From an uncultured Bacteroidota bacterium (lineage in GTDB: Bacteria; Bacteroidota; Bacteroidia; Flavobacteriales; Flavobacteriaceae), in assembly GCA_902622595.1 (NCBI GenBank), contig CACNQM010000001.1, forward strand, positions 248,001 to 312,000: a stretch of DNA of 64,000 bases, read 5' to 3'. A program made the translations under genes and the position numbers. Positions 1 to 64,000 of this stretch are shown here, one piece after another. The notes beneath the pieces are model-generated. The model had not been told where the DNA came from. It did no database searches and worked only from the letters and a program-made list of their open reading frames with translations. Position 1 is the first letter of the stretch. Each line of letters starts with the position of its first letter.

Positions 1-5
1 CCTCA

Positions 6-1139
6 TTAATTTGAGCTTTTCTTCAAAGTTACTATTGCTGTTTTTAATTTTCCATCTCTCACATAGTTTACTTCAACTTTATCACCAGGTCTTTTTGATG
101 AGAGATATCCAGATAGATCAGAAAACCTATTGATCTTAAAACCATCTACAGACTTAATTATATCACCTCTTGTTAATCCGGCAGAACCAGCTCCAAAACC
201 TTCTTCAATTTCATCAATATAGAAGCCCTCAGTTTCATTTATATTAAGTTGTCTGGAATATGAAGATTTTAATGCTACACCTCTTACCCCTAAAAGACCT
301 TTCTGAACATCTCCGTATTCAATGATATCTTCAAATATTTTTCTTACGGTGTTACTAGGAACAGCAAAAGAATATCCTACATATCCACCAGTCATGGATT
401 GAATGAGAGTATTGATTCCTATCAATTCGCCTTGGATATTAACTAAAGCACCTCCACTATTTCCAAAATTTACTGCTGCATCAGTTTGAATAAATGATTG
501 ATTTTTTTGATCATACTCGTTTAGATCTCTTGATTTTGAGCTTACTATACCAGCAGTAACTGTAGAATTTAAATTATAAGGATTCCCCACTGCCAGGACC
601 CATTCTCCAATCAATGTTGAATCTGAATCACCAAAGAAGATGTAGTCTAATTTGATATTAGAATCAATTTTAAGTACTGCAATGTCTGTTACCTCGTCAA
701 ATCCAATAATTTCAGCTTCATATTCTTTATTATTATTTGTTGTTACAATTACTTCAGATGAATTCTCAATGACATGATAATTAGTAATAATATAGCCATC
801 AGGTGAAATTATTACACCCGATCCAGTTCCAACCTTTTTTTTTGAATCATCTCCGTAGAAAAATTGTAAAGCCCAGCTATCACTTTCTTCAACAATACTA
901 GTATTTTTTACATGAACCACTGCATCAATAGTCTTGCTAGCAGCAAAAGTTAAATCTGGAAGAGATGATGTGCCAAAATTTTTTTGAGTATTGCTATTAA
1001 CTGAAAACGCAGAGACGGGGTTACTGATAAATTTAGTTTGATAATCTATTTTGTTATTATTATTAACACTACTGTATACTATTAATGTTAAAATTGAACA
1101 AAAAATGGAGACACAAAGAATTTTTATATACAGTTTCAT
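6..1139 (-). CDS. HtrA/DegP-like serine protease, single PDZ
   Basis: Envelope quality-control serine protease that degrades or holds misfolded periplasmic proteins. The 377-residue product starts with one hydrophobic signal or anchor segment (about residues 5-23). The trypsin-like domain has His122 (NYHVI), Asp152 (TDIAVL) and Ser228 (GNSGGAL), so the catalytic triad is complete. One PDZ domain follows at about 270-375 and ends the protein. DegP/DegQ of many bacteria carry two PDZ domains, so the layout is nearer to DegS or short HtrA forms. It is transcribed away from the acetyltransferase-mltG pair and ends 5 bases from the window edge, but its stop codon is present. No clear promoter was found in the 69-base gap upstream. 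Confidence 0.93.
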   Translation of the reverse strand: MKLYIKILCVSIFCSILTLIVYSSVNNNNKIDYQTKFISNPVSAFSVNSNTQKNFGTSSLPDLTFAASKTIDAVVHVKNTSIVEESDSWALQFFYGDDSKKKVGTGSGVIISPDGYIITNYHVIENSSEVIVTTNNNKEYEAEIIGFDEVTDIAVLKIDSNIKLDYIFFGDSDSTLIGEWVLAVGNPYNLNSTVTAGIVSSKSRDLNEYDQKNQSFIQTDAAVNFGNSGGALVNIQGELIGINTLIQSMTGGYVGYSFAVPSNTVRKIFEDIIEYGDVQKGLLGVRGVALKSSYSRQLNINETEGFYIDEIEEGFGAGSAGLTRGDIIKSVDGFKINRFSDLSGYLSSKRPGDKVEVNYVRDGKLKTAIVTLKKSSN

Positions 1140-1208
1140 TTTTATTTGTAAAAATAAGATATTAAAAATTTAATAATTATATTTTAACTATTGTTTAACT
1201 AGAACAAG

Positions 1209-1712
1209 ATGAAATTAAGACTTAGAGCTCTAGAACCTTCTGATCTTGAAATGATGTATGATATTGAAAATGATAAATCCTTATGGTTTTATTCAAATAC
1301 TTCCTCACCTTTTTCAAAACATACTTTGAAAAATTTTATAGAAAATTCACACCTGGATATTCTTGATCATAAACAAGTTAGACTTGTAATATATGATGAT
1401 TCTAATTCTTATGGCTTCATAGACCTTTTCGATTATGATCACATTAATAGGAGGGCTGGAATTGGAATTGTTATATTTGAAAGATTTAGATCTAAAGGTA
1501 TAGGTTCTTTATCACTTAAATTAATTGAAGAACATGTTTTAAATCATGTGCCAATTCATCAGTTATATGCAAATATTTCTTCAAATAATTTTGAGAGTAT
1601 TTCATTGTTTAAAAAAAATGGCTATAGTAGAGTCGGTGTGAAAAAAGATTGGGTGTTTTATAAAAATAAATTTAATGATGTGGTTTTATTTCAAAAAATT
1701 TTAAATAAATGA
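1209..1712 (+). CDS. GNAT-family N-acetyltransferase (RimJ/RimL/SpeG type)
   Basis: A 167-residue acetyl-CoA-dependent N-acetyltransferase of the GNAT fold. The N-terminus (LRLRALEPSDLEMMY) and the acetyl-CoA loop (RSKGIGS, about residues 98-104) are typical of the RimJ/RimL/SpeG group, as is the late segment NNFESISLFKKNGY. The substrate cannot be read from the sequence; a ribosomal protein N-terminus or a small amine are the usual options. Its TGA stop overlaps the mltG start (ATGA), so the two are probably co-translated. The same acetyltransferase-mltG neighbourhood is, as I recall, common in flavobacteria. Confidence 0.85.
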   Translation: MKLRLRALEPSDLEMMYDIENDKSLWFYSNTSSPFSKHTLKNFIENSHLDILDHKQVRLVIYDDSNSYGFIDLFDYDHINRRAGIGIVIFERFRSKGIGSLSLKLIEEHVLNHVPIHQLYANISSNNFESISLFKKNGYSRVGVKKDWVFYKNKFNDVVLFQKILNK

Positions 1713-2737
1713 AGTATTTAAAAATTATAATACCAATTTCAATTTTGTCTTTAATATTTATTATAGATTATTATAATAAATATTACAGACCTAATACTTC
1801 CTTTGAATCTGAAAGTATATTCCTTTATGTAATGAAAGATGACAGTATAGCTTTTAGAGACTCTATCTCAAAATACATCAAATCTGAAAAAACATTTTAT
1901 AAAGTTGCAGAAAAACTAGGATACCTTGAAAATATTAAAACAGGAAGATTCAAAATAAAGAGGGGTATAGGAAATAATGATATTGTTAATTCTTTAAAAT
2001 TTAACAATACTCCTGTTAATGTTACATTTAATAATCAGGAAAGAGTTGAGGATCTAGCAGGAAGAATCTCAAATCAAATATATGAGGATAGTATTTCCTT
2101 GTTATCAGCATTTACTGATCAGGACTTTCTTGAAAAGAATAATTTAAATGAAAAGAATGTTCTCTCAATCTTTATTCCAAACTCATACAATATATACTGG
2201 AATACCACGTCTGAAAATTTTAGAGATAGAATGCTAAGTGAGTATAATAAATTCTGGAATAAAGATAGGTTAGATAAAGCTGAAGAATTAGGACTTACTA
2301 AATTAGAAGTTATCTCACTCGCATCTATAGTCCAACTTGAAAGTAGAAAAGTTGATGAACGCCCTAGAGTAGCTGGATTATATGTAAATAGATTAAGAGA
2401 TAATATGAGGCTTCAAGCTGATCCAACTGTTATTTATACAATAAAAGAATACTACAATAATTTTGATACAATAATAAGAAGGGTTTTGTATAGAGATCTT
2501 AAATTAAATTCAAAGTATAATACATATAAAATAAAAGGCCTGCCTCCGGGACCAATTACAATGCCTGATATTTCAGCTATAGATGCAGTGTTAAACTATG
2601 AAAGACATAAATATTTATTCATGGTAGCAAATCCTTCAAACAGAGGATATCATTTATTTGCAAGTGATCTAGCTGGACATAATAGGAATAAGAAAGCATA
2701 TATTCGCTGGATTAACAGTAAAGGTATATATAGATAA
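1709..2737 (+). CDS. mltG: Endolytic murein transglycosylase MltG
   Basis: Inner-membrane lytic transglycosylase that cuts nascent glycan strands and sets their length. The 342-residue protein has one N-terminal membrane segment (about residues 5-21), a LysM-like part in the first third, and the YceG/MltG catalytic domain. The conserved stretch LASIVQLES places a Glu at 211, followed by ERPRVAGLYVNRL and LQADPTVIYT, all family hallmarks. The GLPPGPI motif near residue 285 is also typical. Translation is coupled to the preceding acetyltransferase through ATGA. It converges with dnaA with only 2 bases between the stop codons. Confidence 0.95.
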   Translation: MKYLKIIIPISILSLIFIIDYYNKYYRPNTSFESESIFLYVMKDDSIAFRDSISKYIKSEKTFYKVAEKLGYLENIKTGRFKIKRGIGNNDIVNSLKFNNTPVNVTFNNQERVEDLAGRISNQIYEDSISLLSAFTDQDFLEKNNLNEKNVLSIFIPNSYNIYWNTTSENFRDRMLSEYNKFWNKDRLDKAEELGLTKLEVISLASIVQLESRKVDERPRVAGLYVNRLRDNMRLQADPTVIYTIKEYYNNFDTIIRRVLYRDLKLNSKYNTYKIKGLPPGPITMPDISAIDAVLNYERHKYLFMVANPSNRGYHLFASDLAGHNRNKKAYIRWINSKGIYR

Positions 2738-2739
2738 AT

Positions 2740-4167
2740 CTAGTTAGATAATTTCTGATTTAAATCTTCAACATATTTTCTAAACTGTTTATCAGTAAAG
2801 CTTAGATTATCTACTGTTTTACATGCATGAAGAACAGTTGCATGGTCTCTCCTTCCAATTTGTGTACCAATACTTGCAAGTGAAGCCTTCGTGAATTTTT
2901 TTGCAAAATACATTGCAATCTGTCTAGCTTGAACAATATGTCTCTTCCTTGTTTTAGATTGTAAAGTTTGAATGTCCATTTGGAAGTAATCAGACACAAC
3001 TTTCTGGATGTAATCAATAGAAACTTCTCTTCTGTTATTTTTAACAAACTTATTAATTACTTCTTTTGCCAATTCAACTGTAATTTCAGCTTTATTAAAT
3101 GAAGATTGTGCAATTAGGGAAATAATAGCACCTTCAAGTTCTCTAATGTTTGAATTAATATTTTTTGCAACAAATTCAATGACTTCATCTTGAATTTCTA
3201 CACCATCTCTGTAAAGTTTATTTTTTAGTATAGAGAATCTTGTCTCATAGTTAGGACTTTGTAATTCGGCTGAAAGTCCCCACTTGAATCTTGACAGAAG
3301 TCTTTGTTCAATATCCTGCATATCAATAGGAGCCTTATCAGAGGTTAGAACTACTTGTTTGCCATTTTGATGAAGATGATTAAATATGTGGAAAAATACA
3401 TCTTGGGTTCCAGACTTTCCTGATAAGAACTGAACGTCGTCAACTATCAGCACATCAATAATTTGGTAGAAGTGAATAAAATCATTTCGCGTGTTCTTCT
3501 TTACAGAGTCAACATACTGTTGAGTGAATTTTTCTGCAGATATATATAAGACAGTCCTATCAGGATACTTTTGTTTAACGTCAACTCCAATTGCATGAGC
3601 TAAGTGTGTCTTACCGAGACCAACACCACCATAGATTAATAGTGGATTAAATGATGTGCCTCCAGGTTTATTAGAAACCGCTATCCCTGCTGACCTACCC
3701 AATCTATTTGAATCACCTTCTAAAAAATTTTCAAATGTATAGTTTGGATTTAGTTGCGACTCAATTTGTAAATTTCTAATTCCCGGTATTACAAATGGAT
3801 TTTTAAGTTCAGAGGCAAATGAACTGAAGGGTGAATCAATTGACTGGGATTTAATTGTACTACTTGATGAACTTGGAATTTTTTCAGTAAATGGCATCTT
3901 GTTGCCAAAAGTATTCTCCATTTTAATTATGTAAACTAGCTTAGCTTTTGATCCTAATTCTTTTGTAAGTGCTAGACGTAAAATTTTTACATAATGTTCT
4001 TCAAGCCATTCATAGAAAAATTTACTTGGAACTTGTATACTTAAAACGTTACCTGTTAGCTTAACTGGAATAATAGGTTCAAACCATGTTTTATAAGCCT
4101 GAGGTTGGATGTTATCCTTGATAAAGGATAAACATTTGTTCCATACGACAGAAGGTGTTTGACTCAT
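2740..4167 (-). CDS. dnaA: Chromosomal replication initiator DnaA
   Basis: Replication initiator ATPase, 475 residues. Domain I (about 8-85) is followed by a Ser-rich linker (about 95-140) and the AAA+ domain. Walker A is GGVGLGKT at 180-187, and Walker B is the VDDVQFL segment near residue 242. The C-terminal DNA-binding domain carries the DnaA signature GRRDHATVLHACK at about 438-450. All functional motifs are intact. dnaN is not adjacent, and the 184 bases upstream are AT-rich but hold no recognisable cluster of TTATNCACA boxes, so there is no sign that the origin lies here. Confidence 0.98.
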   Translation of the reverse strand: MSQTPSVVWNKCLSFIKDNIQPQAYKTWFEPIIPVKLTGNVLSIQVPSKFFYEWLEEHYVKILRLALTKELGSKAKLVYIIKMENTFGNKMPFTEKIPSSSSSTIKSQSIDSPFSSFASELKNPFVIPGIRNLQIESQLNPNYTFENFLEGDSNRLGRSAGIAVSNKPGGTSFNPLLIYGGVGLGKTHLAHAIGVDVKQKYPDRTVLYISAEKFTQQYVDSVKKNTRNDFIHFYQIIDVLIVDDVQFLSGKSGTQDVFFHIFNHLHQNGKQVVLTSDKAPIDMQDIEQRLLSRFKWGLSAELQSPNYETRFSILKNKLYRDGVEIQDEVIEFVAKNINSNIRELEGAIISLIAQSSFNKAEITVELAKEVINKFVKNNRREVSIDYIQKVVSDYFQMDIQTLQSKTRKRHIVQARQIAMYFAKKFTKASLASIGTQIGRRDHATVLHACKTVDNLSFTDKQFRKYVEDLNQKLSN

Positions 4168-4306
4168 TTTTTCTCAGCTAGATGTTAATTGAATATATTT
4201 ATAAGGTAATGTTTTTGGTTGAATACAAATATTAGTTAAAAAAATTCAAAAAAAAATAAAGATTACTATTGATTATTAATTTTTTTTTATTTAAAATCAC
4301 TCTAGA

Positions 4307-4314
4307 TAAATTTG
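4307..4314 (+). promoter_or_regulatory. Bacteroidota -7 element upstream of thioesterase gene
   Basis: TAAATTTG matches the Bacteroidota -7 consensus TAnnTTTG. No good -33 TTTG is visible at the right distance. Transcription would start near 4319, leaving a leader of about 33 bases before the ATG at 4352. The rest of the dnaA/thioesterase intergenic region (4168-4351) is AT-rich, with long A and T tracts and no gene. Confidence 0.45.
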
Positions 4315-4351
4315 TAGGAAAAATTATTAATTCCTTCATAAATTAATTAAA

Positions 4352-4744
4352 ATGAATTACACAACTCAAGAAATTAAAGTTAGATATTGCGAAACAGATC
4401 AAATGGGGATTGTCCACCACAGTAATTATTTAAAATTTTTTGAATTTGCAAGAATTGAATGGCTAGAAAAATTAAATATTCCATATCAGGAGATTGAAAA
4501 AAATAAAATTATCCTTCCAGTAGTTAATTGTGAACTTAAGTTTTTAAAACCTTTAGTTTTTGGAGAATCTTTTAAAGTTAAAGTTCAGTGTACAAAAAAA
4601 CCAACATCTTCTATAGAGTTTTCATATGAAGTTTTCAATAATAGTGGTGAAAAAACAACTGAAGGAAAAACATTGCTTGCATTCTTAAATTCTGATTCAA
4701 TGAAACCTATTAGGTGCCCTGATATTATAAGCAAGCTTTTCTAA
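4352..4744 (+). CDS. YbgC/FadM-type acyl-CoA thioesterase
   Basis: Hotdog-fold thioesterase of the 4-hydroxybenzoyl-CoA/YbgC family, 130 residues, the usual length. The N-terminal segment VRYCETDQMGIVHHSNYLKFFE carries the family's Asp (in ETDQMG) that acts in thioester hydrolysis, and the HHSNYLKFFEFAR helix matches. Members hydrolyse short to medium acyl-CoAs and in some bacteria associate with the Tol-Pal envelope system. No tol genes lie here, so its role is inferred only at family level. Its 3' end overlaps the convergent ribD by 4 bases. Confidence 0.9.
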   Translation: MNYTTQEIKVRYCETDQMGIVHHSNYLKFFEFARIEWLEKLNIPYQEIEKNKIILPVVNCELKFLKPLVFGESFKVKVQCTKKPTSSIEFSYEVFNNSGEKTTEGKTLLAFLNSDSMKPIRCPDIISKLF

Positions 4745-5778
4745 ATATTCAATCTGTTAAACTCATAAAGTATATCATCTTGTAAATTAATCTTAGTAAA
4801 TTCATCGAGGTTTACACTAGGACCCTTAATACCTTTACCAATTTTTACATTGGACTTTAATACTCTAATTGTATCCCATAGGTTATTAGATAGAAAATGA
4901 TTAATTGTCTTTGTGCCACCTTCAATTATAATCGATTGAATATTCATTTTATAAATCGACTCAATAATTAAATTAATATCATCAAAATCTATTGCTTTTG
5001 TGTAACTAGGAATTAATTTATTCTCTTTTTTTGATAGAACTGTTGTTTTAACAGTACCGGATAAAATTCTTGAGTCTAAGGGAATTCTTGAATTAGGATC
5101 TAAAACAAATCTAATTGGACTTCTGCCTTCAACAAATCTTGTAGTGAGGATAGGATCATCATCAATAATAGTTTGAACCCCTACTAAAATTGAATGTTCT
5201 TCACTTCGCCATTTATGTGATAATTTTTTTGCATCTTCTCCTGAGATCCAATTTACTTTTTTTAATGAATTAATTGATTTCGTAGGGCTAATAAATCCAT
5301 CTTTTGTTTCAGCCCATTTCAAAATAATGAAAGGTCTCTTAAGTTTGTGATATGTAAAAAATCTCTTATTAAGTTTATCACATTCCTTGTCCATTACTCC
5401 TACACTAACATTACAACCACTTGATCTAAGTTTTTCTATTCCACTACCGTTAACTAACTTATTAGGGTCTTGAGAACCAATTACAACTTTTTTAATATTA
5501 TTGTTTATTATTGCTTCAGTGCAAGGGGGTGTCTTACCATAATGATTACATGGTTCAAGATTTACATATAATGTTGAGTTCTTTAATAATCTTTTATCCT
5601 CTACACTGTTTATTGCATTTACTTCTGCATGACTTTCACCATATTTTTCGTGTGATCCTTCTCCAATTATCTTATTGTCACAAACAATTACAGAGCCAAC
5701 CAGAGGATTCGGATAAGTATAACCTATATTCTTTGATGCAAGTTCAATACATCTGCCCATAAATTTATTATCGTTCAA
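4741..5778 (-). CDS. ribD: Bifunctional riboflavin deaminase-reductase RibD
   Basis: Catalyses two steps of riboflavin synthesis: deamination of the diaminopyrimidine product of GTP cyclohydrolase II, then reduction of the ribosyl side chain. The 345-residue protein has the zinc deaminase domain first (SHAEVNAI near residue 50, then EPCNHYGKTPPC near 80) and the NADPH-dependent reductase domain from about residue 150, including the IEGGTKTI motif near the end. I choose the TTG at 5778 because it puts the usual short stretch before the MGRCIELA helix. An ATG six codons later, at 5760, is the alternative. It is divergent from the acetyltransferase gene. Confidence 0.95.
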   Translation of the reverse strand: MNDNKFMGRCIELASKNIGYTYPNPLVGSVIVCDNKIIGEGSHEKYGESHAEVNAINSVEDKRLLKNSTLYVNLEPCNHYGKTPPCTEAIINNNIKKVVIGSQDPNKLVNGSGIEKLRSSGCNVSVGVMDKECDKLNKRFFTYHKLKRPFIILKWAETKDGFISPTKSINSLKKVNWISGEDAKKLSHKWRSEEHSILVGVQTIIDDDPILTTRFVEGRSPIRFVLDPNSRIPLDSRILSGTVKTTVLSKKENKLIPSYTKAIDFDDINLIIESIYKMNIQSIIIEGGTKTINHFLSNNLWDTIRVLKSNVKIGKGIKGPSVNLDEFTKINLQDDILYEFNRLNI

Positions 5779-5829
5779 TTTAATAAGTAATAAAATTTAG
5801 AATTGTAAATTTAAGTCAAAATCTCAACT

Positions 5830-6305
5830 ATGTTAATTAGACCTATTAATGAATCTGATAATAAACAAATAGCAGTTATATTAAGAGAAGTTTTAGTTGA
5901 GATGGATATACCTAGAATTGGTTCAGCTTTCGAGGATCCAGAAATTGATAAAATGTATGAATCTTATCAATCTAATAGATCAAGATATTTCATTGTTGAG
6001 GAGAATAACAAGATACTTGGTGGCGCTGGAATAAATGAACTTAAGAATGGGGATATAAATATTTGTGAACTTCAAAAAATGTATTTTCATAAATCAATAA
6101 GAGGAAGAGGTATTGGAGACAAGATGATTGAATTATGTTTAGATTTTGCTGTGGAGTCAAATTATAAAAAATGCTACATAGAGACAATGCCAAATATGGT
6201 TAATGCACAAAAATTATACATAAAAAAAGGATTTGAATATATAGATAATCCGTTAGGTTACACAGGTCATACAGCATGTCCTGTATGGATGTTAAAAAAT
6301 TTGGT

Positions 6306-6309
<4 letters not shown>
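5830..6309 (+). CDS. GNAT-family N-acetyltransferase
   Basis: A 159-residue GNAT acetyltransferase. The acetyl-CoA binding loop RGRGIGDKM lies around residue 97 and is followed by the typical ANAQKLY-like helix (MVNAQKLYIKKGFEYI). Charged residues and the absence of a signal peptide suggest a cytoplasmic enzyme. The substrate is not evident. The stop codon overlaps the prmC start as ATGA, and ligA follows, so it probably heads the acetyltransferase-prmC-ligA transcript. Confidence 0.82.
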
Positions 6310-9157
<2,848 letters not shown>

Positions 9158-9175
9158 CTAAAATACATAAGATTG

Positions 9176-9958
9176 ATGTTTAGATTATCTTTTTTGATAT
9201 TATTTTCTTTTCTAGTTATGTCTTGTAATGACTATCAAAAATTATTAAATAGTACAGAAAATGAAGTGGATAAGTATACTGCTGCCGAGGAATACTATGA
9301 AAATGGAGAATTTAGGAGAGCTAATGCTCTAATTGAGCAAATTATTCCTAGTTTTAGAGGAAAACCTCAAGGGGAAAGATTAGTTTTTTTCTTTGCTAAC
9401 TCTTATTATGAAACTAGGTCATATTACTCAGCTGCAATTCAATTTGAAAACTTTATAAAATCATATCCTAACAGCCAAAGAATTCAAGAGGCCTATTTTA
9501 TGGAGGCAAAATCATATTTTATGCTTTCACCCATATATACTTTAGATCAAGATGATACATTTACAGGTATTGACAAGCTTCAAGTGTTTATTAACAGATT
9601 TCCAAATAGTGAGTATCTTACTGAGGCTTTAGAACTAATGGAGCAATTACAAAACAAAATTGAAAAAAAAGAGTTTGAAATATCAAAGCAGTATTATACC
9701 ATCAGAGATTATAGTTCTGCTATTAAGTCTCTGGATAACTTTATTGCGGATAACCCAGGAACAATTTTTAGAGAGGAGGCGCTTTATTTTAGGTGGTTGT
9801 CACAGTATGAAATAGCTATTAATTCAATTGAATCTAGAATAAATGATAGAATTACAGAATTAGAAAGATCGCTTGAAAATTTTCTAAGATACTATCCTGA
9901 TACCATCTTTATTGATGACTTATCCGAAAAAATTAATAATGCAAAACAACTTTTATAA
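9176..9958 (+). CDS. bamD: Outer-membrane assembly lipoprotein BamD
   Basis: TPR lipoprotein of the BAM complex that inserts beta-barrel proteins into the outer membrane. From ATG 9176 it is 260 residues, with a lipoprotein signal peptide ending in the lipobox VMSC (lipidated Cys17). The rest is a series of TPR helices, with the recognisable family segments YFFAN-like FFANSYYETR, FENFIKSYPNS and SPIYTLDQDDT. A TTG start at 9155 would add seven residues and spoil the signal peptide. It heads a tightly spaced run with rpoZ, coaBC and recN. Confidence 0.92.
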   Translation: MFRLSFLILFSFLVMSCNDYQKLLNSTENEVDKYTAAEEYYENGEFRRANALIEQIIPSFRGKPQGERLVFFFANSYYETRSYYSAAIQFENFIKSYPNSQRIQEAYFMEAKSYFMLSPIYTLDQDDTFTGIDKLQVFINRFPNSEYLTEALELMEQLQNKIEKKEFEISKQYYTIRDYSSAIKSLDNFIADNPGTIFREEALYFRWLSQYEIAINSIESRINDRITELERSLENFLRYYPDTIFIDDLSEKINNAKQLL

Positions 9959-9966
9959 TTAAATCT

Positions 9967-10299
9967 ATGAATAAATACAGAAATACTAACGCTGCAAATA
10001 CTACAAAGACATACAATAAAAATAAAATTGAAGATCCAACAAATAATATATATGAGGCTATTTCAATAATTGCAAAGAGATCAAGCCAAATTAATTCTGA
10101 GATAAAGAAAGAGTTACATGATAAACTTGATGAATTTGCAACACATAATGATAGTCTCGAGGAAATTTTTGAGAATAAAGAGCAGATTGAAGTCTCGAGA
10201 TTTTATGAGAAACTTCCTAAACCTTATGCAATTGCTGTTCAAGAATGGTTAGATAATAAAATTTACTTTAGAGATTCTGATTCCGAAGCTGAGCAATAA
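9967..10299 (+). CDS. rpoZ: RNA polymerase omega subunit, Bacteroidota type
   Basis: Small RNA polymerase subunit that helps fold and assemble beta-prime. The 110-residue protein has the segment PTNNIYEAISIIAKRSSQI, the Bacteroidota counterpart of the omega N-terminal helices, then a conserved acidic segment and a C-terminal KLPKPYAIAVQEWLDNKIYF. It sits 8 bases after bamD and 11 bases before coaBC, the order expected in flavobacteria. There is no signal peptide or membrane segment. Confidence 0.9.
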   Translation: MNKYRNTNAANTTKTYNKNKIEDPTNNIYEAISIIAKRSSQINSEIKKELHDKLDEFATHNDSLEEIFENKEQIEVSRFYEKLPKPYAIAVQEWLDNKIYFRDSDSEAEQ

Positions 10300-10310
10300 A
10301 GATTTAAAAT

Positions 10311-11522
10311 ATGAGTGTTTTAGCTCAGAAAAATATTTTAGTAGGAGTTTCAGGCGGAATAGCTGCTTACAAGATTCCCTTATTGATTAGACAGCTTGTT
10401 AAGCTCAAATCAAATGTAAAAGTTGTTATGACTCCCTCATCAAAAGAGTTTGTTACCCCGCTTACTTTATCCACGGTTTCAAAAAATGATGTTTTTTCTG
10501 AATTTACAACTGCAAAAAATAATAATCCAACTTGGAACAACCATGTAGAATTAGCTGAGTGGGCTGATATTTTTATTATTGCACCTGCAACATCCAATAC
10601 AATATCTTCAATGTCTAACGCTCGATGTGATAACTTGCTATTAGCATGTTATTTATCTTCTTCATGTCCTGTTTTTGTTGCTCCTGCAATGGACCTGGAA
10701 ATGTATAAGAACACACTCAATCAAACAAATATTAAAAAATTAGTCTCGAATAATACTGATGTTTTACCTGTAGGTTCAGGCTCTTTAGCTAGTGGAATGG
10801 AAGGAGAAGGCAGGATGCTTGAACCAAATGAGATAATTGATTACGTTGAAAATAAATTCAAAAATTACTTACCGTTAAATTCTAAAAATTTTTTAATAAC
10901 AGCAGGGCCAACTCATGAAAAAATAGACCCAGTTAGGTATATTGGGAATAGCTCCTCAGGTAAAATGGGATATTCATTAGCAAAAATTGCAAGTGAACTT
11001 GGAGCAAATGTTAAACTTATACTGGGTCCAACTAATCTTTCTATGGATTTATCTAACATCGAATGTATTAGAGTTCAAGATTCTGAAGAAATGTATGCTC
11101 AGACAATAAAGCATTTTAAAGAATCTGATATTGTAATTTTTTCTGCTGCTATTTCAGATTTCAAGCCCATTAAGACAAACAATAGTAAAATAAAGAAAGA
11201 GTCTGGGTTAGACTCCATAGACCTTCAACCAACACTCGATATTCTTAAGGAGCTAGGAAAAATTAAAACCTCACAATTTTTAGTTGGTTTTGCTTTAGAG
11301 ACAGATAATGTAATTGAAAATGCAAAAAGTAAACTAAAGTCTAAGAACCTTGATGCAATAGTAGTTAATAAAATTGGAGATTTTAATCCGATTTCAAGTG
11401 ACTATAATCAAATTGATTTTATAAATTCGAATCTAGAGGTAACATCTTTTAAGAAAAAATTAAAGATTGATGTTTCTAATGATATTATAAGTCAAATTAT
11501 TGAGAATGTTAAAAAAACTTAA
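10311..11522 (+). CDS. coaBC: Bifunctional CoaBC (PPC synthetase / PPC decarboxylase)
   Basis: Two consecutive steps of coenzyme A synthesis: CTP-dependent joining of 4'-phosphopantothenate with cysteine, and FMN-dependent decarboxylation to phosphopantetheine. In the 403-residue protein the CoaC flavin domain comes first (VSGGIAAYK near residue 13, the His of NNHVELAEWAD, the active-site PAMDLEMY and the Cys-containing lid). The CoaB domain follows from about residue 185 (ITAGPTHEKIDPVRYIGN, SSSGKMG). The 3' end overlaps recN. With coaE about 2.5 kb downstream, CoA genes are grouped here. Confidence 0.96.
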   Translation: MSVLAQKNILVGVSGGIAAYKIPLLIRQLVKLKSNVKVVMTPSSKEFVTPLTLSTVSKNDVFSEFTTAKNNNPTWNNHVELAEWADIFIIAPATSNTISSMSNARCDNLLLACYLSSSCPVFVAPAMDLEMYKNTLNQTNIKKLVSNNTDVLPVGSGSLASGMEGEGRMLEPNEIIDYVENKFKNYLPLNSKNFLITAGPTHEKIDPVRYIGNSSSGKMGYSLAKIASELGANVKLILGPTNLSMDLSNIECIRVQDSEEMYAQTIKHFKESDIVIFSAAISDFKPIKTNNSKIKKESGLDSIDLQPTLDILKELGKIKTSQFLVGFALETDNVIENAKSKLKSKNLDAIVVNKIGDFNPISSDYNQIDFINSNLEVTSFKKKLKIDVSNDIISQIIENVKKT

Positions 11523-13158
11523 AATTAATAATTACGCATTAATTGATTCCTTAGAAATTTCTTTTAATGAAGGAATGACATCAATTACTGGAGAGACAGG
11601 AGCAGGTAAATCTATTATATTAGGAGGACTGTCAATGGTTCTTGGGTCAAGAGTCGATAATTCTAAAATTATAAATAAGGAAAAAAAATGCTTTGTTGAA
11701 GCAACATTTGATTTAACTGATATATACTTAAGAGACTATTTTAGAAAAAATGATTTGGACTACGATGAAATAACAATAATCAGAAGGGAAGTTAATCAAA
11801 ATGGAAAATCAAGAGCTTTTATCAATGATACCCCGGTGAAACTTGATCAATTATCTGGCCTTACAAATAGACTTATTGATGTTCATTCCCAATTTAATAA
11901 TCTAAGTATTCTTGACTCAAATTTTGTTTTTCTGATTTTAGACTCATTATCAAAAAATCAAGATAAAATTAAAGAATACTCAAATAATTTTAAATCACTA
12001 AAATTATTAGAGAAAGAACTTAATGATAAGATATTTTTGAGGGATAAATTAAATTCTGATTTAGACTACAATAAATTCTTACATGATGAATTTAATGATC
12101 TTGAAATCAATAATATCAATTTAGAAGAACTTCATGATAAAATTAAGGAGGCTGATGACTTAGATCAAATTAAAGATACACTATTTGTTGTAATAGGTCA
12201 CTTAATATCTGAAGATGTTGGGGTTTTAGATAAACTCCAGGACATCTCAAGAAACCTTAACAAACTATCAAACTCTTCAGAGAGAATTAGCTTACTCTCT
12301 AAAAGGATCCAAAATCTAATTGAGGAGTTAAACATAATTTCCAGTGATACTGAATCAATATTACATGATATTGATAATAATCAAGAAAACATTCATGATT
12401 TGAGGAATATACAGGATAAGATTTACACATTACAAAATAAGCATAGGGTTAATTCAATAGAAGATTTATTAAAAATTAAAAAAGATATTGAGTCAAAGAT
12501 CTTAACACAAGATGATATAGACAATGATATAATTAAAATTGAAGAATCAATTAGTAGTCTAACTAATAATCTTAGAGATGATGCAGTTAAAATTCATAAT
12601 AAAAGAATATCTGTAATTCCTGATTTTGAAAAATTAATGAGTAAAAATTTAAAAGAGTTAGGTATGGGAAAATCAAATATAAAAATTGATCTATCCAAAA
12701 CAGAAATTATTCAAAAAAATGGTGTAAGTATCGGCAAGATCTTCTTTAAATCTAATAAAGGAAGTATCTATAGTGAGTTGAAGGATATAGCTTCTGGTGG
12801 AGAAATCTCAAGAATAATGCTATCTATAAAGTCTATTCTTTCTAAATACACCAAGTTAGCCACAATAATTTTTGATGAAATAGATACTGGAATTTCGGGT
12901 TCAGTTTCCTCTAAAGTTGGAGAACTGATGAAATTTATGGCAAAAAACATGCAAGTAATAGTTATAACACATACTGCTCAAGTTGCATCTAAAGGTGACT
13001 TTCATTTTAAAGTTTTTAAAAGAGAACAAAATGATAAAGTTATCACCGATATTAATTTGCTATCTGATAGAGAAAGAGTTAATGAAATTGCCGAAATGTT
13101 ATCAGGTGATAAATCTAACAAGTCAGCAAATGAGCTAGCTAATGAATTATTGAATTAA
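11506..13158 (+). CDS. recN: DNA repair protein RecN
   Basis: SMC-like ATPase acting early in double-strand break repair. The 550-residue protein has Walker A GETGAGKSI near residue 28, two central coiled-coil arms, and the ABC signature with Walker B at the C-terminus (ASGGEISRIML, then IIFDEIDTGISG) followed by VITHTAQVA. I use ATG 11506; an in-frame TTG two codons earlier is possible. The first 17 bases overlap the end of coaBC in another frame, so expression is likely coupled. fabI begins 14 bases downstream. Confidence 0.95.
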   Translation: MLKKLKINNYALIDSLEISFNEGMTSITGETGAGKSIILGGLSMVLGSRVDNSKIINKEKKCFVEATFDLTDIYLRDYFRKNDLDYDEITIIRREVNQNGKSRAFINDTPVKLDQLSGLTNRLIDVHSQFNNLSILDSNFVFLILDSLSKNQDKIKEYSNNFKSLKLLEKELNDKIFLRDKLNSDLDYNKFLHDEFNDLEINNINLEELHDKIKEADDLDQIKDTLFVVIGHLISEDVGVLDKLQDISRNLNKLSNSSERISLLSKRIQNLIEELNIISSDTESILHDIDNNQENIHDLRNIQDKIYTLQNKHRVNSIEDLLKIKKDIESKILTQDDIDNDIIKIEESISSLTNNLRDDAVKIHNKRISVIPDFEKLMSKNLKELGMGKSNIKIDLSKTEIIQKNGVSIGKIFFKSNKGSIYSELKDIASGGEISRIMLSIKSILSKYTKLATIIFDEIDTGISGSVSSKVGELMKFMAKNMQVIVITHTAQVASKGDFHFKVFKREQNDKVITDINLLSDRERVNEIAEMLSGDKSNKSANELANELLN

Positions 13159-13172
13159 ACTATATTTACGTT

Positions 13173-13988
13173 ATGGGAAACAATATTTTAAAAGGTAAAA
13201 AAGGAATAATTTTTGGTGCTCTAGATAGCAGCTCTATTGCTTGGAAAACTGCAGAACGAGTATATAATGAAGGAGGGGAATTTATTTTGACAAATGCACC
13301 GGTTTCTATAAGAATGGGAAGTATAAATGATTTAGCAAATCAAACAAATTCTGAAGTTGTACCAGCAGATGCTACTAATCTAGAAGATCTAGAAAACTTA
13401 ATTCAAGCAGCTACTAATAAATTTGGTGGTAAACTAGATTTTGTATTACACTCAATAGGAATGTCGGTTAATGTAAGAAAAGGTAAGCATTACACAGATT
13501 TAAATTATGAATGGTTGAAAAAAGGTTGGGATGTTTCCGCCGTATCTTTTCATAAATTAATGCAATCTCTATTTAAATTGGATGCAATGAATCAATGGGG
13601 AAGTATTGTTGCATTAACATACATAGCTGCGCAAAGAACATTTCCAAATTACAATGATATGGCAGATAATAAGGCATATTTAGAATCCATTGCAAGAAGC
13701 TTTGGGTATTTCTTTGGTAAGGAGAAAAATGTTAGGGTTAATACTATATCTCAATCACCAACTATAACAACTGCCGGTAAGGGTGTCAAAGGGCTTGAAG
13801 ACTTTATTAAGTATGCTAATTTAACCTCCCCCTTAGGTAATGCAACTGCAGAAGATTGTGCTGATCTAACTGTCACCTTATTTTCTGATTATACCAAAAG
13901 AGTTACTCTTCAAAACATTTTTAATGATGGAGGTTTCTCAAGTGTCGGCGTTAGCCAGGAGATTATTGATAAATTAAATTCAAAATGA
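13173..13988 (+). CDS. fabI: Enoyl-ACP reductase FabI
   Basis: NADH-dependent reductase of the last step in each fatty-acid elongation cycle. The 271-residue short-chain dehydrogenase-like protein begins with the cofactor loop GIIFGALDSSSIAW and has the FabI catalytic pattern Tyr-x6-Lys in PNYNDMADNKAYLESIARS. The C-terminal NDGGFSSVG is also typical. It shares ATGA with coaE, so the two are probably translated together. Nothing unusual was seen. Confidence 0.96.
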   Translation: MGNNILKGKKGIIFGALDSSSIAWKTAERVYNEGGEFILTNAPVSIRMGSINDLANQTNSEVVPADATNLEDLENLIQAATNKFGGKLDFVLHSIGMSVNVRKGKHYTDLNYEWLKKGWDVSAVSFHKLMQSLFKLDAMNQWGSIVALTYIAAQRTFPNYNDMADNKAYLESIARSFGYFFGKEKNVRVNTISQSPTITTAGKGVKGLEDFIKYANLTSPLGNATAEDCADLTVTLFSDYTKRVTLQNIFNDGGFSSVGVSQEIIDKLNSK

Positions 13989-14563
13989 AAATTGTTGGAT
14001 TAACTGGAGGTATTGGTTCTGGTAAATCTACTGTTCTCAATGAATTTAAAGATCTTGGAATAAAAACATATAGTGCAGATAATGCAGCAAAGAGTCTCAT
14101 TAACTCAGATAAAGCATTAATAGACTCTATAAAAAAAGTTTTTGGTAATAATATTTACAAAAAAAATAAATTAGATACTAAGCAGTTGTCTAAAATTGTT
14201 TTTCAGGATTCAGATAAATTAGAAGTACTTAATTCAATTATTCATCCAGCAGTTTTAAATGATTTTAATTCTTTTGCTAGAGCAAATGATGAAATTTATA
14301 TAGTTAAAGAGGTAGCAATAATCTTCGAGACAAAATCCGAAAAAGCTTATGATAAAATTATTCTAGTCAGAGCGCCTCTGGAAGAAAGAATTCAAAGAGT
14401 ATTATTAAGAGACGATACTACAAGAGATCAAGTAATTAAAAGGATAAAGAATCAGGTAGATGATTCTTCAATAATTAATAAATGTGATTATATTATTGAC
14501 AATTATAACCTATCAGACTTAAAGGATAAAGTCGCTCAAATTCATACAGATTTGATCAAATAA
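13985..14563 (+). CDS. coaE: Dephospho-CoA kinase CoaE
   Basis: Final step of coenzyme A synthesis: ATP-dependent phosphorylation of the 3'-hydroxyl of dephospho-CoA. The 192-residue protein starts with the P-loop GGIGSGKST (residues 8-16), followed by the DLGIKTYSADNAAK substrate segment and the LxxIIHP motif (NSIIHPAV). Length is normal. It overlaps fabI by 4 bases and ends the gene run; a 60-base gap with a promoter element precedes the histidine kinase. Confidence 0.95.
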   Translation: MKIVGLTGGIGSGKSTVLNEFKDLGIKTYSADNAAKSLINSDKALIDSIKKVFGNNIYKKNKLDTKQLSKIVFQDSDKLEVLNSIIHPAVLNDFNSFARANDEIYIVKEVAIIFETKSEKAYDKIILVRAPLEERIQRVLLRDDTTRDQVIKRIKNQVDDSSIINKCDYIIDNYNLSDLKDKVAQIHTDLIK

Positions 14564-14601
14564 GTAGTATACATTAACATTTCATTAAGAAAGTTTAATT
14601 T

Positions 14602-14609
14602 TAAATTTG
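14602..14609 (+). promoter_or_regulatory. -7 element of the two-component gene pair
   Basis: TAAATTTG matches TAnnTTTG; no convincing -33 element is seen at 17-23 bases. The expected start near 14614 leaves about 10 bases before the ATG at 14624. Confidence 0.45.
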
Positions 14610-14623
14610 AGAATTTTATAAAT

Positions 14624-16201
14624 ATGAATAAAAGATATTATACCACATTAGTTCTATTAATGTCTTTCTCTTTAATAGGGATAATTTTAATGCAGGGCTA
14701 CTGGATATATTCTTCCTGGCAAAATAAAGAAGAAGAATTTACACTTGCTGTAAATAGGACTCTAAGGCAGGTTGTAAATGAAATTCAAAGTAGAGAGCTT
14801 AATGATTATGTATATACTTATCAAATGCTAATTGATTCAATTGGTTCTCCCGATGAGTCAAATTTTACGGATGTTTTTCTTTTTTTAGATGAAGATCAGT
14901 CATCTAACCTTTCAACATTTTTTGCATATGGAATACTTGAAGAGGATTATAATATTAACCTTCCGAATAATTTATCAAATAGATATGGTAATGATAATGT
15001 TAAAGATTACAAAGCTGTCAAGACAACTATTGTGAATAAAAATATATTCGATAGGAGAGAGAATAGACTTAATGCATCAATATCTAAATTGAAAAGTGTT
15101 GAAGACATAGACATATTTAAATTTGAAAAATATAAATCAGCTTTTCAGGAATATGCATCATCTCTTCCAATTCATAAAAGAACTACATCAAGAGAAATTC
15201 AAGAATTATTAAATCGTGGTTTCAATGAGAGAAATATTATAACTCAATATGAATTTGGAATTTATAGTAATGGATTATCCACTAAAGTAAAATCAAATAA
15301 TTACTTGGAAGAGCAGTCAGGCCCCAAATACTCGATTCCTTTTCTTTATGATAGCTCTAGTCCTGTAAAGTACGACTTAGTTGTTTCTTTTCCTGACAAG
15401 CAAGAATTTGTTTTATCAGGTATTATAGGAGTGGCAACTCTGTCTTTCATGCTTACCTTGGTTATTATTGTTATTTCAACTAGTGCTCTATACCAGATAA
15501 TCAGACAAAAAAAGTTGTCTGAAATAAAGAGTGACTTTATTAATAACATTTCTCATGAGTTTAAAACACCAATTGCAACTATAAATTTAGCATTAGACGC
15601 TATTTCAAGCTCAAAGAACAACTTAAATGATAAATTCAATTCTTATTTGGGTATGATTAGAGAGGAGAACTCAAGAATGTTATCACAGGTTGAAAATATA
15701 TTAACTATATCACAACTTGAAAAAAGTTCCAATCCATTTGAAATGGAAGATACTGATATCCATGAAGTGATTGAAGATGCTATAGAACATGTAAAATTAA
15801 TAGTAGAGAGCAGGAAAGGTTCAATCAAAATATCTTTAAATGCGGTTAAAAGTAAAATAAATGGAAATAGCAGTCACCTTGAGAATATAATCATAAATAT
15901 ATTGGATAATGCAGTGAAATATTCAAAGGACAATCCACATATAATTGTTTCATCTACAAACTCTGATGACAATATAATTATTTGTATTGAAGATAATGGT
16001 ATTGGAATGGATAAGAATATTCAAAAGTTGATTTTTGAAAAGTTCTACAGAGAACAAAATGGAAATATTCATGATATTAAAGGACATGGTTTAGGATTAT
16101 CATACGTAAAAAAAATAATTGATTTCCATAACGGCAAGATTAGTTTAGAGAGTAAAAAGGGAGTTGGAACAAAATTCTACTTAACATTAAAAAATATTTA
16201 A
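14624..16201 (+). CDS. Two-component sensor histidine kinase
   Basis: Membrane-bound sensor kinase of 525 residues. Membrane segments lie at about 7-29 and 263-290, enclosing a periplasmic sensor domain of about 230 residues with no recognised fold. The HisKA helix carries the phospho-accepting His311 in SHEFKTPIA. The ATPase domain shows the N box (NIIINILDNAVKYS), G1 (EDNGIGMD), F box and G2 (KGHGLGLSYVKK). The cognate regulator follows after one base. A kinase-regulator pair next to coaE resembles the RprX/RprY neighbourhood of Bacteroidota, but assignment to that pair is an inference. The signal sensed is unknown. Confidence 0.93.
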   Translation: MNKRYYTTLVLLMSFSLIGIILMQGYWIYSSWQNKEEEFTLAVNRTLRQVVNEIQSRELNDYVYTYQMLIDSIGSPDESNFTDVFLFLDEDQSSNLSTFFAYGILEEDYNINLPNNLSNRYGNDNVKDYKAVKTTIVNKNIFDRRENRLNASISKLKSVEDIDIFKFEKYKSAFQEYASSLPIHKRTTSREIQELLNRGFNERNIITQYEFGIYSNGLSTKVKSNNYLEEQSGPKYSIPFLYDSSSPVKYDLVVSFPDKQEFVLSGIIGVATLSFMLTLVIIVISTSALYQIIRQKKLSEIKSDFINNISHEFKTPIATINLALDAISSSKNNLNDKFNSYLGMIREENSRMLSQVENILTISQLEKSSNPFEMEDTDIHEVIEDAIEHVKLIVESRKGSIKISLNAVKSKINGNSSHLENIIINILDNAVKYSKDNPHIIVSSTNSDDNIIICIEDNGIGMDKNIQKLIFEKFYREQNGNIHDIKGHGLGLSYVKKIIDFHNGKISLESKKGVGTKFYLTLKNI

Positions 16202-16202
16202 T

Positions 16203-16901
16203 ATGAAATCAAATAAAAGTATATTATTAGTTGAGGATGATCCCAATTTTGGGAGAATTCTAAAAGACTATTTAACAATTAATAACTATGATGTATCCTT
16301 AGCTGTAAATGGAATTGAGGGATTTGAAAAATTTAATAGATCAGAATTTGACTTGTGTATACTAGACATAATGATGCCCTTCAAAGATGGGTTAACTCTT
16401 GCACGGGAAATAAGAGAGGTTAATGATGTTATACCTTTGATTTTCTTGACTGCAAAGAATCTAAAAGATGATGTTCTGAAAGGATACAAAATAGGCGCAG
16501 ATGATTACCTAACCAAACCATTTGATTCTGAGATTCTATTAGCTAAAATAAAGTCAATACTAAATAGAAAACCAAATGTTAATGTAGAAGAAAAAGATGT
16601 ATTTGAGTTTGATTTTGGTGATTTTAATTTCAATTCTAAGCTCAGAATTCTAACTCATAAGGAAGGGGAGTCTTATAAGTTATCTCCAAAAGAGAATCAA
16701 TTACTAAAAATGCTTGTACTTAATTTTGATGATCTTTTACCAAGGGATATAGCACTTAATAAAATATGGAGAGACGCAAACTACTTTACCTCAAGAAGTA
16801 TGGACGTATATATTGCTAAGCTCAGAAAATATTTAGATAAAGATAAATCTCTTAAAATCATTAATGTTCATGGTGAGGGATTCAGACTTATGCAGGAGTA
16901 A
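16203..16901 (+). CDS. OmpR/PhoB-family response regulator
   Basis: DNA-binding response regulator, 232 residues. The receiver domain has the acidic pair EDD (11-13), phospho-acceptor Asp55 in CILDIMMP, the conserved Thr in FLTAKN and Lys in YLTKPFD. The C-terminal winged helix (about 135-230) shows YKLSPKENQLLKML and the recognition-helix region SRSMDVYIAKLRKYL. It is co-transcribed with the kinase. The 3' end faces otsAB across 6 bases. Confidence 0.94.
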   Translation: MKSNKSILLVEDDPNFGRILKDYLTINNYDVSLAVNGIEGFEKFNRSEFDLCILDIMMPFKDGLTLAREIREVNDVIPLIFLTAKNLKDDVLKGYKIGADDYLTKPFDSEILLAKIKSILNRKPNVNVEEKDVFEFDFGDFNFNSKLRILTHKEGESYKLSPKENQLLKMLVLNFDDLLPRDIALNKIWRDANYFTSRSMDVYIAKLRKYLDKDKSLKIINVHGEGFRLMQE

Positions 16902-16907
16902 AATCAT

Positions 16908-19118
16908 TCATTTAAGACAAGTACATATATCATTTAATAGATTTATCACACTTTTGGGGCTGTCAATATAAAAATTAGCATTGGTATTTTTTATTCCAAC
17001 TTTGATAGTTGTAGAGTTTTTATTTAAGTTTTTGAACATATTCTCATCGGTTATATCATCTCCAATACAAACTATATGATCGTATTTCTTTTTTTTTGTT
17101 AATTCATTCACTGCTGATCCTTTGTCAAATTTTCTACTAGTAACTTCAATGGCTTTGTCAAGGTTTAAAATTTGAAATTGATCAGTTAGCAAGCTATTTA
17201 AAACTGTTTCTATTTCTACAACTCTTTCTGAGGCTAATTCTGGATCAGTTTTTCTAAAATGCCAAACTAATCCACTTTCTTTTCTTTCAGTAAATGTTCC
17301 TGGTGTTCTATCACAGAAAGATTGAAAGATTGCGTATATCTCATTTAAAAAAACTTTATCAATATTTCCAAGGCTTGTCCAATTTTTCTTCTTTTTCTTT
17401 AGGAAGTGTCCATGTTCTGCAACAATACTAAGATTAAGTTCTCCAAGATTATTTTCCAGGAACAACTTATCCCTACCACTTACAATTGCAATATCTAGAC
17501 CTTTAATATTAGATAAGTTATCCAAAATGCCTATTAAATTCTCGTCAGGAATTGCTAACTCTGGTTTATCCTTAAAAGTGACTAAGGTTCCATCATAATC
17601 AAGTATAATTAATTTATTGTTTGATAATTTAAGTTTATCAATTAATTTATCTTTTTCTAATAAATTGAAATAATTAGTGACTGAATTCTGATTAGATTTA
17701 GCTCTAGAGATTAAGTTTTTCATAAAATCGTTTGCCCAATAATTGACTGTATATCTACATAACCTTTCTTGCATGCTTCTATTTCGTTCGATTTGTTCTT
17801 TTTTGGGCATATTTATTGCCTGCAGAATCTTATCGGACATTTTATTTAGATCAAATGGATTTACAGTTATTGATTCATATAATTCTTTTGAAGCCCCTGC
17901 CATTTCACTGAGGATTAAAACACCATCACCTTTTACTCTTGTTGCAACAAACTCTTTTGCTACAAGATTCATTCCATCCCTAACTGGAGTTATCATAGCT
18001 ATGTCTGAAATAGTATATAAGTCAATTAATTCATCAAAACTCATAGATCGATAATAATACCAAATTGGAGTCCAATTTACTGAAGCAAATTTACCATTAA
18101 CTCTTCCAACTATTTCATCTGTTTGCTTTTTAAGTTTTATATAATCATCAACATCAGATCTAGAGGGAACTGTAAGCATTATAAGTCTGACTTTACCTCT
18201 ATATTCTGGATTATTTGTAAGAAAAATCTCAAAAGCCTTAATTCTATTAATAACTCCCTTCGTATAATCGAGTCTATCAATAGATAAGATTAATTTACTG
18301 TCAGATGAAGTCTTTTTGTGATCTTTTAGTTGAAGTCTGAGGTTAGACATCTCAGACTTTTTTTGATTATTTTTTATTCTAGCAGCATCATTGTATTTTG
18401 CATAGTCAATTCCCATAGGAAAAGTATCAACTAAAACCTCCCTTGAACCTACATTGATTTTATTAAAAATTACATCATACTTTAAAATTCTTTTTACGGA
18501 GCTTAAAAAATGTCTAACATAATCATAAGTATGAAAACCTATTAGATCAGAGCCAAGGATTCCCTCTAAAAGCTCTTCTCTCCAAGGAAAAATTCTAAAA
18601 ATTTCAAATGAAGGAAAAGGTATATGAAGGAAGAATCCAACAGTTAAGTCAGGTCTTTTAGTTTTAATCATACTTGGACATAGTAATAATTGATAATCAT
18701 GGACCCAAACTATATCATCTTTTTCTGCATACTTAATTACACAATCAGCAAATTTCTTATTTACATTAACATAAGACTTCCAATGTGACTTATTGAATAT
18801 GGAAAACTCAATGAAATAGTGGAATAGAGGCCAAAGAGCCTCGTTACTTGTGCCATAATAGAAATCATTTATTTCTTTTTTTCTCAAAAATACTGGGATG
18901 TAATTTTTTTTGTATAACAACTTTTCTGCTTTAGCTAGATTATTACCTAAAGATTTCTTATCAATTCCTGGCCATCCTATCCATAAAAAATTATTTTTTT
19001 TGTGAATTGATTTCATTCCAGTTGCTAATCCTCCACTAGTTGAAGAAAATTCAAAAGATTTATCTAAATTAGATATCTTAATAGGTAATCTATTTGAAAC
19101 AATTATTGTCCTACTCAA
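16908..19118 (-). CDS. Fused trehalose-6-phosphate synthase/phosphatase
   Basis: Makes trehalose from UDP-glucose and glucose-6-phosphate in two steps within one 736-residue chain. The GT20 synthase domain (about 1-465) begins with IIVSNRLPIK and has the WVHDYQLLL loop, the DRLDYTKGV motif and the RDGMNLVAKEF donor site. The HAD-type phosphatase domain (about 500-736) has LDYDGTLV with the nucleophile Asp and the late IGDDITDENMF. The start is TTG at 19118; no in-frame ATG fits the conserved N-terminus. It is divergent from the GH15 gene, with only 24 bases between the start codons, so the two promoters must lie partly inside the opposite coding regions. Trehalose suggests osmotic or stress protection. 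Confidence 0.94.
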   Translation of the reverse strand: MSRTIIVSNRLPIKISNLDKSFEFSSTSGGLATGMKSIHKKNNFLWIGWPGIDKKSLGNNLAKAEKLLYKKNYIPVFLRKKEINDFYYGTSNEALWPLFHYFIEFSIFNKSHWKSYVNVNKKFADCVIKYAEKDDIVWVHDYQLLLCPSMIKTKRPDLTVGFFLHIPFPSFEIFRIFPWREELLEGILGSDLIGFHTYDYVRHFLSSVKRILKYDVIFNKINVGSREVLVDTFPMGIDYAKYNDAARIKNNQKKSEMSNLRLQLKDHKKTSSDSKLILSIDRLDYTKGVINRIKAFEIFLTNNPEYRGKVRLIMLTVPSRSDVDDYIKLKKQTDEIVGRVNGKFASVNWTPIWYYYRSMSFDELIDLYTISDIAMITPVRDGMNLVAKEFVATRVKGDGVLILSEMAGASKELYESITVNPFDLNKMSDKILQAINMPKKEQIERNRSMQERLCRYTVNYWANDFMKNLISRAKSNQNSVTNYFNLLEKDKLIDKLKLSNNKLIILDYDGTLVTFKDKPELAIPDENLIGILDNLSNIKGLDIAIVSGRDKLFLENNLGELNLSIVAEHGHFLKKKKKNWTSLGNIDKVFLNEIYAIFQSFCDRTPGTFTERKESGLVWHFRKTDPELASERVVEIETVLNSLLTDQFQILNLDKAIEVTSRKFDKGSAVNELTKKKKYDHIVCIGDDITDENMFKNLNKNSTTIKVGIKNTNANFYIDSPKSVINLLNDICTCLK

Positions 19119-19142
19119 ATCATTAATTTAAACCCTAAAAAT

Positions 19143-20936
19143 ATGGAAATAAGAGATTCTTATGGTTACAGAGACAACATTAATTATGGAATAATAGGAA
19201 ATTGTCAATCATCAGCATTAATTTATAAGGATTCTTCAATAGATTGGTGTTGTTTACCAAAATTTGATTCTCCTTCGGTCTTTGCAAAAATTATTGATAA
19301 TAAAATTGGTGGTTTTTTTAAAGTTGAAACAGTTGGAAATTATAATTTAAGTCAAGAATATTTAAAAAATACATGTATACTCAAAACAACCTTTAATAAT
19401 GGTTTTGATGAGTTTGATGTAATAGATTTCATGCCTAGGTTTCAAACAAAAAAAAAGAGTTATTACTCTCCACCAGAAATTACTAGAATTATTAAGCATG
19501 TTAATGGTAACCCTAAAATAAGAATAGCTTATGATCCAAAACTTGACTACTCTATTGGTAAGACTAAATCATATGTTAAAAGTAATTTTATAGTGAGCAT
19601 TTCTGAAAATGAAAATTATGAAACACTTTATCTATATTCAAATGCGAGCTTAAATGCAATTGTTAATAATGATGTTATTGAATTAAAATCAGATCTTTTT
19701 TTTAAAATTTCTTATTACGAAAAGTTAATCTTTCCAAAATTTAAAGAAATATTATTAGAGTTTAATCAAACTAAAAAATATTGGAGTGATTGGATAAAAA
19801 AAACTCCAAAATTTAAAAAGTATAATAATGAAATATTAAGGAGTGCACTGACTCTAAAGTTACTTACATACCAAAAAACTGGAGCAGTTCTTGCTGCTTC
19901 TACAACTTCACTGCCAGAGACAATAGGTGAGGAAAGAAATTGGGATTATCGTTTTTGCTGGATAAGAGACGCCTCTATGGTAATAAAGGTAGTTGCAAAA
20001 TTAGGACATAAAAATATTGTCAAGAACTTTATAAAATTTATAATTAATCTTATTCCTGATAAAAATGAAAAACTTCAGATAATGTATGGAATAAATGGTG
20101 AAAAAATACTTGAAGAAAAAACTCTTGATCACCTCTCAGGTTATTTAGATTCATCACCAGTGAGAATTGGGAATGCTGCATATAATCAAAAACAAAATGA
20201 TATCTACGGAATTCTAATGGATGCTATACATTATCAAATTGAAAAATTTCCTTCTGAAAATGAGGAATACGAGGAGTTATGGTCAATTGTTAAATCAATA
20301 GTGTGGATAGTAAAAAATAATTGGATGTTACCTGACAAAGGAATTTGGGAATTTAGAAATGAAGACAAACACTTTACTTTTTCAAAATTATTAAGTTGGG
20401 TTGCCATTGACAGAGCAATTAAGATCTCAATTCTAATTAATAAATCCTCAAATATTAAGAAATGGAAATCAATTAGAAAAGAAATTTATAATGACATATT
20501 AGAGAATGGTTGGAATAAAAAACTTGGTGCTTTTACACAATCTTATGGCTCGGATAGCCTTGATGCATCATTATTACTCATGGAATCATTTGACTTTGTG
20601 AAACCTAATAATTTAAAATACATAAAAACAGTTAAAGCGATTGAAAAAGATTTAATGAATGATGGGCTTTTGTTTAGATATAGAAATAAGGATGATTTTG
20701 GTTTCCCTTCATCCTCTTTTACTGTTTGTTCATTTTGGTATATAAATAGTCTTTATAAAATAGGTGAAAAGGAAAAATCAAAAAATTATTTTGAGAAGAT
20801 ATTAAAATATAGTAATCATCTTGGTTTATTCAGTGAGGATCTGGATTTTAAATCAAAAAGATTATTAGGTAATTTTCCACAAGCATATTCACATCTTGCC
20901 TTAATAGATTGCGCACTTAATTTTAACTCAGAATAA
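19143..20936 (+). CDS. GH15 glucoamylase/trehalase-like glycosidase
   Basis: Cytoplasmic glycoside hydrolase family 15 protein, 597 residues, no signal peptide. The N-terminal beta domain (GIIGNCQSSALIYKDSSIDWCCLPKFDSP) precedes the (alpha/alpha)6 barrel. The barrel shows RNWDYRFCWIRDASM, NAAYNQKQNDIYG, and GIWEFR with the probable general-acid Glu, followed by FSKLLSWVAIDRA. Some GH15 members are glucoamylases and others hydrolyse trehalose. Its divergent pairing with the trehalose synthase/phosphatase favours trehalose or glycogen turnover, but the substrate cannot be read directly. It ends 1 base from the convergent xerD stop. Confidence 0.88.
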   Translation: MEIRDSYGYRDNINYGIIGNCQSSALIYKDSSIDWCCLPKFDSPSVFAKIIDNKIGGFFKVETVGNYNLSQEYLKNTCILKTTFNNGFDEFDVIDFMPRFQTKKKSYYSPPEITRIIKHVNGNPKIRIAYDPKLDYSIGKTKSYVKSNFIVSISENENYETLYLYSNASLNAIVNNDVIELKSDLFFKISYYEKLIFPKFKEILLEFNQTKKYWSDWIKKTPKFKKYNNEILRSALTLKLLTYQKTGAVLAASTTSLPETIGEERNWDYRFCWIRDASMVIKVVAKLGHKNIVKNFIKFIINLIPDKNEKLQIMYGINGEKILEEKTLDHLSGYLDSSPVRIGNAAYNQKQNDIYGILMDAIHYQIEKFPSENEEYEELWSIVKSIVWIVKNNWMLPDKGIWEFRNEDKHFTFSKLLSWVAIDRAIKISILINKSSNIKKWKSIRKEIYNDILENGWNKKLGAFTQSYGSDSLDASLLLMESFDFVKPNNLKYIKTVKAIEKDLMNDGLLFRYRNKDDFGFPSSSFTVCSFWYINSLYKIGEKEKSKNYFEKILKYSNHLGLFSEDLDFKSKRLLGNFPQAYSHLALIDCALNFNSE

Positions 20937-20937
20937 T

Positions 20938-21831
20938 CTATTTTCTAGGATGAAAATTCTTAAGAACTTCGTCCAAGTGATTCGTATCTAAATGGGTGTA
21001 TATTTCAGTTGTTGATATGCTTTCATGTCCAAGTATTAGTTGAATCGTCCTAAGATCAGCTCCGTTTTTTAATAAATGAGTTGCAAATGAATGTCTTAGA
21101 GTATGAGGACTTATTTTTTTATTGAGACCAATCCTTTTATAACTATCGCTTATTATTTTAAATATCATAGATCTAGTTAAGCCTCTTCCATATCTGTTTA
21201 AAAAAACAATGTCAGAAAACTTAGAATCTATAATTGAATTATCTCTTATTTTCAAATATTTTCTAATTTCATTTGATGCTATATCCCCGAGTGGGACAAA
21301 TCTTTCTTTATTGCCTTTACCAATTATTTTAATAATATTTTCTTTAAAAAAAATATTTGATAGTTTTAAATTAACTAACTCACTTACTCTCATTCCAGTC
21401 CCATAAAGCACCTCAATAATGGTTCTATTTCTTTGGCCAAAATTTTCCTTTATATCGAATGATTTGATTAATTTTTCTATTTCTAATTCAGTTAATACCT
21501 CTGGAAGATTCTTTTCTAATTTAGGTGATTCAATATCAGAAATAGGTGACTTTTTTATATGTCCTTCAAAAATAAGGTAATTAAAAAAGCTTTTAATAGA
21601 TGAGATACTCCTTGCTTGACTTCTTGACTTTTTATTAGATAAATTATTATACAGATAATTTTTTACAGTTTCAGGTCTGCAGTTAAATGGTGTATCAGAC
21701 ATTTGATTAGACTGAATAAAATTTTTGAACAAATTAAGATCATACTCATAGCTTTTAATTGAGTTGATACTTAAACCTCTTTCTAGTTTTAGATAGTTTT
21801 TGAAATTTTCGAAGCTAGAATCCCAATTCAT
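20938..21831 (-). CDS. xerD: Tyrosine recombinase XerD/XerC
   Basis: Site-specific recombinase that resolves chromosome dimers at dif. The 297-residue protein has the N-terminal SAM-like domain (1-105) and the complete catalytic set: Arg148 (GTGMRVSEL), Lys172 (GKGNKER), His243 and Arg246 (HTLRHSFATH), His269 (LGHESI) and nucleophile Tyr278 (EIYTHLD). Length and lack of accessory genes point to the housekeeping XerC/D type rather than a phage integrase. It is divergent from aroQ by 42 bases. No dif site was identified in the window. Confidence 0.9.
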   Translation of the reverse strand: MNWDSSFENFKNYLKLERGLSINSIKSYEYDLNLFKNFIQSNQMSDTPFNCRPETVKNYLYNNLSNKKSRSQARSISSIKSFFNYLIFEGHIKKSPISDIESPKLEKNLPEVLTELEIEKLIKSFDIKENFGQRNRTIIEVLYGTGMRVSELVNLKLSNIFFKENIIKIIGKGNKERFVPLGDIASNEIRKYLKIRDNSIIDSKFSDIVFLNRYGRGLTRSMIFKIISDSYKRIGLNKKISPHTLRHSFATHLLKNGADLRTIQLILGHESISTTEIYTHLDTNHLDEVLKNFHPRK

Positions 21832-21873
21832 TTTAATTTTTTAATTAGTCTTTAAGCATTACCTTTATAATAT

Positions 21874-22293
21874 ATGAAAATAACAATAATTAATGGCCCT
21901 AACCTTAATCTTCTTGGTACAAGAGAAACTGACATATATGGAAGTCAGAATTTTGAATCTTACCTAGATTCACTAAAGGCATTATTTACTGACGTAGATA
22001 TTGATTATTTTCAGTCAAACATTGAAGGTGAAATAATTAATTTCATTCAAAATTCAAAAAATTCCAATGGTATTGTATTAAATGCTGCCGCATACACCCA
22101 TACGTCTGTTGGTATTGCAGATGCTGTTAAATCTATTAATTGTAAAGTTATTGAGGTTCATATTTCAAATACTTTTTCAAGAGAAGAATTTAGGCACAAT
22201 TCATATCTTTCACCTGTTGTAGATGGTATAATAATTGGATTTGGATTAGATAGCTACAGGCTTGCCTTAGAAAGTATAATTAAAGGTGGATAA
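21874..22293 (+). CDS. aroQ: Type II 3-dehydroquinate dehydratase
   Basis: Third step of the shikimate pathway, dehydration of 3-dehydroquinate. The 139-residue protein opens with IINGPNLNLLGTRE, which holds the lid and catalytic Tyr region (DIYG), and contains NAAAYTHTSVGIADA and EVHISN. These are the standard motifs of the small dodecameric enzyme. Length is typical. The last 14 bases overlap the 3' end of lpdA on the opposite strand. Confidence 0.95.
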   Translation: MKITIINGPNLNLLGTRETDIYGSQNFESYLDSLKALFTDVDIDYFQSNIEGEIINFIQNSKNSNGIVLNAAAYTHTSVGIADAVKSINCKVIEVHISNTFSREEFRHNSYLSPVVDGIIIGFGLDSYRLALESIIKGG

Positions 22294-23671
22294 CTTCATC
22301 ATATGCATCAGCAACAGCTTCCATCAAAGCTTCACTCATTGTTGGGTGTGGGTGAACAGCATTTAGTATCTCTTTACCTGTTGTTTCAAGTTTCCTGCCA
22401 AGAACTGCTTCAGCGATCATGTCAGTTACACCTGCTCCAATCATATGACAACCGAGCCACTCTCCATATTTTTCATCAAAAATTACCTTAACAAAACCAT
22501 CAGAGTGACCAGAGGCTTGTGCTTTTCCTGAAGCCGTAAAAGGAAACTTACCAACCTTTATATCATATCCCATTTCCAATGCTCTCTCTTCTGTTAAGCC
22601 AACAGATGCTACCTCAGGTGAACAGTAAGTACATCCTGGAATATTATCATAATTAATCGGTTCCACATCGTGATTGGTAATTTTTTCAACACAAAGTATT
22701 CCTTCTGCAGATGCGACATGTGCTAAAGCCTGACCAGAAGTTATATCTCCAATAGCATAATATCCAGGAATATTAGTTTTATAAAATTCATCAACAATAA
22801 TTTTATCTTTGTCGACAGCAATTCCAACCTCTTCTAAACCAATATTTTCAATGTTACTTTTATAGCCAACTGCTGAGAGCACAATATCAGCCTCATGATC
22901 AGATATTTGACCATCAGATTTAACTTGAACTTTAACTCCCTTACCTTTTACATCAGATGAAATTACCTCTGAGTTAGTTAAAATCTCAATTCCTGATTTT
23001 TTAAAAGTTTTGTTTAGTTGATTAGATATATCTTTATCTTCTACAGGTAAAATTCTATCCATATATTCAATGATTTTCACTTTAGTTCCCATTGAATTAT
23101 AGAAATAAGCAAACTCAATACCTATTGCTCCAGAACCAACTATTATCATCTTTTTTGGTTGCTTTTGAAGAGTCATTGCTTCTCTATATCCAATTATCTT
23201 TTTACCATCTTGAGGTATTGAATCGATAACTCTTGATCTACCACCAGTTGCAATTATAATATTATCTGCTTCAAAATCCATTTCAGTTCCGTCATTTTCT
23301 ACAGAGACAATTTTATTTGGTTTAATTTTACCATATCCATTTATAACTTCAATTTTATTTTTCTTCATAAGAAAATTTACACCTTTACTCATACCACTGG
23401 CTACATCTCTACTCCTCTTTACTACGGCATCAAAATCTTTGTCAAAATCTTTAATTTTTAGGCCATATGCTTCAGCTTTTTTAATATATTCAAAGACTTG
23501 AGCAGATTTTAGCAACGCTTTGGTTGGAATGCATCCCCAATTTAAACAAACGCCACCTAAGCTTTCCTTCTCAACAATAGCAGTTTTTAATCCTAATTGG
23601 GATGCTCTAATTGCTGTCACATATCCTCCTGGCCCACTACCTAAAACTATTAAGTCAAATTTCTTACTCAT
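22280..23671 (-). CDS. lpdA: Dihydrolipoyl dehydrogenase
   Basis: FAD-dependent E3 subunit of 2-oxoacid dehydrogenase complexes (and the glycine cleavage system), reoxidising dihydrolipoamide with NAD. The 463-residue protein has the FAD fingerprint LGSGPGGYVTA, the redox disulfide Cys42/Cys47 (GGVCLNWGCIPTKA), the NAD fold GSGAIGIEF, and the C-terminal dyad His442-Glu447 (HPHPTMSE). The start codon lies inside the msrB end (8-base overlap), so it is coupled to msrB. The matching E1/E2 genes are not in the window. Confidence 0.95.
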   Translation of the reverse strand: MSKKFDLIVLGSGPGGYVTAIRASQLGLKTAIVEKESLGGVCLNWGCIPTKALLKSAQVFEYIKKAEAYGLKIKDFDKDFDAVVKRSRDVASGMSKGVNFLMKKNKIEVINGYGKIKPNKIVSVENDGTEMDFEADNIIIATGGRSRVIDSIPQDGKKIIGYREAMTLQKQPKKMIIVGSGAIGIEFAYFYNSMGTKVKIIEYMDRILPVEDKDISNQLNKTFKKSGIEILTNSEVISSDVKGKGVKVQVKSDGQISDHEADIVLSAVGYKSNIENIGLEEVGIAVDKDKIIVDEFYKTNIPGYYAIGDITSGQALAHVASAEGILCVEKITNHDVEPINYDNIPGCTYCSPEVASVGLTEERALEMGYDIKVGKFPFTASGKAQASGHSDGFVKVIFDEKYGEWLGCHMIGAGVTDMIAEAVLGRKLETTGKEILNAVHPHPTMSEALMEAVADAYDEVIHL

Positions 23672-24155
23672 TTTTATTATTTATGAAATTAATACTTGCA
23701 GAATTTACACAATATCTTTTGCCTGTAGAAGTTGGACCATCGTCAAATACATGACCTTGATGACCTCCACAGTTAGAGCATAGTATTTCTGTTCGAATCA
23801 TACCTAAACTTGTGTCTTTTTTATAGGTTATTGCTCCAGGTATAGCACTCTCATAACTTGGCCAACCACAATTAGACATAAATTTATTATTACTCTTGAA
23901 TAGCGGTTGTCCGCATCCTTTGCAAACATATACGCCATCCTCAAAGTGCATGTTATAAATGCCAGTATGTGGTCTTTCTGTTCCTTTGTTTCTCAGAATA
24001 TCATATTCTTCTGGAGATAGTTCCTCTCTCCATTCTTTGTCTGTTTTACTCACGTTATAAGTTATTTTAGGTTCCTCAGATTTTGTGTTTGTTTGACAAT
24101 TTAGCATTGAAAAGCTAAAAATTAAAACAATAAATAAGTGTATTTTATTGTACAT
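23664..24155 (-). CDS. msrB: Peptide-methionine (R)-S-oxide reductase, lipoprotein
   Basis: Repairs methionine-R-sulfoxide in exported proteins. The 163-residue protein begins with a lipoprotein signal peptide (lipobox MLNC, Cys20), so it acts in the envelope. Zinc is held by Cys78/Cys81 and Cys126/Cys129. The catalytic Cys is 149 in RYCVNSASINF. CGWPSYE is also conserved. It is the first gene of an msrB-lpdA pair. Confidence 0.94.
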   Translation of the reverse strand: MYNKIHLFIVLIFSFSMLNCQTNTKSEEPKITYNVSKTDKEWREELSPEEYDILRNKGTERPHTGIYNMHFEDGVYVCKGCGQPLFKSNNKFMSNCGWPSYESAIPGAITYKKDTSLGMIRTEILCSNCGGHQGHVFDDGPTSTGKRYCVNSASINFINNKNE

Positions 24156-24167
24156 CTATTTTTTTGA

Positions 24168-24175
24168 CAAATATA
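24168..24175 (-). promoter_or_regulatory. -7 element of msrB-lpdA
   Basis: On the minus strand this reads TATATTTG, matching TAnnTTTG. The expected start near 24163 leaves about 7 bases before the msrB ATG. No -33 TTTG is visible at the expected distance. Confidence 0.4.
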
Positions 24176-24220
24176 TATATCTTTTGATTTATTTGCTTAA
24201 TTTGTTAATCATTTAAATTT

Positions 24221-25543
24221 ATGCTTAATAAAAAATCTGACCTTCCTAGAGGAAGTAAAAAACTAATTCGAGCATGGACATTTTATGATTGGGCAAACTC
24301 AGTTTATTCATTAGTAATATCATCAGCTATATTCCCAATATATTACTCTACTCACGTATTTTCGGACACAAATTCAATATTGATATTCAACATAGATATT
24401 AATAAAGATACTTTGATAAGTCTTTTATCAGGTTTGTGTTTTTTAATTATAGCTTTTCTTTCTCCAATGTTAAGTGGAATTGCTGACTACATTGGAAATA
24501 AAAAAATATTTATGAAGTTTTTTGTTTATATGGGCTCATTTTCTTGTATGAGTTTATATTGGTTTGAGTTAGAAAACATAGAAATTAGTCTCTTACTATA
24601 TTTTTTCTCTTTACTTGGGTTTTGGGGAAGTTTGGTGTACTACAATTCATATTTAAATGATATTACCTTTCCAAAGCAAGCAAATTCAGTAAGCGCTAAG
24701 GGCTATACAATGGGATATATTGGAAGTGTGATACTATTGCTATTAAATTTAATTATGATTTATTTTTTTGAAGATCTTGGATTTGATTCTGATAAAAGTG
24801 CTATGAAATTATCATTTGCTTTAACAGGTTTATGGTGGCTTGGTTTTAGTCAATACTCATTTTATTATTTACCAAAGGGTAATAACAAAATTAATTTTCC
24901 AAAGAATATTATTTGGAATGGATTTAAAGAATTAAAAGGTGTTTATAAAATTATCCGTTCAAGCAAAAGGTTTACAAGGTTTTTATTAGCATTTTTTATT
25001 TTTTCATTTTCCCTGCAAACTGTATTATATATTGCTTCTTATTTTGGAGTAAATGAAATTCAGTGGTCAAGTCCAACTGAACAAACATCAGGTCTGATTA
25101 TAAGCATTTTATTAATTCAAATTGTTGCAATAGGAGGAGCTTTTGGTTTTACCAAATTAGCTCAAAGGTTTGGTAATATTTTGGTTCTAACTATTGCCAT
25201 ATTTTTATGGGGAGCAGTATGTGTTTATGCATATTTTATTTATTCTCCAGATCAATTTTATTTGATTGCTGGACTTGTAGGATTGTTAATGGGTGGAACC
25301 CAAACCGTTGCAAGAGCAACATTCTCCTTATTTATTCCTCAGACTAGTGATACCACTTCTTTTTTTAGTTTTTACGATGTTACAGAAAAAATAGGTATTT
25401 TCTTTGGTCTTTTATTCTATGCATTTGCAGCTCAAATTTCAGGTACTATTAGATTTTCAGTTATAATTTTTATGTTTTTCTTTTTTCTAGGTGCCATTCT
25501 TTTAACAAGAGTTCCAAAAATTGACAGAAATAGGTTGGCATAG
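24221..25543 (+). CDS. UMF1-type MFS transporter
   Basis: Multi-pass inner-membrane transporter of 440 residues with about 12 hydrophobic segments. The N-terminus (TFYDWANSVYSLVISSAIFPIYY) is the hallmark of the UMF1/Atg22-like branch of the major facilitator superfamily. The later LMGGTQTVARATFSLFIP segment is also typical. The transported substrate is unknown for bacterial members. The gene stands alone between msrB (divergent) and lon. Confidence 0.88.
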   Translation: MLNKKSDLPRGSKKLIRAWTFYDWANSVYSLVISSAIFPIYYSTHVFSDTNSILIFNIDINKDTLISLLSGLCFLIIAFLSPMLSGIADYIGNKKIFMKFFVYMGSFSCMSLYWFELENIEISLLLYFFSLLGFWGSLVYYNSYLNDITFPKQANSVSAKGYTMGYIGSVILLLLNLIMIYFFEDLGFDSDKSAMKLSFALTGLWWLGFSQYSFYYLPKGNNKINFPKNIIWNGFKELKGVYKIIRSSKRFTRFLLAFFIFSFSLQTVLYIASYFGVNEIQWSSPTEQTSGLIISILLIQIVAIGGAFGFTKLAQRFGNILVLTIAIFLWGAVCVYAYFIYSPDQFYLIAGLVGLLMGGTQTVARATFSLFIPQTSDTTSFFSFYDVTEKIGIFFGLLFYAFAAQISGTIRFSVIIFMFFFFLGAILLTRVPKIDRNRLA

Positions 25544-25568
25544 CTTTTGCCTTTATTATTATGTTGTT

Positions 25569-25583
25569 TTTGTTTATAACAAA
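25569..25583. repeat. Short perfect inverted repeat upstream of lon
   Basis: Two 6-base arms, TTTGTT and AACAAA, flank a 3-base spacer, 26 bases after the transporter stop and 52 bases before the lon start. It could be an operator for lon or a weak AT-only hairpin; chance is also possible in AT-rich DNA. The remaining 25544-25634 gap shows no gene and no exact TAnnTTTG. Confidence 0.3.
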
Positions 25584-25634
25584 TATCCTATTGATTATTG
25601 TTTTATTATGACAAAATGACTCGAAAACAAATAA

Positions 25635-28085
25635 ATGAGTTTAATTTTTAATAACATAGACAAAATGTCATTTGATGATTTAGGTGATGAATCTGAATTT
25701 ATTCCATTAATGACCTCAGAAGATGAAGAGGCTCTTGAGAAAGAAAATCTTCCTGAGGTACTACCTATATTACCATTAACAAATACTGTTCTTTTTCCTG
25801 GTGTTGTGATACCAATCAATGCAGGTAGAGACAAGTCTATAAAGCTTATAAATGATGCTAACAAATCAAACAAACTCATTGGTGTTGTATCTCAGAAAGA
25901 TATTAAGATTGAAAATCCATCTATAGAAGATATATACAGTGTTGGAACTGTTGCTAAAATTTTAAGAGTTCTAAAAATGCCTGATGGTAACACCACAGTA
26001 ATTATACAGGGTAAGAAAAGATTTAAAATTAAATCAGTTGTTAAAACTGATCCATACATTCAAGCGACTATCAGTTCTTTACCTGATAAAAATCAAAGAA
26101 AATCCAACAACAAATTTACCGCGACTATTGATGCAATAAGAGATATTGCTTTAAAAATTATTAAGGAGAACCCTAATATTCCTTCTGAAGCATCATTTAC
26201 AATTAAAAATATTCATAGCTCTGCCTTTCTTATAAATTTTGTATGCTCAAACATGAATATCTCAGTTAAAGATAAACAAGACTTGCTATCAAGTTTAAAT
26301 ATAGAAAATAGAGCATTGAAATGTTTAAAATTTCTCAATGTTGAATATGAAAAACTTGCATTAAAAAATGATATTCAATCTAAGGTTAGAAATGACTTAG
26401 ACCAGCAACAACGTGAATATTATCTTCAACAACAGATGAAAACGATTCAAGAGGAGCTTGGTGAAAACTCATATCAAGAGGATATACAAGAGTTAATAAA
26501 TAAATCAAAGAATAAAAATTGGAATCATGATATCAAAGAACATTTTGAAAAAGAATTAGCAAAGCTTAAAAGAATGAATTCTCAGGTAGCAGAATATTCT
26601 GTTCAACGAAATTATCTTGATTTAATTGTTGATCTTCCATGGGAAAATTACTCAGAAGATAATTTTGATTTAAATAAAGCCCAAAAAATACTAGATAGAG
26701 ATCACTTTGGGCTTGATGATGTTAAAAAGAGAATTATAGAATATTTAGCTGTTTTAAAATTGAGAAGTGATATGAAATCTCCAATATTGTGTCTTCATGG
26801 GCCGCCGGGAGTTGGAAAAACATCACTGGGTAAATCAATAGCAAAATCTATTAACAGGGAATACGTGAGAGTTTCACTCGGAGGCTTAAGGGATGAAGCT
26901 GAAATAAGAGGTCATAGAAAAACCTATATTGGGGCAATGCCTGGTAGAATAATACAAAGCATTAGAAAATCAGGAACTTCAAATCCAGTCTTTGTTCTTG
27001 ACGAGGTAGATAAAATTTCAAGTGGATCTCAAGGTGATCCAAGCTCTGCACTTTTGGAACTTCTTGATCCCGAACAGAATAATTCATTCCATGATAATTT
27101 TCTTGAAGTTGGGTATGATTTATCTAAAGTCATGTTTATTGCTACTGCAAATAGTTTATCTACAATGCATCCTGCACTTCTAGATAGAATGGAATTAATA
27201 AACGTATCAGGGTATACATCTGAGGAGAAAGTTTCAATAGCATCAAAATTCCTTGTCAAAAAACAATTAACTGAACATGGTTTGAAACCAACTGATTTTA
27301 AATTATCAAGTAAGGTGTTAAAAGATATAATTAGTGGTTACACAAGGGAATCTGGCGTTAGAAATTTAGAGAAGCAAATTGCAAAATTAATCAGAAATAG
27401 AGCAAAGAACATAGTTTCTAATTCAAAGCTTAATAATTCAAAAGACCAAAACTTTTTAAAAGATGTGCTCGGTCCAAAAAAGTTTTTTAGAGATAAATAT
27501 GAGAGCAATAATGTAGCTGGTATAGTTACAGGTCTTGCATGGACTTCTGTTGGAGGTGAAATTTTATTTATTGAATCCTCTATATCTGAAGGAAAAGGAA
27601 ATCTTTCTATAACTGGGAACTTAGGAAAAATAATGAAAGAATCTGCTATCATTGCATTGGAATTCATAAAGTCAAATCAAAAAGAATTAGGAATTGAAAA
27701 ACACTTTGACTTTTCTAAATATAATATACATATTCACGTACCAGAAGGAGCAACTCCAAAAGATGGACCAAGTGCAGGGATTACAATTCTAACTTCACTA
27801 GTTTCACTATTTACTCAGAAGAGAGTTAAAAAAAATATTGCTATGACTGGAGAAATTACTTTAAGAGGTAAAGTGCTCCCGGTAGGTGGAATAAAAGAAA
27901 AGATTCTTGCTGCTAAAAGAGCAAATATTAAAGAAATTATTTTAAGTTCATATAATAAAAAAGATATTCAGGAGATAAATCCTAAATATCTCAAAGGACT
28001 AAAATTTATATATGTTAACTCTATGAAAGATGTTATATCAAATTCCATTATAAATCGAAAAGTTACTAACCCTAAGTTAATTTGA
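25635..28085 (+). CDS. lon: ATP-dependent protease Lon (LonA)
   Basis: Cytoplasmic AAA+ protease that degrades damaged and short-lived regulatory proteins. In the 816-residue chain the substrate-binding LON domain spans about 40-245, with a coiled-coil linker to 340. Walker A GPPGVGKTS is at about 389, Walker B FVLDEVDK near 453. The protease domain carries the dyad Ser713 (KDGPSAGI) and Lys756 (GGIKEKILA). The N-terminal 35 residues are acidic and poorly conserved. cmk follows after one base, so they share a transcript. Confidence 0.97.
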   Translation: MSLIFNNIDKMSFDDLGDESEFIPLMTSEDEEALEKENLPEVLPILPLTNTVLFPGVVIPINAGRDKSIKLINDANKSNKLIGVVSQKDIKIENPSIEDIYSVGTVAKILRVLKMPDGNTTVIIQGKKRFKIKSVVKTDPYIQATISSLPDKNQRKSNNKFTATIDAIRDIALKIIKENPNIPSEASFTIKNIHSSAFLINFVCSNMNISVKDKQDLLSSLNIENRALKCLKFLNVEYEKLALKNDIQSKVRNDLDQQQREYYLQQQMKTIQEELGENSYQEDIQELINKSKNKNWNHDIKEHFEKELAKLKRMNSQVAEYSVQRNYLDLIVDLPWENYSEDNFDLNKAQKILDRDHFGLDDVKKRIIEYLAVLKLRSDMKSPILCLHGPPGVGKTSLGKSIAKSINREYVRVSLGGLRDEAEIRGHRKTYIGAMPGRIIQSIRKSGTSNPVFVLDEVDKISSGSQGDPSSALLELLDPEQNNSFHDNFLEVGYDLSKVMFIATANSLSTMHPALLDRMELINVSGYTSEEKVSIASKFLVKKQLTEHGLKPTDFKLSSKVLKDIISGYTRESGVRNLEKQIAKLIRNRAKNIVSNSKLNNSKDQNFLKDVLGPKKFFRDKYESNNVAGIVTGLAWTSVGGEILFIESSISEGKGNLSITGNLGKIMKESAIIALEFIKSNQKELGIEKHFDFSKYNIHIHVPEGATPKDGPSAGITILTSLVSLFTQKRVKKNIAMTGEITLRGKVLPVGGIKEKILAAKRANIKEIILSSYNKKDIQEINPKYLKGLKFIYVNSMKDVISNSIINRKVTNPKLI

Positions 28086-28086
28086 T

Positions 28087-28743
28087 TTGGATACAGTAAT
28101 TATTGCTATAGATGGTCAAGCATCAACAGGTAAGAGCACTCAAGCAAAAAAATTAGCTGAAAATCTCAAGTATGATTATAGAGACTCAGGAGCATATTAC
28201 AGGGCAATTACACTTTACTTCTTAGATAATAATATTAAATTCGATTTAAATATTACTGATAAAATACTTCATAAAATAAACATTAAACAGACTTATGAAG
28301 AGGGACAATTTAGAATTTACCTAAACGATTATGATGTTACTGATAAGATAAGAGGCCATAAGGTATCTTTAAATGTTAGTAACTTTGCAAAAAAAAAGGA
28401 GATTAGAAAGTTTGTCTTTAATCAATTGAGGAAATCCAGTGAATCCAATTCTTTAGTTGTAGACGGTCGTGATATTGGAACTGTTGTCTTCCCTAATGCT
28501 GATTTTAAATTTTTTTTAGTTGGTAAACCTAAAATTAGAGCTGAGAGAAGACATAAACAAATTAATGATGACTCTGTAAAAGTTGATATTATTGAAGAAG
28601 AAATCAAACAAAGGGATAAAACTGATTCAACTAGAGAAATTGCCCCATTAAAGAAGGCTGTAGATGCATTTAAGATAGATGTATCAAACCTTACAATTAA
28701 CGAAGTTTTTAATAAAATACTCCAAAAAATTAAGTCAGATTAG
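28087..28743 (+). CDS. cmk: Cytidylate kinase
   Basis: Phosphorylates CMP and dCMP to the diphosphates. The 218-residue protein begins with the P-loop GQASTGKST (10-18) and contains the YRDSGAYYRA segment and VVDGRDIGTVVFPNA, standard for the family. The start is TTG at 28087, directly after the lon stop; no ATG is available before the P-loop strand. A hairpin overlapping its stop codon may separate it from rpsA. Confidence 0.94.
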   Translation: MDTVIIAIDGQASTGKSTQAKKLAENLKYDYRDSGAYYRAITLYFLDNNIKFDLNITDKILHKINIKQTYEEGQFRIYLNDYDVTDKIRGHKVSLNVSNFAKKKEIRKFVFNQLRKSSESNSLVVDGRDIGTVVFPNADFKFFLVGKPKIRAERRHKQINDDSVKVDIIEEEIKQRDKTDSTREIAPLKKAVDAFKIDVSNLTINEVFNKILQKIKSD

Positions 28744-28764
28744 ATAAAAAACTAATCTAATTTT
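28737..28764 (+). terminator. Weak intrinsic terminator between cmk and rpsA
   Basis: Seven-base perfect arms AGATTAG (28737-28743) and CTAATCT (28752-28758) enclose an 8-base A-rich loop, followed after two bases by four T. The stem is AT-rich and the T tract short, so termination would be partial. The T tract overlaps the -33 element of the rpsA promoter. Confidence 0.45.
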
Positions 28765-28792
28765 GCCAATAACTTAATTAATTATATTTTTG
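28762..28792 (+). promoter_or_regulatory. rpsA promoter
   Basis: Full Bacteroidota-type promoter: -33 TTTG at 28762-28765, 19-base spacer, -7 TATTTTTG at 28785-28792. Using the same offset as at the RNase P RNA gene (about 5 bases after the -7 G), transcription starts at about 28797, within two or three bases of the ATG at 28799. The rpsA mRNA from this promoter would be essentially leaderless. Confidence 0.65.
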
Positions 28793-28798
28793 CGCTCT

Positions 28799-30598
28799 AT
28801 GAGTGAAGAAAATAGTGCAAATACTAATATTGAGGAGACAGAAAAACCTAAGAAAGCTTCTACAAAGAAAGCTCCTACAAAAAAAACTGCTACTAAGAAA
28901 ACAGATACTCAAGATGATTTTCTAACAAGTTTCAATTGGCATCAATACCAAGAAGGTATAGATGAGCTTGATGAAAAGCAAATTAAAGAATTTGAGAAAC
29001 TAGTTGAGAAAAACTTTGTTGACACTTCTGATGATAATATTATAGAAGGAAAAGTAATACATTTAACAGAGAAAGATGTTATAATTGATATTAATGCTAA
29101 ATCAGAAGGTGTAATCTCAAAAAATGAATTTAGATACAATGCAGATCTAAAAGTAGGTGATAAGGTAGAAGTTATTGTTGATACTAGAGAGGATAAGTCT
29201 GGACAATTAGTCCTTTCACACAGAAAAGCAAGAGTAATTAAAGCATGGGACAGAGTTAATGATGCTCATGATAAAAGTGAGATTGTTCAAGGGTACGTGA
29301 AGTGTAGAACTAAAGGTGGTATGATTGTAGATGTTTTTGGAATTGAAGCTTTTCTTCCAGGTTCTCAAATTGATGTGAAACCTATTAGAGATTATGATCA
29401 GTATACAAATAAAAACATGGATTTTAAAGTTGTAAAGATTAACCATGAGTTTAAAAATGTAGTTGTGTCTCACAAAGCTTTAATTGAAGCTGATATTGAA
29501 GAGCAGAAAAAGGGAATAATTAGTCAGCTTGAAAAAGGGCAAGTACTTGAAGGTACAGTAAAAAATATGACTTCATATGGAGTTTTTATAGATTTAGGAG
29601 GGGTAGATGGGCTTATTCATATTACAGATTTATCATGGAGTAGAATTAATCATCCAAACGAGATCCTCGAGCTTGATCAATCAATAAAAGTTGTAATTCT
29701 TGATTTTGATGATGATAAATCTAAAATTCAACTCGGTTTAAAACAATTAACTGATCATCCATGGGATAAATTAGGAGATGATATTAAAGAGGGTTCTAAA
29801 GTTTCTGGAAAAGTAGTTGTAATAGCAGATTATGGAGCATTTATTGAAATTGATGAAGGAATAGAAGGGTTAGTTCATGTCTCTGAAATGTCCTGGTCTA
29901 CTCATTTAAGAAGTGCTCAAGATTTTGTTAATGTTGGGGATAATATCGAAGCTATTGTTCTTAACCTCGACAGAGAATCAAGAAAGATGTCACTTGGAAT
30001 GAAACAATTGTCAGAGGACCCATGGACTGATATTACAAACAAGTTCCCTATTGGGTCAAAGCATAAAGGATCAGTAAGAAACTTTACAAATTTTGGTGTA
30101 TTTATTGAACTCGAGGAGGGTATTGATGGACTAATCTACATATCTGATTTATCATGGACAAAAAAGATAAAACATCCATCAGAGTTCCTATCAATTGAGG
30201 ATAAAATTGATGTAGTTATTCTTGATTTAGATGTTGATGGAAGAAAATTGAGCTTGGGACACAAACAGACTAAAGACAATCCATGGGATTTATATGAAAA
30301 AGACTTTGCTGTTGATACTATTCATAAATCAGAAGTTTTCGAAATCGTTGATAAAGGTGCCATAATAGGTTTCAATGATGATATTTCCGCCTTTTGTCCT
30401 TTAAGACACATGGATAAAGCAGATGGTTCAAAACTTGAAAAAGGAGAAATTGCTGAGTTTAAAGTAATAGAGTTTAGTAAAGAATTTAAGAGAGTAGTTG
30501 TATCTCATCTGCTAGCTCATGGTAATGATCCCTCACCAGATGATTCTGACTCTGAGAAGAAAAAGAATAAAAAATCTAAGAAGAAAGATGATGAATAA
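28799..30598 (+). CDS. rpsA: 30S ribosomal protein S1
   Basis: RNA-binding ribosomal protein S1, 599 residues. After a Lys/Thr-rich N-terminal tail (about 15-42, repeated KK-T/A motifs) there are six S1 motif domains, at roughly 75-140, 155-225, 240-310, 325-395, 410-480 and 490-560. The central ones share the pattern GVFIDL...DGLIH-ITDLSW. The tail is Lys/Asp/Glu-rich. An upstream in-frame TTG at 28790 lies inside the -7 promoter element, so ATG 28799 is the start. It has its own promoter and a good terminator. Confidence 0.96.
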   Translation: MSEENSANTNIEETEKPKKASTKKAPTKKTATKKTDTQDDFLTSFNWHQYQEGIDELDEKQIKEFEKLVEKNFVDTSDDNIIEGKVIHLTEKDVIIDINAKSEGVISKNEFRYNADLKVGDKVEVIVDTREDKSGQLVLSHRKARVIKAWDRVNDAHDKSEIVQGYVKCRTKGGMIVDVFGIEAFLPGSQIDVKPIRDYDQYTNKNMDFKVVKINHEFKNVVVSHKALIEADIEEQKKGIISQLEKGQVLEGTVKNMTSYGVFIDLGGVDGLIHITDLSWSRINHPNEILELDQSIKVVILDFDDDKSKIQLGLKQLTDHPWDKLGDDIKEGSKVSGKVVVIADYGAFIEIDEGIEGLVHVSEMSWSTHLRSAQDFVNVGDNIEAIVLNLDRESRKMSLGMKQLSEDPWTDITNKFPIGSKHKGSVRNFTNFGVFIELEEGIDGLIYISDLSWTKKIKHPSEFLSIEDKIDVVILDLDVDGRKLSLGHKQTKDNPWDLYEKDFAVDTIHKSEVFEIVDKGAIIGFNDDISAFCPLRHMDKADGSKLEKGEIAEFKVIEFSKEFKRVVVSHLLAHGNDPSPDDSDSEKKKNKKSKKKDDE

Positions 30599-30602
30599 AT
30601 TT

Positions 30603-30631
30603 AAATCCTCAATCACTTGAGGATTTTTTTT
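30603..30631 (+). terminator. Intrinsic terminator after rpsA
   Basis: Ten-base perfect arms AAATCCTCAA (30603-30612) and TTGAGGATTT (30617-30626) with a 4-base loop, running into a tract of eight T. It lies 4 bases after the rpsA stop codon. Confidence 0.85.
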
Positions 30632-30657
30632 GTTATAAACTTAAAACTTAAAATTTA

Positions 30658-30665
30658 TATTTTTG
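30658..30665 (+). promoter_or_regulatory. -7 element of the pyrR-pyrB gene run
   Basis: TATTTTTG matches TAnnTTTG. The nearest TTTG upstream (30629-30632, in the rpsA terminator T tract) is 25 bases away, longer than usual. The expected start near 30670 gives an 11-base leader before pyrR, too short for a PyrR-binding attenuator of the Gram-positive kind. Confidence 0.5.
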
Positions 30666-30680
30666 TATTAATAAATAATC

Positions 30681-31217
30681 ATGCCCAAAAAAGTTCTTTT
30701 AGACTCAAAAAAAATAGATATTATTCTAAATAGGCTTGTATGTCAACTTGTTGAAAATCATAAAGATTTTAATAATACAGTTTTAATTGGCCTGCAACCC
30801 AGGGGTACTTTTTTGATCGAAAAGATTCTTGAAATATTTAAAAAAAATTACCCTTCAATCAATATTGATAGTGGTATCCTGGATTTTACTTTTTTTAGAG
30901 ATGATTTTAGGAGATCTGAAAAAACTCTTAAAGCTAGTTCAACACAAATAAATTTTTCAGTCGAAAATAAAAATGTTGTTCTTATTGATGATGTTCTTTT
31001 TACAGGAAGAAGTATAAAAGCTGCTATGTCCTCAATGGATTCATATGGCAGGCCAAATTCAATTGAGTTGTTGGTCCTAATTGATAGAAGATATAAAAGA
31101 GAGATACCTATTCAAGCAAATTACTGTGGCGCAAAAATAGATACATTTAAAGGGGATAGGGTAAATGTTGTGTGGAATGAAAATTCTGACAAAAACGTAA
31201 TATATATTGAAAACTAA
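30681..31217 (+). CDS. pyrR: PyrR-type phosphoribosyltransferase
   Basis: 178-residue protein of the PyrR family, which combines uracil phosphoribosyltransferase activity with pyrimidine-gene regulation in some bacteria. The PRPP-binding loop VVLIDDVLFTGRSIKAAM and the IGLQPRGTFLIEKI segment are clear. The family can act by binding mRNA, but the leader here appears too short for that, so an enzymatic or other role is as likely. The stop codon shares its last base with the pyrB start. Confidence 0.9.
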   Translation: MPKKVLLDSKKIDIILNRLVCQLVENHKDFNNTVLIGLQPRGTFLIEKILEIFKKNYPSINIDSGILDFTFFRDDFRRSEKTLKASSTQINFSVENKNVVLIDDVLFTGRSIKAAMSSMDSYGRPNSIELLVLIDRRYKREIPIQANYCGAKIDTFKGDRVNVVWNENSDKNVIYIEN

Positions 31218-32155
31218 TGGATAAGTTAAGTGTAGATCACCTTTTGGGTATTAAATATCTTAAAAAGTCAGATATAAATTTAATCTTTAAAACAGCTATA
31301 CATTTTAAAGAGGTAATTAATAGACCTATAAAAAAAGTTCCTACTTTGCGGGATTTGACAATCGCAAATTTATTTTTTGAAAATAGTACTCGAACTAAAA
31401 TTTCTTTTGAATTAGCTCAAAAAAGATTAGGAGCAGATGTTGTAAACTTTTCAAGTTCGTCCTCATCAGTAAATAAAGGAGAATCCTTAACAGATACAGT
31501 AAATAATATACTAGCAATGAAAGTTGATATGATAGTTTTAAGGCATCCAAATCCAGGCTCACCATTACTCCTTTCTAGTCATACGAATTCTTGTATTATA
31601 AATGCAGGAGATGGTGCCCATGAACATCCAACGCAAGCCTTACTTGACTGTTTTTCTTTAACTGAAAATTTAGGTGATCTCAAGGGTAAAAATATTCTAA
31701 TTGTAGGGGATGTTCTCCATTCTAGGGTTGCACTATCTAATATATATGCTCTTAAACTTTTAGGAGCTAATATTAAATTATCATGTCCTGTAAGTTTAAT
31801 TCCAAGAGAAATTGAAAGTCTTGATGTTTCAATTGAAACTGATATATTAAAAGCTTTAAAATGGTGTGATGCAGCTAATGTTCTTAGAGTTCAAAAAGAG
31901 AGAATGGAAAAATCTTATTTTCCAAACAATAGAGAATATTCCATGTTATTCGGTCTTGATACTAATAAAATAAATAATATTAAAAAAGATATTCTGATAT
32001 TGCATCCAGGTCCAATTAATAGGGGGGTGGAAATTACCTCAGAAATTGTGGAATCAAATAATTCCATTATTTTAGATCAAGTTGAAAATGGAGTAGCCAT
32101 AAGAATGGCCATTATTTATTTACTTGCATCAAAGATGAATTTTTCAATAAATTAA
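31217..32155 (+). CDS. pyrB: Aspartate carbamoyltransferase catalytic subunit
   Basis: Second step of pyrimidine synthesis, joining carbamoyl phosphate to aspartate. The 312-residue protein has the carbamoyl-phosphate loop STRTKISFE (57-65), the segment SSVNKGESL, HPTQALLD, and the late HPGPINRGVEI. All match the catalytic chain. No pyrI regulatory chain is nearby, so the enzyme is probably an unregulated trimer. Translation overlaps pyrR by one base. Confidence 0.96.
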   Translation: MDKLSVDHLLGIKYLKKSDINLIFKTAIHFKEVINRPIKKVPTLRDLTIANLFFENSTRTKISFELAQKRLGADVVNFSSSSSSVNKGESLTDTVNNILAMKVDMIVLRHPNPGSPLLLSSHTNSCIINAGDGAHEHPTQALLDCFSLTENLGDLKGKNILIVGDVLHSRVALSNIYALKLLGANIKLSCPVSLIPREIESLDVSIETDILKALKWCDAANVLRVQKERMEKSYFPNNREYSMLFGLDTNKINNIKKDILILHPGPINRGVEITSEIVESNNSIILDQVENGVAIRMAIIYLLASKMNFSIN

Positions 32156-32157
32156 CT

Positions 32158-32793
32158 ATGAAATTATTTAATTACAGAAAATTTTATAAAAAAGACTCTT
32201 TAAGTATAGATGATGTAGGAGATAATCCGTTAGAGTTTTTTAGAAGATGGTTTGAAGATGCCGATAATTCAGATGAAATTATTGAAGCTAATGCTATGAC
32301 ACTAGCAACTGTAGAGAATAATGCACCCTCTTCAAGAGTTGTTTTGCTTAAAGAAATTAAAGATAGAAGTTTAGTGTTCTTTACTAACTATGATAGTAAT
32401 AAAGGACGTGCAATATCTGATAATCCAAATGTATGTGCATCATTTTTTTGGCCTTCATTGGAAAGACAAGTTATTTTTAAAGGAATAGCAAAAAAGACTG
32501 ACAACGATTATTCAGATACTTACTTTAGTTCAAGGCCATATAAAAGTCAGGCTGCTGCAATAGTGTCAAAACAAAGTGATGTAATACATAGTTATGAAGA
32601 ACTTACAGATAGATATAATAAACTTCTAAATGAAAATAAAGATTCCATTTTTAAAAGACCCAGAAATTGGGGAGGGATAGAGATAAATATTCAAGAGATT
32701 GAGTTTTGGCAAGGAAGAGAGAATAGATTACACAATAGAGTTCTTTGTCGCTTGGTAAACGGTAAATGGGATATTCAACTTTTATCACCATAG
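32158..32793 (+). CDS. pdxH: Pyridoxamine 5'-phosphate oxidase
   Basis: FMN enzyme that makes pyridoxal 5'-phosphate from pyridoxine or pyridoxamine phosphate. The 211-residue protein has the FMN-binding segments SSRVVLLKEI, FFTNYDSNKG and ASFFWPSLERQV, and the C-terminal signature EIEFWQGRENRLHNR. Length is typical. It follows pyrB after two bases and precedes the sixA-like gene with no gap, in the same transcript. Confidence 0.95.
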   Translation: MKLFNYRKFYKKDSLSIDDVGDNPLEFFRRWFEDADNSDEIIEANAMTLATVENNAPSSRVVLLKEIKDRSLVFFTNYDSNKGRAISDNPNVCASFFWPSLERQVIFKGIAKKTDNDYSDTYFSSRPYKSQAAAIVSKQSDVIHSYEELTDRYNKLLNENKDSIFKRPRNWGGIEINIQEIEFWQGRENRLHNRVLCRLVNGKWDIQLLSP

Positions 32794-33282
32794 ATGAAGG
32801 TAATTACTTTTTTAAGACATTCTAAGTCATCATGGGATTATGAAATTCTGGATATTCATAGACCCTTAAGCGCTGTTGGAATTGAAAAAATTAAAAAAAC
32901 TGCTAATTCTTCAAAGGATCATTTTATTTCTTCAGAAATAATATACACTAGCTCTGCCAATAGAGCTTTGTATACATCTATTTTACTAGTAAAAAGTTTA
33001 TCAATTAATTTTAGAAAAATAAAAATATGTGATGAATTGTATACTTTTAGTTTTACTGAGGTAATGGAATTTATCAGGACTATTGATAATAATTATTCAA
33101 ATGTTGTTTTAGTTGGCCATAATCCAGCATATACAGAAATTTCAAATTATTTTTCTGAAAATAAAATTTTAAATTTACCTACCGCTAGATGGTTTTCTTT
33201 GAAATTTGAATCTGATAATTGGTCGGATATTATAGATTTGAAGCCAATATCTTATTTAAATAATTTAAAAAGTGGAGTCTAA
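32794..33282 (+). CDS. SixA-like histidine phosphatase
   Basis: Histidine phosphatase superfamily protein of 162 residues. The catalytic RHS motif with His9 (TFLRHSKSSW) and the second conserved His in VGHNPAYTE are present. SixA removes phosphate from histidine phosphotransfer proteins in E. coli; here the target is unknown. The 3' end overlaps the ppk1 GTG start by 11 bases. Confidence 0.88.
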   Translation: MKVITFLRHSKSSWDYEILDIHRPLSAVGIEKIKKTANSSKDHFISSEIIYTSSANRALYTSILLVKSLSINFRKIKICDELYTFSFTEVMEFIRTIDNNYSNVVLVGHNPAYTEISNYFSENKILNLPTARWFSLKFESDNWSDIIDLKPISYLNNLKSGV

Positions 33283-35314
33283 ATATATAAATAGAGAGTT
33301 AAGCTGGCTTGATTTTAATGCAAGGGTTTTGCAAGAGGCATCTAATGATAATGTTCCCCTACTAGAAAGATTAAGGTTTATAGGTATATTTTCTAATAAT
33401 CTTGATGAATTTTTTCAAGTAAGATATGCTACTATAAAAAGAATTGCAGACACAAGAGCTTCAAATAAAAATAATAAAGATAATATAGCTGCAAAAGAGC
33501 TGCTTGATAACATAACATCAAAAGTTATTAAACTACAATCTGATAGTTCACAAATACTTGACTCAATCGAGAAATCACTAAAGAAAGAAAATATAGTTTT
33601 TATTGATGAGCTAAATGTGCCTGATTCACATAAAAAATTTCTAAGGGATTATTTTATTAGAAAAATTAGTCCAGCATTAGTCACAATTATACTTTCAAAC
33701 AATAAATATCATGATTTTAATGATAATAAAGCTTTTCTAATTATTAATTTAAGATTAAAAAGCTCTAATGATATATATGCACTTGTAGAGATCCCCAGAG
33801 ATATTAGTAGATTTGTAGTTCTTCCCAAAAAAGATAATAAGCAATATATAATGTTTATTGATGATATAATTAGATTTAACCTGGATATATTATTTAGTTT
33901 TTTCAATTATTCAAATATTCAAGCTCATATGCTAAAAATTACTAGAGATGCCGAGCTAGATATAGATGATATGGATCTATCTAAAAGTTATATTAAAAAG
34001 ATTCAAGAATATGTCAATAAAAGAAAGATAAGTAATCCTGTAAGATTAGTCTATGATAAATCTATTCCTGAAGAGACATTAAGTTATCTTATTAAAAAAA
34101 TTAGAATTACTTCTCATGACAGTTTGATACCTGGTGGTAAATACCATCATAGAAGTGATTATATGAACTTTCCTGATTTAGGGAGAACAGATCTTTTATA
34201 TCCAAAAGAAAAAGCTTTAAATATTAAAAACTTTAAAATTGAGTCTAACCTTTTAGATCAACTATTAGAGAGAGATTATCTGATGTACACACCCTACCAT
34301 TCATTCTCATATCTAATATCAATATTGAGACAGTCTGCAATTGATCCAACTGTAAAGTCTATCAAAATAACAATATACAGGTTATCTAAAAATTCGAATG
34401 TAATTAGTTGTTTAATTAACGCAGCTAAAAATGGAAAAAAAGTTTTAGTCCAAATAGAGCTTCAAGCAAGATTTGATGAAGAAAATAATATAAAGGTTTC
34501 CCAAGAACTGAAAGCTGCTGGTGTCGATTTAATTTATGGGGTTAAGGGGTTAAAAGTTCACTCAAAAATTTGTCTAATTGAGAGGTTTAAAAGTCATAAA
34601 AAAACATACTATGGTTTTATAAGTACTGGAAATTTCAATGAATCAACAGCAAAAGTCTACTCTGACTTTACTCTATTTACTTCAAATGAAAAAATTTTAA
34701 AAGAAATTAATAAAGTCTTTGAATTTCTTCAGTCTAATTATAAAACTCAGCATTACAAGCACTTAATAGTCTCCCCCCACCATACCTCAAAAAAATTATT
34801 CGACTTAATTGATAATGAAATTAAAAATGTAGGGAAAGGCCTTAAAGGAGAAATTATTTTCAAATTAAATAGCTTTACAAGTTACAGATTTGTTGATAAA
34901 TTATATGAAGCAAGTAAATTTGGAGTTAAGGTTAAGTTATTTGTAAGAGGAATATGCTGTCTTATACCAAATAAATTAGGGTTAAGTGAGAATATTGAGG
35001 TCAAAAGTGTTGTGGATAAATATCTTGAACACTCAAGAGTTTACGTATTTGAAAATGCTGGAGATAAAAAAGTGTACATATCATCTGCTGATTTAATGAC
35101 TAGGAATATTGAAAAACGAGTTGAAGTTGCATGCCCTATCTACCAAAAGGACTTAAAAAATCAAGTACTTGAAACACTAAAAATAACAGATAACGATAAT
35201 ATTAAAACTAGGTTAATTAATCATAAGCCACAAAATAAATTTGTTAATAATTTAAATAAAAAAATTAGATCACAGTGGGACACTTATAAATACTTTAATA
35301 ATATCTTAGACTAA
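33272..35314 (+). CDS. ppk1: Polyphosphate kinase 1
   Basis: Reversible ATP:polyphosphate phosphotransferase, 680 residues. The N-terminal domain starts with INRELSWLDFNARVL, the head domain follows, and two phospholipase-D-like catalytic domains carry the conserved His regions GLKVHSKICLIE and YLEHSRVYVFE with SADLMTRN. The start is GTG at 33272, inside the end of the sixA-like gene. The ATG-free start is supported by the conserved N-terminus immediately after it. ppx follows directly after its stop codon. Confidence 0.95.
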   Translation: MESKYINRELSWLDFNARVLQEASNDNVPLLERLRFIGIFSNNLDEFFQVRYATIKRIADTRASNKNNKDNIAAKELLDNITSKVIKLQSDSSQILDSIEKSLKKENIVFIDELNVPDSHKKFLRDYFIRKISPALVTIILSNNKYHDFNDNKAFLIINLRLKSSNDIYALVEIPRDISRFVVLPKKDNKQYIMFIDDIIRFNLDILFSFFNYSNIQAHMLKITRDAELDIDDMDLSKSYIKKIQEYVNKRKISNPVRLVYDKSIPEETLSYLIKKIRITSHDSLIPGGKYHHRSDYMNFPDLGRTDLLYPKEKALNIKNFKIESNLLDQLLERDYLMYTPYHSFSYLISILRQSAIDPTVKSIKITIYRLSKNSNVISCLINAAKNGKKVLVQIELQARFDEENNIKVSQELKAAGVDLIYGVKGLKVHSKICLIERFKSHKKTYYGFISTGNFNESTAKVYSDFTLFTSNEKILKEINKVFEFLQSNYKTQHYKHLIVSPHHTSKKLFDLIDNEIKNVGKGLKGEIIFKLNSFTSYRFVDKLYEASKFGVKVKLFVRGICCLIPNKLGLSENIEVKSVVDKYLEHSRVYVFENAGDKKVYISSADLMTRNIEKRVEVACPIYQKDLKNQVLETLKITDNDNIKTRLINHKPQNKFVNNLNKKIRSQWDTYKYFNNILD

Positions 35315-36211
35315 TTGAAAAAGATTGCTGCCATTGATATTGGATCTAATGCTGTTAGAATGCTAATATGCTATATTATCCCGTCTGGAAAAGAATATAT
35401 ATTTCAAAAAAATTCATATTTAAGATTACCTTTAAGACTTGGAGAAGACTCTTTCAGTAATGGAATAATTTCAGAGGATAAGATTAAAACACTCTCAGAA
35501 GCACTTATTTCATTTAAGTATATGATGAAAGTCCATAACGTTGAGGAGTATCAAGTATATGCTACTTCAGCCCTAAGAGAATCTTTGAATTCTTCAAATG
35601 TGATTTCAAAAGTAAAAAAAGCAACTGGTTTAAAAATTAACTTAATAACCGGTTTAAAGGAAGCTAAAATTATTGCAAAAGGAAATACACTATCTAAGTT
35701 AGATTATAATAAAACTTATTTATATGTTGATGTAGGTGGAGGAAGTACCGAATATTCTATTTTAAAAAAAGGGGAAAATAAAAAATCTAAGTCATTTAAA
35801 TTTGGTACTGTAAGGCTTCTTAATAAATTAGATGTTTCTCATACTAAGAATGAGATTGCTAGTTGGTTAACTTCAAATATTGATTTCAAAGATAAAATCA
35901 AGTTATTTGCAACTGGAGGAAATATTAGTAAAATTCAATCAATATCAGGAACAAAAAATGGTAAACCAATATCATATATTTCCGTAAAAGATCTTTTGAA
36001 CAAAATGATAGAATGTGATTTTAAAGAGAGGATGATAAAATTTAATTTAAACCCTGATAGAGCTGATGTAATTATACCAGCATTAGAAATATTTATTTTA
36101 ACAATGGAGTCTGCAAAAGCAAATAAAATGTTTATTCCAAAAACAGGTCTTGTTGATGGTATGATAAAAGAGACTTTCTTTGAAAGAAATGGAAATAAGC
36201 TAAATCCTTAA
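35315..36211 (+). CDS. ppx: Exopolyphosphatase (Ppx/GppA family)
   Basis: 298-residue ASKHA-fold phosphatase that removes terminal phosphate from polyphosphate (or pppGpp). It begins IAAIDIGSNAVRMLI and contains YVDVGGGSTEYS and the LFATGGNISK segment. It corresponds to the short, two-domain form without the C-terminal HD domain of E. coli Ppx. The start codon TTG abuts the ppk1 TAA. Pairing with ppk1 supports polyphosphate turnover. The last 12 bases overlap the 3' end of the dnaX C-terminal part on the other strand. Confidence 0.93.
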   Translation: MKKIAAIDIGSNAVRMLICYIIPSGKEYIFQKNSYLRLPLRLGEDSFSNGIISEDKIKTLSEALISFKYMMKVHNVEEYQVYATSALRESLNSSNVISKVKKATGLKINLITGLKEAKIIAKGNTLSKLDYNKTYLYVDVGGGSTEYSILKKGENKKSKSFKFGTVRLLNKLDVSHTKNEIASWLTSNIDFKDKIKLFATGGNISKIQSISGTKNGKPISYISVKDLLNKMIECDFKERMIKFNLNPDRADVIIPALEIFILTMESAKANKMFIPKTGLVDGMIKETFFERNGNKLNP

Positions 36212-36757
36212 ACTAAATTCCTCAATTAGCGAAATTATACTCTCATTATTTTTTTGAATCATCTCAAGCTTTTCTTTACTATTAAGAAATTTCTTTTTAT
36301 CTGTTTCTTCAGATAATTTTACATCAACAATGATTGAATAATTATTTAATTCTTTAGAAATAAATGTTTGTATTTTACTCTTATAACCATTCATCTCTTT
36401 ATAATTCATTTTGTTAATAGTATTGATAATAATTAAATTATCATTTATAAATGGTTGATTCATTTTTAAGAGAGATAATATATTATTATTACCGTCCTTT
36501 TTTTCAAGTTCACAGAATTTTTTCCATGCTATCTCAAAGTCATTATCAGTAAAATCATCATTAGGAAGTTCTAAATCCACATTATCATTCTCTTTCTCAA
36601 CAGATTTTTTAAAGTTAAGACTTGCAATTGATAATGATGAGATATCGTTTATTTGAGGTTGTTTAAATAATTTATCAGAGTCTTTATCTTCAATTTCTAT
36701 AATTTCTTTTAGCTTGCTAACTTTTAATTCAGTAGTCTTAATCAAAGATTTTTTTTT
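36200..36757 (-). CDS. dnaX: DnaX C-terminal part (tau-specific), -1 frame
   Basis: Open frame of about 183 codons continuing DnaX in the -1 frame. It holds a charged, low-complexity linker (about the first 60 residues) and then a compact domain (WKKFCELEKKDGNNNIL through FISKELNNYSIIVDVKLSE) like the C-terminal region of flavobacterial DnaX. It has no ATG; the first possible start is TTG at 36745, without a leader. It is best read as the tail of a 533-residue tau-like protein made by a shift at the A11 tract. The tail would contact helicase and polymerase by analogy with tau. An independent small protein or a sequencing indel are the alternatives. Confidence 0.75.
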   Translation of the reverse strand, partial: KKKSLIKTTELKVSKLKEIIEIEDKDSDKLFKQPQINDISSLSIASLNFKKSVEKENDNVDLELPNDDFTDNDFEIAWKKFCELEKKDGNNNILSLLKMNQPFINDNLIIINTINKMNYKEMNGYKSKIQTFISKELNNYSIIVDVKLSEETDKKKFLNSKEKLEMIQKNNESIISLIEEFSLRI

Positions 36758-37800
36758 TTAGTGCTATCTAATGATGCTATTTTCATTAAACAAAGCTCAA
36801 TATGCATTCTTTTATCATTTACTCTTTGATAATTGACCAAAGTTTCATTAATTATTTCTATCATTAAGATTAGGTCTTTATCTAAAATATTTTTTGAATG
36901 TTCAATATATCTTTTACTTAATTCACTTTTATGATCTGAAAGTTTATCGTTTGAGTTAAGTCTGTAAACTAGCAGTTCTCTTAAATGCTTTGATAATCCA
37001 TTCAAAAAATTTAAATCATCAAATCCTTTATCATATATATCATTATAGAGACAAAGGATAGCCGGTATGTCTTTGTCGTTGATTAAATCTGACAACCTAA
37101 AATATGTATTAAAGTCAATTATATTTAAATTAGAAGTTACTTCGTCTAACGTAAGATTAGAGTCAGTAAAACTTACTAATCTATCAAATATTGATAATGA
37201 ATCTCTAATTGACCCGTCAGATCTTTCAGCTATTAGTAATAAAGAGCCATCTTGATGCTTGATTTTTTTTTCTTTACATATTCTTATAAGCAGATTTCTA
37301 ATAGATTTACTGTCAACTTTTTTAAAATCATATATTTGACATCTTGAAAGAATTGTTGGTAAAATCTTGTTTTTTTCAGTTGTTGCTAATATAAAAACTA
37401 CATGTTCGGGTGGTTCCTCTAGAGATTTTAAAAATGCATTAAATGCTTGATTGGAAAGCATATGAACTTCATCAATAATATAAACTTTATATCTACCTTT
37501 CTGAGGTGGAATTCTAATTTGGTCAGTAATATTCCTAATATCTTCCACAGAATTATTTGATGCGGCATCTAATTCAAAAATATTATATTCAAAATCTTCA
37601 TCTATATTATTTATAGTCTTTGCTAATATTCTTGCACATGATGTTTTACCTACACCTCTAGGTCCACAAAAAAGTAGTGCTTGAGGAATATTATCTTTGT
37701 CTATTGCATTATTTAAGGTTTTTACAATTGCATCTTGACCTATAATTTCCTCAAAGTTTTTTGGTCTGTACTCTGAAGCAGAAGAAGTTGAACTAATCAT
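36742..37800 (-). CDS. dnaX: DNA polymerase III clamp-loader subunit DnaX (short form)
   Basis: AAA+ clamp-loader ATPase. From ATG 37800 the frame-0 product is 352 residues: it starts ASEYRPKNFEEIIGQ, has Walker A GPRGVGKTS near 41-49, Walker B and DEVHMLS, the SRC sensor (LSRCQIYDF), and the collar domain III to about residue 345. It stops at TGA seven codons after an A11 tract begins, just where gamma-type products end. Frame-0 codons run on upstream to 37935, but they lie antisense to RNase P RNA and its promoter and do not resemble DnaX, so they are excluded. The 3' part of the gene is in the -1 frame. Confidence 0.92.
   Translation of the reverse strand: MISSTSSASEYRPKNFEEIIGQDAIVKTLNNAIDKDNIPQALLFCGPRGVGKTSCARILAKTINNIDEDFEYNIFELDAASNNSVEDIRNITDQIRIPPQKGRYKVYIIDEVHMLSNQAFNAFLKSLEEPPEHVVFILATTEKNKILPTILSRCQIYDFKKVDSKSIRNLLIRICKEKKIKHQDGSLLLIAERSDGSIRDSLSIFDRLVSFTDSNLTLDEVTSNLNIIDFNTYFRLSDLINDKDIPAILCLYNDIYDKGFDDLNFLNGLSKHLRELLVYRLNSNDKLSDHKSELSKRYIEHSKNILDKDLILMIEIINETLVNYQRVNDKRMHIELCLMKIASLDSTKKKNL
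36749..36759 (-). promoter_or_regulatory. A11 slippery tract, probable dnaX frameshift site
   Basis: The mRNA reads AGC ACT A11 T CTT TGA in frame 0. Moving back one base on the A tract gives ...AAA TCT TTG ATT AAG and opens the C-terminal frame. One added A by polymerase slippage would have the same effect. Only a weak 4-base hairpin is visible downstream, so slippage on the homopolymer itself is the likelier mechanism. A missed A in the sequence would also explain the arrangement. Confidence 0.65.
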
Positions 37801-37875
37801 CAAGACAAATATAAAGATTGAGAAAATTTTATTATCAATTGATATTTTTTTTTTAATAAAATTATCAACAAATAT

Positions 37876-37883
37876 TATATTTG
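37876..37883 (+). promoter_or_regulatory. -7 element of the RNase P RNA gene
   Basis: TATATTTG matches TAnnTTTG. Five bases after its G is the first base of the P1 helix (37888), so the RNA start and promoter agree well. A T-rich stretch (TTTT at 37851-37854, 21-base spacing) is the only -33 candidate. Confidence 0.6.
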
Positions 37884-37887
37884 TTGT

Positions 37888-38170
37888 GCAAGCCATCTTA
37901 TCGCTGATTTTTTCAGAGGAAAGTCCGGACACCAAAGAGCAATGTAACGGGTAACACCCGTCATCTGTAATGGATAGGAATAGTGCAACAGAAAGTATGT
38001 ACAGGTAATGCTGTAGTGGAATCTTGTAAACTCTGCATGGTGAAACGCCAAGTATATCTACAACTTAAAACTGCTCGTTTTATGTAGAAGGGTAGGCGGT
38101 TTGAGTGTAATAGTAATATTGCATCTAGATAAATGATAAGACTAGACAGAATCCGGCTTATAGGCTTGCT
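37888..38170 (+). ncRNA. rnpB: RNase P RNA, bacterial class A
   Basis: Catalytic RNA of ribonuclease P, which trims the 5' leaders of tRNA precursors. The universal 5' core AGAGGAAAGTCCGGAC is at 37914-37929 and its partner ACAGAATCCGGCTTA closes the P4 pseudoknot at 38146-38160. P1 is formed by GCAAGCC (37888-37894) and GGCTTGC (38163-38169), followed by a run of T that can serve as terminator. Length (about 283) is low but within the class A range. The 3' end overlaps the last 13 bases of rsmD on the opposite strand, and the gene is divergent from dnaX. Confidence 0.95.
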
Positions 38171-38703
38171 TTTTTTATAATGCTTAATATTGAGCCTCCA
38201 TATTTTCTTTCTTCAACATCATTATATTTTTCTGCTAAAGAAACATTTGAACTATGTTCAATAATAATTTGACCGTTATCTAAAAGAATATCTCTTTGCA
38301 TAATTATATTCAATAATTCAAAATATTTGTCTTTTGAAAATAAATAAGGTGGATCTGCAAAAATTATATCAAAATTTTCATCATTTTTCATCAAAAAATC
38401 AATATAGTTTTTTCTTTTAGTAATAATATTAAATCCATGCTTAGCAGAAGTTTCATTTATAAATTTTATACATTTTAAGTTGTTATCAACAGAAATAATT
38501 TTTTTGGTTCCTCTTGATGCAAATTCAAAAGATATGTTTCCTGTGCCTGCAAATAAATCTAAAACTCTAATTTCATCAATATTAAATCTGTTAATTATTA
38601 TATTGAAAAGAGATTCCTTCACTTTATCGGTAGTTGGCCTGCTTGGGATATCTTTAGGCGCTCTAATAGATAAACTCTTTTTACTTCCTGATATTATTCT
38701 CAT
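38158..38703 (-). CDS. rsmD: 16S rRNA (guanine-966-N2)-methyltransferase RsmD
   Basis: SAM-dependent methyltransferase for G966 of 16S rRNA. The 181-residue protein begins MRIISGSKK and has SRPTTDKVKESLFNII, the SAM loop VLDLFAGTGNISFE and the catalytic DPPY (FADPPYLF). Its start overlaps the DUF3822 stop by 23 bases, so it is the last gene of a three-gene run. Its final codons form the complementary strand of the RNase P RNA P1 helix and T tract. Confidence 0.94.
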   Translation of the reverse strand: MRIISGSKKSLSIRAPKDIPSRPTTDKVKESLFNIIINRFNIDEIRVLDLFAGTGNISFEFASRGTKKIISVDNNLKCIKFINETSAKHGFNIITKRKNYIDFLMKNDENFDIIFADPPYLFSKDKYFELLNIIMQRDILLDNGQIIIEHSSNVSLAEKYNDVEERKYGGSILSIIKKASL

Positions 38704-39430
38704 TTAATATTGAAAAGGATTGCGATTCATAACTTGCAAGAGAATTAATATTATCTTCAATAAAGTCAATTTTAGAATATTTTGATACTAGATTATAAAA
38801 TTTATCAAACCTATCATATTTTCCTAAAAATATAATTTTGTCTGAATTAATCGAGACATGATAATTTTTTAGTACAAAAAATGTATAATATAAAAACTCA
38901 TTTTCATCACTAATATCAAATGAATTAAAAAAGACAAATTTGTTGTTGTTAAATATTACTACTTCAAATGAAATATCACTTAAGCTAACAAAAAATGATA
39001 GTCCATCAGAATTTTGTAATTGTCCTAACAAGTAGTTATATAATTTAGTAAAATAATTAGTGTGATTGATTTTTTTTTCATCATTTTTAAGAATTTGGGA
39101 TAAGTTTTCTCTCTTTGAATATATAACGGTAATTTTTTTATCACTAGATATATCCTCTTCAATACTTCTTAATATTTTTGAATTAGTTTCTAGATATTTA
39201 GCTCTAATACTTTTATCATAATACTTTGATGGTATTATTGATGGTGGGGAATTAAAATGAGTTATATCTATAGCTTTAATTGAATCGTTTTTCAGAATAT
39301 TAGCAACTACCTTAAGTTGGTTCTTGTCAGAATATGAAGAGGAGAAACTTTCATTTAATGAACTTAAATGAAAAAAATTTTCAAACTGATAAATTGATGC
39401 TTTACTGATTTTCGTCTTTATTTTTTGCAT
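38681..39430 (-). CDS. DUF3822 family protein (actin-like fold)
   Basis: 249-residue protein of the Bacteroidota family DUF3822, recognised by its place directly upstream of rsmD and the segment FNSFDISDENEFLYYTFFVLKNY. Members have, to my knowledge, an actin-like (PilM/GspL-like) ATPase fold; the biochemical role is unknown. No signal peptide or membrane segment, so it is cytoplasmic. I use ATG 39430, which overlaps the end of the pilin-like gene by 29 bases; an in-frame start at 39466 is less likely. Both overlaps suggest coupled translation with its neighbours. Confidence 0.78.
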   Translation of the reverse strand: MQKIKTKISKASIYQFENFFHLSSLNESFSSSYSDKNQLKVVANILKNDSIKAIDITHFNSPPSIIPSKYYDKSIRAKYLETNSKILRSIEEDISSDKKITVIYSKRENLSQILKNDEKKINHTNYFTKLYNYLLGQLQNSDGLSFFVSLSDISFEVVIFNNNKFVFFNSFDISDENEFLYYTFFVLKNYHVSINSDKIIFLGKYDRFDKFYNLVSKYSKIDFIEDNINSLASYESQSFSILNENNIRK

Positions 39431-40067
39431 CAAAAATTGTAGGCCAATTCCCACTTGTGCTAACATCTGTCATTGATCCTAAAATAATTTCAGGCCCATT
39501 AACACCATCAACTGATATAACTTTATTTTCTTGATCAAGCAAGTCTTTGTTCTGATCAAAAAGTACTATGTCTTTTTTAACTTTTACTTCAAATACTGGT
39601 ACTTGATATCCATTTTTATCTATAATGTCAGCCTTTATGGAAAACTCTGAATCAGTACCGTTAATTGGTACTTTAGCCATCATTTTATAGGATTCATTAT
39701 TTCCAAATAGAGAGTCTTTAACAGAAACAAATCCCAATGTATCAACTATTTCAATTTCTTTTAACATATCAATTCTATAAGTTCTATTATACTCTAGATA
39801 AGACGAGTCTCTCTTTTCAATTACAGTGAAAATACCATTATCAATAAAATTAACTAAGCTATCGAAATTATTTGCATAAAAACCATTAACATCCTTATGA
39901 GCAATTTGAGCCGTCCTAATATCTTTTAATCTGTTAATGACTTTAGTGTATCTTTCATTTTTTACTTGATTAAACTTTATAGGCCCATTAATTGAGCTGT
40001 ATATTTGTGAAGCAAAAAATATTGATAAAACCCATAAAAATAATTCTAAAGCACGTTTTTTATTCAT
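39402..40067 (-). CDS. Membrane-anchored pilin-like hypothetical protein
   Basis: 221-residue protein with one N-terminal membrane segment (about residues 7-26) and an exported remainder. After the membrane helix comes RLKDIRTAQIAHKDVNGFYANNFDSLVNFI, which resembles the N-terminal helix and early loop of pseudopilins, where a processed protein enters a fibre. No clear prepilin peptidase site (Gly-Phe before the helix) is present. The remainder is a beta-rich domain of unknown fold. It heads a run with DUF3822 and rsmD. Function unknown. Confidence 0.7.
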   Translation of the reverse strand: MNKKRALELFLWVLSIFFASQIYSSINGPIKFNQVKNERYTKVINRLKDIRTAQIAHKDVNGFYANNFDSLVNFIDNGIFTVIEKRDSSYLEYNRTYRIDMLKEIEIVDTLGFVSVKDSLFGNNESYKMMAKVPINGTDSEFSIKADIIDKNGYQVPVFEVKVKKDIVLFDQNKDLLDQENKVISVDGVNGPEIILGSMTDVSTSGNWPTIFDAKNKDENQ

Positions 40068-40089
40068 CTTAGTATTTTTTTGATTTTAA

Positions 40090-40121
40090 CAAATCTACAA
40101 TTTTTTTTTTTCGTTAAACAA
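40090..40121 (-). promoter_or_regulatory. Promoter of pilin-like / DUF3822 / rsmD run
   Basis: On the minus strand the -7 element TAGATTTG (40097-40090) matches TAnnTTTG, and a TTG at 40121-40119 lies 21 bases upstream as -33. Expected start near 40085 gives an 18-base leader. It sits in the 89-base gap divergent from kdsB. Confidence 0.55.
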
Positions 40122-40156
40122 CATATAAATGAATTATATTAGAAAAATATTTACTA

Positions 40157-40879
40157 ATGAAAACTACAGCATTAATCCCTGCAAGACTTGAATCCGAAAG
40201 GTTTCCAAATAAATTAATAAAAAAAATTAATGGTATCCCGATTATCTTGAAAACTTACAGAGCAGCATTAGATACAGGCCTTTTTGAAAATGTTTATGTC
40301 GTTAGCGGTAATGATGAGATACTTGAGCTCATTAAGTCAGATGGAGGTAAGACCTTTAAATCTCAAAAAAAACATAATTCAGGTACAGACAGAATTGCTG
40401 AAGCAGCAATTAAATTAAATACTGATATTGTTGTTAATCTTCAGGGTGACGAACCATTTATTAATAAAAATGCTATTGAAAGTTTGATTAGATCATTTGA
40501 TGATAAAAGCGTTGAAATGGCCTCACTTATGACAAAGTTTGAATCATTTGAAGAATTAAACAATCCGAATAATGTAAAAGTAATAGTAGATAATAATCAC
40601 AATGCACTATACTTTTCTAGATTACCTATACCTCATGCTTCAAAAAACTTAATTGATTATAACCGTCATATTGGTGTATATGCATTTCTAAAACAATCTT
40701 TAATTGAATTTTCAAATTTAAAAAGACTAAATCTTGAAATTATAGAAAATCTTGAGGGAAATAGAGTTGTAGAAAATTCAAAAAAAATTAGGATGGTAAG
40801 TACTGATTTTCATGGATTATCAATAGATACACCTGAAGATCTTTTAAAAGCTGAAAAATTTATCTCTTTGAATGATTAG
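40157..40879 (+). CDS. kdsB: CMP-KDO synthetase KdsB
   Basis: Activates 3-deoxy-D-manno-octulosonate with CTP for lipopolysaccharide synthesis. The 240-residue protein opens with ALIPARLESERFPNKLI (nucleotide site) and has SGTDRIAEAA, NLQGDEPFI with the metal-binding Asp, and SIDTPEDLLKAE at the end. Length is typical. Its stop overlaps the plsC-like start by 8 bases. Presence of the gene shows that the organism makes KDO-containing LPS or lipooligosaccharide. Confidence 0.95.
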   Translation: MKTTALIPARLESERFPNKLIKKINGIPIILKTYRAALDTGLFENVYVVSGNDEILELIKSDGGKTFKSQKKHNSGTDRIAEAAIKLNTDIVVNLQGDEPFINKNAIESLIRSFDDKSVEMASLMTKFESFEELNNPNNVKVIVDNNHNALYFSRLPIPHASKNLIDYNRHIGVYAFLKQSLIEFSNLKRLNLEIIENLEGNRVVENSKKIRMVSTDFHGLSIDTPEDLLKAEKFISLND

Positions 40880-41405
40880 AATTTTATCAAAGTTTATTTT
40901 AAATAAAATTATTGGATGGAAAGTAATTGGTTGCTTGCCAACAAACGAAAAATATGTTATTGCTGTAGTCCCTCATTCAAGTTATTTTGATCTCATAATT
41001 GCTGTGCTGATAAGAACTTATTCAGGTTTAAAAATAAAATTTATTGGAAAAAAAGAATTGTTCAATCCAATTACCTCTTTTTTATTTAAGTTTCTTGGTG
41101 GAATTCCAGTTGACAGAACAAAAAAATTAAATATTGTAGATGAAGTTGTTAACCTATTTAAATCGGGTAAAATAAAAATATTAGCAATAGCTCCAGAGGG
41201 TACAAGAAAAAGAGTTGAAAAATGGAAAACAGGATTTTATTATATAGCTCTAAAAGCAAATCTTCCAATACTAATGGTTTCTTTTGATTACATGAGAAAA
41301 GAGGTTAAGATTAATAATAAATTTTATCCAAGTGGAGACATTGATAAAGATTTTATTGAGCTTGAAAAAAAAGTTAATGATGTTGTTATAAGGAATACTA
41401 TTTAA
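40872..41405 (+). CDS. PlsC-like lysophospholipid acyltransferase
   Basis: 177-residue membrane-associated acyltransferase of the 1-acyl-glycerol-3-phosphate family. The catalytic H-x4-D motif is PHSSYFD (His35, Asp40), and the substrate motif is APEGTRKR. It is shorter than typical PlsC (about 240) because the N-terminal membrane helices are almost missing. This short form is a frequent flavobacterial type. Translation is coupled with kdsB, suggesting an envelope-lipid role. It ends immediately at the convergent yebC stop. Confidence 0.86.
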   Translation: MIRILSKFILNKIIGWKVIGCLPTNEKYVIAVVPHSSYFDLIIAVLIRTYSGLKIKFIGKKELFNPITSFLFKFLGGIPVDRTKKLNIVDEVVNLFKSGKIKILAIAPEGTRKRVEKWKTGFYYIALKANLPILMVSFDYMRKEVKINNKFYPSGDIDKDFIELEKKVNDVVIRNTI

Positions 41406-42119
41406 TCAATAGTTTTTCATATTATGATAAACATTTTGGACATCTTCATCATCGTCAATCATATTTATTAGTTTTTCAACTTTTTGTCTTTCTTCCTCAT
41501 TTAGATCTTTTGTGGTTATGGCTTCTCTCTCGAATTCACTTGAAGAAATTTCAATTTTTCTTTTTTCCAATTCTTTCTGAATAGATCCAAAATCTTCAAA
41601 CTTGGCTGTAATGCTAATTTCATTTTCAATATTACTTAATTCAATAGCTCCAAAATCAATTAACTCAAGCTCAAGTTCTTCAATATCTATTCCATCATTT
41701 TTTATTTGAAAGAAACAATGGTGATTAAATAAAAAATCAACCGATCCAGAAGTTGCTAAGCTACCATCACATTTATTAAAATAGCTTCGTATGTTTGCAA
41801 CAGTTCTATTGTTATTGTCTGTTGCAGCTTCTATAAGAATAGCCACTCCATGAGGAGCATATCCCTCTAATAATACTTCCTTAAAATTTTCTGTGCTTTT
41901 TTCAGAAGCTTTTTTAATAGCTCTTTCAATATTTTCTTTAGGCATATTGGCTGCCTTTGCATTTTGTATTATTGCTCTCAATCTTGAGTTTGATGATGGA
42001 TCTGGTCCAGAATCTTTTACAGCAATTATAATATCTCTACCAATTCTTGTAAAGGTTTTAGCCATGTTAGACCATCTCTTCATCTTTCTGGCTTTCCTAA
42101 ATTCAAATGCTCTTCCCAT
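41406..42119 (-). CDS. yebC: YebC/TACO1-family protein
   Basis: 237-residue member of the YebC/PmpR family, cytoplasmic proteins assigned roles in transcription regulation and in translation of difficult sequences. The N-terminus MGRAFEFRKARKMKRW and segments RAIIQNAKAANMPKENIERAIKKA and AATDNNNRTVANIRSYF are diagnostic. It lies 2 bases after gcvT and closes the long minus-strand run that starts at clpC. Nothing truncated. Confidence 0.93.
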   Translation of the reverse strand: MGRAFEFRKARKMKRWSNMAKTFTRIGRDIIIAVKDSGPDPSSNSRLRAIIQNAKAANMPKENIERAIKKASEKSTENFKEVLLEGYAPHGVAILIEAATDNNNRTVANIRSYFNKCDGSLATSGSVDFLFNHHCFFQIKNDGIDIEELELELIDFGAIELSNIENEISITAKFEDFGSIQKELEKRKIEISSSEFEREAITTKDLNEEERQKVEKLINMIDDDEDVQNVYHNMKNY

Positions 42120-42121
42120 TA

Positions 42122-43195
42122 CTATATAAAAGGTGTATTTGCCATTATAGCCTTCATAAACTTGTCTCTTATTTTGATATAAATATTCTCATCATCTAAA
42201 TACTTTACATCAACATAAGCAAGGCCAATTCCAATTTTTAATATGGGTGAAAATGTTCCAGATGTAACACTTCCAATTAATTCTTTTTCTAAGTTATAAA
42301 TCTCATATCCATTTCGTGGAATAGATTTTTGAATTAGCTTAAATCCAATGAGCTTTTTTTTAATTCCAGATTTAATCTGTTCTTCAATATTATTACTACC
42401 GATGAAATTTGTTTCAGTCTTAGTAATCCATTTTAAATTTGCTTCTATTGGGGAAGTATCTTCATTAATATCATTACCATATAGGCAATACCCCATCTCA
42501 ATTCTAAGGGTATCTCTAGCTGCAAGTCCAATCGGTCTTAAATCATATTTATCATTTGAAAATAAAGTATCCCAAATTTTTAAAGCTTTTTTGTTTGGAA
42601 TATAAATTTCATATCCTCCGGAACCAGTATATCCTGTTTTTGAAATTAATATATCTTCAATTCCAGCAAATTCACCGATTAAAAAGGAGTAGTTTTTTAA
42701 AGTTGATAAATTTTCCTCCGTATATTTTTGACACAATGATTCAGCCTCTGGTCCTTGAATTGCAAGAAGTGAAATATCATCTGATAAATCAGATATTGAA
42801 CAATTAAATTTTTCATTAATACTTGTTATCCATTTCCAATTTTTTGAAATGTTAGATGCATTAACTACCAACAAAAGTTTATCAGTATCTAATCTGTAAA
42901 CTATTAGATCATCAATAATTCCCCCAGACTCATTAGTTAAACAATTATATTGTGCTTTGCCAACCTCAATTTTTGAGATATCATTAGAACATAAATGCTG
43001 GACGAATTCAAGTGAATTTAATCCTGAAATTTCAAATTCACCCATATGGGAAACATCAAATATCCCAACTTTATTTCTTACATGAATATGCTCTTCATTA
43101 ACAGATGTGTAGCTTATTGGCATCATATATCCAGCAAAATTGACAATTTTTGCATTAAGCTTTTTATGTCTATCAAAAAAAACGGTTTTTTTCAT
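42122..43195 (-). CDS. gcvT: Glycine cleavage system T protein
   Basis: Aminomethyltransferase that passes the methylene group from the H-protein aminomethyl-lipoyl arm to tetrahydrofolate. The 357-residue protein begins with VFFDRHKKLNAKIVNFAGYMMPI and has FDVSHMGEFEISG, GYTGSGGYEIY and GLAARDTLRIEMGYCLYG, all standard. The H and P proteins are elsewhere. It follows thrC with an 8-base gap. Confidence 0.95.
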   Translation of the reverse strand: MKKTVFFDRHKKLNAKIVNFAGYMMPISYTSVNEEHIHVRNKVGIFDVSHMGEFEISGLNSLEFVQHLCSNDISKIEVGKAQYNCLTNESGGIIDDLIVYRLDTDKLLLVVNASNISKNWKWITSINEKFNCSISDLSDDISLLAIQGPEAESLCQKYTEENLSTLKNYSFLIGEFAGIEDILISKTGYTGSGGYEIYIPNKKALKIWDTLFSNDKYDLRPIGLAARDTLRIEMGYCLYGNDINEDTSPIEANLKWITKTETNFIGSNNIEEQIKSGIKKKLIGFKLIQKSIPRNGYEIYNLEKELIGSVTSGTFSPILKIGIGLAYVDVKYLDDENIYIKIRDKFMKAIMANTPFI

Positions 43196-43203
43196 TTAAA
43201 TAA

Positions 43204-44508
43204 TTAAACTCTACTCAGTAAAAAATCTTTCAATTCAGAGTAGTTCTCAATTGATAATGACTTTTTTTCTTTATTAAGAATATCTTTGATTGATTTAGGA
43301 TATTTAATACTTGTTTTTATACTATTCTCAACTACATCTTTAAATTTTATACAATGTGCAGTTGAAATAAAAATTCCATTAACATTACTAATTTTATTCA
43401 CATCCATATATTTCTTCAATCCAAGGTAACCAACAGCTGAATGTGGACAAGTTAAATAATCAAAAGAATTATATAATAATCTCATTACATCCTCAGTTTC
43501 AGTATCATTAAAACTGAAGCTAGATACATTTTTTCTTAACCTTTGCAGATCAGAGTTAAATATTTTTTGAATTCTTATAAAGTTGCTAGGGTCAGATACA
43601 TCCATTGCATTTGATATTGTTTTCTTTGTGGAATGTGGCTCATAAAGGCCTTCTTTAATATATCTTGGAATTGTATCATTTACATTAGTAGATGCAATAA
43701 AGTGATGAATGGGCAGGCCCATTGATTTACTCAATATTCCAGCACAGATATTTCCAAAGTTTCCACTAGGTACAGAAAACAAATTATCCTTTTTATTATT
43801 TATTTTTTTATATGCTAGAAAATAATAAAACATTTGTGGAAGCCATCTGGCTACATTAATCGAGTTTGCCGATGTTAAGGCAATTTTTCTAATAATCTCT
43901 TCATCGTTAAACGCCTTTTTTACCATTGATTGACATTTGTCAAAATCTCCTTCAACCTCAATAGCCTTAACATAATCACCGTTAGTTGTTATCTGTCTCT
44001 CTTGAACTTTACTAATTTTGCCTTTAGGATATAATATACAAACCTCTATATCTTTTGTACCACTAAAGCCTTTAGCAACAGCCCCTCCAGTATCTCCAGA
44101 TGTGGCTACTAATACGGTTATTTTTTTTGAACTATAACTACTTTTAAAGTAGTCTAAACATTGAGCCATAAATTTTGCACCAATATCTTTAAATGCTAAT
44201 GTTGGACCGTGAAATAATTCAAGTGAATAGATAGAGTCTTCAATTTTTTTTAGTGGAATTTTAAATGATATAGTATTATTTATAATCTCAATTAACTTTT
44301 GTTTTGGGATTTCATCTCCAACGTATTTATTCATGACTTCGTAACATATCTCTACATCGTCAATGTTTTTAATAGATTCAATAAAATCTTTTGAAAGAAT
44401 TACTTTTTCTTGTGGAAAATATAAACCTTTATCTGGAGCTAAACCATTTATAACTGCTTTCATAAAAGAAGTGGGGGATGAATTATGATTTAGGCTATAA
44501 TATTTCAC
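43204..44508 (-). CDS. thrC: Threonine synthase
   Basis: PLP enzyme that converts O-phosphohomoserine to threonine. The 434-residue protein has the PLP-binding Lys107 in TLAFKDIGAKF, the phosphate/PLP loop ATSGDTGGAVA and SGNFGNICAG. Length is typical for the long form. The ATG overlaps the thrB stop (ATGA), placing it third in a thrA-thrB-thrC series. Confidence 0.96.
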   Translation of the reverse strand: MKYYSLNHNSSPTSFMKAVINGLAPDKGLYFPQEKVILSKDFIESIKNIDDVEICYEVMNKYVGDEIPKQKLIEIINNTISFKIPLKKIEDSIYSLELFHGPTLAFKDIGAKFMAQCLDYFKSSYSSKKITVLVATSGDTGGAVAKGFSGTKDIEVCILYPKGKISKVQERQITTNGDYVKAIEVEGDFDKCQSMVKKAFNDEEIIRKIALTSANSINVARWLPQMFYYFLAYKKINNKKDNLFSVPSGNFGNICAGILSKSMGLPIHHFIASTNVNDTIPRYIKEGLYEPHSTKKTISNAMDVSDPSNFIRIQKIFNSDLQRLRKNVSSFSFNDTETEDVMRLLYNSFDYLTCPHSAVGYLGLKKYMDVNKISNVNGIFISTAHCIKFKDVVENSIKTSIKYPKSIKDILNKEKKSLSIENYSELKDFLLSRV

Positions 44509-45434
44509 TTACTCTCTATAATTTTTATTCCACCACTATTTACCTTGGATATAAATCCATCAAAATCTATATCCATTGAGTTGTAATGATCAGAAATTTT
44601 GTCTAATATATTGTTGGAAGTGACACGATTGTTTGATAAAGAAAAAATTGATGGGCCTGAACCTGATATTCCTGCTGCAATAGAGCCACTCAGTTTTGAT
44701 ATCATTTTTATTTTTTCAAATTCAGGTATTAAAACAGCTCTATCTGGTTCAACAACTTGGTCAATAACTGACCTTGACATTAAATCATAGTCTTTTGAGT
44801 AGAGACTACTTACAAATGATCCTAAATTAGCAGATTGTTGAGTCATCTTTTCAATTTTAACCTTTTTTTTAACAACTTTTCTTGAGTCTGCTGTCTTAAT
44901 TTCAATATTTGGTCTAACGATAACCACTTCAAGGTCTTCTGGAGTTGGAAGTGGAATTATATCTAAATCATCAATTGTTCTAACTAAAGTAATCCCCCCA
45001 AAAATAATAGGTGCAACATTGTCAGCATGATATGCTCCACTAACAAACTTTTCACCTTCCATTGAAAATTTTACTAAATCAAGAAGACTAAATGGTGAAT
45101 TAAGAAGCTGATTAATTGCAAATACTGTCCCTGCTGAGCTTGCAGCTGAACTTCCTATTCCACTTCCAGGTTTAATTCCTTTATTTATCTCAATTTCAAA
45201 GCCATGATCTAAATTAATTTTACTCAGTAATGATTGAGCAGCAATTCCTGACACATTCTCATTTATATCTTTAGTTAAATCAAAACCACTAATTGACTTA
45301 ATTGTTACACCTTTCTTACCTGTTTTTGAAACTGTTATCTCATCACCTCTACTTTCAAGGCACATTCCAAGGATATCATAACCACAAGACAAATTTGTGA
45401 TACTACCTGGAGAAAATACCTTAATGCTTTCCAT
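44505..45434 (-). CDS. thrB: Homoserine kinase
   Basis: GHMP-family kinase that phosphorylates homoserine. From ATG 45434 the protein is 309 residues and starts ESIKVFSPGSITNLSCGYD, the proper GHMP N-terminus. The ATP loop PGSGIGSSAASSAG follows near residue 90. An open frame extends 31 codons upstream, but it is antisense-like filler inside thrA with no family match. The start overlaps the thrA stop by 14 bases. Confidence 0.95.
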   Translation of the reverse strand: MESIKVFSPGSITNLSCGYDILGMCLESRGDEITVSKTGKKGVTIKSISGFDLTKDINENVSGIAAQSLLSKINLDHGFEIEINKGIKPGSGIGSSAASSAGTVFAINQLLNSPFSLLDLVKFSMEGEKFVSGAYHADNVAPIIFGGITLVRTIDDLDIIPLPTPEDLEVVIVRPNIEIKTADSRKVVKKKVKIEKMTQQSANLGSFVSSLYSKDYDLMSRSVIDQVVEPDRAVLIPEFEKIKMISKLSGSIAAGISGSGPSIFSLSNNRVTSNNILDKISDHYNSMDIDFDGFISKVNSGGIKIIESK

Positions 45435-47874
45435 TCTCTTGACTAGCTTTAATAATATCAGCAAAAACTCCTGAGGCAGTAAATTCACCTCCAGCACCAG
45501 CTCCTTTAACAACAAGGGGAGATTCACTATATCTATGTGTGTAAAATACAGTTATATTATCTGAACCGACTAAATTATAGAAAGGATGATCTGGAGGAAC
45601 AGACTCAAGACCTACACTGGCTTTGCCTTCATTTAGTTTTGCAACAAATTTTAATCTACAATTCCTTTTTTTAGCTTCATTTAAAAGTTTATTAAAATGA
45701 TTGCTATTTTCTTTAAGTGATAATAAAAAATCATCTTTATTTTTTGTATTAATTGAACTAATTGGTAAAAAATGATTTTTTTTGACATCATCAAACTCTA
45801 TATTGTAACCACCTTCTCTTGCAAGAATTAATATTTTCCTGGAAACATCAATTCCACAAAGATCAATTTTTGGGTCAGGCTCGGTAAATCCTAAATCAAC
45901 TGCTTTTGAAACAATATCATGGAAAGTGTCAGGTTCTTTAAAGCTATTGAAAATATAGTTTAGTGTACCAGATAGCACAGCCTCTATCTTTATTATTTTA
46001 TCCCCAGAATTTATAAGATTATTTAGGGTGCTTATAACTGGTAATGCTGCACCAACATTTGTTTCATAAAAAAAAGGAGAGTTGTTATTCCTTGATAAGG
46101 ATTTTAATAATTCATAATTAGAGTAGTCTACTGAATTTGCAATCTTATTACAAGTTACTATACCAACACCATTTTTAAGATATTTACTATATGTTGAGGG
46201 TATTACCTCACTAGCTGTATTATCAACAAATAAGCTATTTCTAAGATTTAACTCTAATATTTTATTTTGAAAATCATTAAAATTTGCTTTTGATTTTGAT
46301 TTATCCAAAAGTTTACTCCAATTATTAAGATCAATTTCTGAATCAGAAATAACCATTTTCTTTGAATTAGAAATACCCAGAACTTTTAAATTTAGCTTTA
46401 AATTCTGAGCAATATATTTTTTTTGAACATTAATTTGTTCCATTAAATACCCACCTACATTTCCTACACCAGTTATAAATATATGTATATCCTTAAGATT
46501 ATCTTCAAAAAAAGTTTCATGAAGAGAGTTTAATGCTTTGCTAGTATTTTTTTTATCAATTATAATTGAAATATTTCTCTCTGATGCACCTTGAGCAATT
46601 GCTCTGATATTAATATTGTTATGCCCTAATGAACTAAAAAGTTTGCCACTAATCCCTTTTTTACTTTTCATCTTATCACCAACAATAGCAATATTTGATA
46701 AATTATTTTCTATGTGAGCTTTATTAATTCTTTTTTGAGATATTTCAAATTCAAATTCCTTATCAATCACTTGTTTGGCAAGTTTTGCATCATCTGAGTT
46801 AACAGCAATACAAATTGAGAACTCTGATGAAGCTTGAGTAATCATAACAACATTTATTTTATAATTTGATAAAGACTCAAAAAATCTTTTTGAAAAACCA
46901 GGCACCCCAACCATTCCAGAGCCTTCAAAATTAATTATAGAAATATTCTCTATGTGGCTAATTCCCTTTACTACCTCATCTTCATCTAATTTTGTTGAAT
47001 TTGAAATACAGGTTCCATCTGCATCTTGATCAAAAGTATTTTTAATATATACAGGAATATTCTCTTCAATTAGAGGTTGAAGAGTAGGAAAATAAATAAC
47101 TTTAGCACCAAAGAATGATAACTCCATAGCTTCTTTATATGAAAGAAATTGAATTGGTAATGCTTTTTTCACAATTTTTGGGTTTGCACTAAATACTCCA
47201 CTAACATCTGTCCAAATCTCTAAAGACTTAGCATTACAATATTTTGCATATATTGCTGCTGTATAATCAGATCCACCTCTTCCAAGATTTGATGTTTCAC
47301 CTGACTCATCTGAACAAATATATCCAGGTGCAATGATCATTTTTGAAATTGAAAAGTCCAAATTATTCTTAATATTTATAGATGATTTTTCACCATCTAA
47401 AACTTCATTTTCATTAACTTCTTTTGTAAAAATTAAATCCTTTGAGTTTACATAATTTATTTCAAAGCCTTTCTGAACTAGTATTTCATAAATAATTTTA
47501 CTAGATAATAACTCTCCTAATGTTAAAACTTTTGAAACGGTCTTTTTTGTTACTTCATCTATAGTTGAAATTGCATCAAGAATATCTTCTAGTTGATTTA
47601 AATTTTCTTTTAAAAAACTTTTTAAAGAGCTTTGACCATTAAGATCTGATAAATTATTAATTACCTCTAAATGTCTCTCCTCTATTACATTTATAACATT
47701 GTCAGTAGATTTCCCCTTAAGACTAAGACATTCTTGCAAAAGATTAGTTATTCCACCCAAAGCTGAAACGACAATCAGTAGATTATCATTTCGGTTACTG
47801 TTCAAAATTGAAATTACGTTAGATATTGATTCTGAGTTAGCGACTGAAGTGCCGCCAAATTTTAAAACTTTCAA
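45421..47874 (-). CDS. thrA: Fused aspartokinase / homoserine dehydrogenase
   Basis: Bifunctional enzyme for the first and third steps from aspartate to threonine. In the 817-residue chain the aspartokinase domain (1-290) begins KVLKFGGTSVANS and contains GRGGSDYTAA. Two ACT domains (about 310-455) can bind the feedback inhibitor. The homoserine dehydrogenase domain (from about 462) starts with the dinucleotide loop ITGVGNVGGYL and has NVGAALPVI and GTLNYIFN. The start is TTG at 47874, overlapping the clpC stop by 4 bases (TTGA). Being expressed behind clpC ties it to a protease/chaperone promoter. Confidence 0.95.
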   Translation of the reverse strand: MKVLKFGGTSVANSESISNVISILNSNRNDNLLIVVSALGGITNLLQECLSLKGKSTDNVINVIEERHLEVINNLSDLNGQSSLKSFLKENLNQLEDILDAISTIDEVTKKTVSKVLTLGELLSSKIIYEILVQKGFEINYVNSKDLIFTKEVNENEVLDGEKSSINIKNNLDFSISKMIIAPGYICSDESGETSNLGRGGSDYTAAIYAKYCNAKSLEIWTDVSGVFSANPKIVKKALPIQFLSYKEAMELSFFGAKVIYFPTLQPLIEENIPVYIKNTFDQDADGTCISNSTKLDEDEVVKGISHIENISIINFEGSGMVGVPGFSKRFFESLSNYKINVVMITQASSEFSICIAVNSDDAKLAKQVIDKEFEFEISQKRINKAHIENNLSNIAIVGDKMKSKKGISGKLFSSLGHNNINIRAIAQGASERNISIIIDKKNTSKALNSLHETFFEDNLKDIHIFITGVGNVGGYLMEQINVQKKYIAQNLKLNLKVLGISNSKKMVISDSEIDLNNWSKLLDKSKSKANFNDFQNKILELNLRNSLFVDNTASEVIPSTYSKYLKNGVGIVTCNKIANSVDYSNYELLKSLSRNNNSPFFYETNVGAALPVISTLNNLINSGDKIIKIEAVLSGTLNYIFNSFKEPDTFHDIVSKAVDLGFTEPDPKIDLCGIDVSRKILILAREGGYNIEFDDVKKNHFLPISSINTKNKDDFLLSLKENSNHFNKLLNEAKKRNCRLKFVAKLNEGKASVGLESVPPDHPFYNLVGSDNITVFYTHRYSESPLVVKGAGAGGEFTASGVFADIIKASQENGKH

Positions 47875-50423
47875 GAAGCTATCTCTTTTTTATTAATTAA
47901 CAATGTAAGATTCTCAGAGTCTAACTTATGATCAACATACAACTTATCGCCTTGCTTAATTTTATCAGCAACTAGATTTTCTGCAATTAGATCCTCAATA
48001 TATTTCTGGATCATTCTGTTTAAGGGTCTAGCTCCATTTTTCTTATCAAAACCTTTATCACAAATAAATGCTTTTGCTTTAGTAGAAATAGTTAGATCAT
48101 AACCTATTCCTTTAACTCTTTCTTTAAGTTTATCAATTTCGATACTTACAATCTTATTAATATCTTTCATGGAAAGTGAATTAAAAATTACACAATCATC
48201 TATTCTATTTAGAAACTCTGGAGCAAAAGTATTTCTTAAAGCTCTTTGTATAACTTTTTGCTCAGTTTTAGAGGACTGGTCTAATGATGACTTCGTCTCA
48301 AAACCTACACCAATTCCAAAATCATTAATTTGTTTGACACCTATATTAGACGTCATAATAATAATTGTGTTTTGAAAGTTTATTTTTCTACCAACACTAT
48401 CTGTAAGGAACCCATCGTCTAAAATTTGGAGTAGCATGCTGTAAATATCCGGATGACCTTTTTCAATTTCATCAAACAGAACAACTGAATATGGTCTTCT
48501 CTTAACTTTCTCAGTTAGTTGACCGCCTTCTTCATATCCAACATAACCAGGAGGTGCACCTATTAGTCTTGAAACAGAGAATTTTTCCATGTATTCACTC
48601 ATATCAATTCGAATTAAGTTTTCTTCTGATTCAAAGATTTCAGACGCTAATACTTTGGCTAATTGTGTCTTACCAACTCCAGTTTGACCCAAAAATATAA
48701 ATGATCCTATTGGCCTATTCGGAGAGTTAAGGCCGGCTCTATTTCTTTGAATAGACTTTACAACTTTTGACACAGCTTCATCTTGACCAATAATTTTATC
48801 CTTAATTATCTTTTCAAGTTTTGATAATTTATTCTTCTCAGTTGAAACAATCTTATTAACTGGGATGTTAGTCATCATTGAAACAACATCAGCAATTTCG
48901 TTTTCATCAACAGTTACCCTATTTAGCTTTGAGTCCTCATGCCACCTATTCTGGGCTTCTACAAGCTTTTTCTCAACTCTTTTTTCATCATCACGAAGTT
49001 TAGCTGCTTCTTCATATTTCTGTTTCTTTACAACAGAATTTTTCAATTCTCTAACATCTTCAAGTTGCTTTTCCATAAGAATCACTTCCTCTGGAACATC
49101 CATATTGTTAATGTGAGCTCTTGAGCCAGCTTCATCAAGTGCATCAATTGCCTTATCAGGTAGGAATCTATCAGTAATATACCTTTGACTGAGTTCAACA
49201 CATGCAACTAATGCTTCATCTGTGTAATTAACATTGTGATGTGATTCATATCTATCTTTAATATTTCTCAGTATCTCTACAGTTTCTTCTTTATTAGTTT
49301 CTTCAACTAGTATTTTTTGAAATCTTCTTTCAAGAGCACCATCTTTTTCGATGTGCTGACTATATTCATTAAGTGTTGTGGCTCCGATACACTGAATCTC
49401 ACCTCTTGCAAGTGCAGGTTTGAACATATTTGATGCATCAAGACTACCTGTAGCACCTCCAGCTCCAACAATTGTATGAATTTCGTCGATAAATAAGATT
49501 ATATTTCTGTTCTTTTCAAGTTCATTCATAACAGCTTTCATCCTTTCCTCAAATTGACCTCTATATTTTGTACCAGCAACAAGACTCGCAAGGTCAAGGG
49601 TGATAACTCTTTTTCCGTATAAAATTCTTGAGACTTTTTTTTGAATTATTCTTAAGGCTAAACCTTCAGCAATTGCAGATTTTCCAACACCTGGTTCACC
49701 AATCAAAAGTGGATTGTTTTTCTTTCTTCTACTTAATATTTGAGATACCCTTTGTATTTCTTTCTCTCTACCTATAACTGGATCAAGTTTATTTGACTCT
49801 GCTAGGGCAGTCATATCTCTTCCAAAATTATCTAGAACAGGTGTTTTAGTGTTAGAAGAAGATTTAGTTTTTTGTTTTGAAGAGAAAGGATTTTTTGGCT
49901 CTTCGGAGTCATCTTTCTCGTCAGGAAATGCTGAGGACGAAGGATACTCAATAATATCATCAGATCCTGAATCATTTATCATTGACTTAAATTTCTCTTT
50001 TACATTGTCATATGTAATATCCATTTTAAGTAAAACCTTAGTTATTGGGTCATTATCATTTCTTAGAATGCAAAGAAGTAAGTGAGCAGTGTTAATGTTT
50101 GTACTTTGAAATAATTTTGCCTCTAAGAAAGTTGTTTTAAGAGCTCTCTCAGCTTGTCTTGTTAGATGAAGGTTTTTCTTTTCATTAAGTCCAACAGATG
50201 AGCTATCAATAATTGCAGGATTTAAAATTTCAATCTTTTTCCTTAGTTCATCTAGATTAACTTCTATAGAATTTAATATTGAAATAGCTTTGCCGCCGCC
50301 ATCTCTTAACATACCGAGTAATAAGTGTTCAGTTCCAATCTGTTTATGGCCAAGCCTTAAAGCCTCCTCTTTACTGTAAGAAATAACATCTTTTACTCTT
50401 GAAGAAAAATTATCATCCATCAT
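47871..50423 (-). CDS. clpC: ClpC-type AAA+ protease ATPase
   Basis: Hexameric unfoldase that feeds substrates to ClpP. The 850-residue protein has the double Clp N domain (1-150), an acidic Ser-rich linker (150-195), AAA1 with Walker A GEPGVGKSA near 243, a middle coiled-coil region with a UVR-like segment (KYEEAAKLRDDEKR, about 460), and AAA2 with Walker A GQTGVGKTQ near 578. These features separate ClpC from ClpB and ClpA. Two adjacent ATG codons are possible starts. A 14-base palindrome lies 6 bases upstream. It is first in the run to yebC. Confidence 0.94.
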   Translation of the reverse strand: MMDDNFSSRVKDVISYSKEEALRLGHKQIGTEHLLLGMLRDGGGKAISILNSIEVNLDELRKKIEILNPAIIDSSSVGLNEKKNLHLTRQAERALKTTFLEAKLFQSTNINTAHLLLCILRNDNDPITKVLLKMDITYDNVKEKFKSMINDSGSDDIIEYPSSSAFPDEKDDSEEPKNPFSSKQKTKSSSNTKTPVLDNFGRDMTALAESNKLDPVIGREKEIQRVSQILSRRKKNNPLLIGEPGVGKSAIAEGLALRIIQKKVSRILYGKRVITLDLASLVAGTKYRGQFEERMKAVMNELEKNRNIILFIDEIHTIVGAGGATGSLDASNMFKPALARGEIQCIGATTLNEYSQHIEKDGALERRFQKILVEETNKEETVEILRNIKDRYESHHNVNYTDEALVACVELSQRYITDRFLPDKAIDALDEAGSRAHINNMDVPEEVILMEKQLEDVRELKNSVVKKQKYEEAAKLRDDEKRVEKKLVEAQNRWHEDSKLNRVTVDENEIADVVSMMTNIPVNKIVSTEKNKLSKLEKIIKDKIIGQDEAVSKVVKSIQRNRAGLNSPNRPIGSFIFLGQTGVGKTQLAKVLASEIFESEENLIRIDMSEYMEKFSVSRLIGAPPGYVGYEEGGQLTEKVKRRPYSVVLFDEIEKGHPDIYSMLLQILDDGFLTDSVGRKINFQNTIIIMTSNIGVKQINDFGIGVGFETKSSLDQSSKTEQKVIQRALRNTFAPEFLNRIDDCVIFNSLSMKDINKIVSIEIDKLKERVKGIGYDLTISTKAKAFICDKGFDKKNGARPLNRMIQKYIEDLIAENLVADKIKQGDKLYVDHKLDSENLTLLINKKEIAS

Positions 50424-50429
50424 ATTTTA

Positions 50430-50443
50430 TTTAGTTGACTAAA
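50430..50443. repeat. 14-base palindrome just upstream of clpC
   Basis: TTTAGT and ACTAAA arms flank TG, forming a perfect inverted repeat 6 bases before the clpC ATG and within the 180-base clpC-gyrA divergent gap (50424-50603). Position fits a repressor operator for the heat-shock-type clpC gene. No exact TAnnTTTG was seen for either gene in the gap, which otherwise holds only AT-rich DNA. Confidence 0.35.
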
Positions 50444-50603
50444 ATATATCATTAATATAAATTAACAAAGAAAATACTCATACTAATTGCTTATTTCATG
50501 ATAAAACTTTTCAATTAGTAATGTTAATAAATAATACGTTTTTGTATGAATTATACACTTTAAAATATTTAGTGTTTAAGTATTTTAGCAATAATATACT
50601 GTT

Positions 50604-53090
50604 ATGGAAAAAGAAAAGTTAATCCCAATAAAAATTGAAGATGAAATGAAGTCTGCTTACATCGATTATTCGATGTCAGTGATTGTTTCAAGAGCATTAC
50701 CAGATGTAAGAGATGGTCTAAAACCTGTTCATAGGAGAGTTTTATTTGGAATGAATGAAATGGGAGTAAGATCATCATCATCTTATAAGAAATCTGCAAG
50801 AATAGTAGGAGACGTAATGGGGAAGTACCATCCTCATGGTGATAGCTCAGTGTATGATACAATGGTCAGAATGGCTCAAGAATGGAGCTTAAGATATAAC
50901 CTTGTTGATGGTCAAGGAAATTTTGGTTCTGTTGATGGTGATAGCCCAGCAGCTATGAGATACACCGAGGCAAGAATGCAAAAAATATCTGAGGAGTTAT
51001 TATCAGATATTGATAAAGAGACTGTTGACTTTCAATTAAACTTTGATGATACTATAATGGAACCTACAGTGTTACCCACTAGGGTTCCTGCATTAATAGT
51101 AAATGGTGCTTCTGGGATTGCCGTGGGTATGGCTACGAATATGCCTCCACATAACCTAACTGAAGTTATTGAAGGTATAATACAATATATTGATAATAAT
51201 GATATTACTATTGATGAGCTTATACAATATGTAAAAGCACCTGACTTCCCAACTGGTGGAACTATTTATGGTTATGATGGTGTCAAAGAAGCATTTCATA
51301 CTGGGAAGGGAAGAGTTGTAATGAGAGGAAAAGCTATTATTGAAAATGTAAATGATAGAGAGTGTATAATTGTTTCTGAAATTCCATATCAGGTTAATAA
51401 GGCAGACATGATTAAAAAAACTGCTGACTTAGTCAATGATGGTAAAATTGAGGGAATATCTACAATAAGGGACGAGTCTGATAGAAAAGGCATGAGAATT
51501 GTTTATGTTCTTAAAAGAGATGCAATACCAAATATAGTTCTTAATAAACTCTATAAATACACACCTTTGCAATCCTCATTTAGTGTTAATAATGTAGCTC
51601 TTGTAAATGGAAAACCAGAACTTCTTAATCTTAAGGACTTAATCCACCATTTTGTAGAACATAGACATGATGTAGTTGTTAAAAGAACAAATTTTGAACT
51701 TAAAAAAGCTGAGCAAAGAGCTCATATACTTGAAGGACTCATCATAGCTAGTGATAATATAGATGATGTTATAGATCTTATTAAAAAATCTTCAAATGCT
51801 GATGAGGCAAGACAAAAACTTGAAAAAAAGTATAAGCTTTCAGAGACTCAAGCTAAGGCCATAATTGAGATGAGGTTAAGACAACTTACTGGACTTGAAC
51901 AAAATAAATTAAGAGAAGAGTATGACGAGCTTCAGAAAACAATTAAAGGATATAAAGATCTCTTAGATAGTAAGCCAAAAAGAATGAACTTAATTAAAGA
52001 GGAACTTTCTGATATAAAAGAAAAATATGGTGATGAAAGAAGATCAGAAATCGAATATGCTGGAGGTGATTTTAGGATTGAGGATATAATTCCTAATGAA
52101 AAAGTTGTAATTACTATATCTCATGCTGGCTATATTAAAAGAACACCTCTTACAGAATATAAAACTCAAAATAGAGGTGGGGTAGGTCAGAAGGCGTCTA
52201 AAACAAGAGATGAAGACTTTCTTGAAGACTTATTTGTTGGTACAAATCACCAATACATGTTGTTTTTTACACAAAAAGGCAAGTGTTTTTGGATGAGAGT
52301 ATTTGAAATTCCAGAGGGTTCCAAAAATTCCAAGGGAAGAGCTATCCAGAATCTTATTAATTTAGAACAGGATGACAGAGTTAAAGCGTTCATTTGTACG
52401 CAAGATCTTAAAGACGAAGATTACGTTAATAATCATTATGTGATAATGGCAACTAAAATGGGTCAAGTTAAAAAGACGTCTCTTGAGCAATATTCAAGGC
52501 CAAGATCTAATGGTATTAATGCAATAACTGTAAAAGATGGTGATGAATTACTAGAAGCAAAACTTACAAATGGTAATAGTCAAATAATGCTTGCTGTTAA
52601 ATCAGGAAAAGCTATCCGGTTTGAGGAAGGAAAAACGCGTCCCATGGGAAGAAATGCATCAGGTGTAAGAGGAATTAGACTTAAAGATAAAAAAGATGAG
52701 GTCGTTGGAATGATATCTGTAAATGATATGGATGCAAATATTTTAGTTGTTTCTGAAAATGGGTATGGAAAACGTTCATCTCTTGAAGACTATCGTCTAA
52801 CAAATAGAGGAGGTAAAGGTGTAAAAACTATTTCTATTACAGAAAAAACTGGTAAATTAGTGACTTTAAAAAGTGTCTCTGATAGCGATGATTTGATGAT
52901 CATTAATAAGTCTGGTATTGCAATTAGAATGGAAGTTGAGGATTTAAGAGTTATGGGAAGAGCAACACAAGGTGTCAAAGTTATTAGTCTTAAGGATGGT
53001 GACAGCATTGCAGCAGTTGCCAAGGTTATGAAGAATGAGGATGATATTGAGGATATAAATGATATTGAGTTTACTGGAGATGCAGTATAA
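50604..53090 (+). CDS. gyrA: DNA gyrase subunit A
   Basis: Type II topoisomerase subunit that breaks and rejoins DNA. The 828-residue protein has the catalytic Tyr120 (AAMRYTEAR) and an intact winged-helix and tower region. Six beta-pinwheel blades form the C-terminal domain, which includes the GyrA-box-like [10 protein letters not shown]. The quinolone region reads [17 protein letters not shown] with Ser81 and Asp85 at the E. coli 83 and 87 positions, i.e. the sensitive residues. It is followed by a TPR protein gene 11 bases downstream. Confidence 0.97.
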
Positions 53091-53101
53091 ATAACTAAAA
53101 A

Positions 53102-54334
53102 ATGAAAAAACTATTACTATATATTTTACTTATAACAATTTCTTTTTCAAGTGCACAAAAAAAAGAGCTAAGAAATGCCAATAAATTTTTTACTTCTGGT
53201 GAATATGCCTCTGCAATTGACCTATTAGACTCTTCAAAAGAAATTTTTGATTCTAGTGATGATAAAATTAAATCTCAAGCTATGCTTCTATACGGTAAAT
53301 TACATACTGCAATGGAAGATTTTGGTTTAGCCATGAAGGCATTTGATGAGGCAAAAAACCTAGGTATTTCAACCCAACTATTAAATCCTGAAATTAATAA
53401 GCTTGAAACCGCCATAATAACAAGCGCTATTGGTGATAATGAAACAGAAAACTTTAATTCTGCTGCAAAAAAACTTAAAATGGTTTATGACATAAACGAG
53501 GAAAAAAATGCAGAATATTTATATTATGCAGCTTCCTCAGCAGTAAACTCAAGTGACTATCCATTAGCTCTTGAATATTATGAAGAGCTAAGAGATATAA
53601 AATATGAAGGAATTGAAACGAAGTTTTACATAACAGAAGTATCATCTGGAAACGAAATTGAAATTAATTCTGAAACTGAATTTCAACTATTACAAAAATC
53701 TAAAGATTACTCAAATCCAAGAGAAGAAGAAACTGAATCAAAATTTCCGGAAATAGTAAAAAATATTGCACTTATATATAAAGAGCTAGGACAAAATGAT
53801 AAGGCCTTAGCTGCTATAGAAGCTGCTAGATCTTCAAATCCTGATGATGTTGGACTTATTATAACTGCTGCTAATATTTATTTTGAACTAGACAATAAAG
53901 AGGCTTTTAAACTTGCAATGTCTGAAGCAATTGAGAAAGAACCAAACAACCCTCTTTTATATTATAATTTAGGTGTTGTTAGTGGAGAGTTAGGTGAAAA
54001 AGATGTTGCAATTTCATATTATGAGAAATCCATAGATTTAGACCCAACAAATGAAAATAGTTATCTTAATTTGGTAGCTCTAATTCTTGATGGAGAACAG
54101 GATATTGTAGATGAAATGAATAGCTTAGGTACCTCAAGAGCTGATAACCAAAAATATGATGAATTAAAAGAATTAAGAGAAAACCTTTACAAAGAATGTG
54201 TTCCAATCCTGCAAGATTTAATATCAATAAATAACAATGTTGAAGCAATCAGAACTTTAATGAATATTTATGGTACAATTGGAGACAACACTGGCTTCAT
54301 GGAGATGAAAAATCTTTTGGAACAACAAGATTAA
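53102..54334 (+). CDS. Exported TPR-repeat protein
   Basis: 410-residue protein with a classical signal peptide (residues 1-18, cleavage after the SFSSA segment) and at least five TPR-type helix pairs. The clearest lies at about 225-335 (ALIYKELGQNDKALAAIEAARSSNPDD, then PLLYYNLGVVSGELGEKDVAISYYEKSIDLDP). No enzymatic domain is visible. It is likely a periplasmic scaffold; a TPR gene after gyrA is common in flavobacteria. Partners unknown. Confidence 0.85.
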   Translation: MKKLLLYILLITISFSSAQKKELRNANKFFTSGEYASAIDLLDSSKEIFDSSDDKIKSQAMLLYGKLHTAMEDFGLAMKAFDEAKNLGISTQLLNPEINKLETAIITSAIGDNETENFNSAAKKLKMVYDINEEKNAEYLYYAASSAVNSSDYPLALEYYEELRDIKYEGIETKFYITEVSSGNEIEINSETEFQLLQKSKDYSNPREEETESKFPEIVKNIALIYKELGQNDKALAAIEAARSSNPDDVGLIITAANIYFELDNKEAFKLAMSEAIEKEPNNPLLYYNLGVVSGELGEKDVAISYYEKSIDLDPTNENSYLNLVALILDGEQDIVDEMNSLGTSRADNQKYDELKELRENLYKECVPILQDLISINNNVEAIRTLMNIYGTIGDNTGFMEMKNLLEQQD

Positions 54335-54363
54335 ATAATTCTTTCAGAGATAATATTTTTAGC

Positions 54364-54371
54364 TAAATTTG
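54364..54371 (+). promoter_or_regulatory. -7 element of the tRNA-Ser/tRNA-Arg pair
   Basis: TAAATTTG matches TAnnTTTG, with TTTC at 54342-54345 as a 3/4 match to the -33 TTTG at 18-base spacing. The expected start near 54376 leaves a 7-base leader before the tRNA at 54383. Confidence 0.6.
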
Positions 54372-54382
54372 TAAGCTCTTTT

Positions 54383-54466
54383 GGAGAGGTGCCAGAGTGG
54401 TAATGGAGCAGATTGCTAATCTGTCAACGTGTAAACGTTGCCTGGGTTCGAATCCCAGTCTCTCCG
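54383..54466 (+). tRNA. tRNA-Ser (anticodon GCT)
   Basis: 84-base class II tRNA. The acceptor arms are GGAGAGG and TCTCTCC with discriminator G; the anticodon stem GCAGA/TCTGT encloses loop TTGCTAA, giving anticodon GCT. A long variable arm (CAACGTGTAAACGTTG) and the T loop GGTTCGAATCC complete it. CCA is not encoded. It reads AGY serine codons. Confidence 0.96.
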
Positions 54467-54472
54467 CATACT

Positions 54473-54546
54473 GGTCGCGTAGCTCAGCTGGATAGAGCAT
54501 CTGCCTTCTAAGCAGACGGTCATAGGTTCGAATCCTATCGCGATCA
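54473..54546 (+). tRNA. tRNA-Arg (anticodon TCT)
   Basis: 74-base tRNA. Acceptor arms GGTCGCG and CGCGATC with discriminator A; anticodon loop CTTCTAA gives TCT; T loop GGTTCGAATCC. CCA is not encoded. It lies 6 bases after tRNA-Ser and before a terminator. It reads AGA/AGG, the main arginine codons of this AT-rich genome (AGA is abundant throughout). Confidence 0.96.
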
Positions 54547-54558
54547 CTTTCAATTAGA

Positions 54559-54597
54559 TTGTTCAAAGATATACTATTCTTTGAGCAATTTTTTTTT
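54559..54597 (+). terminator. Intrinsic terminator after the tRNA pair
   Basis: Eleven-base arms TTGTTCAAAGA (54559-54569) and TCTTTGAGCAA (54578-54588), one G-T pair, 8-base loop, then nine T. It ends 13 bases before the ATG of the first sulfatase, leaving no ordinary space for a separate promoter. Confidence 0.85.
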
Positions 54598-54610
54598 ACA
54601 TTGCTTATTT

Positions 54611-56140
54611 ATGAACAAATATTTACTTTATATTCTTATTTCATTATCAATATTCTCATGCTCAAATAATGATAAAGACAATTTACCTAGCGTAGTTTTT
54701 ATATTAGCTGATGATTTAGGATATGGAGAAATTGGAATTTTGGGTCAAAAAAAAATAGAGACTCCAAATATTGATAAACTTGCAAAAAGTGGTATGATTT
54801 TAACGGATCATTACACTGGCTCTCCTGTATGCGCTCCTTCAAGATCTATTCTTCTCACAGGTCTTCATTCTGGAAATAATCCAATTAGAGGAAACGATGA
54901 ATGGAAAGAAAGAGGTGATGTTTGGAGCTTTAAAGCTATGTTTGATAATCCAGAATTAGAGGGACAAAGGCCATTGCCTGATTCAATTGTAACAATTGCT
55001 GATATTTTAAAATCAAAAGGTTATAAAACTGGTATGTTTGGTAAATGGGGTTTGGGAGCCCCAAACACTAATAGCATTCCAAATAATAAAGGTTTTGACT
55101 TTTTCTATGGCTACAATTGTCAAAGACAGGCACACACATTTTTTCCTACACATTTATGGAAAAATAAGGAGAGACATATATTAGAAAATCGAATTGTTAA
55201 TAAAGGAAAATTGCCAAGTAATCTTGATCCAAATAATGAAGAAAGTTATATTAATTATAATCAAAAAGATTATGCACCAACTTTAATACATCAAGAGGCA
55301 TTAAAGTTTATTGAAAGAAATAAAGATGAAAAGTTTTTTGTTTATTATGCTTCTCCGATTCCACATTTACCTCTTCAAGCTCCTGCTATATGGGTAAATT
55401 ATTACAGGGAAAAATTTGGGGAAGAGAAGCCATATACTGGAGGATCAGGGTATTATCCAAACCAATACCCAAAAGCTACATATGCAGCAATGATATCATA
55501 TCTGGATCAACAGGTTGGAGAATTAGTAAAAAAACTTAAAGAAATTGGAAAATATGAAAATACCCTAATCATTTTTTCAAGTGATAACGGTCCTACTCAC
55601 ATTGACCATGTAGATATTGATTTCTTTAATAGTGCTGGTCCTTTTTTAAATTCTGAGAATACTGTTAAGGGTAATTTAAACGAAGGAGGTATTAGGGTTC
55701 CAACGATTGCAACTTGGCCAAAAGTTATAGCTGCTGGATCAGAATCTAACCATCCAAGTATATTCTATGACTACTTAGTTACTATATCTGATTTAGTTGG
55801 CGTAACACCTCCATACAAAACAGATGGAATTAGTTTTTTACCAACTTTAAAAGGTAAAACTCAAGAAAAACATAAATATTTATACTGGGAGTTTCCCTCA
55901 TATGGAGGACAACAGGCAATCAGAATTAATAAATGGAAAGGAATCAAAAAGGGATTGATTAAGGGCCAATCAAAACTAAAACTTTACAATTTAAGTCTTG
56001 ATTCAAAAGAGTTAAATGATGTTGCATCTGAATTTCCTGAAATTGTAGCAAAAATGGAAAAAATGATGAAAGGTGCACACAAAACCCCAAAAATGGATAT
56101 ATTTAAAATACCGGCTTTAGAAAATGATAAAAAAAATTAA
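54611..56140 (+). CDS. Sulfatase A, lipoprotein (S1 family)
   Basis: Secreted S1-type sulfatase of 509 residues. From ATG 54611 it has a lipoprotein signal peptide (lipobox IFSC, Cys17). An upstream TTG at 54581 lies inside the tRNA terminator and is rejected. Cys74 in VCAPSRS is the formylglycine precursor. Metal residues are in LADDLGYGE and FSSDNGPTHID. The usual GKWHLG motif reads GKWGLG, so the active-site His is Gly; the following YNCQRQAHTFFP segment matches a recognised sulfatase subgroup. After Cys17 come Asn/Asp-rich residues (SNNDKD), like a flavobacterial lipoprotein export signal. Substrate unknown. Confidence 0.88.
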   Translation: MNKYLLYILISLSIFSCSNNDKDNLPSVVFILADDLGYGEIGILGQKKIETPNIDKLAKSGMILTDHYTGSPVCAPSRSILLTGLHSGNNPIRGNDEWKERGDVWSFKAMFDNPELEGQRPLPDSIVTIADILKSKGYKTGMFGKWGLGAPNTNSIPNNKGFDFFYGYNCQRQAHTFFPTHLWKNKERHILENRIVNKGKLPSNLDPNNEESYINYNQKDYAPTLIHQEALKFIERNKDEKFFVYYASPIPHLPLQAPAIWVNYYREKFGEEKPYTGGSGYYPNQYPKATYAAMISYLDQQVGELVKKLKEIGKYENTLIIFSSDNGPTHIDHVDIDFFNSAGPFLNSENTVKGNLNEGGIRVPTIATWPKVIAAGSESNHPSIFYDYLVTISDLVGVTPPYKTDGISFLPTLKGKTQEKHKYLYWEFPSYGGQQAIRINKWKGIKKGLIKGQSKLKLYNLSLDSKELNDVASEFPEIVAKMEKMMKGAHKTPKMDIFKIPALENDKKN

Positions 56141-57686
56141 ATATCTAATAATCATTCAATTTATACTAATCGGTTGCAAAACAGATGATTATACAGCTAA
56201 TTCCCCAAATATAATTATAATCTACACTGATGATTTAGGTTATGGGGATGTAAGTGCATATGGGAAAGGAACACTTAATACTCCCAATATAGATAAATTA
56301 GCTAATGAGGGTATTAGGTTTAATAATGGATATGCAACTTCAGCAACCTGTACTCCTAGCAGATATGGACTATTAACTGGTAACTATCCTTGGAGAAAAG
56401 AAGGCTTAAAAATAAGTACTGGTGGATCTTTAGTAATTGATACCACTGAGATGACTATACCCAAACTTTTAAAGATAAAGGGTTACCATACAGGAATTAT
56501 TGGAAAATGGCATTTAGGATTAGGTTTAGGAGACGGATCTGAAGGCACAGGGATGATTGATTACAATTCAAATATTTATCCAGGGCCAAATCAAGTAGGT
56601 TTTGACTTCTCTCATATTATGGCTGATACTCAAGATCGTGTTCCAACTGTTTACATTGAGAATGGTAATGTTCTTAATCTTGATCCTAACGACCCAATTG
56701 AGGTTAATTTTTTTCATCAAGGTATAAATGATGATTATGGGCTTCCAACTGGATTAAAAAATCCTGAACTAACCACAATGAAATGGCATCATGGACATAA
56801 TGGCTCAATTATAAATGGTGTTCCAAGAATAGGTTTTATGAGAGGAGGTAAAAGTGCTCTTTGGAGTGACATAGACATGGCTGATTATTTTCTGAAAGAG
56901 GCAACCGAATATATAAAAAGAAATAAAAATAATCCTTTCTTTCTTTTTTATTCTCTTCAACAACCACATGTTCCAAGAACACCTCATCCAAGATTTGAGG
57001 GTAAATCCGGAATGGGTCCAAGGGGAGACGTTATAGTAGAGGCAGATTGGTGTATTGGGGAACTTTATAAAACTCTTGATAATGAGGGTCTTTTAGATAA
57101 TACTTTAATAATATTTTCCAGTGATAATGGTCCAGTATTAAATGATGGATATTATGACGATGCTGTTGAAAAACTTGGAGATCATACTCCTTCTGGTGGT
57201 TTGCGAGGTGGTAAATATAGTCTATTTGAGGCGGGTACTAAAGTTCCATTTATTTCATATTGGAGAGGAAAAATTAATCCTGGAGTTTCTAATGAGTTAA
57301 TATCTCAAGTTGATTTACTTAATTCAATATCAAGTATAATTGGATCAGAATTTAAATCAAATGATGGAATAGATCTCTCTGATCTTTTACTTAGGAACAA
57401 TGGAAAAGGCAGGGATCATTTAGTTGTTGAGGCTTCTACACGAACAGCTTTTAGGAAAGGGGACTGGGTAATTATTCCACCTTATGATGCTCCAGCTTTA
57501 AATAAAAATGTAAATATTGAATTAGGAAACTCGAATAATTTTCAACTGTATAATTTGGAAGATGATCCATCCCAAAAAAATAACCTAGCTAAAATTGAAA
57601 AAGAAAAGCTAAAAGAAATCTACAATGAGTTTTTAAAAATAAGAGGAGATAATTTTTCCAATATTGAAAGTTTAATTTTAGAATAA
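56124..57686 (+). CDS. Sulfatase B, lipoprotein (arylsulfatase A-like)
   Basis: 520-residue S1 sulfatase with lipobox LIGC (Cys18), followed by KTDD, a good surface-export-like signal. Cys76 in TCTPSRYGLLTG is the formylglycine site. IYTDDLGYGD and FSSDNGPVL provide the metal ligands, and IIGKWHLGLGLG contains the active-site Lys and His. The layout is that of arylsulfatase A/B-like enzymes. It overlaps sulfatase A by 17 bases and shares 9 bases with the convergent sulfatase C end. Confidence 0.9.
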   Translation: MIKKIKYLIIIQFILIGCKTDDYTANSPNIIIIYTDDLGYGDVSAYGKGTLNTPNIDKLANEGIRFNNGYATSATCTPSRYGLLTGNYPWRKEGLKISTGGSLVIDTTEMTIPKLLKIKGYHTGIIGKWHLGLGLGDGSEGTGMIDYNSNIYPGPNQVGFDFSHIMADTQDRVPTVYIENGNVLNLDPNDPIEVNFFHQGINDDYGLPTGLKNPELTTMKWHHGHNGSIINGVPRIGFMRGGKSALWSDIDMADYFLKEATEYIKRNKNNPFFLFYSLQQPHVPRTPHPRFEGKSGMGPRGDVIVEADWCIGELYKTLDNEGLLDNTLIIFSSDNGPVLNDGYYDDAVEKLGDHTPSGGLRGGKYSLFEAGTKVPFISYWRGKINPGVSNELISQVDLLNSISSIIGSEFKSNDGIDLSDLLLRNNGKGRDHLVVEASTRTAFRKGDWVIIPPYDAPALNKNVNIELGNSNNFQLYNLEDDPSQKNNLAKIEKEKLKEIYNEFLKIRGDNFSNIESLILE

Positions 57687-59291
57687 AATCTTTGTAATCT
57701 CACTATCCTCATATCCGATTTGAACTGCCTTGGCTTCAATGTTATTTTGCGTATTTAATCCTGAACTATAAATTTCCCATCTCTGTTCTCCTATTTTTCT
57801 CCATACAATTGTAATGTCATTATCATCGTGTCGGAGAAAAACAAGACCATCTTTATAATCTACATTTAATGGAGATAGTTTAGGTTGACTCCCATCAACT
57901 AAAAATTTATTTATTAAGTCAACTTCACTAAATTCACCTAAATCATTAGTTTTAATTATCCATTCATTTAAAGATTCCTGCATAAATTTTACTTTATTAG
58001 CATATTTAGGATCATTGACTATATTATTTAATTCGTAAGGATCTTCATCCAATAAATACATTTCTTCAAGAGGTTTTGGGTTTTTAAACCAATGAGCTTG
58101 ATCTTTTCCAAGTTTTCCTTCATCCCAAAGTTTCTTCATATTTTTCATCATTGCCATATTGTCTCGGTATGCATTATTTGTTCTAGAAATTTCTGGATTA
58201 AAATGTTTTATATATTTAAATCCCCTGTGAATTATAGCTCTACTCCTGTCAACATGTTCATCAAATCTATCTGAACTTGAAAAAATAAACTCACTCTTCT
58301 CTTTGGACTTGTATTTACCAAGTAATGCTTTGCCTTGCATATATTCAGGTGGTTTAATACCAGCTAATGACAGAACTGTTGGTGCATAATCTATAAAACT
58401 TACTAGTGAAGAATTACTTGTATCATAATCTAAATTTTTAGATAATTTAATTATTAATGGAACTTTAATACCTGTTTCGTATAAGGCTCTTTTAAATCTT
58501 GGAAATGGCCCACCATGATCTGCATAAAAAAATATTACACTATTGTTGTAAAGATTATCTTTTTTTAATAAATCTATAATTTCACCTATTTGTTTATCCA
58601 ATCTTATAAGATTTGAATAATTTACAGCCAAATCTTTTCTAACCTCAGCAGTATCAGGAAAAATAGGAGGTACATTAATTTCATCAGGATTAACATACAA
58701 TTCTTTATCCCCTTGTGACCAAACTTGAGATTCATGTGTAATTCCAAAATTAAATACGGCGAAAAAGGGTTGATCTTTTTTTCTTTCTCTCCACAATGGT
58801 TCTAATTTTTGGGAACAACTACCGCCAGTACAGGTATAATCCCAAGATCCATCAGTTTTTTTAAAATTATAATCTTCCTTTCCATAATTTGATGTGTAAT
58901 AGTTATTTTTTCTCAGATATTCAGTAAACATTTTTACATTGCTAATTGGAACTGGTGAGTAGTTGATTATATCCTTACTTGGTTTTGGTTGAGGAAATTC
59001 AGCATAAGTCCTCATATTATGAGTACCCAATGAAGTAGGGTACATTCCAGTAATAATGGAGCTTCTTGCTGGTGCGCAAACTGGAACTGGACTGTATGCG
59101 TTTTCATAAAGAATTCCATCTTCTCTTAAAGATGATAGATTTGGAAGATCAATTGTTTCATCTCCATACATCGGAAAGAAATTTACGGATTGGTCTTCAG
59201 CAACTAACCAAATAATATTTGGCCTTATTTCAACTGAATTGTAATTACCAAATAAAAACAAAGCCAAGACTGAAAGTATTATTTTTTTCAT
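57678..59291 (-). CDS. Sulfatase C, N-sulfoglucosamine sulfohydrolase-like
   Basis: 537-residue secreted sulfatase with an N-terminal hydrophobic signal (1-18) but no lipobox. The formylglycine motif is CAPARSS (Cys72), Ala in place of the usual Ser. The first metal motif is AEDQS instead of DD-type, and SNYGKEDYNF replaces GKWHLG. This combination resembles the heparan N-sulfatase-like branch of S1 sulfatases. A C-terminal stretch of about 60 residues (LVFLRHDDNDITIVWRKIGEQ...) looks like a small beta domain, possibly carbohydrate-facing. Two internal Cys (CTGGSC, near 153-158) may form a disulfide. It is the second gene of a minus-strand pair with sulfatase D. Confidence 0.83.
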   Translation of the reverse strand: MKKIILSVLALFLFGNYNSVEIRPNIIWLVAEDQSVNFFPMYGDETIDLPNLSSLREDGILYENAYSPVPVCAPARSSIITGMYPTSLGTHNMRTYAEFPQPKPSKDIINYSPVPISNVKMFTEYLRKNNYYTSNYGKEDYNFKKTDGSWDYTCTGGSCSQKLEPLWRERKKDQPFFAVFNFGITHESQVWSQGDKELYVNPDEINVPPIFPDTAEVRKDLAVNYSNLIRLDKQIGEIIDLLKKDNLYNNSVIFFYADHGGPFPRFKRALYETGIKVPLIIKLSKNLDYDTSNSSLVSFIDYAPTVLSLAGIKPPEYMQGKALLGKYKSKEKSEFIFSSSDRFDEHVDRSRAIIHRGFKYIKHFNPEISRTNNAYRDNMAMMKNMKKLWDEGKLGKDQAHWFKNPKPLEEMYLLDEDPYELNNIVNDPKYANKVKFMQESLNEWIIKTNDLGEFSEVDLINKFLVDGSQPKLSPLNVDYKDGLVFLRHDDNDITIVWRKIGEQRWEIYSSGLNTQNNIEAKAVQIGYEDSEITKILF

Positions 59292-59303
59292 TTTTTATTC
59301 TGT

Positions 59304-60740
59304 TTAAAATTCAACACCCGATCTATCTTCTAAAAGATCTTTATATGGAGTTAAGTTATTATAATGTTCTTCTAAAATTAAATTTATTTCATTGATTACT
59401 CCTTGATTTTCGTTATAAATATTATACTTTTCTGAAGGATCATTTTCTAAATTAAATAAAAGTGGTTCATCCAAGTATTTCTTTTGATTAGGTCCAGGAT
59501 AGTTGTAGGCTCCTTGGGTTATGAAGTGCGCTTTATATACCCCATATCTTACTGCAAAAATTTCTCTATTCCTATAATAAAATATAACATCTCTTTGTGT
59601 CGGTTCACCGCGAAACAAAGTTTCTTTTATATCAAATCCATCTATAATTTTTTCTTCATTTAATTTAGATTCAGAAAGTGATAATATAGTTGGGAACAAA
59701 TCAAGTGTTGAGCCTATATCATCAATTATACCTGGTCTAATTTTACCTCCCCAAAAAATTCCAGGGACTCTGAATCCACCTTCCCATGTTGTTCCTTTTC
59801 CTTCTCTTAAAATACCTGCTGAACCACCATGAGTCTCATAGGGGAGCCATGGTCCATTATCAGATGTAAAGATTATTACTGTATTGTCTTCAAGGTTATT
59901 TTGTTTTATTTCATTTATTATAAGTCCAACTCCATGATCAATTTCCTCTACAACATCACCATATAAACCTCTCTTACTTTTTCCTAAAAAATTATCACCT
60001 GCATATAGAGGAATGTGAGGTAGTGGATGAGCTAGATACAAGAAAAATTGTTCATTTTTATTATTTTGTATGAACTCAATTGCTTTTTTTGTAAATCTGG
60101 AAGTAATTTTAGTTTGATCAACCGGTCTTTCAATTATATTATAATTTTCAATTAAAGGAATATTGTAATTATCTGAATTAAGTTTTTTGAGCTCATATTG
60201 TTTCCAATAATTTGGGTATCGAATATTAGATTTAACATTTTCATGTGATTCAATTTTATTCATATCATTTGAATATGGAATTCCAAAGAAATAATCAAAA
60301 CCATGATTAAGTGGAAGATATTCTTCTTTATGACCAAGGTGCCATTTTCCAATAATTGCAGTTTTGTATCCTTGTTTTTTTAGTTCTTCAGGTATTGTAA
60401 TTTCACTAGTTGGAATTCCATTTTGAGAATCTGGGAAAAAAACACCATGATTCTTACCCATCATTCCGTTCCTAATTGGAAGCCTACCAGTTAAAAGTCC
60501 AGCTCTACTAGGAGTGCAAACTGATGCAGCAGAATAAAACTGAGTCCATTTCTGTCCCTCATAAGCCATCCTATCTAGATTTGGTGTTTTGATAGTTGGA
60601 TGCCCGTAAGTACCTAGGTCACCATATCCTAGGTCATCAACAAAAATTATTACAAAGTTATATTTATCGTTTTTATTGTCTGTAGAGCAAGTTTGAATAA
60701 ATAGACTTAAAATAAATACTAATGACAAGAATCTAATCAT
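59304..60740 (-). CDS. Sulfatase D, lipoprotein (GALNS/ARSA-like)
   Basis: 478 residues from ATG 60740; a longer frame to 60794 would run into the divergent sulfatase E and lacks a signal shape, so it is rejected. Lipobox IQTC gives Cys18, followed by STDNKND. The formylglycine Cys75 is in SVCTPSRAGLLTGRLPIRNG, a segment close to N-acetylgalactosamine-6-sulfatase and arylsulfatase A. FVDDLGYGD, IIGKWHLGH and FTSDNGPW give the other active-site residues. Galactosamine or galactose sulfate esters are plausible but unproven. It is 41 bases from divergent sulfatase E and 12 bases before sulfatase C. Confidence 0.9.
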   Translation of the reverse strand: MIRFLSLVFILSLFIQTCSTDNKNDKYNFVIIFVDDLGYGDLGTYGHPTIKTPNLDRMAYEGQKWTQFYSAASVCTPSRAGLLTGRLPIRNGMMGKNHGVFFPDSQNGIPTSEITIPEELKKQGYKTAIIGKWHLGHKEEYLPLNHGFDYFFGIPYSNDMNKIESHENVKSNIRYPNYWKQYELKKLNSDNYNIPLIENYNIIERPVDQTKITSRFTKKAIEFIQNNKNEQFFLYLAHPLPHIPLYAGDNFLGKSKRGLYGDVVEEIDHGVGLIINEIKQNNLEDNTVIIFTSDNGPWLPYETHGGSAGILREGKGTTWEGGFRVPGIFWGGKIRPGIIDDIGSTLDLFPTILSLSESKLNEEKIIDGFDIKETLFRGEPTQRDVIFYYRNREIFAVRYGVYKAHFITQGAYNYPGPNQKKYLDEPLLFNLENDPSEKYNIYNENQGVINEINLILEEHYNNLTPYKDLLEDRSGVEF

Positions 60741-60781
60741 TATAAAAACATTAAATTTATTAATCAAAATAATCAAATTAT

Positions 60782-62401
60782 ATGAGAAAGTCATTAAAAA
60801 ATATCATTCTTGTAAGTTTTGTCTTCTTAAGTATAAGTTGTTCATTTAAGACCGATAATAGACCTAATATTCTGTTTATAATGTCGGATGATCATGCATA
60901 TCAGGCAATAAGCGCCTACGATAATAGATTAATAGATACTCCAAATATTGATAGAATTGCTGATGATGGTATTTTGTTCTCTAATGCTTCAGTAACCAAT
61001 TCAATATGTGCTCCTTCAAGAGCAGTTATATTAACAGGAAAACATAGTCATATTAATGGTAAGATTGATAATTTGGCAAAATTTGATGATAGTCAGATTA
61101 CATTTCCTCAATTATTTCAAAAAGCAGGCTATCAGACAGCCATGTTTGGTAAACTTCACTTTGGAAACAATCCAAAAGGTTTTGATGATTTTTTAATACT
61201 ACCTGGACAAGGTAGTTACATAAATCCTTTGTTTCTAGGAAAAGATAAGGATACTATTATAAATGGTCACGTAACAGATATAATAACTGATTTAACATTA
61301 AACTGGTTCAAATCAAAAAGAGATGAATCAAAGCCTTTTTTAATGATGTATCTCCACAAAGCTCCTCACAGACCATGGTGGCCAACACCAGAAAAATTTG
61401 CTGAGTTTTATGAGAAAAAGTTTCCTGAGCCTGAAACTCTTTTTGATGATTACACTAACAGAGGTACTGCTGCTAAAACTGCTGAAATGAATATTCTAAA
61501 ACATATGCAATATATGCATGATAGTAAAATTAGACCTGAGACCATGGAAATAATGTCTGAAGTTGAACCAAAAATGATATATACTAGAGATGATGGTACA
61601 ACAACTACACCAAGTGTGGAGAGGTTTAATGGACCCTATGGTAGAATGAACGAAAGTCAAAGAAGAAAATATGACATTACTATTGATAAGATTAATGATG
61701 ATTTCAAAAACAATTGGCCAAAAATGAATGACATTGAAAAGATGAAATGGAAATACCAGAGATATATGCAAGACTATTTAGCAACAATATCTTCTGTTGA
61801 CGACAATGTAGGAAGAGTTTTGGATTATTTAGAGGAGACAGGATTAGATAAAAACACAATTGTAGTTTACACTTCAGATCAAGGATTTTATCTTGGTGAA
61901 CATGGATGGTTTGATAAAAGATTTATATACGATCAGTCTTTCAAAACTCCTCTTTTAATAAAATGGCCAAATGTAATTAAGCCTGGTATTACAAATGATG
62001 AGTTAGTTCAAAATCTGGATTATGCACAAACTTTTCTAGAGGCTGCAATGATAGATATTCCAGATGATATGCAAGGAGAAAGCTTAATCCCACTATTAAA
62101 AGGAAATAGTCAAGAATGGACTCGAGATGCAGTTTATTACCATTATTATGAATATCCATCTGTTCATATGGCAAAAAGACATTATGGAATTGTCAATAAG
62201 GATTTTAAATTAGTTCACTTTTATTTTGATGTTGATGAATGGGAATTGTATGACAGATTAAATGATCCAAATGAAATGAATAATGTGTATTATGATCCAA
62301 ATTATAAAGATGTTATTGAAGCTTTAACATCAGAACTAAGTGATTTAAGAAAAAAGTACAAAGACTCAGATGAGTTAAGTCGAAGCTTCATTTACGATTG
62401 A
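60782..62401 (+). CDS. Sulfatase E, N-acetylglucosamine-6-sulfatase-like (S1_11)
   Basis: 539-residue lipoprotein (lipobox SISC, Cys20). Formylglycine Cys76 lies in SICAPSRAVILTGKHSHING; MSDDHAYQ and TSDQGFYLGEHGWFDKR give metal and substrate residues, and KAPHRPWWPTPE is the characteristic strand of glucosamine-6-sulfatases. An inserted, charged helical segment (about 220-330) is long for the family. It starts a likely transcript sulfatase E, FGE-like protein, DUF4442 protein and nitronate monooxygenase; the next ATG is 24 bases after the stop codon. Confidence 0.88.
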   Translation: MRKSLKNIILVSFVFLSISCSFKTDNRPNILFIMSDDHAYQAISAYDNRLIDTPNIDRIADDGILFSNASVTNSICAPSRAVILTGKHSHINGKIDNLAKFDDSQITFPQLFQKAGYQTAMFGKLHFGNNPKGFDDFLILPGQGSYINPLFLGKDKDTIINGHVTDIITDLTLNWFKSKRDESKPFLMMYLHKAPHRPWWPTPEKFAEFYEKKFPEPETLFDDYTNRGTAAKTAEMNILKHMQYMHDSKIRPETMEIMSEVEPKMIYTRDDGTTTTPSVERFNGPYGRMNESQRRKYDITIDKINDDFKNNWPKMNDIEKMKWKYQRYMQDYLATISSVDDNVGRVLDYLEETGLDKNTIVVYTSDQGFYLGEHGWFDKRFIYDQSFKTPLLIKWPNVIKPGITNDELVQNLDYAQTFLEAAMIDIPDDMQGESLIPLLKGNSQEWTRDAVYYHYYEYPSVHMAKRHYGIVNKDFKLVHFYFDVDEWELYDRLNDPNEMNNVYYDPNYKDVIEALTSELSDLRKKYKDSDELSRSFIYD

Positions 62402-62424
62402 TTATTTAAAAAACTATCACTAAA

Positions 62425-62997
62425 ATGAAAAGATTTTTTTTAATTTTTTTTATTATAAGCTGCTCTTCAAATAGTGAAAGCCTTATATTAAAGTCTGTTA
62501 CAGTTAAAGATTTTAAAGAATTTATAAATGATTCTGATTATATAACTGATGCAGAAAGATATGGATGGTCAATTGTACAAACAGATGTATACAACTATCA
62601 AGTTGTTGAAGGGGCGAATTGGAAAAGACCAGATGGAATTAATAAATCCATTGACAGTCTACCCGTGACTCAAGTAAGTTACAATGATGCAATTGAGTAT
62701 TCAAAGTGGGCTGGTGTAAAAATACCAACATATGAGCAATATTGGAGTATAGTTGGTAATGATGATAGGTTAATCGTGTCAGATAATTTATATCCAATTT
62801 TACCAACTGCTAATGTTAATATAGTAGGGAATGTATGGGATATTACGGAGCCAGTTAATTCTGATCAAGTAAGGTTAGCAGGGGGATCACTTTTTTGTTC
62901 AATTGATACTTGTCATGGAACTCAAATGGATAGAGAATTATATGTTGATAAAGAAACAGGTAATATTCATATTGGATTTAGTATTTTAACAGAATAA
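62425..62997 (+). CDS. Mini formylglycine-generating-enzyme-like lipoprotein
   Basis: 190-residue FGE/SUMF1-family protein, much shorter than the usual 270-350. A short lipoprotein signal (lipobox IISC, Cys13) is followed almost at once by SVTVKDFKEFINDSDYITDAERYGWS, which matches the middle of the FGE N-terminal core; the customary GG-x-F-x-MG opening and inhibitor-like strands are gone. WKRPDG, PVTQVSYNDAIEYSKWAG, GNVWDIT and GGSLFC are recognisable. The catalytic pair Cys158/Cys163 (CSIDTC) has the FGE spacing of Cys336/Cys341 in human SUMF1. FGE converts the sulfatase motif Cys to formylglycine. Export as a lipoprotein would place it beside the folded sulfatases. A non-catalytic or altered role is possible because KRLPTEAEWE-type residues are changed to KIPTYEQYW. 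Confidence 0.75.
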   Translation: MKRFFLIFFIISCSSNSESLILKSVTVKDFKEFINDSDYITDAERYGWSIVQTDVYNYQVVEGANWKRPDGINKSIDSLPVTQVSYNDAIEYSKWAGVKIPTYEQYWSIVGNDDRLIVSDNLYPILPTANVNIVGNVWDITEPVNSDQVRLAGGSLFCSIDTCHGTQMDRELYVDKETGNIHIGFSILTE

Positions 62998-63456
62998 ATG
63001 AAATATACACCAAGTAAAATAAATAGGTGGATGCTTTCAAAGCTCCCTGCAGCCTGGTTATCTGGAGTTAGACTTACTTTAATTGATGAAGATAAATGTG
63101 AAGTTAAAGTAAGGTTTAAATGGATTAATCAAAATCCTTATAGGTCCATGTTTTGGGCAGTTCAAGGGATGGCAGCTGAATTAACTACAGGTATGCTTCT
63201 TACAAAATCTATTCAAGATTCAAATACTAACATCTCAATGCTTCTTGTGAGTAACAAATCAAATTTTCATAAAAAAGCAGTAGGTAAAATTACATTTACT
63301 TGTAATGAAGGTGAAATAGCTAAACAATTAATCAATTCGACCATTAAAAATTTTTCCTCTAAGGCATGGCTTAAGGCTAAGGGATATGATGAGGATGGAG
63401 ACCTAGTCTCTGAATTTGAATTTGAATGGTCTTGTAAAAAAAGAAAAAATGGATAA
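62998..63456 (+). CDS. DUF4442 hotdog-fold protein
   Basis: 152-residue cytoplasmic protein of the DUF4442/PaaI-like hotdog fold; the segments SGVRLTLIDEDKCEVKVRFKWINQNPYRSMFWAVQGMAAELTTG and VSNKSNFHKKAVG match that family. Thioesterase activity is inferred from the fold, not from clear catalytic residues. It starts right after the FGE-like gene stop and overlaps the next gene by 8 bases. A link to sulfatases is doubtful; it may simply share a transcript. Confidence 0.78.
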   Translation: MKYTPSKINRWMLSKLPAAWLSGVRLTLIDEDKCEVKVRFKWINQNPYRSMFWAVQGMAAELTTGMLLTKSIQDSNTNISMLLVSNKSNFHKKAVGKITFTCNEGEIAKQLINSTIKNFSSKAWLKAKGYDEDGDLVSEFEFEWSCKKRKNG

Positions 63457-64000
63457 AGACTTTTATAATAAATTAAATATTCCTGTAATTGCGGCACCTC
63501 TATTTTTAATTTCAGGACCAAAACTTGTAATAGAATGTTGTAAAAAAGGAATAGTTGGAACTTTTCCAGCTTTGAATCAAAGAACCTCAGAAGGTTTTGA
63601 AGAGTGGGTAGTTAAGATTAAGGATGAACTTTCAAAATTTGAGAGTGAGACTGGAATAAAACCTGCTCCATTTGGAGTAAATTTGATTGTTCATCCCTCA
63701 AATATTCGAGTTAAGGCAGATTTAGATATTTGTGTCAAGCATAAAGTTCCATTAATTATAACATCATTAGGCGCTGTTCCTGATATTGTAAATGCAATTC
63801 ATAGCTATGGTGGTTTAGTATATCATGATATTATAAAAAAAAGGCATGCAGAAAAAGCTGCTGAAGCAAATGTTGACGGATTAGTTCTTGTTACTGCAGG
63901 AGCTGGTGGACATGCAGGATTAAAGAATCCTATGGCAATGATTTCATTGATAAAAAGTTTCTTTAAAAAGACAATTATTTTGTCGGGATGTATATCAAAT
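63449..64000 (+). CDS. Nitronate monooxygenase (partial, runs off window)
   Basis: The first 184 codons of a nitronate monooxygenase (2-nitropropane dioxygenase family, FMN). The reading frame starts ATG at 63449, 8 bases inside the previous gene, with MDKDFYNKLNIPVIAAPLF, the usual PIIQAPM-type opening. Segments PFGVNLIVHP, PLIITSLGAVP, KAAEANVDGLVLVTAGAGGHAG and ILSGCISN match the family and its FMN-phosphate and Gly-rich loops. The 3' end is beyond the window. It is a flavin enzyme acting on alkyl nitronates, or an enoyl reductase relative. Confidence 0.85.
   Translation, partial: MDKDFYNKLNIPVIAAPLFLISGPKLVIECCKKGIVGTFPALNQRTSEGFEEWVVKIKDELSKFESETGIKPAPFGVNLIVHPSNIRVKADLDICVKHKVPLIITSLGAVPDIVNAIHSYGGLVYHDIIKKRHAEKAAEANVDGLVLVTAGAGGHAGLKNPMAMISLIKSFFKKTIILSGCISN

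Follow-up and report, generated by a model that had tools for sequence, protein, structure and literature searches.

A poly-A tract at the split dnaX gene of an uncultured Flavobacteriaceae bacterium as a probable transcriptional slippage site

Split dnaX genes with a poly-A run at the junction of two ORFs have been described by Antonov et al. (2013, PMC3711429); 17 such genes were reported, nine of them with A10, and transcriptional slippage was suggested. In Thermus thermophilus, dnaX contains one A9 run, at which mRNA slippage gives gamma and tau; the RNA-DNA hybrid is 9–10 bp in length (PMC1088944, PMC5009743). In the Escherichia coli gene, tau is encoded in frame 0, and its signals are A_AAA_AAG, an upstream Shine-Dalgarno-like stimulator and a 3′ stem-loop (PMC5009743, PMC3711429). 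Stem-loop-mediated slippage at U5C5 was described for the Roseiflexus IS630 transposase (PMC5009743). The comparisons made below refer to the accessible parts of these papers.

The dnaX gene studied here lies on the minus strand of the window, the whole stretch of 64,000 nucleotides (contig CACNQM010000001.1, positions 248,001–312,000) from an uncultured Flavobacteriaceae bacterium. In window positions, its features are as follows.

36742..37800, minus strand: dnaX frame 0, gamma-like product, 352 codons plus TGA (TIGR02397, PF12169)
36749..36759, minus strand: proposed A11 slippage tract (direct reading; kept in genus and family loci)
36742..36744, minus strand: frame-0 stop TGA that ends gamma (direct reading)
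36738..36740, minus strand: TAA that closes the +1 frame three codons after the tract (direct reading)
36200..36748, minus strand: tau tail in the -1 frame, 182 codons plus TAG (NF011531 match; purifying selection)
36763..36777, minus strand: weak 5′ stem, not claimed to be functional (-2.6 kcal/mol; site of a strong hairpin in most other Flavobacteriaceae)

The A tract is exactly 11 nucleotides in length and uninterrupted, running from 36759 down to 36749. Frame 0 starts with the ATG at 37800–37798, contains 352 codons and ends with ACT AAA AAA AAA AAT CTT TGA. Direct reading confirmed the original prediction of one 352-codon gamma-like core followed at A11 by a DnaX-like tail in the -1 frame; however, the stop is located two codons past the tract, not seven codons into or after it. 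In the -1 frame, 182 more codons are open (36748 down to 36203), followed by the TAG stop at 36202–36200. Addition of one A to the mRNA, or removal of two, gives a tau of 533 residues, which agrees with the predicted size of about 533; it is the only one of the three registers that gives tau.

In the profile search, the core matched TIGR02397 dnaX_nterm (E 5.1e-109), plus the ATPase, lid and domain III families. The domain III match (PF12169) extends to residue 393 of the listed ORF (397 residues), shortly ahead of the stop, which places the break at the end of domain III, as had been predicted. The tail matched positions 468–612 of the 614-position DnaX model NF011531 (E 9.3e-15); against Pfam, it matched no family. 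The listed ORF starts with TTG and overlaps the RNase P RNA (RF00010, 194.9 bits; 37885–38176, plus strand), which lies head to head with dnaX; therefore, translation more likely starts at the ATG at 37800. Another minus-strand run, A10 (37845–37854), is located ∼45 bases upstream of this ATG, and similar T runs adjoin rnpB at several genus loci. The four-cysteine zinc module is usual in DnaX. It is absent between the Walker A and DAAS motifs in the window and in L004–L061; among the readable loci, four Cys were found in this stretch in 0 of 20 genus, 0 of 30 family and 43 of 76 named Bacteroidota loci.

Like the genes of Antonov et al. (PMC3711429), the window dnaX is composed of two -1-related ORFs that meet at poly-A, with gamma in frame 0. 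Different from them, the run is A11, compared to A10 in nine genes there. Production of tau by recoding, as in the described type, is predicted for the window gene, with the selection on the tail as indirect support. The two-ORF poly-A dnaX has been known since 2013 and the window gene belongs to it; the genera of the nine A10 genes may include flavobacteria. Undivided relatives with the same tract, +1 genes and the 5′ hairpin, all described below, do not occur in the accessible parts of PMC3711429. Our literature search, with most subscription papers outside its reach, found no dnaX hairpin-A10 arrangement in Bacteroidota and no class-level conservation. What appears to be new is the wide, frame-indifferent conservation of the site, together with the adjacent hairpin in relatives.

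The window gene shares with Thermus dnaX a run of at least nine A and nearby stops in both non-tau registers (PMC1088944, PMC5009743). However, tau is in frame 0 at A9 in Thermus, whereas gamma is in frame 0 at A11 in the window; the Thermus-like state was found in 8 of 22 genus relatives. Compared to E. coli dnaX, the gene, the domain boundary and the two kinds of product are the same (PMC5009743, PMC3711429), but neither A_AAA_AAG nor the 3′ stem-loop was found in the window dnaX. In most other Flavobacteriaceae, the stem-loop directly 5′ of the dnaX run resembles that of the Roseiflexus IS630 transposase (PMC5009743), with the difference that the run is A10 rather than U5C5; the stem of the window itself is weak.

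We propose, with a probability of about 0.8, that the A11 tract serves as a site of programmed transcriptional slippage, through which one dnaX gene would give both gamma and tau. The analysis shows the tract, the frames and their conservation, the selection that acts on the tail, and stops in the two other frames; from them we infer the slippage itself, its direction and efficiency, and the two proteins. The RNA-DNA hybrid (9–10 bp) of RNA polymerase would fit wholly inside the A run, and the polymerase would produce dnaX mRNAs that differ in their number of A. An mRNA with 11 A (or 10, 13 or 14) would reach a stop in about three codons and give gamma, consisting of domains I–III; an mRNA with 12 A (or 9 or 15) would continue into the tail and give tau, of about 533 residues. 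Since the polymerase would set the frame under this proposal, the register encoded in the genome would matter little, and relatives could switch between registers.

The genus set contained 25 genomes, including that of the window; the dnaX core was found in 22, and G014, G015 and G023 gave weak hits only. The original prediction had raised the conservation of tract and split in close relatives. The tract is present in all 22 loci, as A10 (8), A11 (13) or A12 (1), and the split in 14, which have gamma in frame 0 and tau in -1. The other eight are undivided, with tau in frame 0; they all retain the tract, different from the undivided, tract-free relatives that had been named as contrary evidence. 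On one tree of the dnaX core built without the junction, the frame state switched at least four times, and the two non-tau frames close within six codons in 22 of 22 loci. Outside the tract, AAG accounts for 274 of the 1196 lysine codons of the genus dnaX genes, and 28 of the 29 other lysine columns (Lys in at least 18 of 22 loci) contain it at least once; none was found inside the tract. In ten chosen genus pairs, omega is 0.15–0.35 for the tail and 0.03–0.14 for the core. The tail values of the split pair L001/L004 (0.25) and the undivided pair L018/L019 (0.23) are alike; the tail is under purifying selection in both states.

The family set was composed of 149 genomes, one per genus and that of the window included; G086, whose dnaX match was cut, and five genomes that lacked a full match were left out, and all 142 other loci were used. 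A8–A13 is present in 141 of the 142, with A10 in 114 of them; the spread of the tract in flavobacteria had been left open by the original prediction. Tau is in frame 0, -1 and +1 in 116, 22 and 3 loci, respectively, and at least 25 frame-state changes were counted for genus and family together on a quick tree. L042, the sole locus without the tract, is still split and has tau in -1, which may be due to decay, an assembly error or a different mechanism. Taken together, these observations suggest that the dnaX split is one visible state of a recoding site conserved across Flavobacteriaceae, rather than an oddity of one draft genome.

Beyond the family, A8 or more was found in the scanned stretch of 27 of 29 order loci and 22 of 28 class loci, sets that are not random, since they hold the best-scoring loci of 60 genomes each and six of the order loci belong to the family. 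Two further class loci (L236 and L247) have A10 just past the scanned stretch. The named Bacteroidota set overlaps the family set (L101 within L259) and is hence not independent of it; 70 of its 80 loci have A9 or more, six have A4–A7 and four have no A4 run. Among the 70, tau is in frame 0, -1 and +1 in 46, 21 and 3 loci, respectively. The ten named loci without any A8+ run in the scanned stretch (L291, L292, L294–L296, L303, L304, L312, L326 and L329), several of which belong to Bacteroidales/Bacteroidaceae, look as if slippage had been lost. Outside the class, A9 was found in 5 of 20 new loci, as sorted by eye. In L058, L097, L162, L235 and L265, a contig end cuts the tail on which the frame call is based. 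In Bacteroidia outside the family, the A tract is common but not universal.

In undivided genes, the stops next to the tract were compared with those at control positions. In the family, both other frames close within seven codons in 111 of 115 undivided genes, compared to 25% of control positions. The same test gave 9 of 10 versus 22% in the order set, 13 of 14 versus 21% in the class set and 41 of 46 versus 22% in the named set; in the AT-rich genus it gave 8 of 8 versus 52% of control positions, which is weak evidence there.

Programmed -1 ribosomal frameshifting, by which ribosomes would slip on A_AAA_AAA or A_AAA_AAT in the tract to give tau while the rest terminate as gamma, is the alternative that survives best, and we consider it unlikely. 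It is used by E. coli dnaX (PMC5009743), and lysine A runs are slippery for ribosomes. Against slippage, we count that all 14 split genus genes need a -1 shift, which the ribosome would give equally; for the genus alone, ribosomal shifting would explain the split genes as well. The mildly negative downstream folding z of the genus, and the lack of support for the 5′ hairpin there, were counted on the same side. However, tau is in +1 in L125, L174, L189, L206, L272 and L276, and these genes therefore could not produce it by a -1 ribosomal shift. In Flavobacterium, one A divides the -1 state (A10: L268, L271 and L273) from the +1 state (A9: L272); the occurrence of both shift directions is a sign of transcriptional slippage according to the accessible parts of Antonov et al. 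(PMC3711429).

Further points count against the ribosome. An E. coli-like A_AAA_AAG is absent, T follows the tract, and no Rfam dnaX element was among the matches to E 5. We rejected a 3′ frameshift-stimulating stem-loop in the window gene, as 155 of 200 shuffled versions of the 60 nt downstream fold at least as well (z +0.70); downstream z is below -2 in 8 of 139 family loci and in 3 of 21 genus loci, the genus mean being -1.05. The conserved structure of the relatives is located directly 5′, where a translating ribosome would be expected to unwind it. Owing to the frame indifference, the rare +1 genes and the lack of a detectable 3′ stem-loop, we favor transcriptional slippage; of the two mechanisms that had been offered for gamma and tau at A11, it fits the comparative data better.

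Slippage is probably stimulated, in most other Flavobacteriaceae and in some further lineages, by a hairpin that the nascent RNA forms directly 5′ of the tract. One stem of at least four pairs, ending no more than 2 nt from the tract, is present in 124 of 141 family loci; it typically has eight pairs and a four-base loop. In 24-nt folding windows, the mean energy of the family is -6.12 kcal/mol at the tract and -0.2 to -3.3 elsewhere upstream (96 distinct sequences); outside the family, the values are -4.65 and -0.9 to -3.05, respectively (103 distinct sequences). The family loci also show a second, smaller energy dip (-2.8 to -3.3 kcal/mol) in windows that end ∼36–42 nt 5′ of the tract, and such a dip recurs outside the family. 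A synonymous null, in which codons were redrawn for unchanged amino acids, was beaten at p ≤0.05 by 50 of 95 family, 28 of 67 named, 6 of 20 class and 4 of 25 order sequences, all distinct. Of 91 loci treated as non-family, 47 have a stem with five or more pairs that ends no more than 3 bases from the tract, and 19 of these have p ≤0.05. Stems at other distances from domain III were found in Rufibacter, Hymenobacter, Mucilaginibacter, Pedobacter and Dyadobacter.

In 79 distinct sequences, 76.3% of cells pair, compared to 36–55% in slid registers. Changes on both sides were observed in 35 cells versus 16.1 in shuffles, a count reached by 0 of 500, which kinship can inflate. RNAalifold predicted no consensus structure for the same 79 sequences; mixed registers and stem lengths are the likely reason for its disagreement with the covariation counts.

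The window and its genus differ from this pattern. The window stem has an energy of -2.6 kcal/mol and a z of -1.92, and 9 of 200 shuffles fold as well. In 24-nt folding windows, 24% of 21 genus loci (5) beat the synonymous null at 0.05; among the 18 distinct sequences 3 did, with a mean of -1.63 versus -0.95 (Wilcoxon p 0.019). With 36, 42 and 48 nt, 1, 0 and 3 of 21 beat the null, and in the 24-nt positional profile, the genus shows no separate dip at the tract. We do not claim the 5′ hairpin for the genus of the window, the longer windows and the positional profile giving no clear signal; the hairpin seems to be weak or lost in this AT-rich genus. In the family, loci with A11 or more have weaker hairpins (-4.60 versus -6.55, p 0.004), a comparison confounded by lower G+C and shared ancestry.

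From these patterns, we lean slightly towards a broader reading, that much of Bacteroidia carries a frame-indifferent dnaX cassette, composed of one nascent-RNA hairpin at the edge of a hybrid-length A10 and stops in the two non-tau registers. The polymerase, not the frame of the genome, would set the gamma/tau ratio, and register changes would be nearly neutral, with at least 25 flips in the family; AT-rich, streamlined lineages such as the genus of the window would have lost the hairpin and lean on A11. The conservation points to a benefit, across a large bacterial group, of retaining both gamma and tau. The hairpin beside the run suggests that stem-loop-stimulated slippage, described for a transposase in the accessible part of PMC5009743, may also act in a core gene of replication. 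Annotation pipelines probably label such dnaX genes as frameshifted.

That the true tract is 9 or 12 A and dnaX one undivided frame, a sequencing or assembly miscall that the original prediction took as the main alternative, is very improbable. Homopolymers are error-prone, and the assembly, 85.7% complete in 9 contigs, is a draft; however, 14 of the 22 genus assemblies share the split at this tract, as do named isolates including Flavobacterium denitrificans and F. psychrotolerans, and the tract and its stops would stay even if the window copy were wrong. The split is most likely real, since relatives keep the A run there whichever frame is encoded. That dnaX is decaying, or that it gives gamma plus a tail protein with its own start, is equally hard to credit: a TTG overlaps the TGA stop in the window, but the first 40 codons of the tail lack ATG, GTG and TTG in 10 of the 14 split genus genes, the tail is selected at the omega given above for the ten chosen pairs, and it is fused in frame in eight relatives. 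Purifying selection on the tail and the absence of AAG inside the tract argue against both miscall and decay, and we rejected these two along with independent translation of the tail.

We also searched the whole 1.34 Mb assembly for A/T runs of at least 10, and found 26 after overlapping positions were merged by eye. Among them, only the dnaX tract has open frames of at least 60 codons on either side in different frames; a split at an A run, as in dnaX, is no common accident in this genome. Some other runs are located inside single undivided frames. Coding A10–A11 runs are present in a murD-like gene (L081, G000:C5:70484), a pseudouridine synthase (PseudoU_synth_2; L065, G000:C1:230652) and one further ORF (L084, G000:C6:49571), all of them undivided; in L081 and L065, the other frames close near the run.
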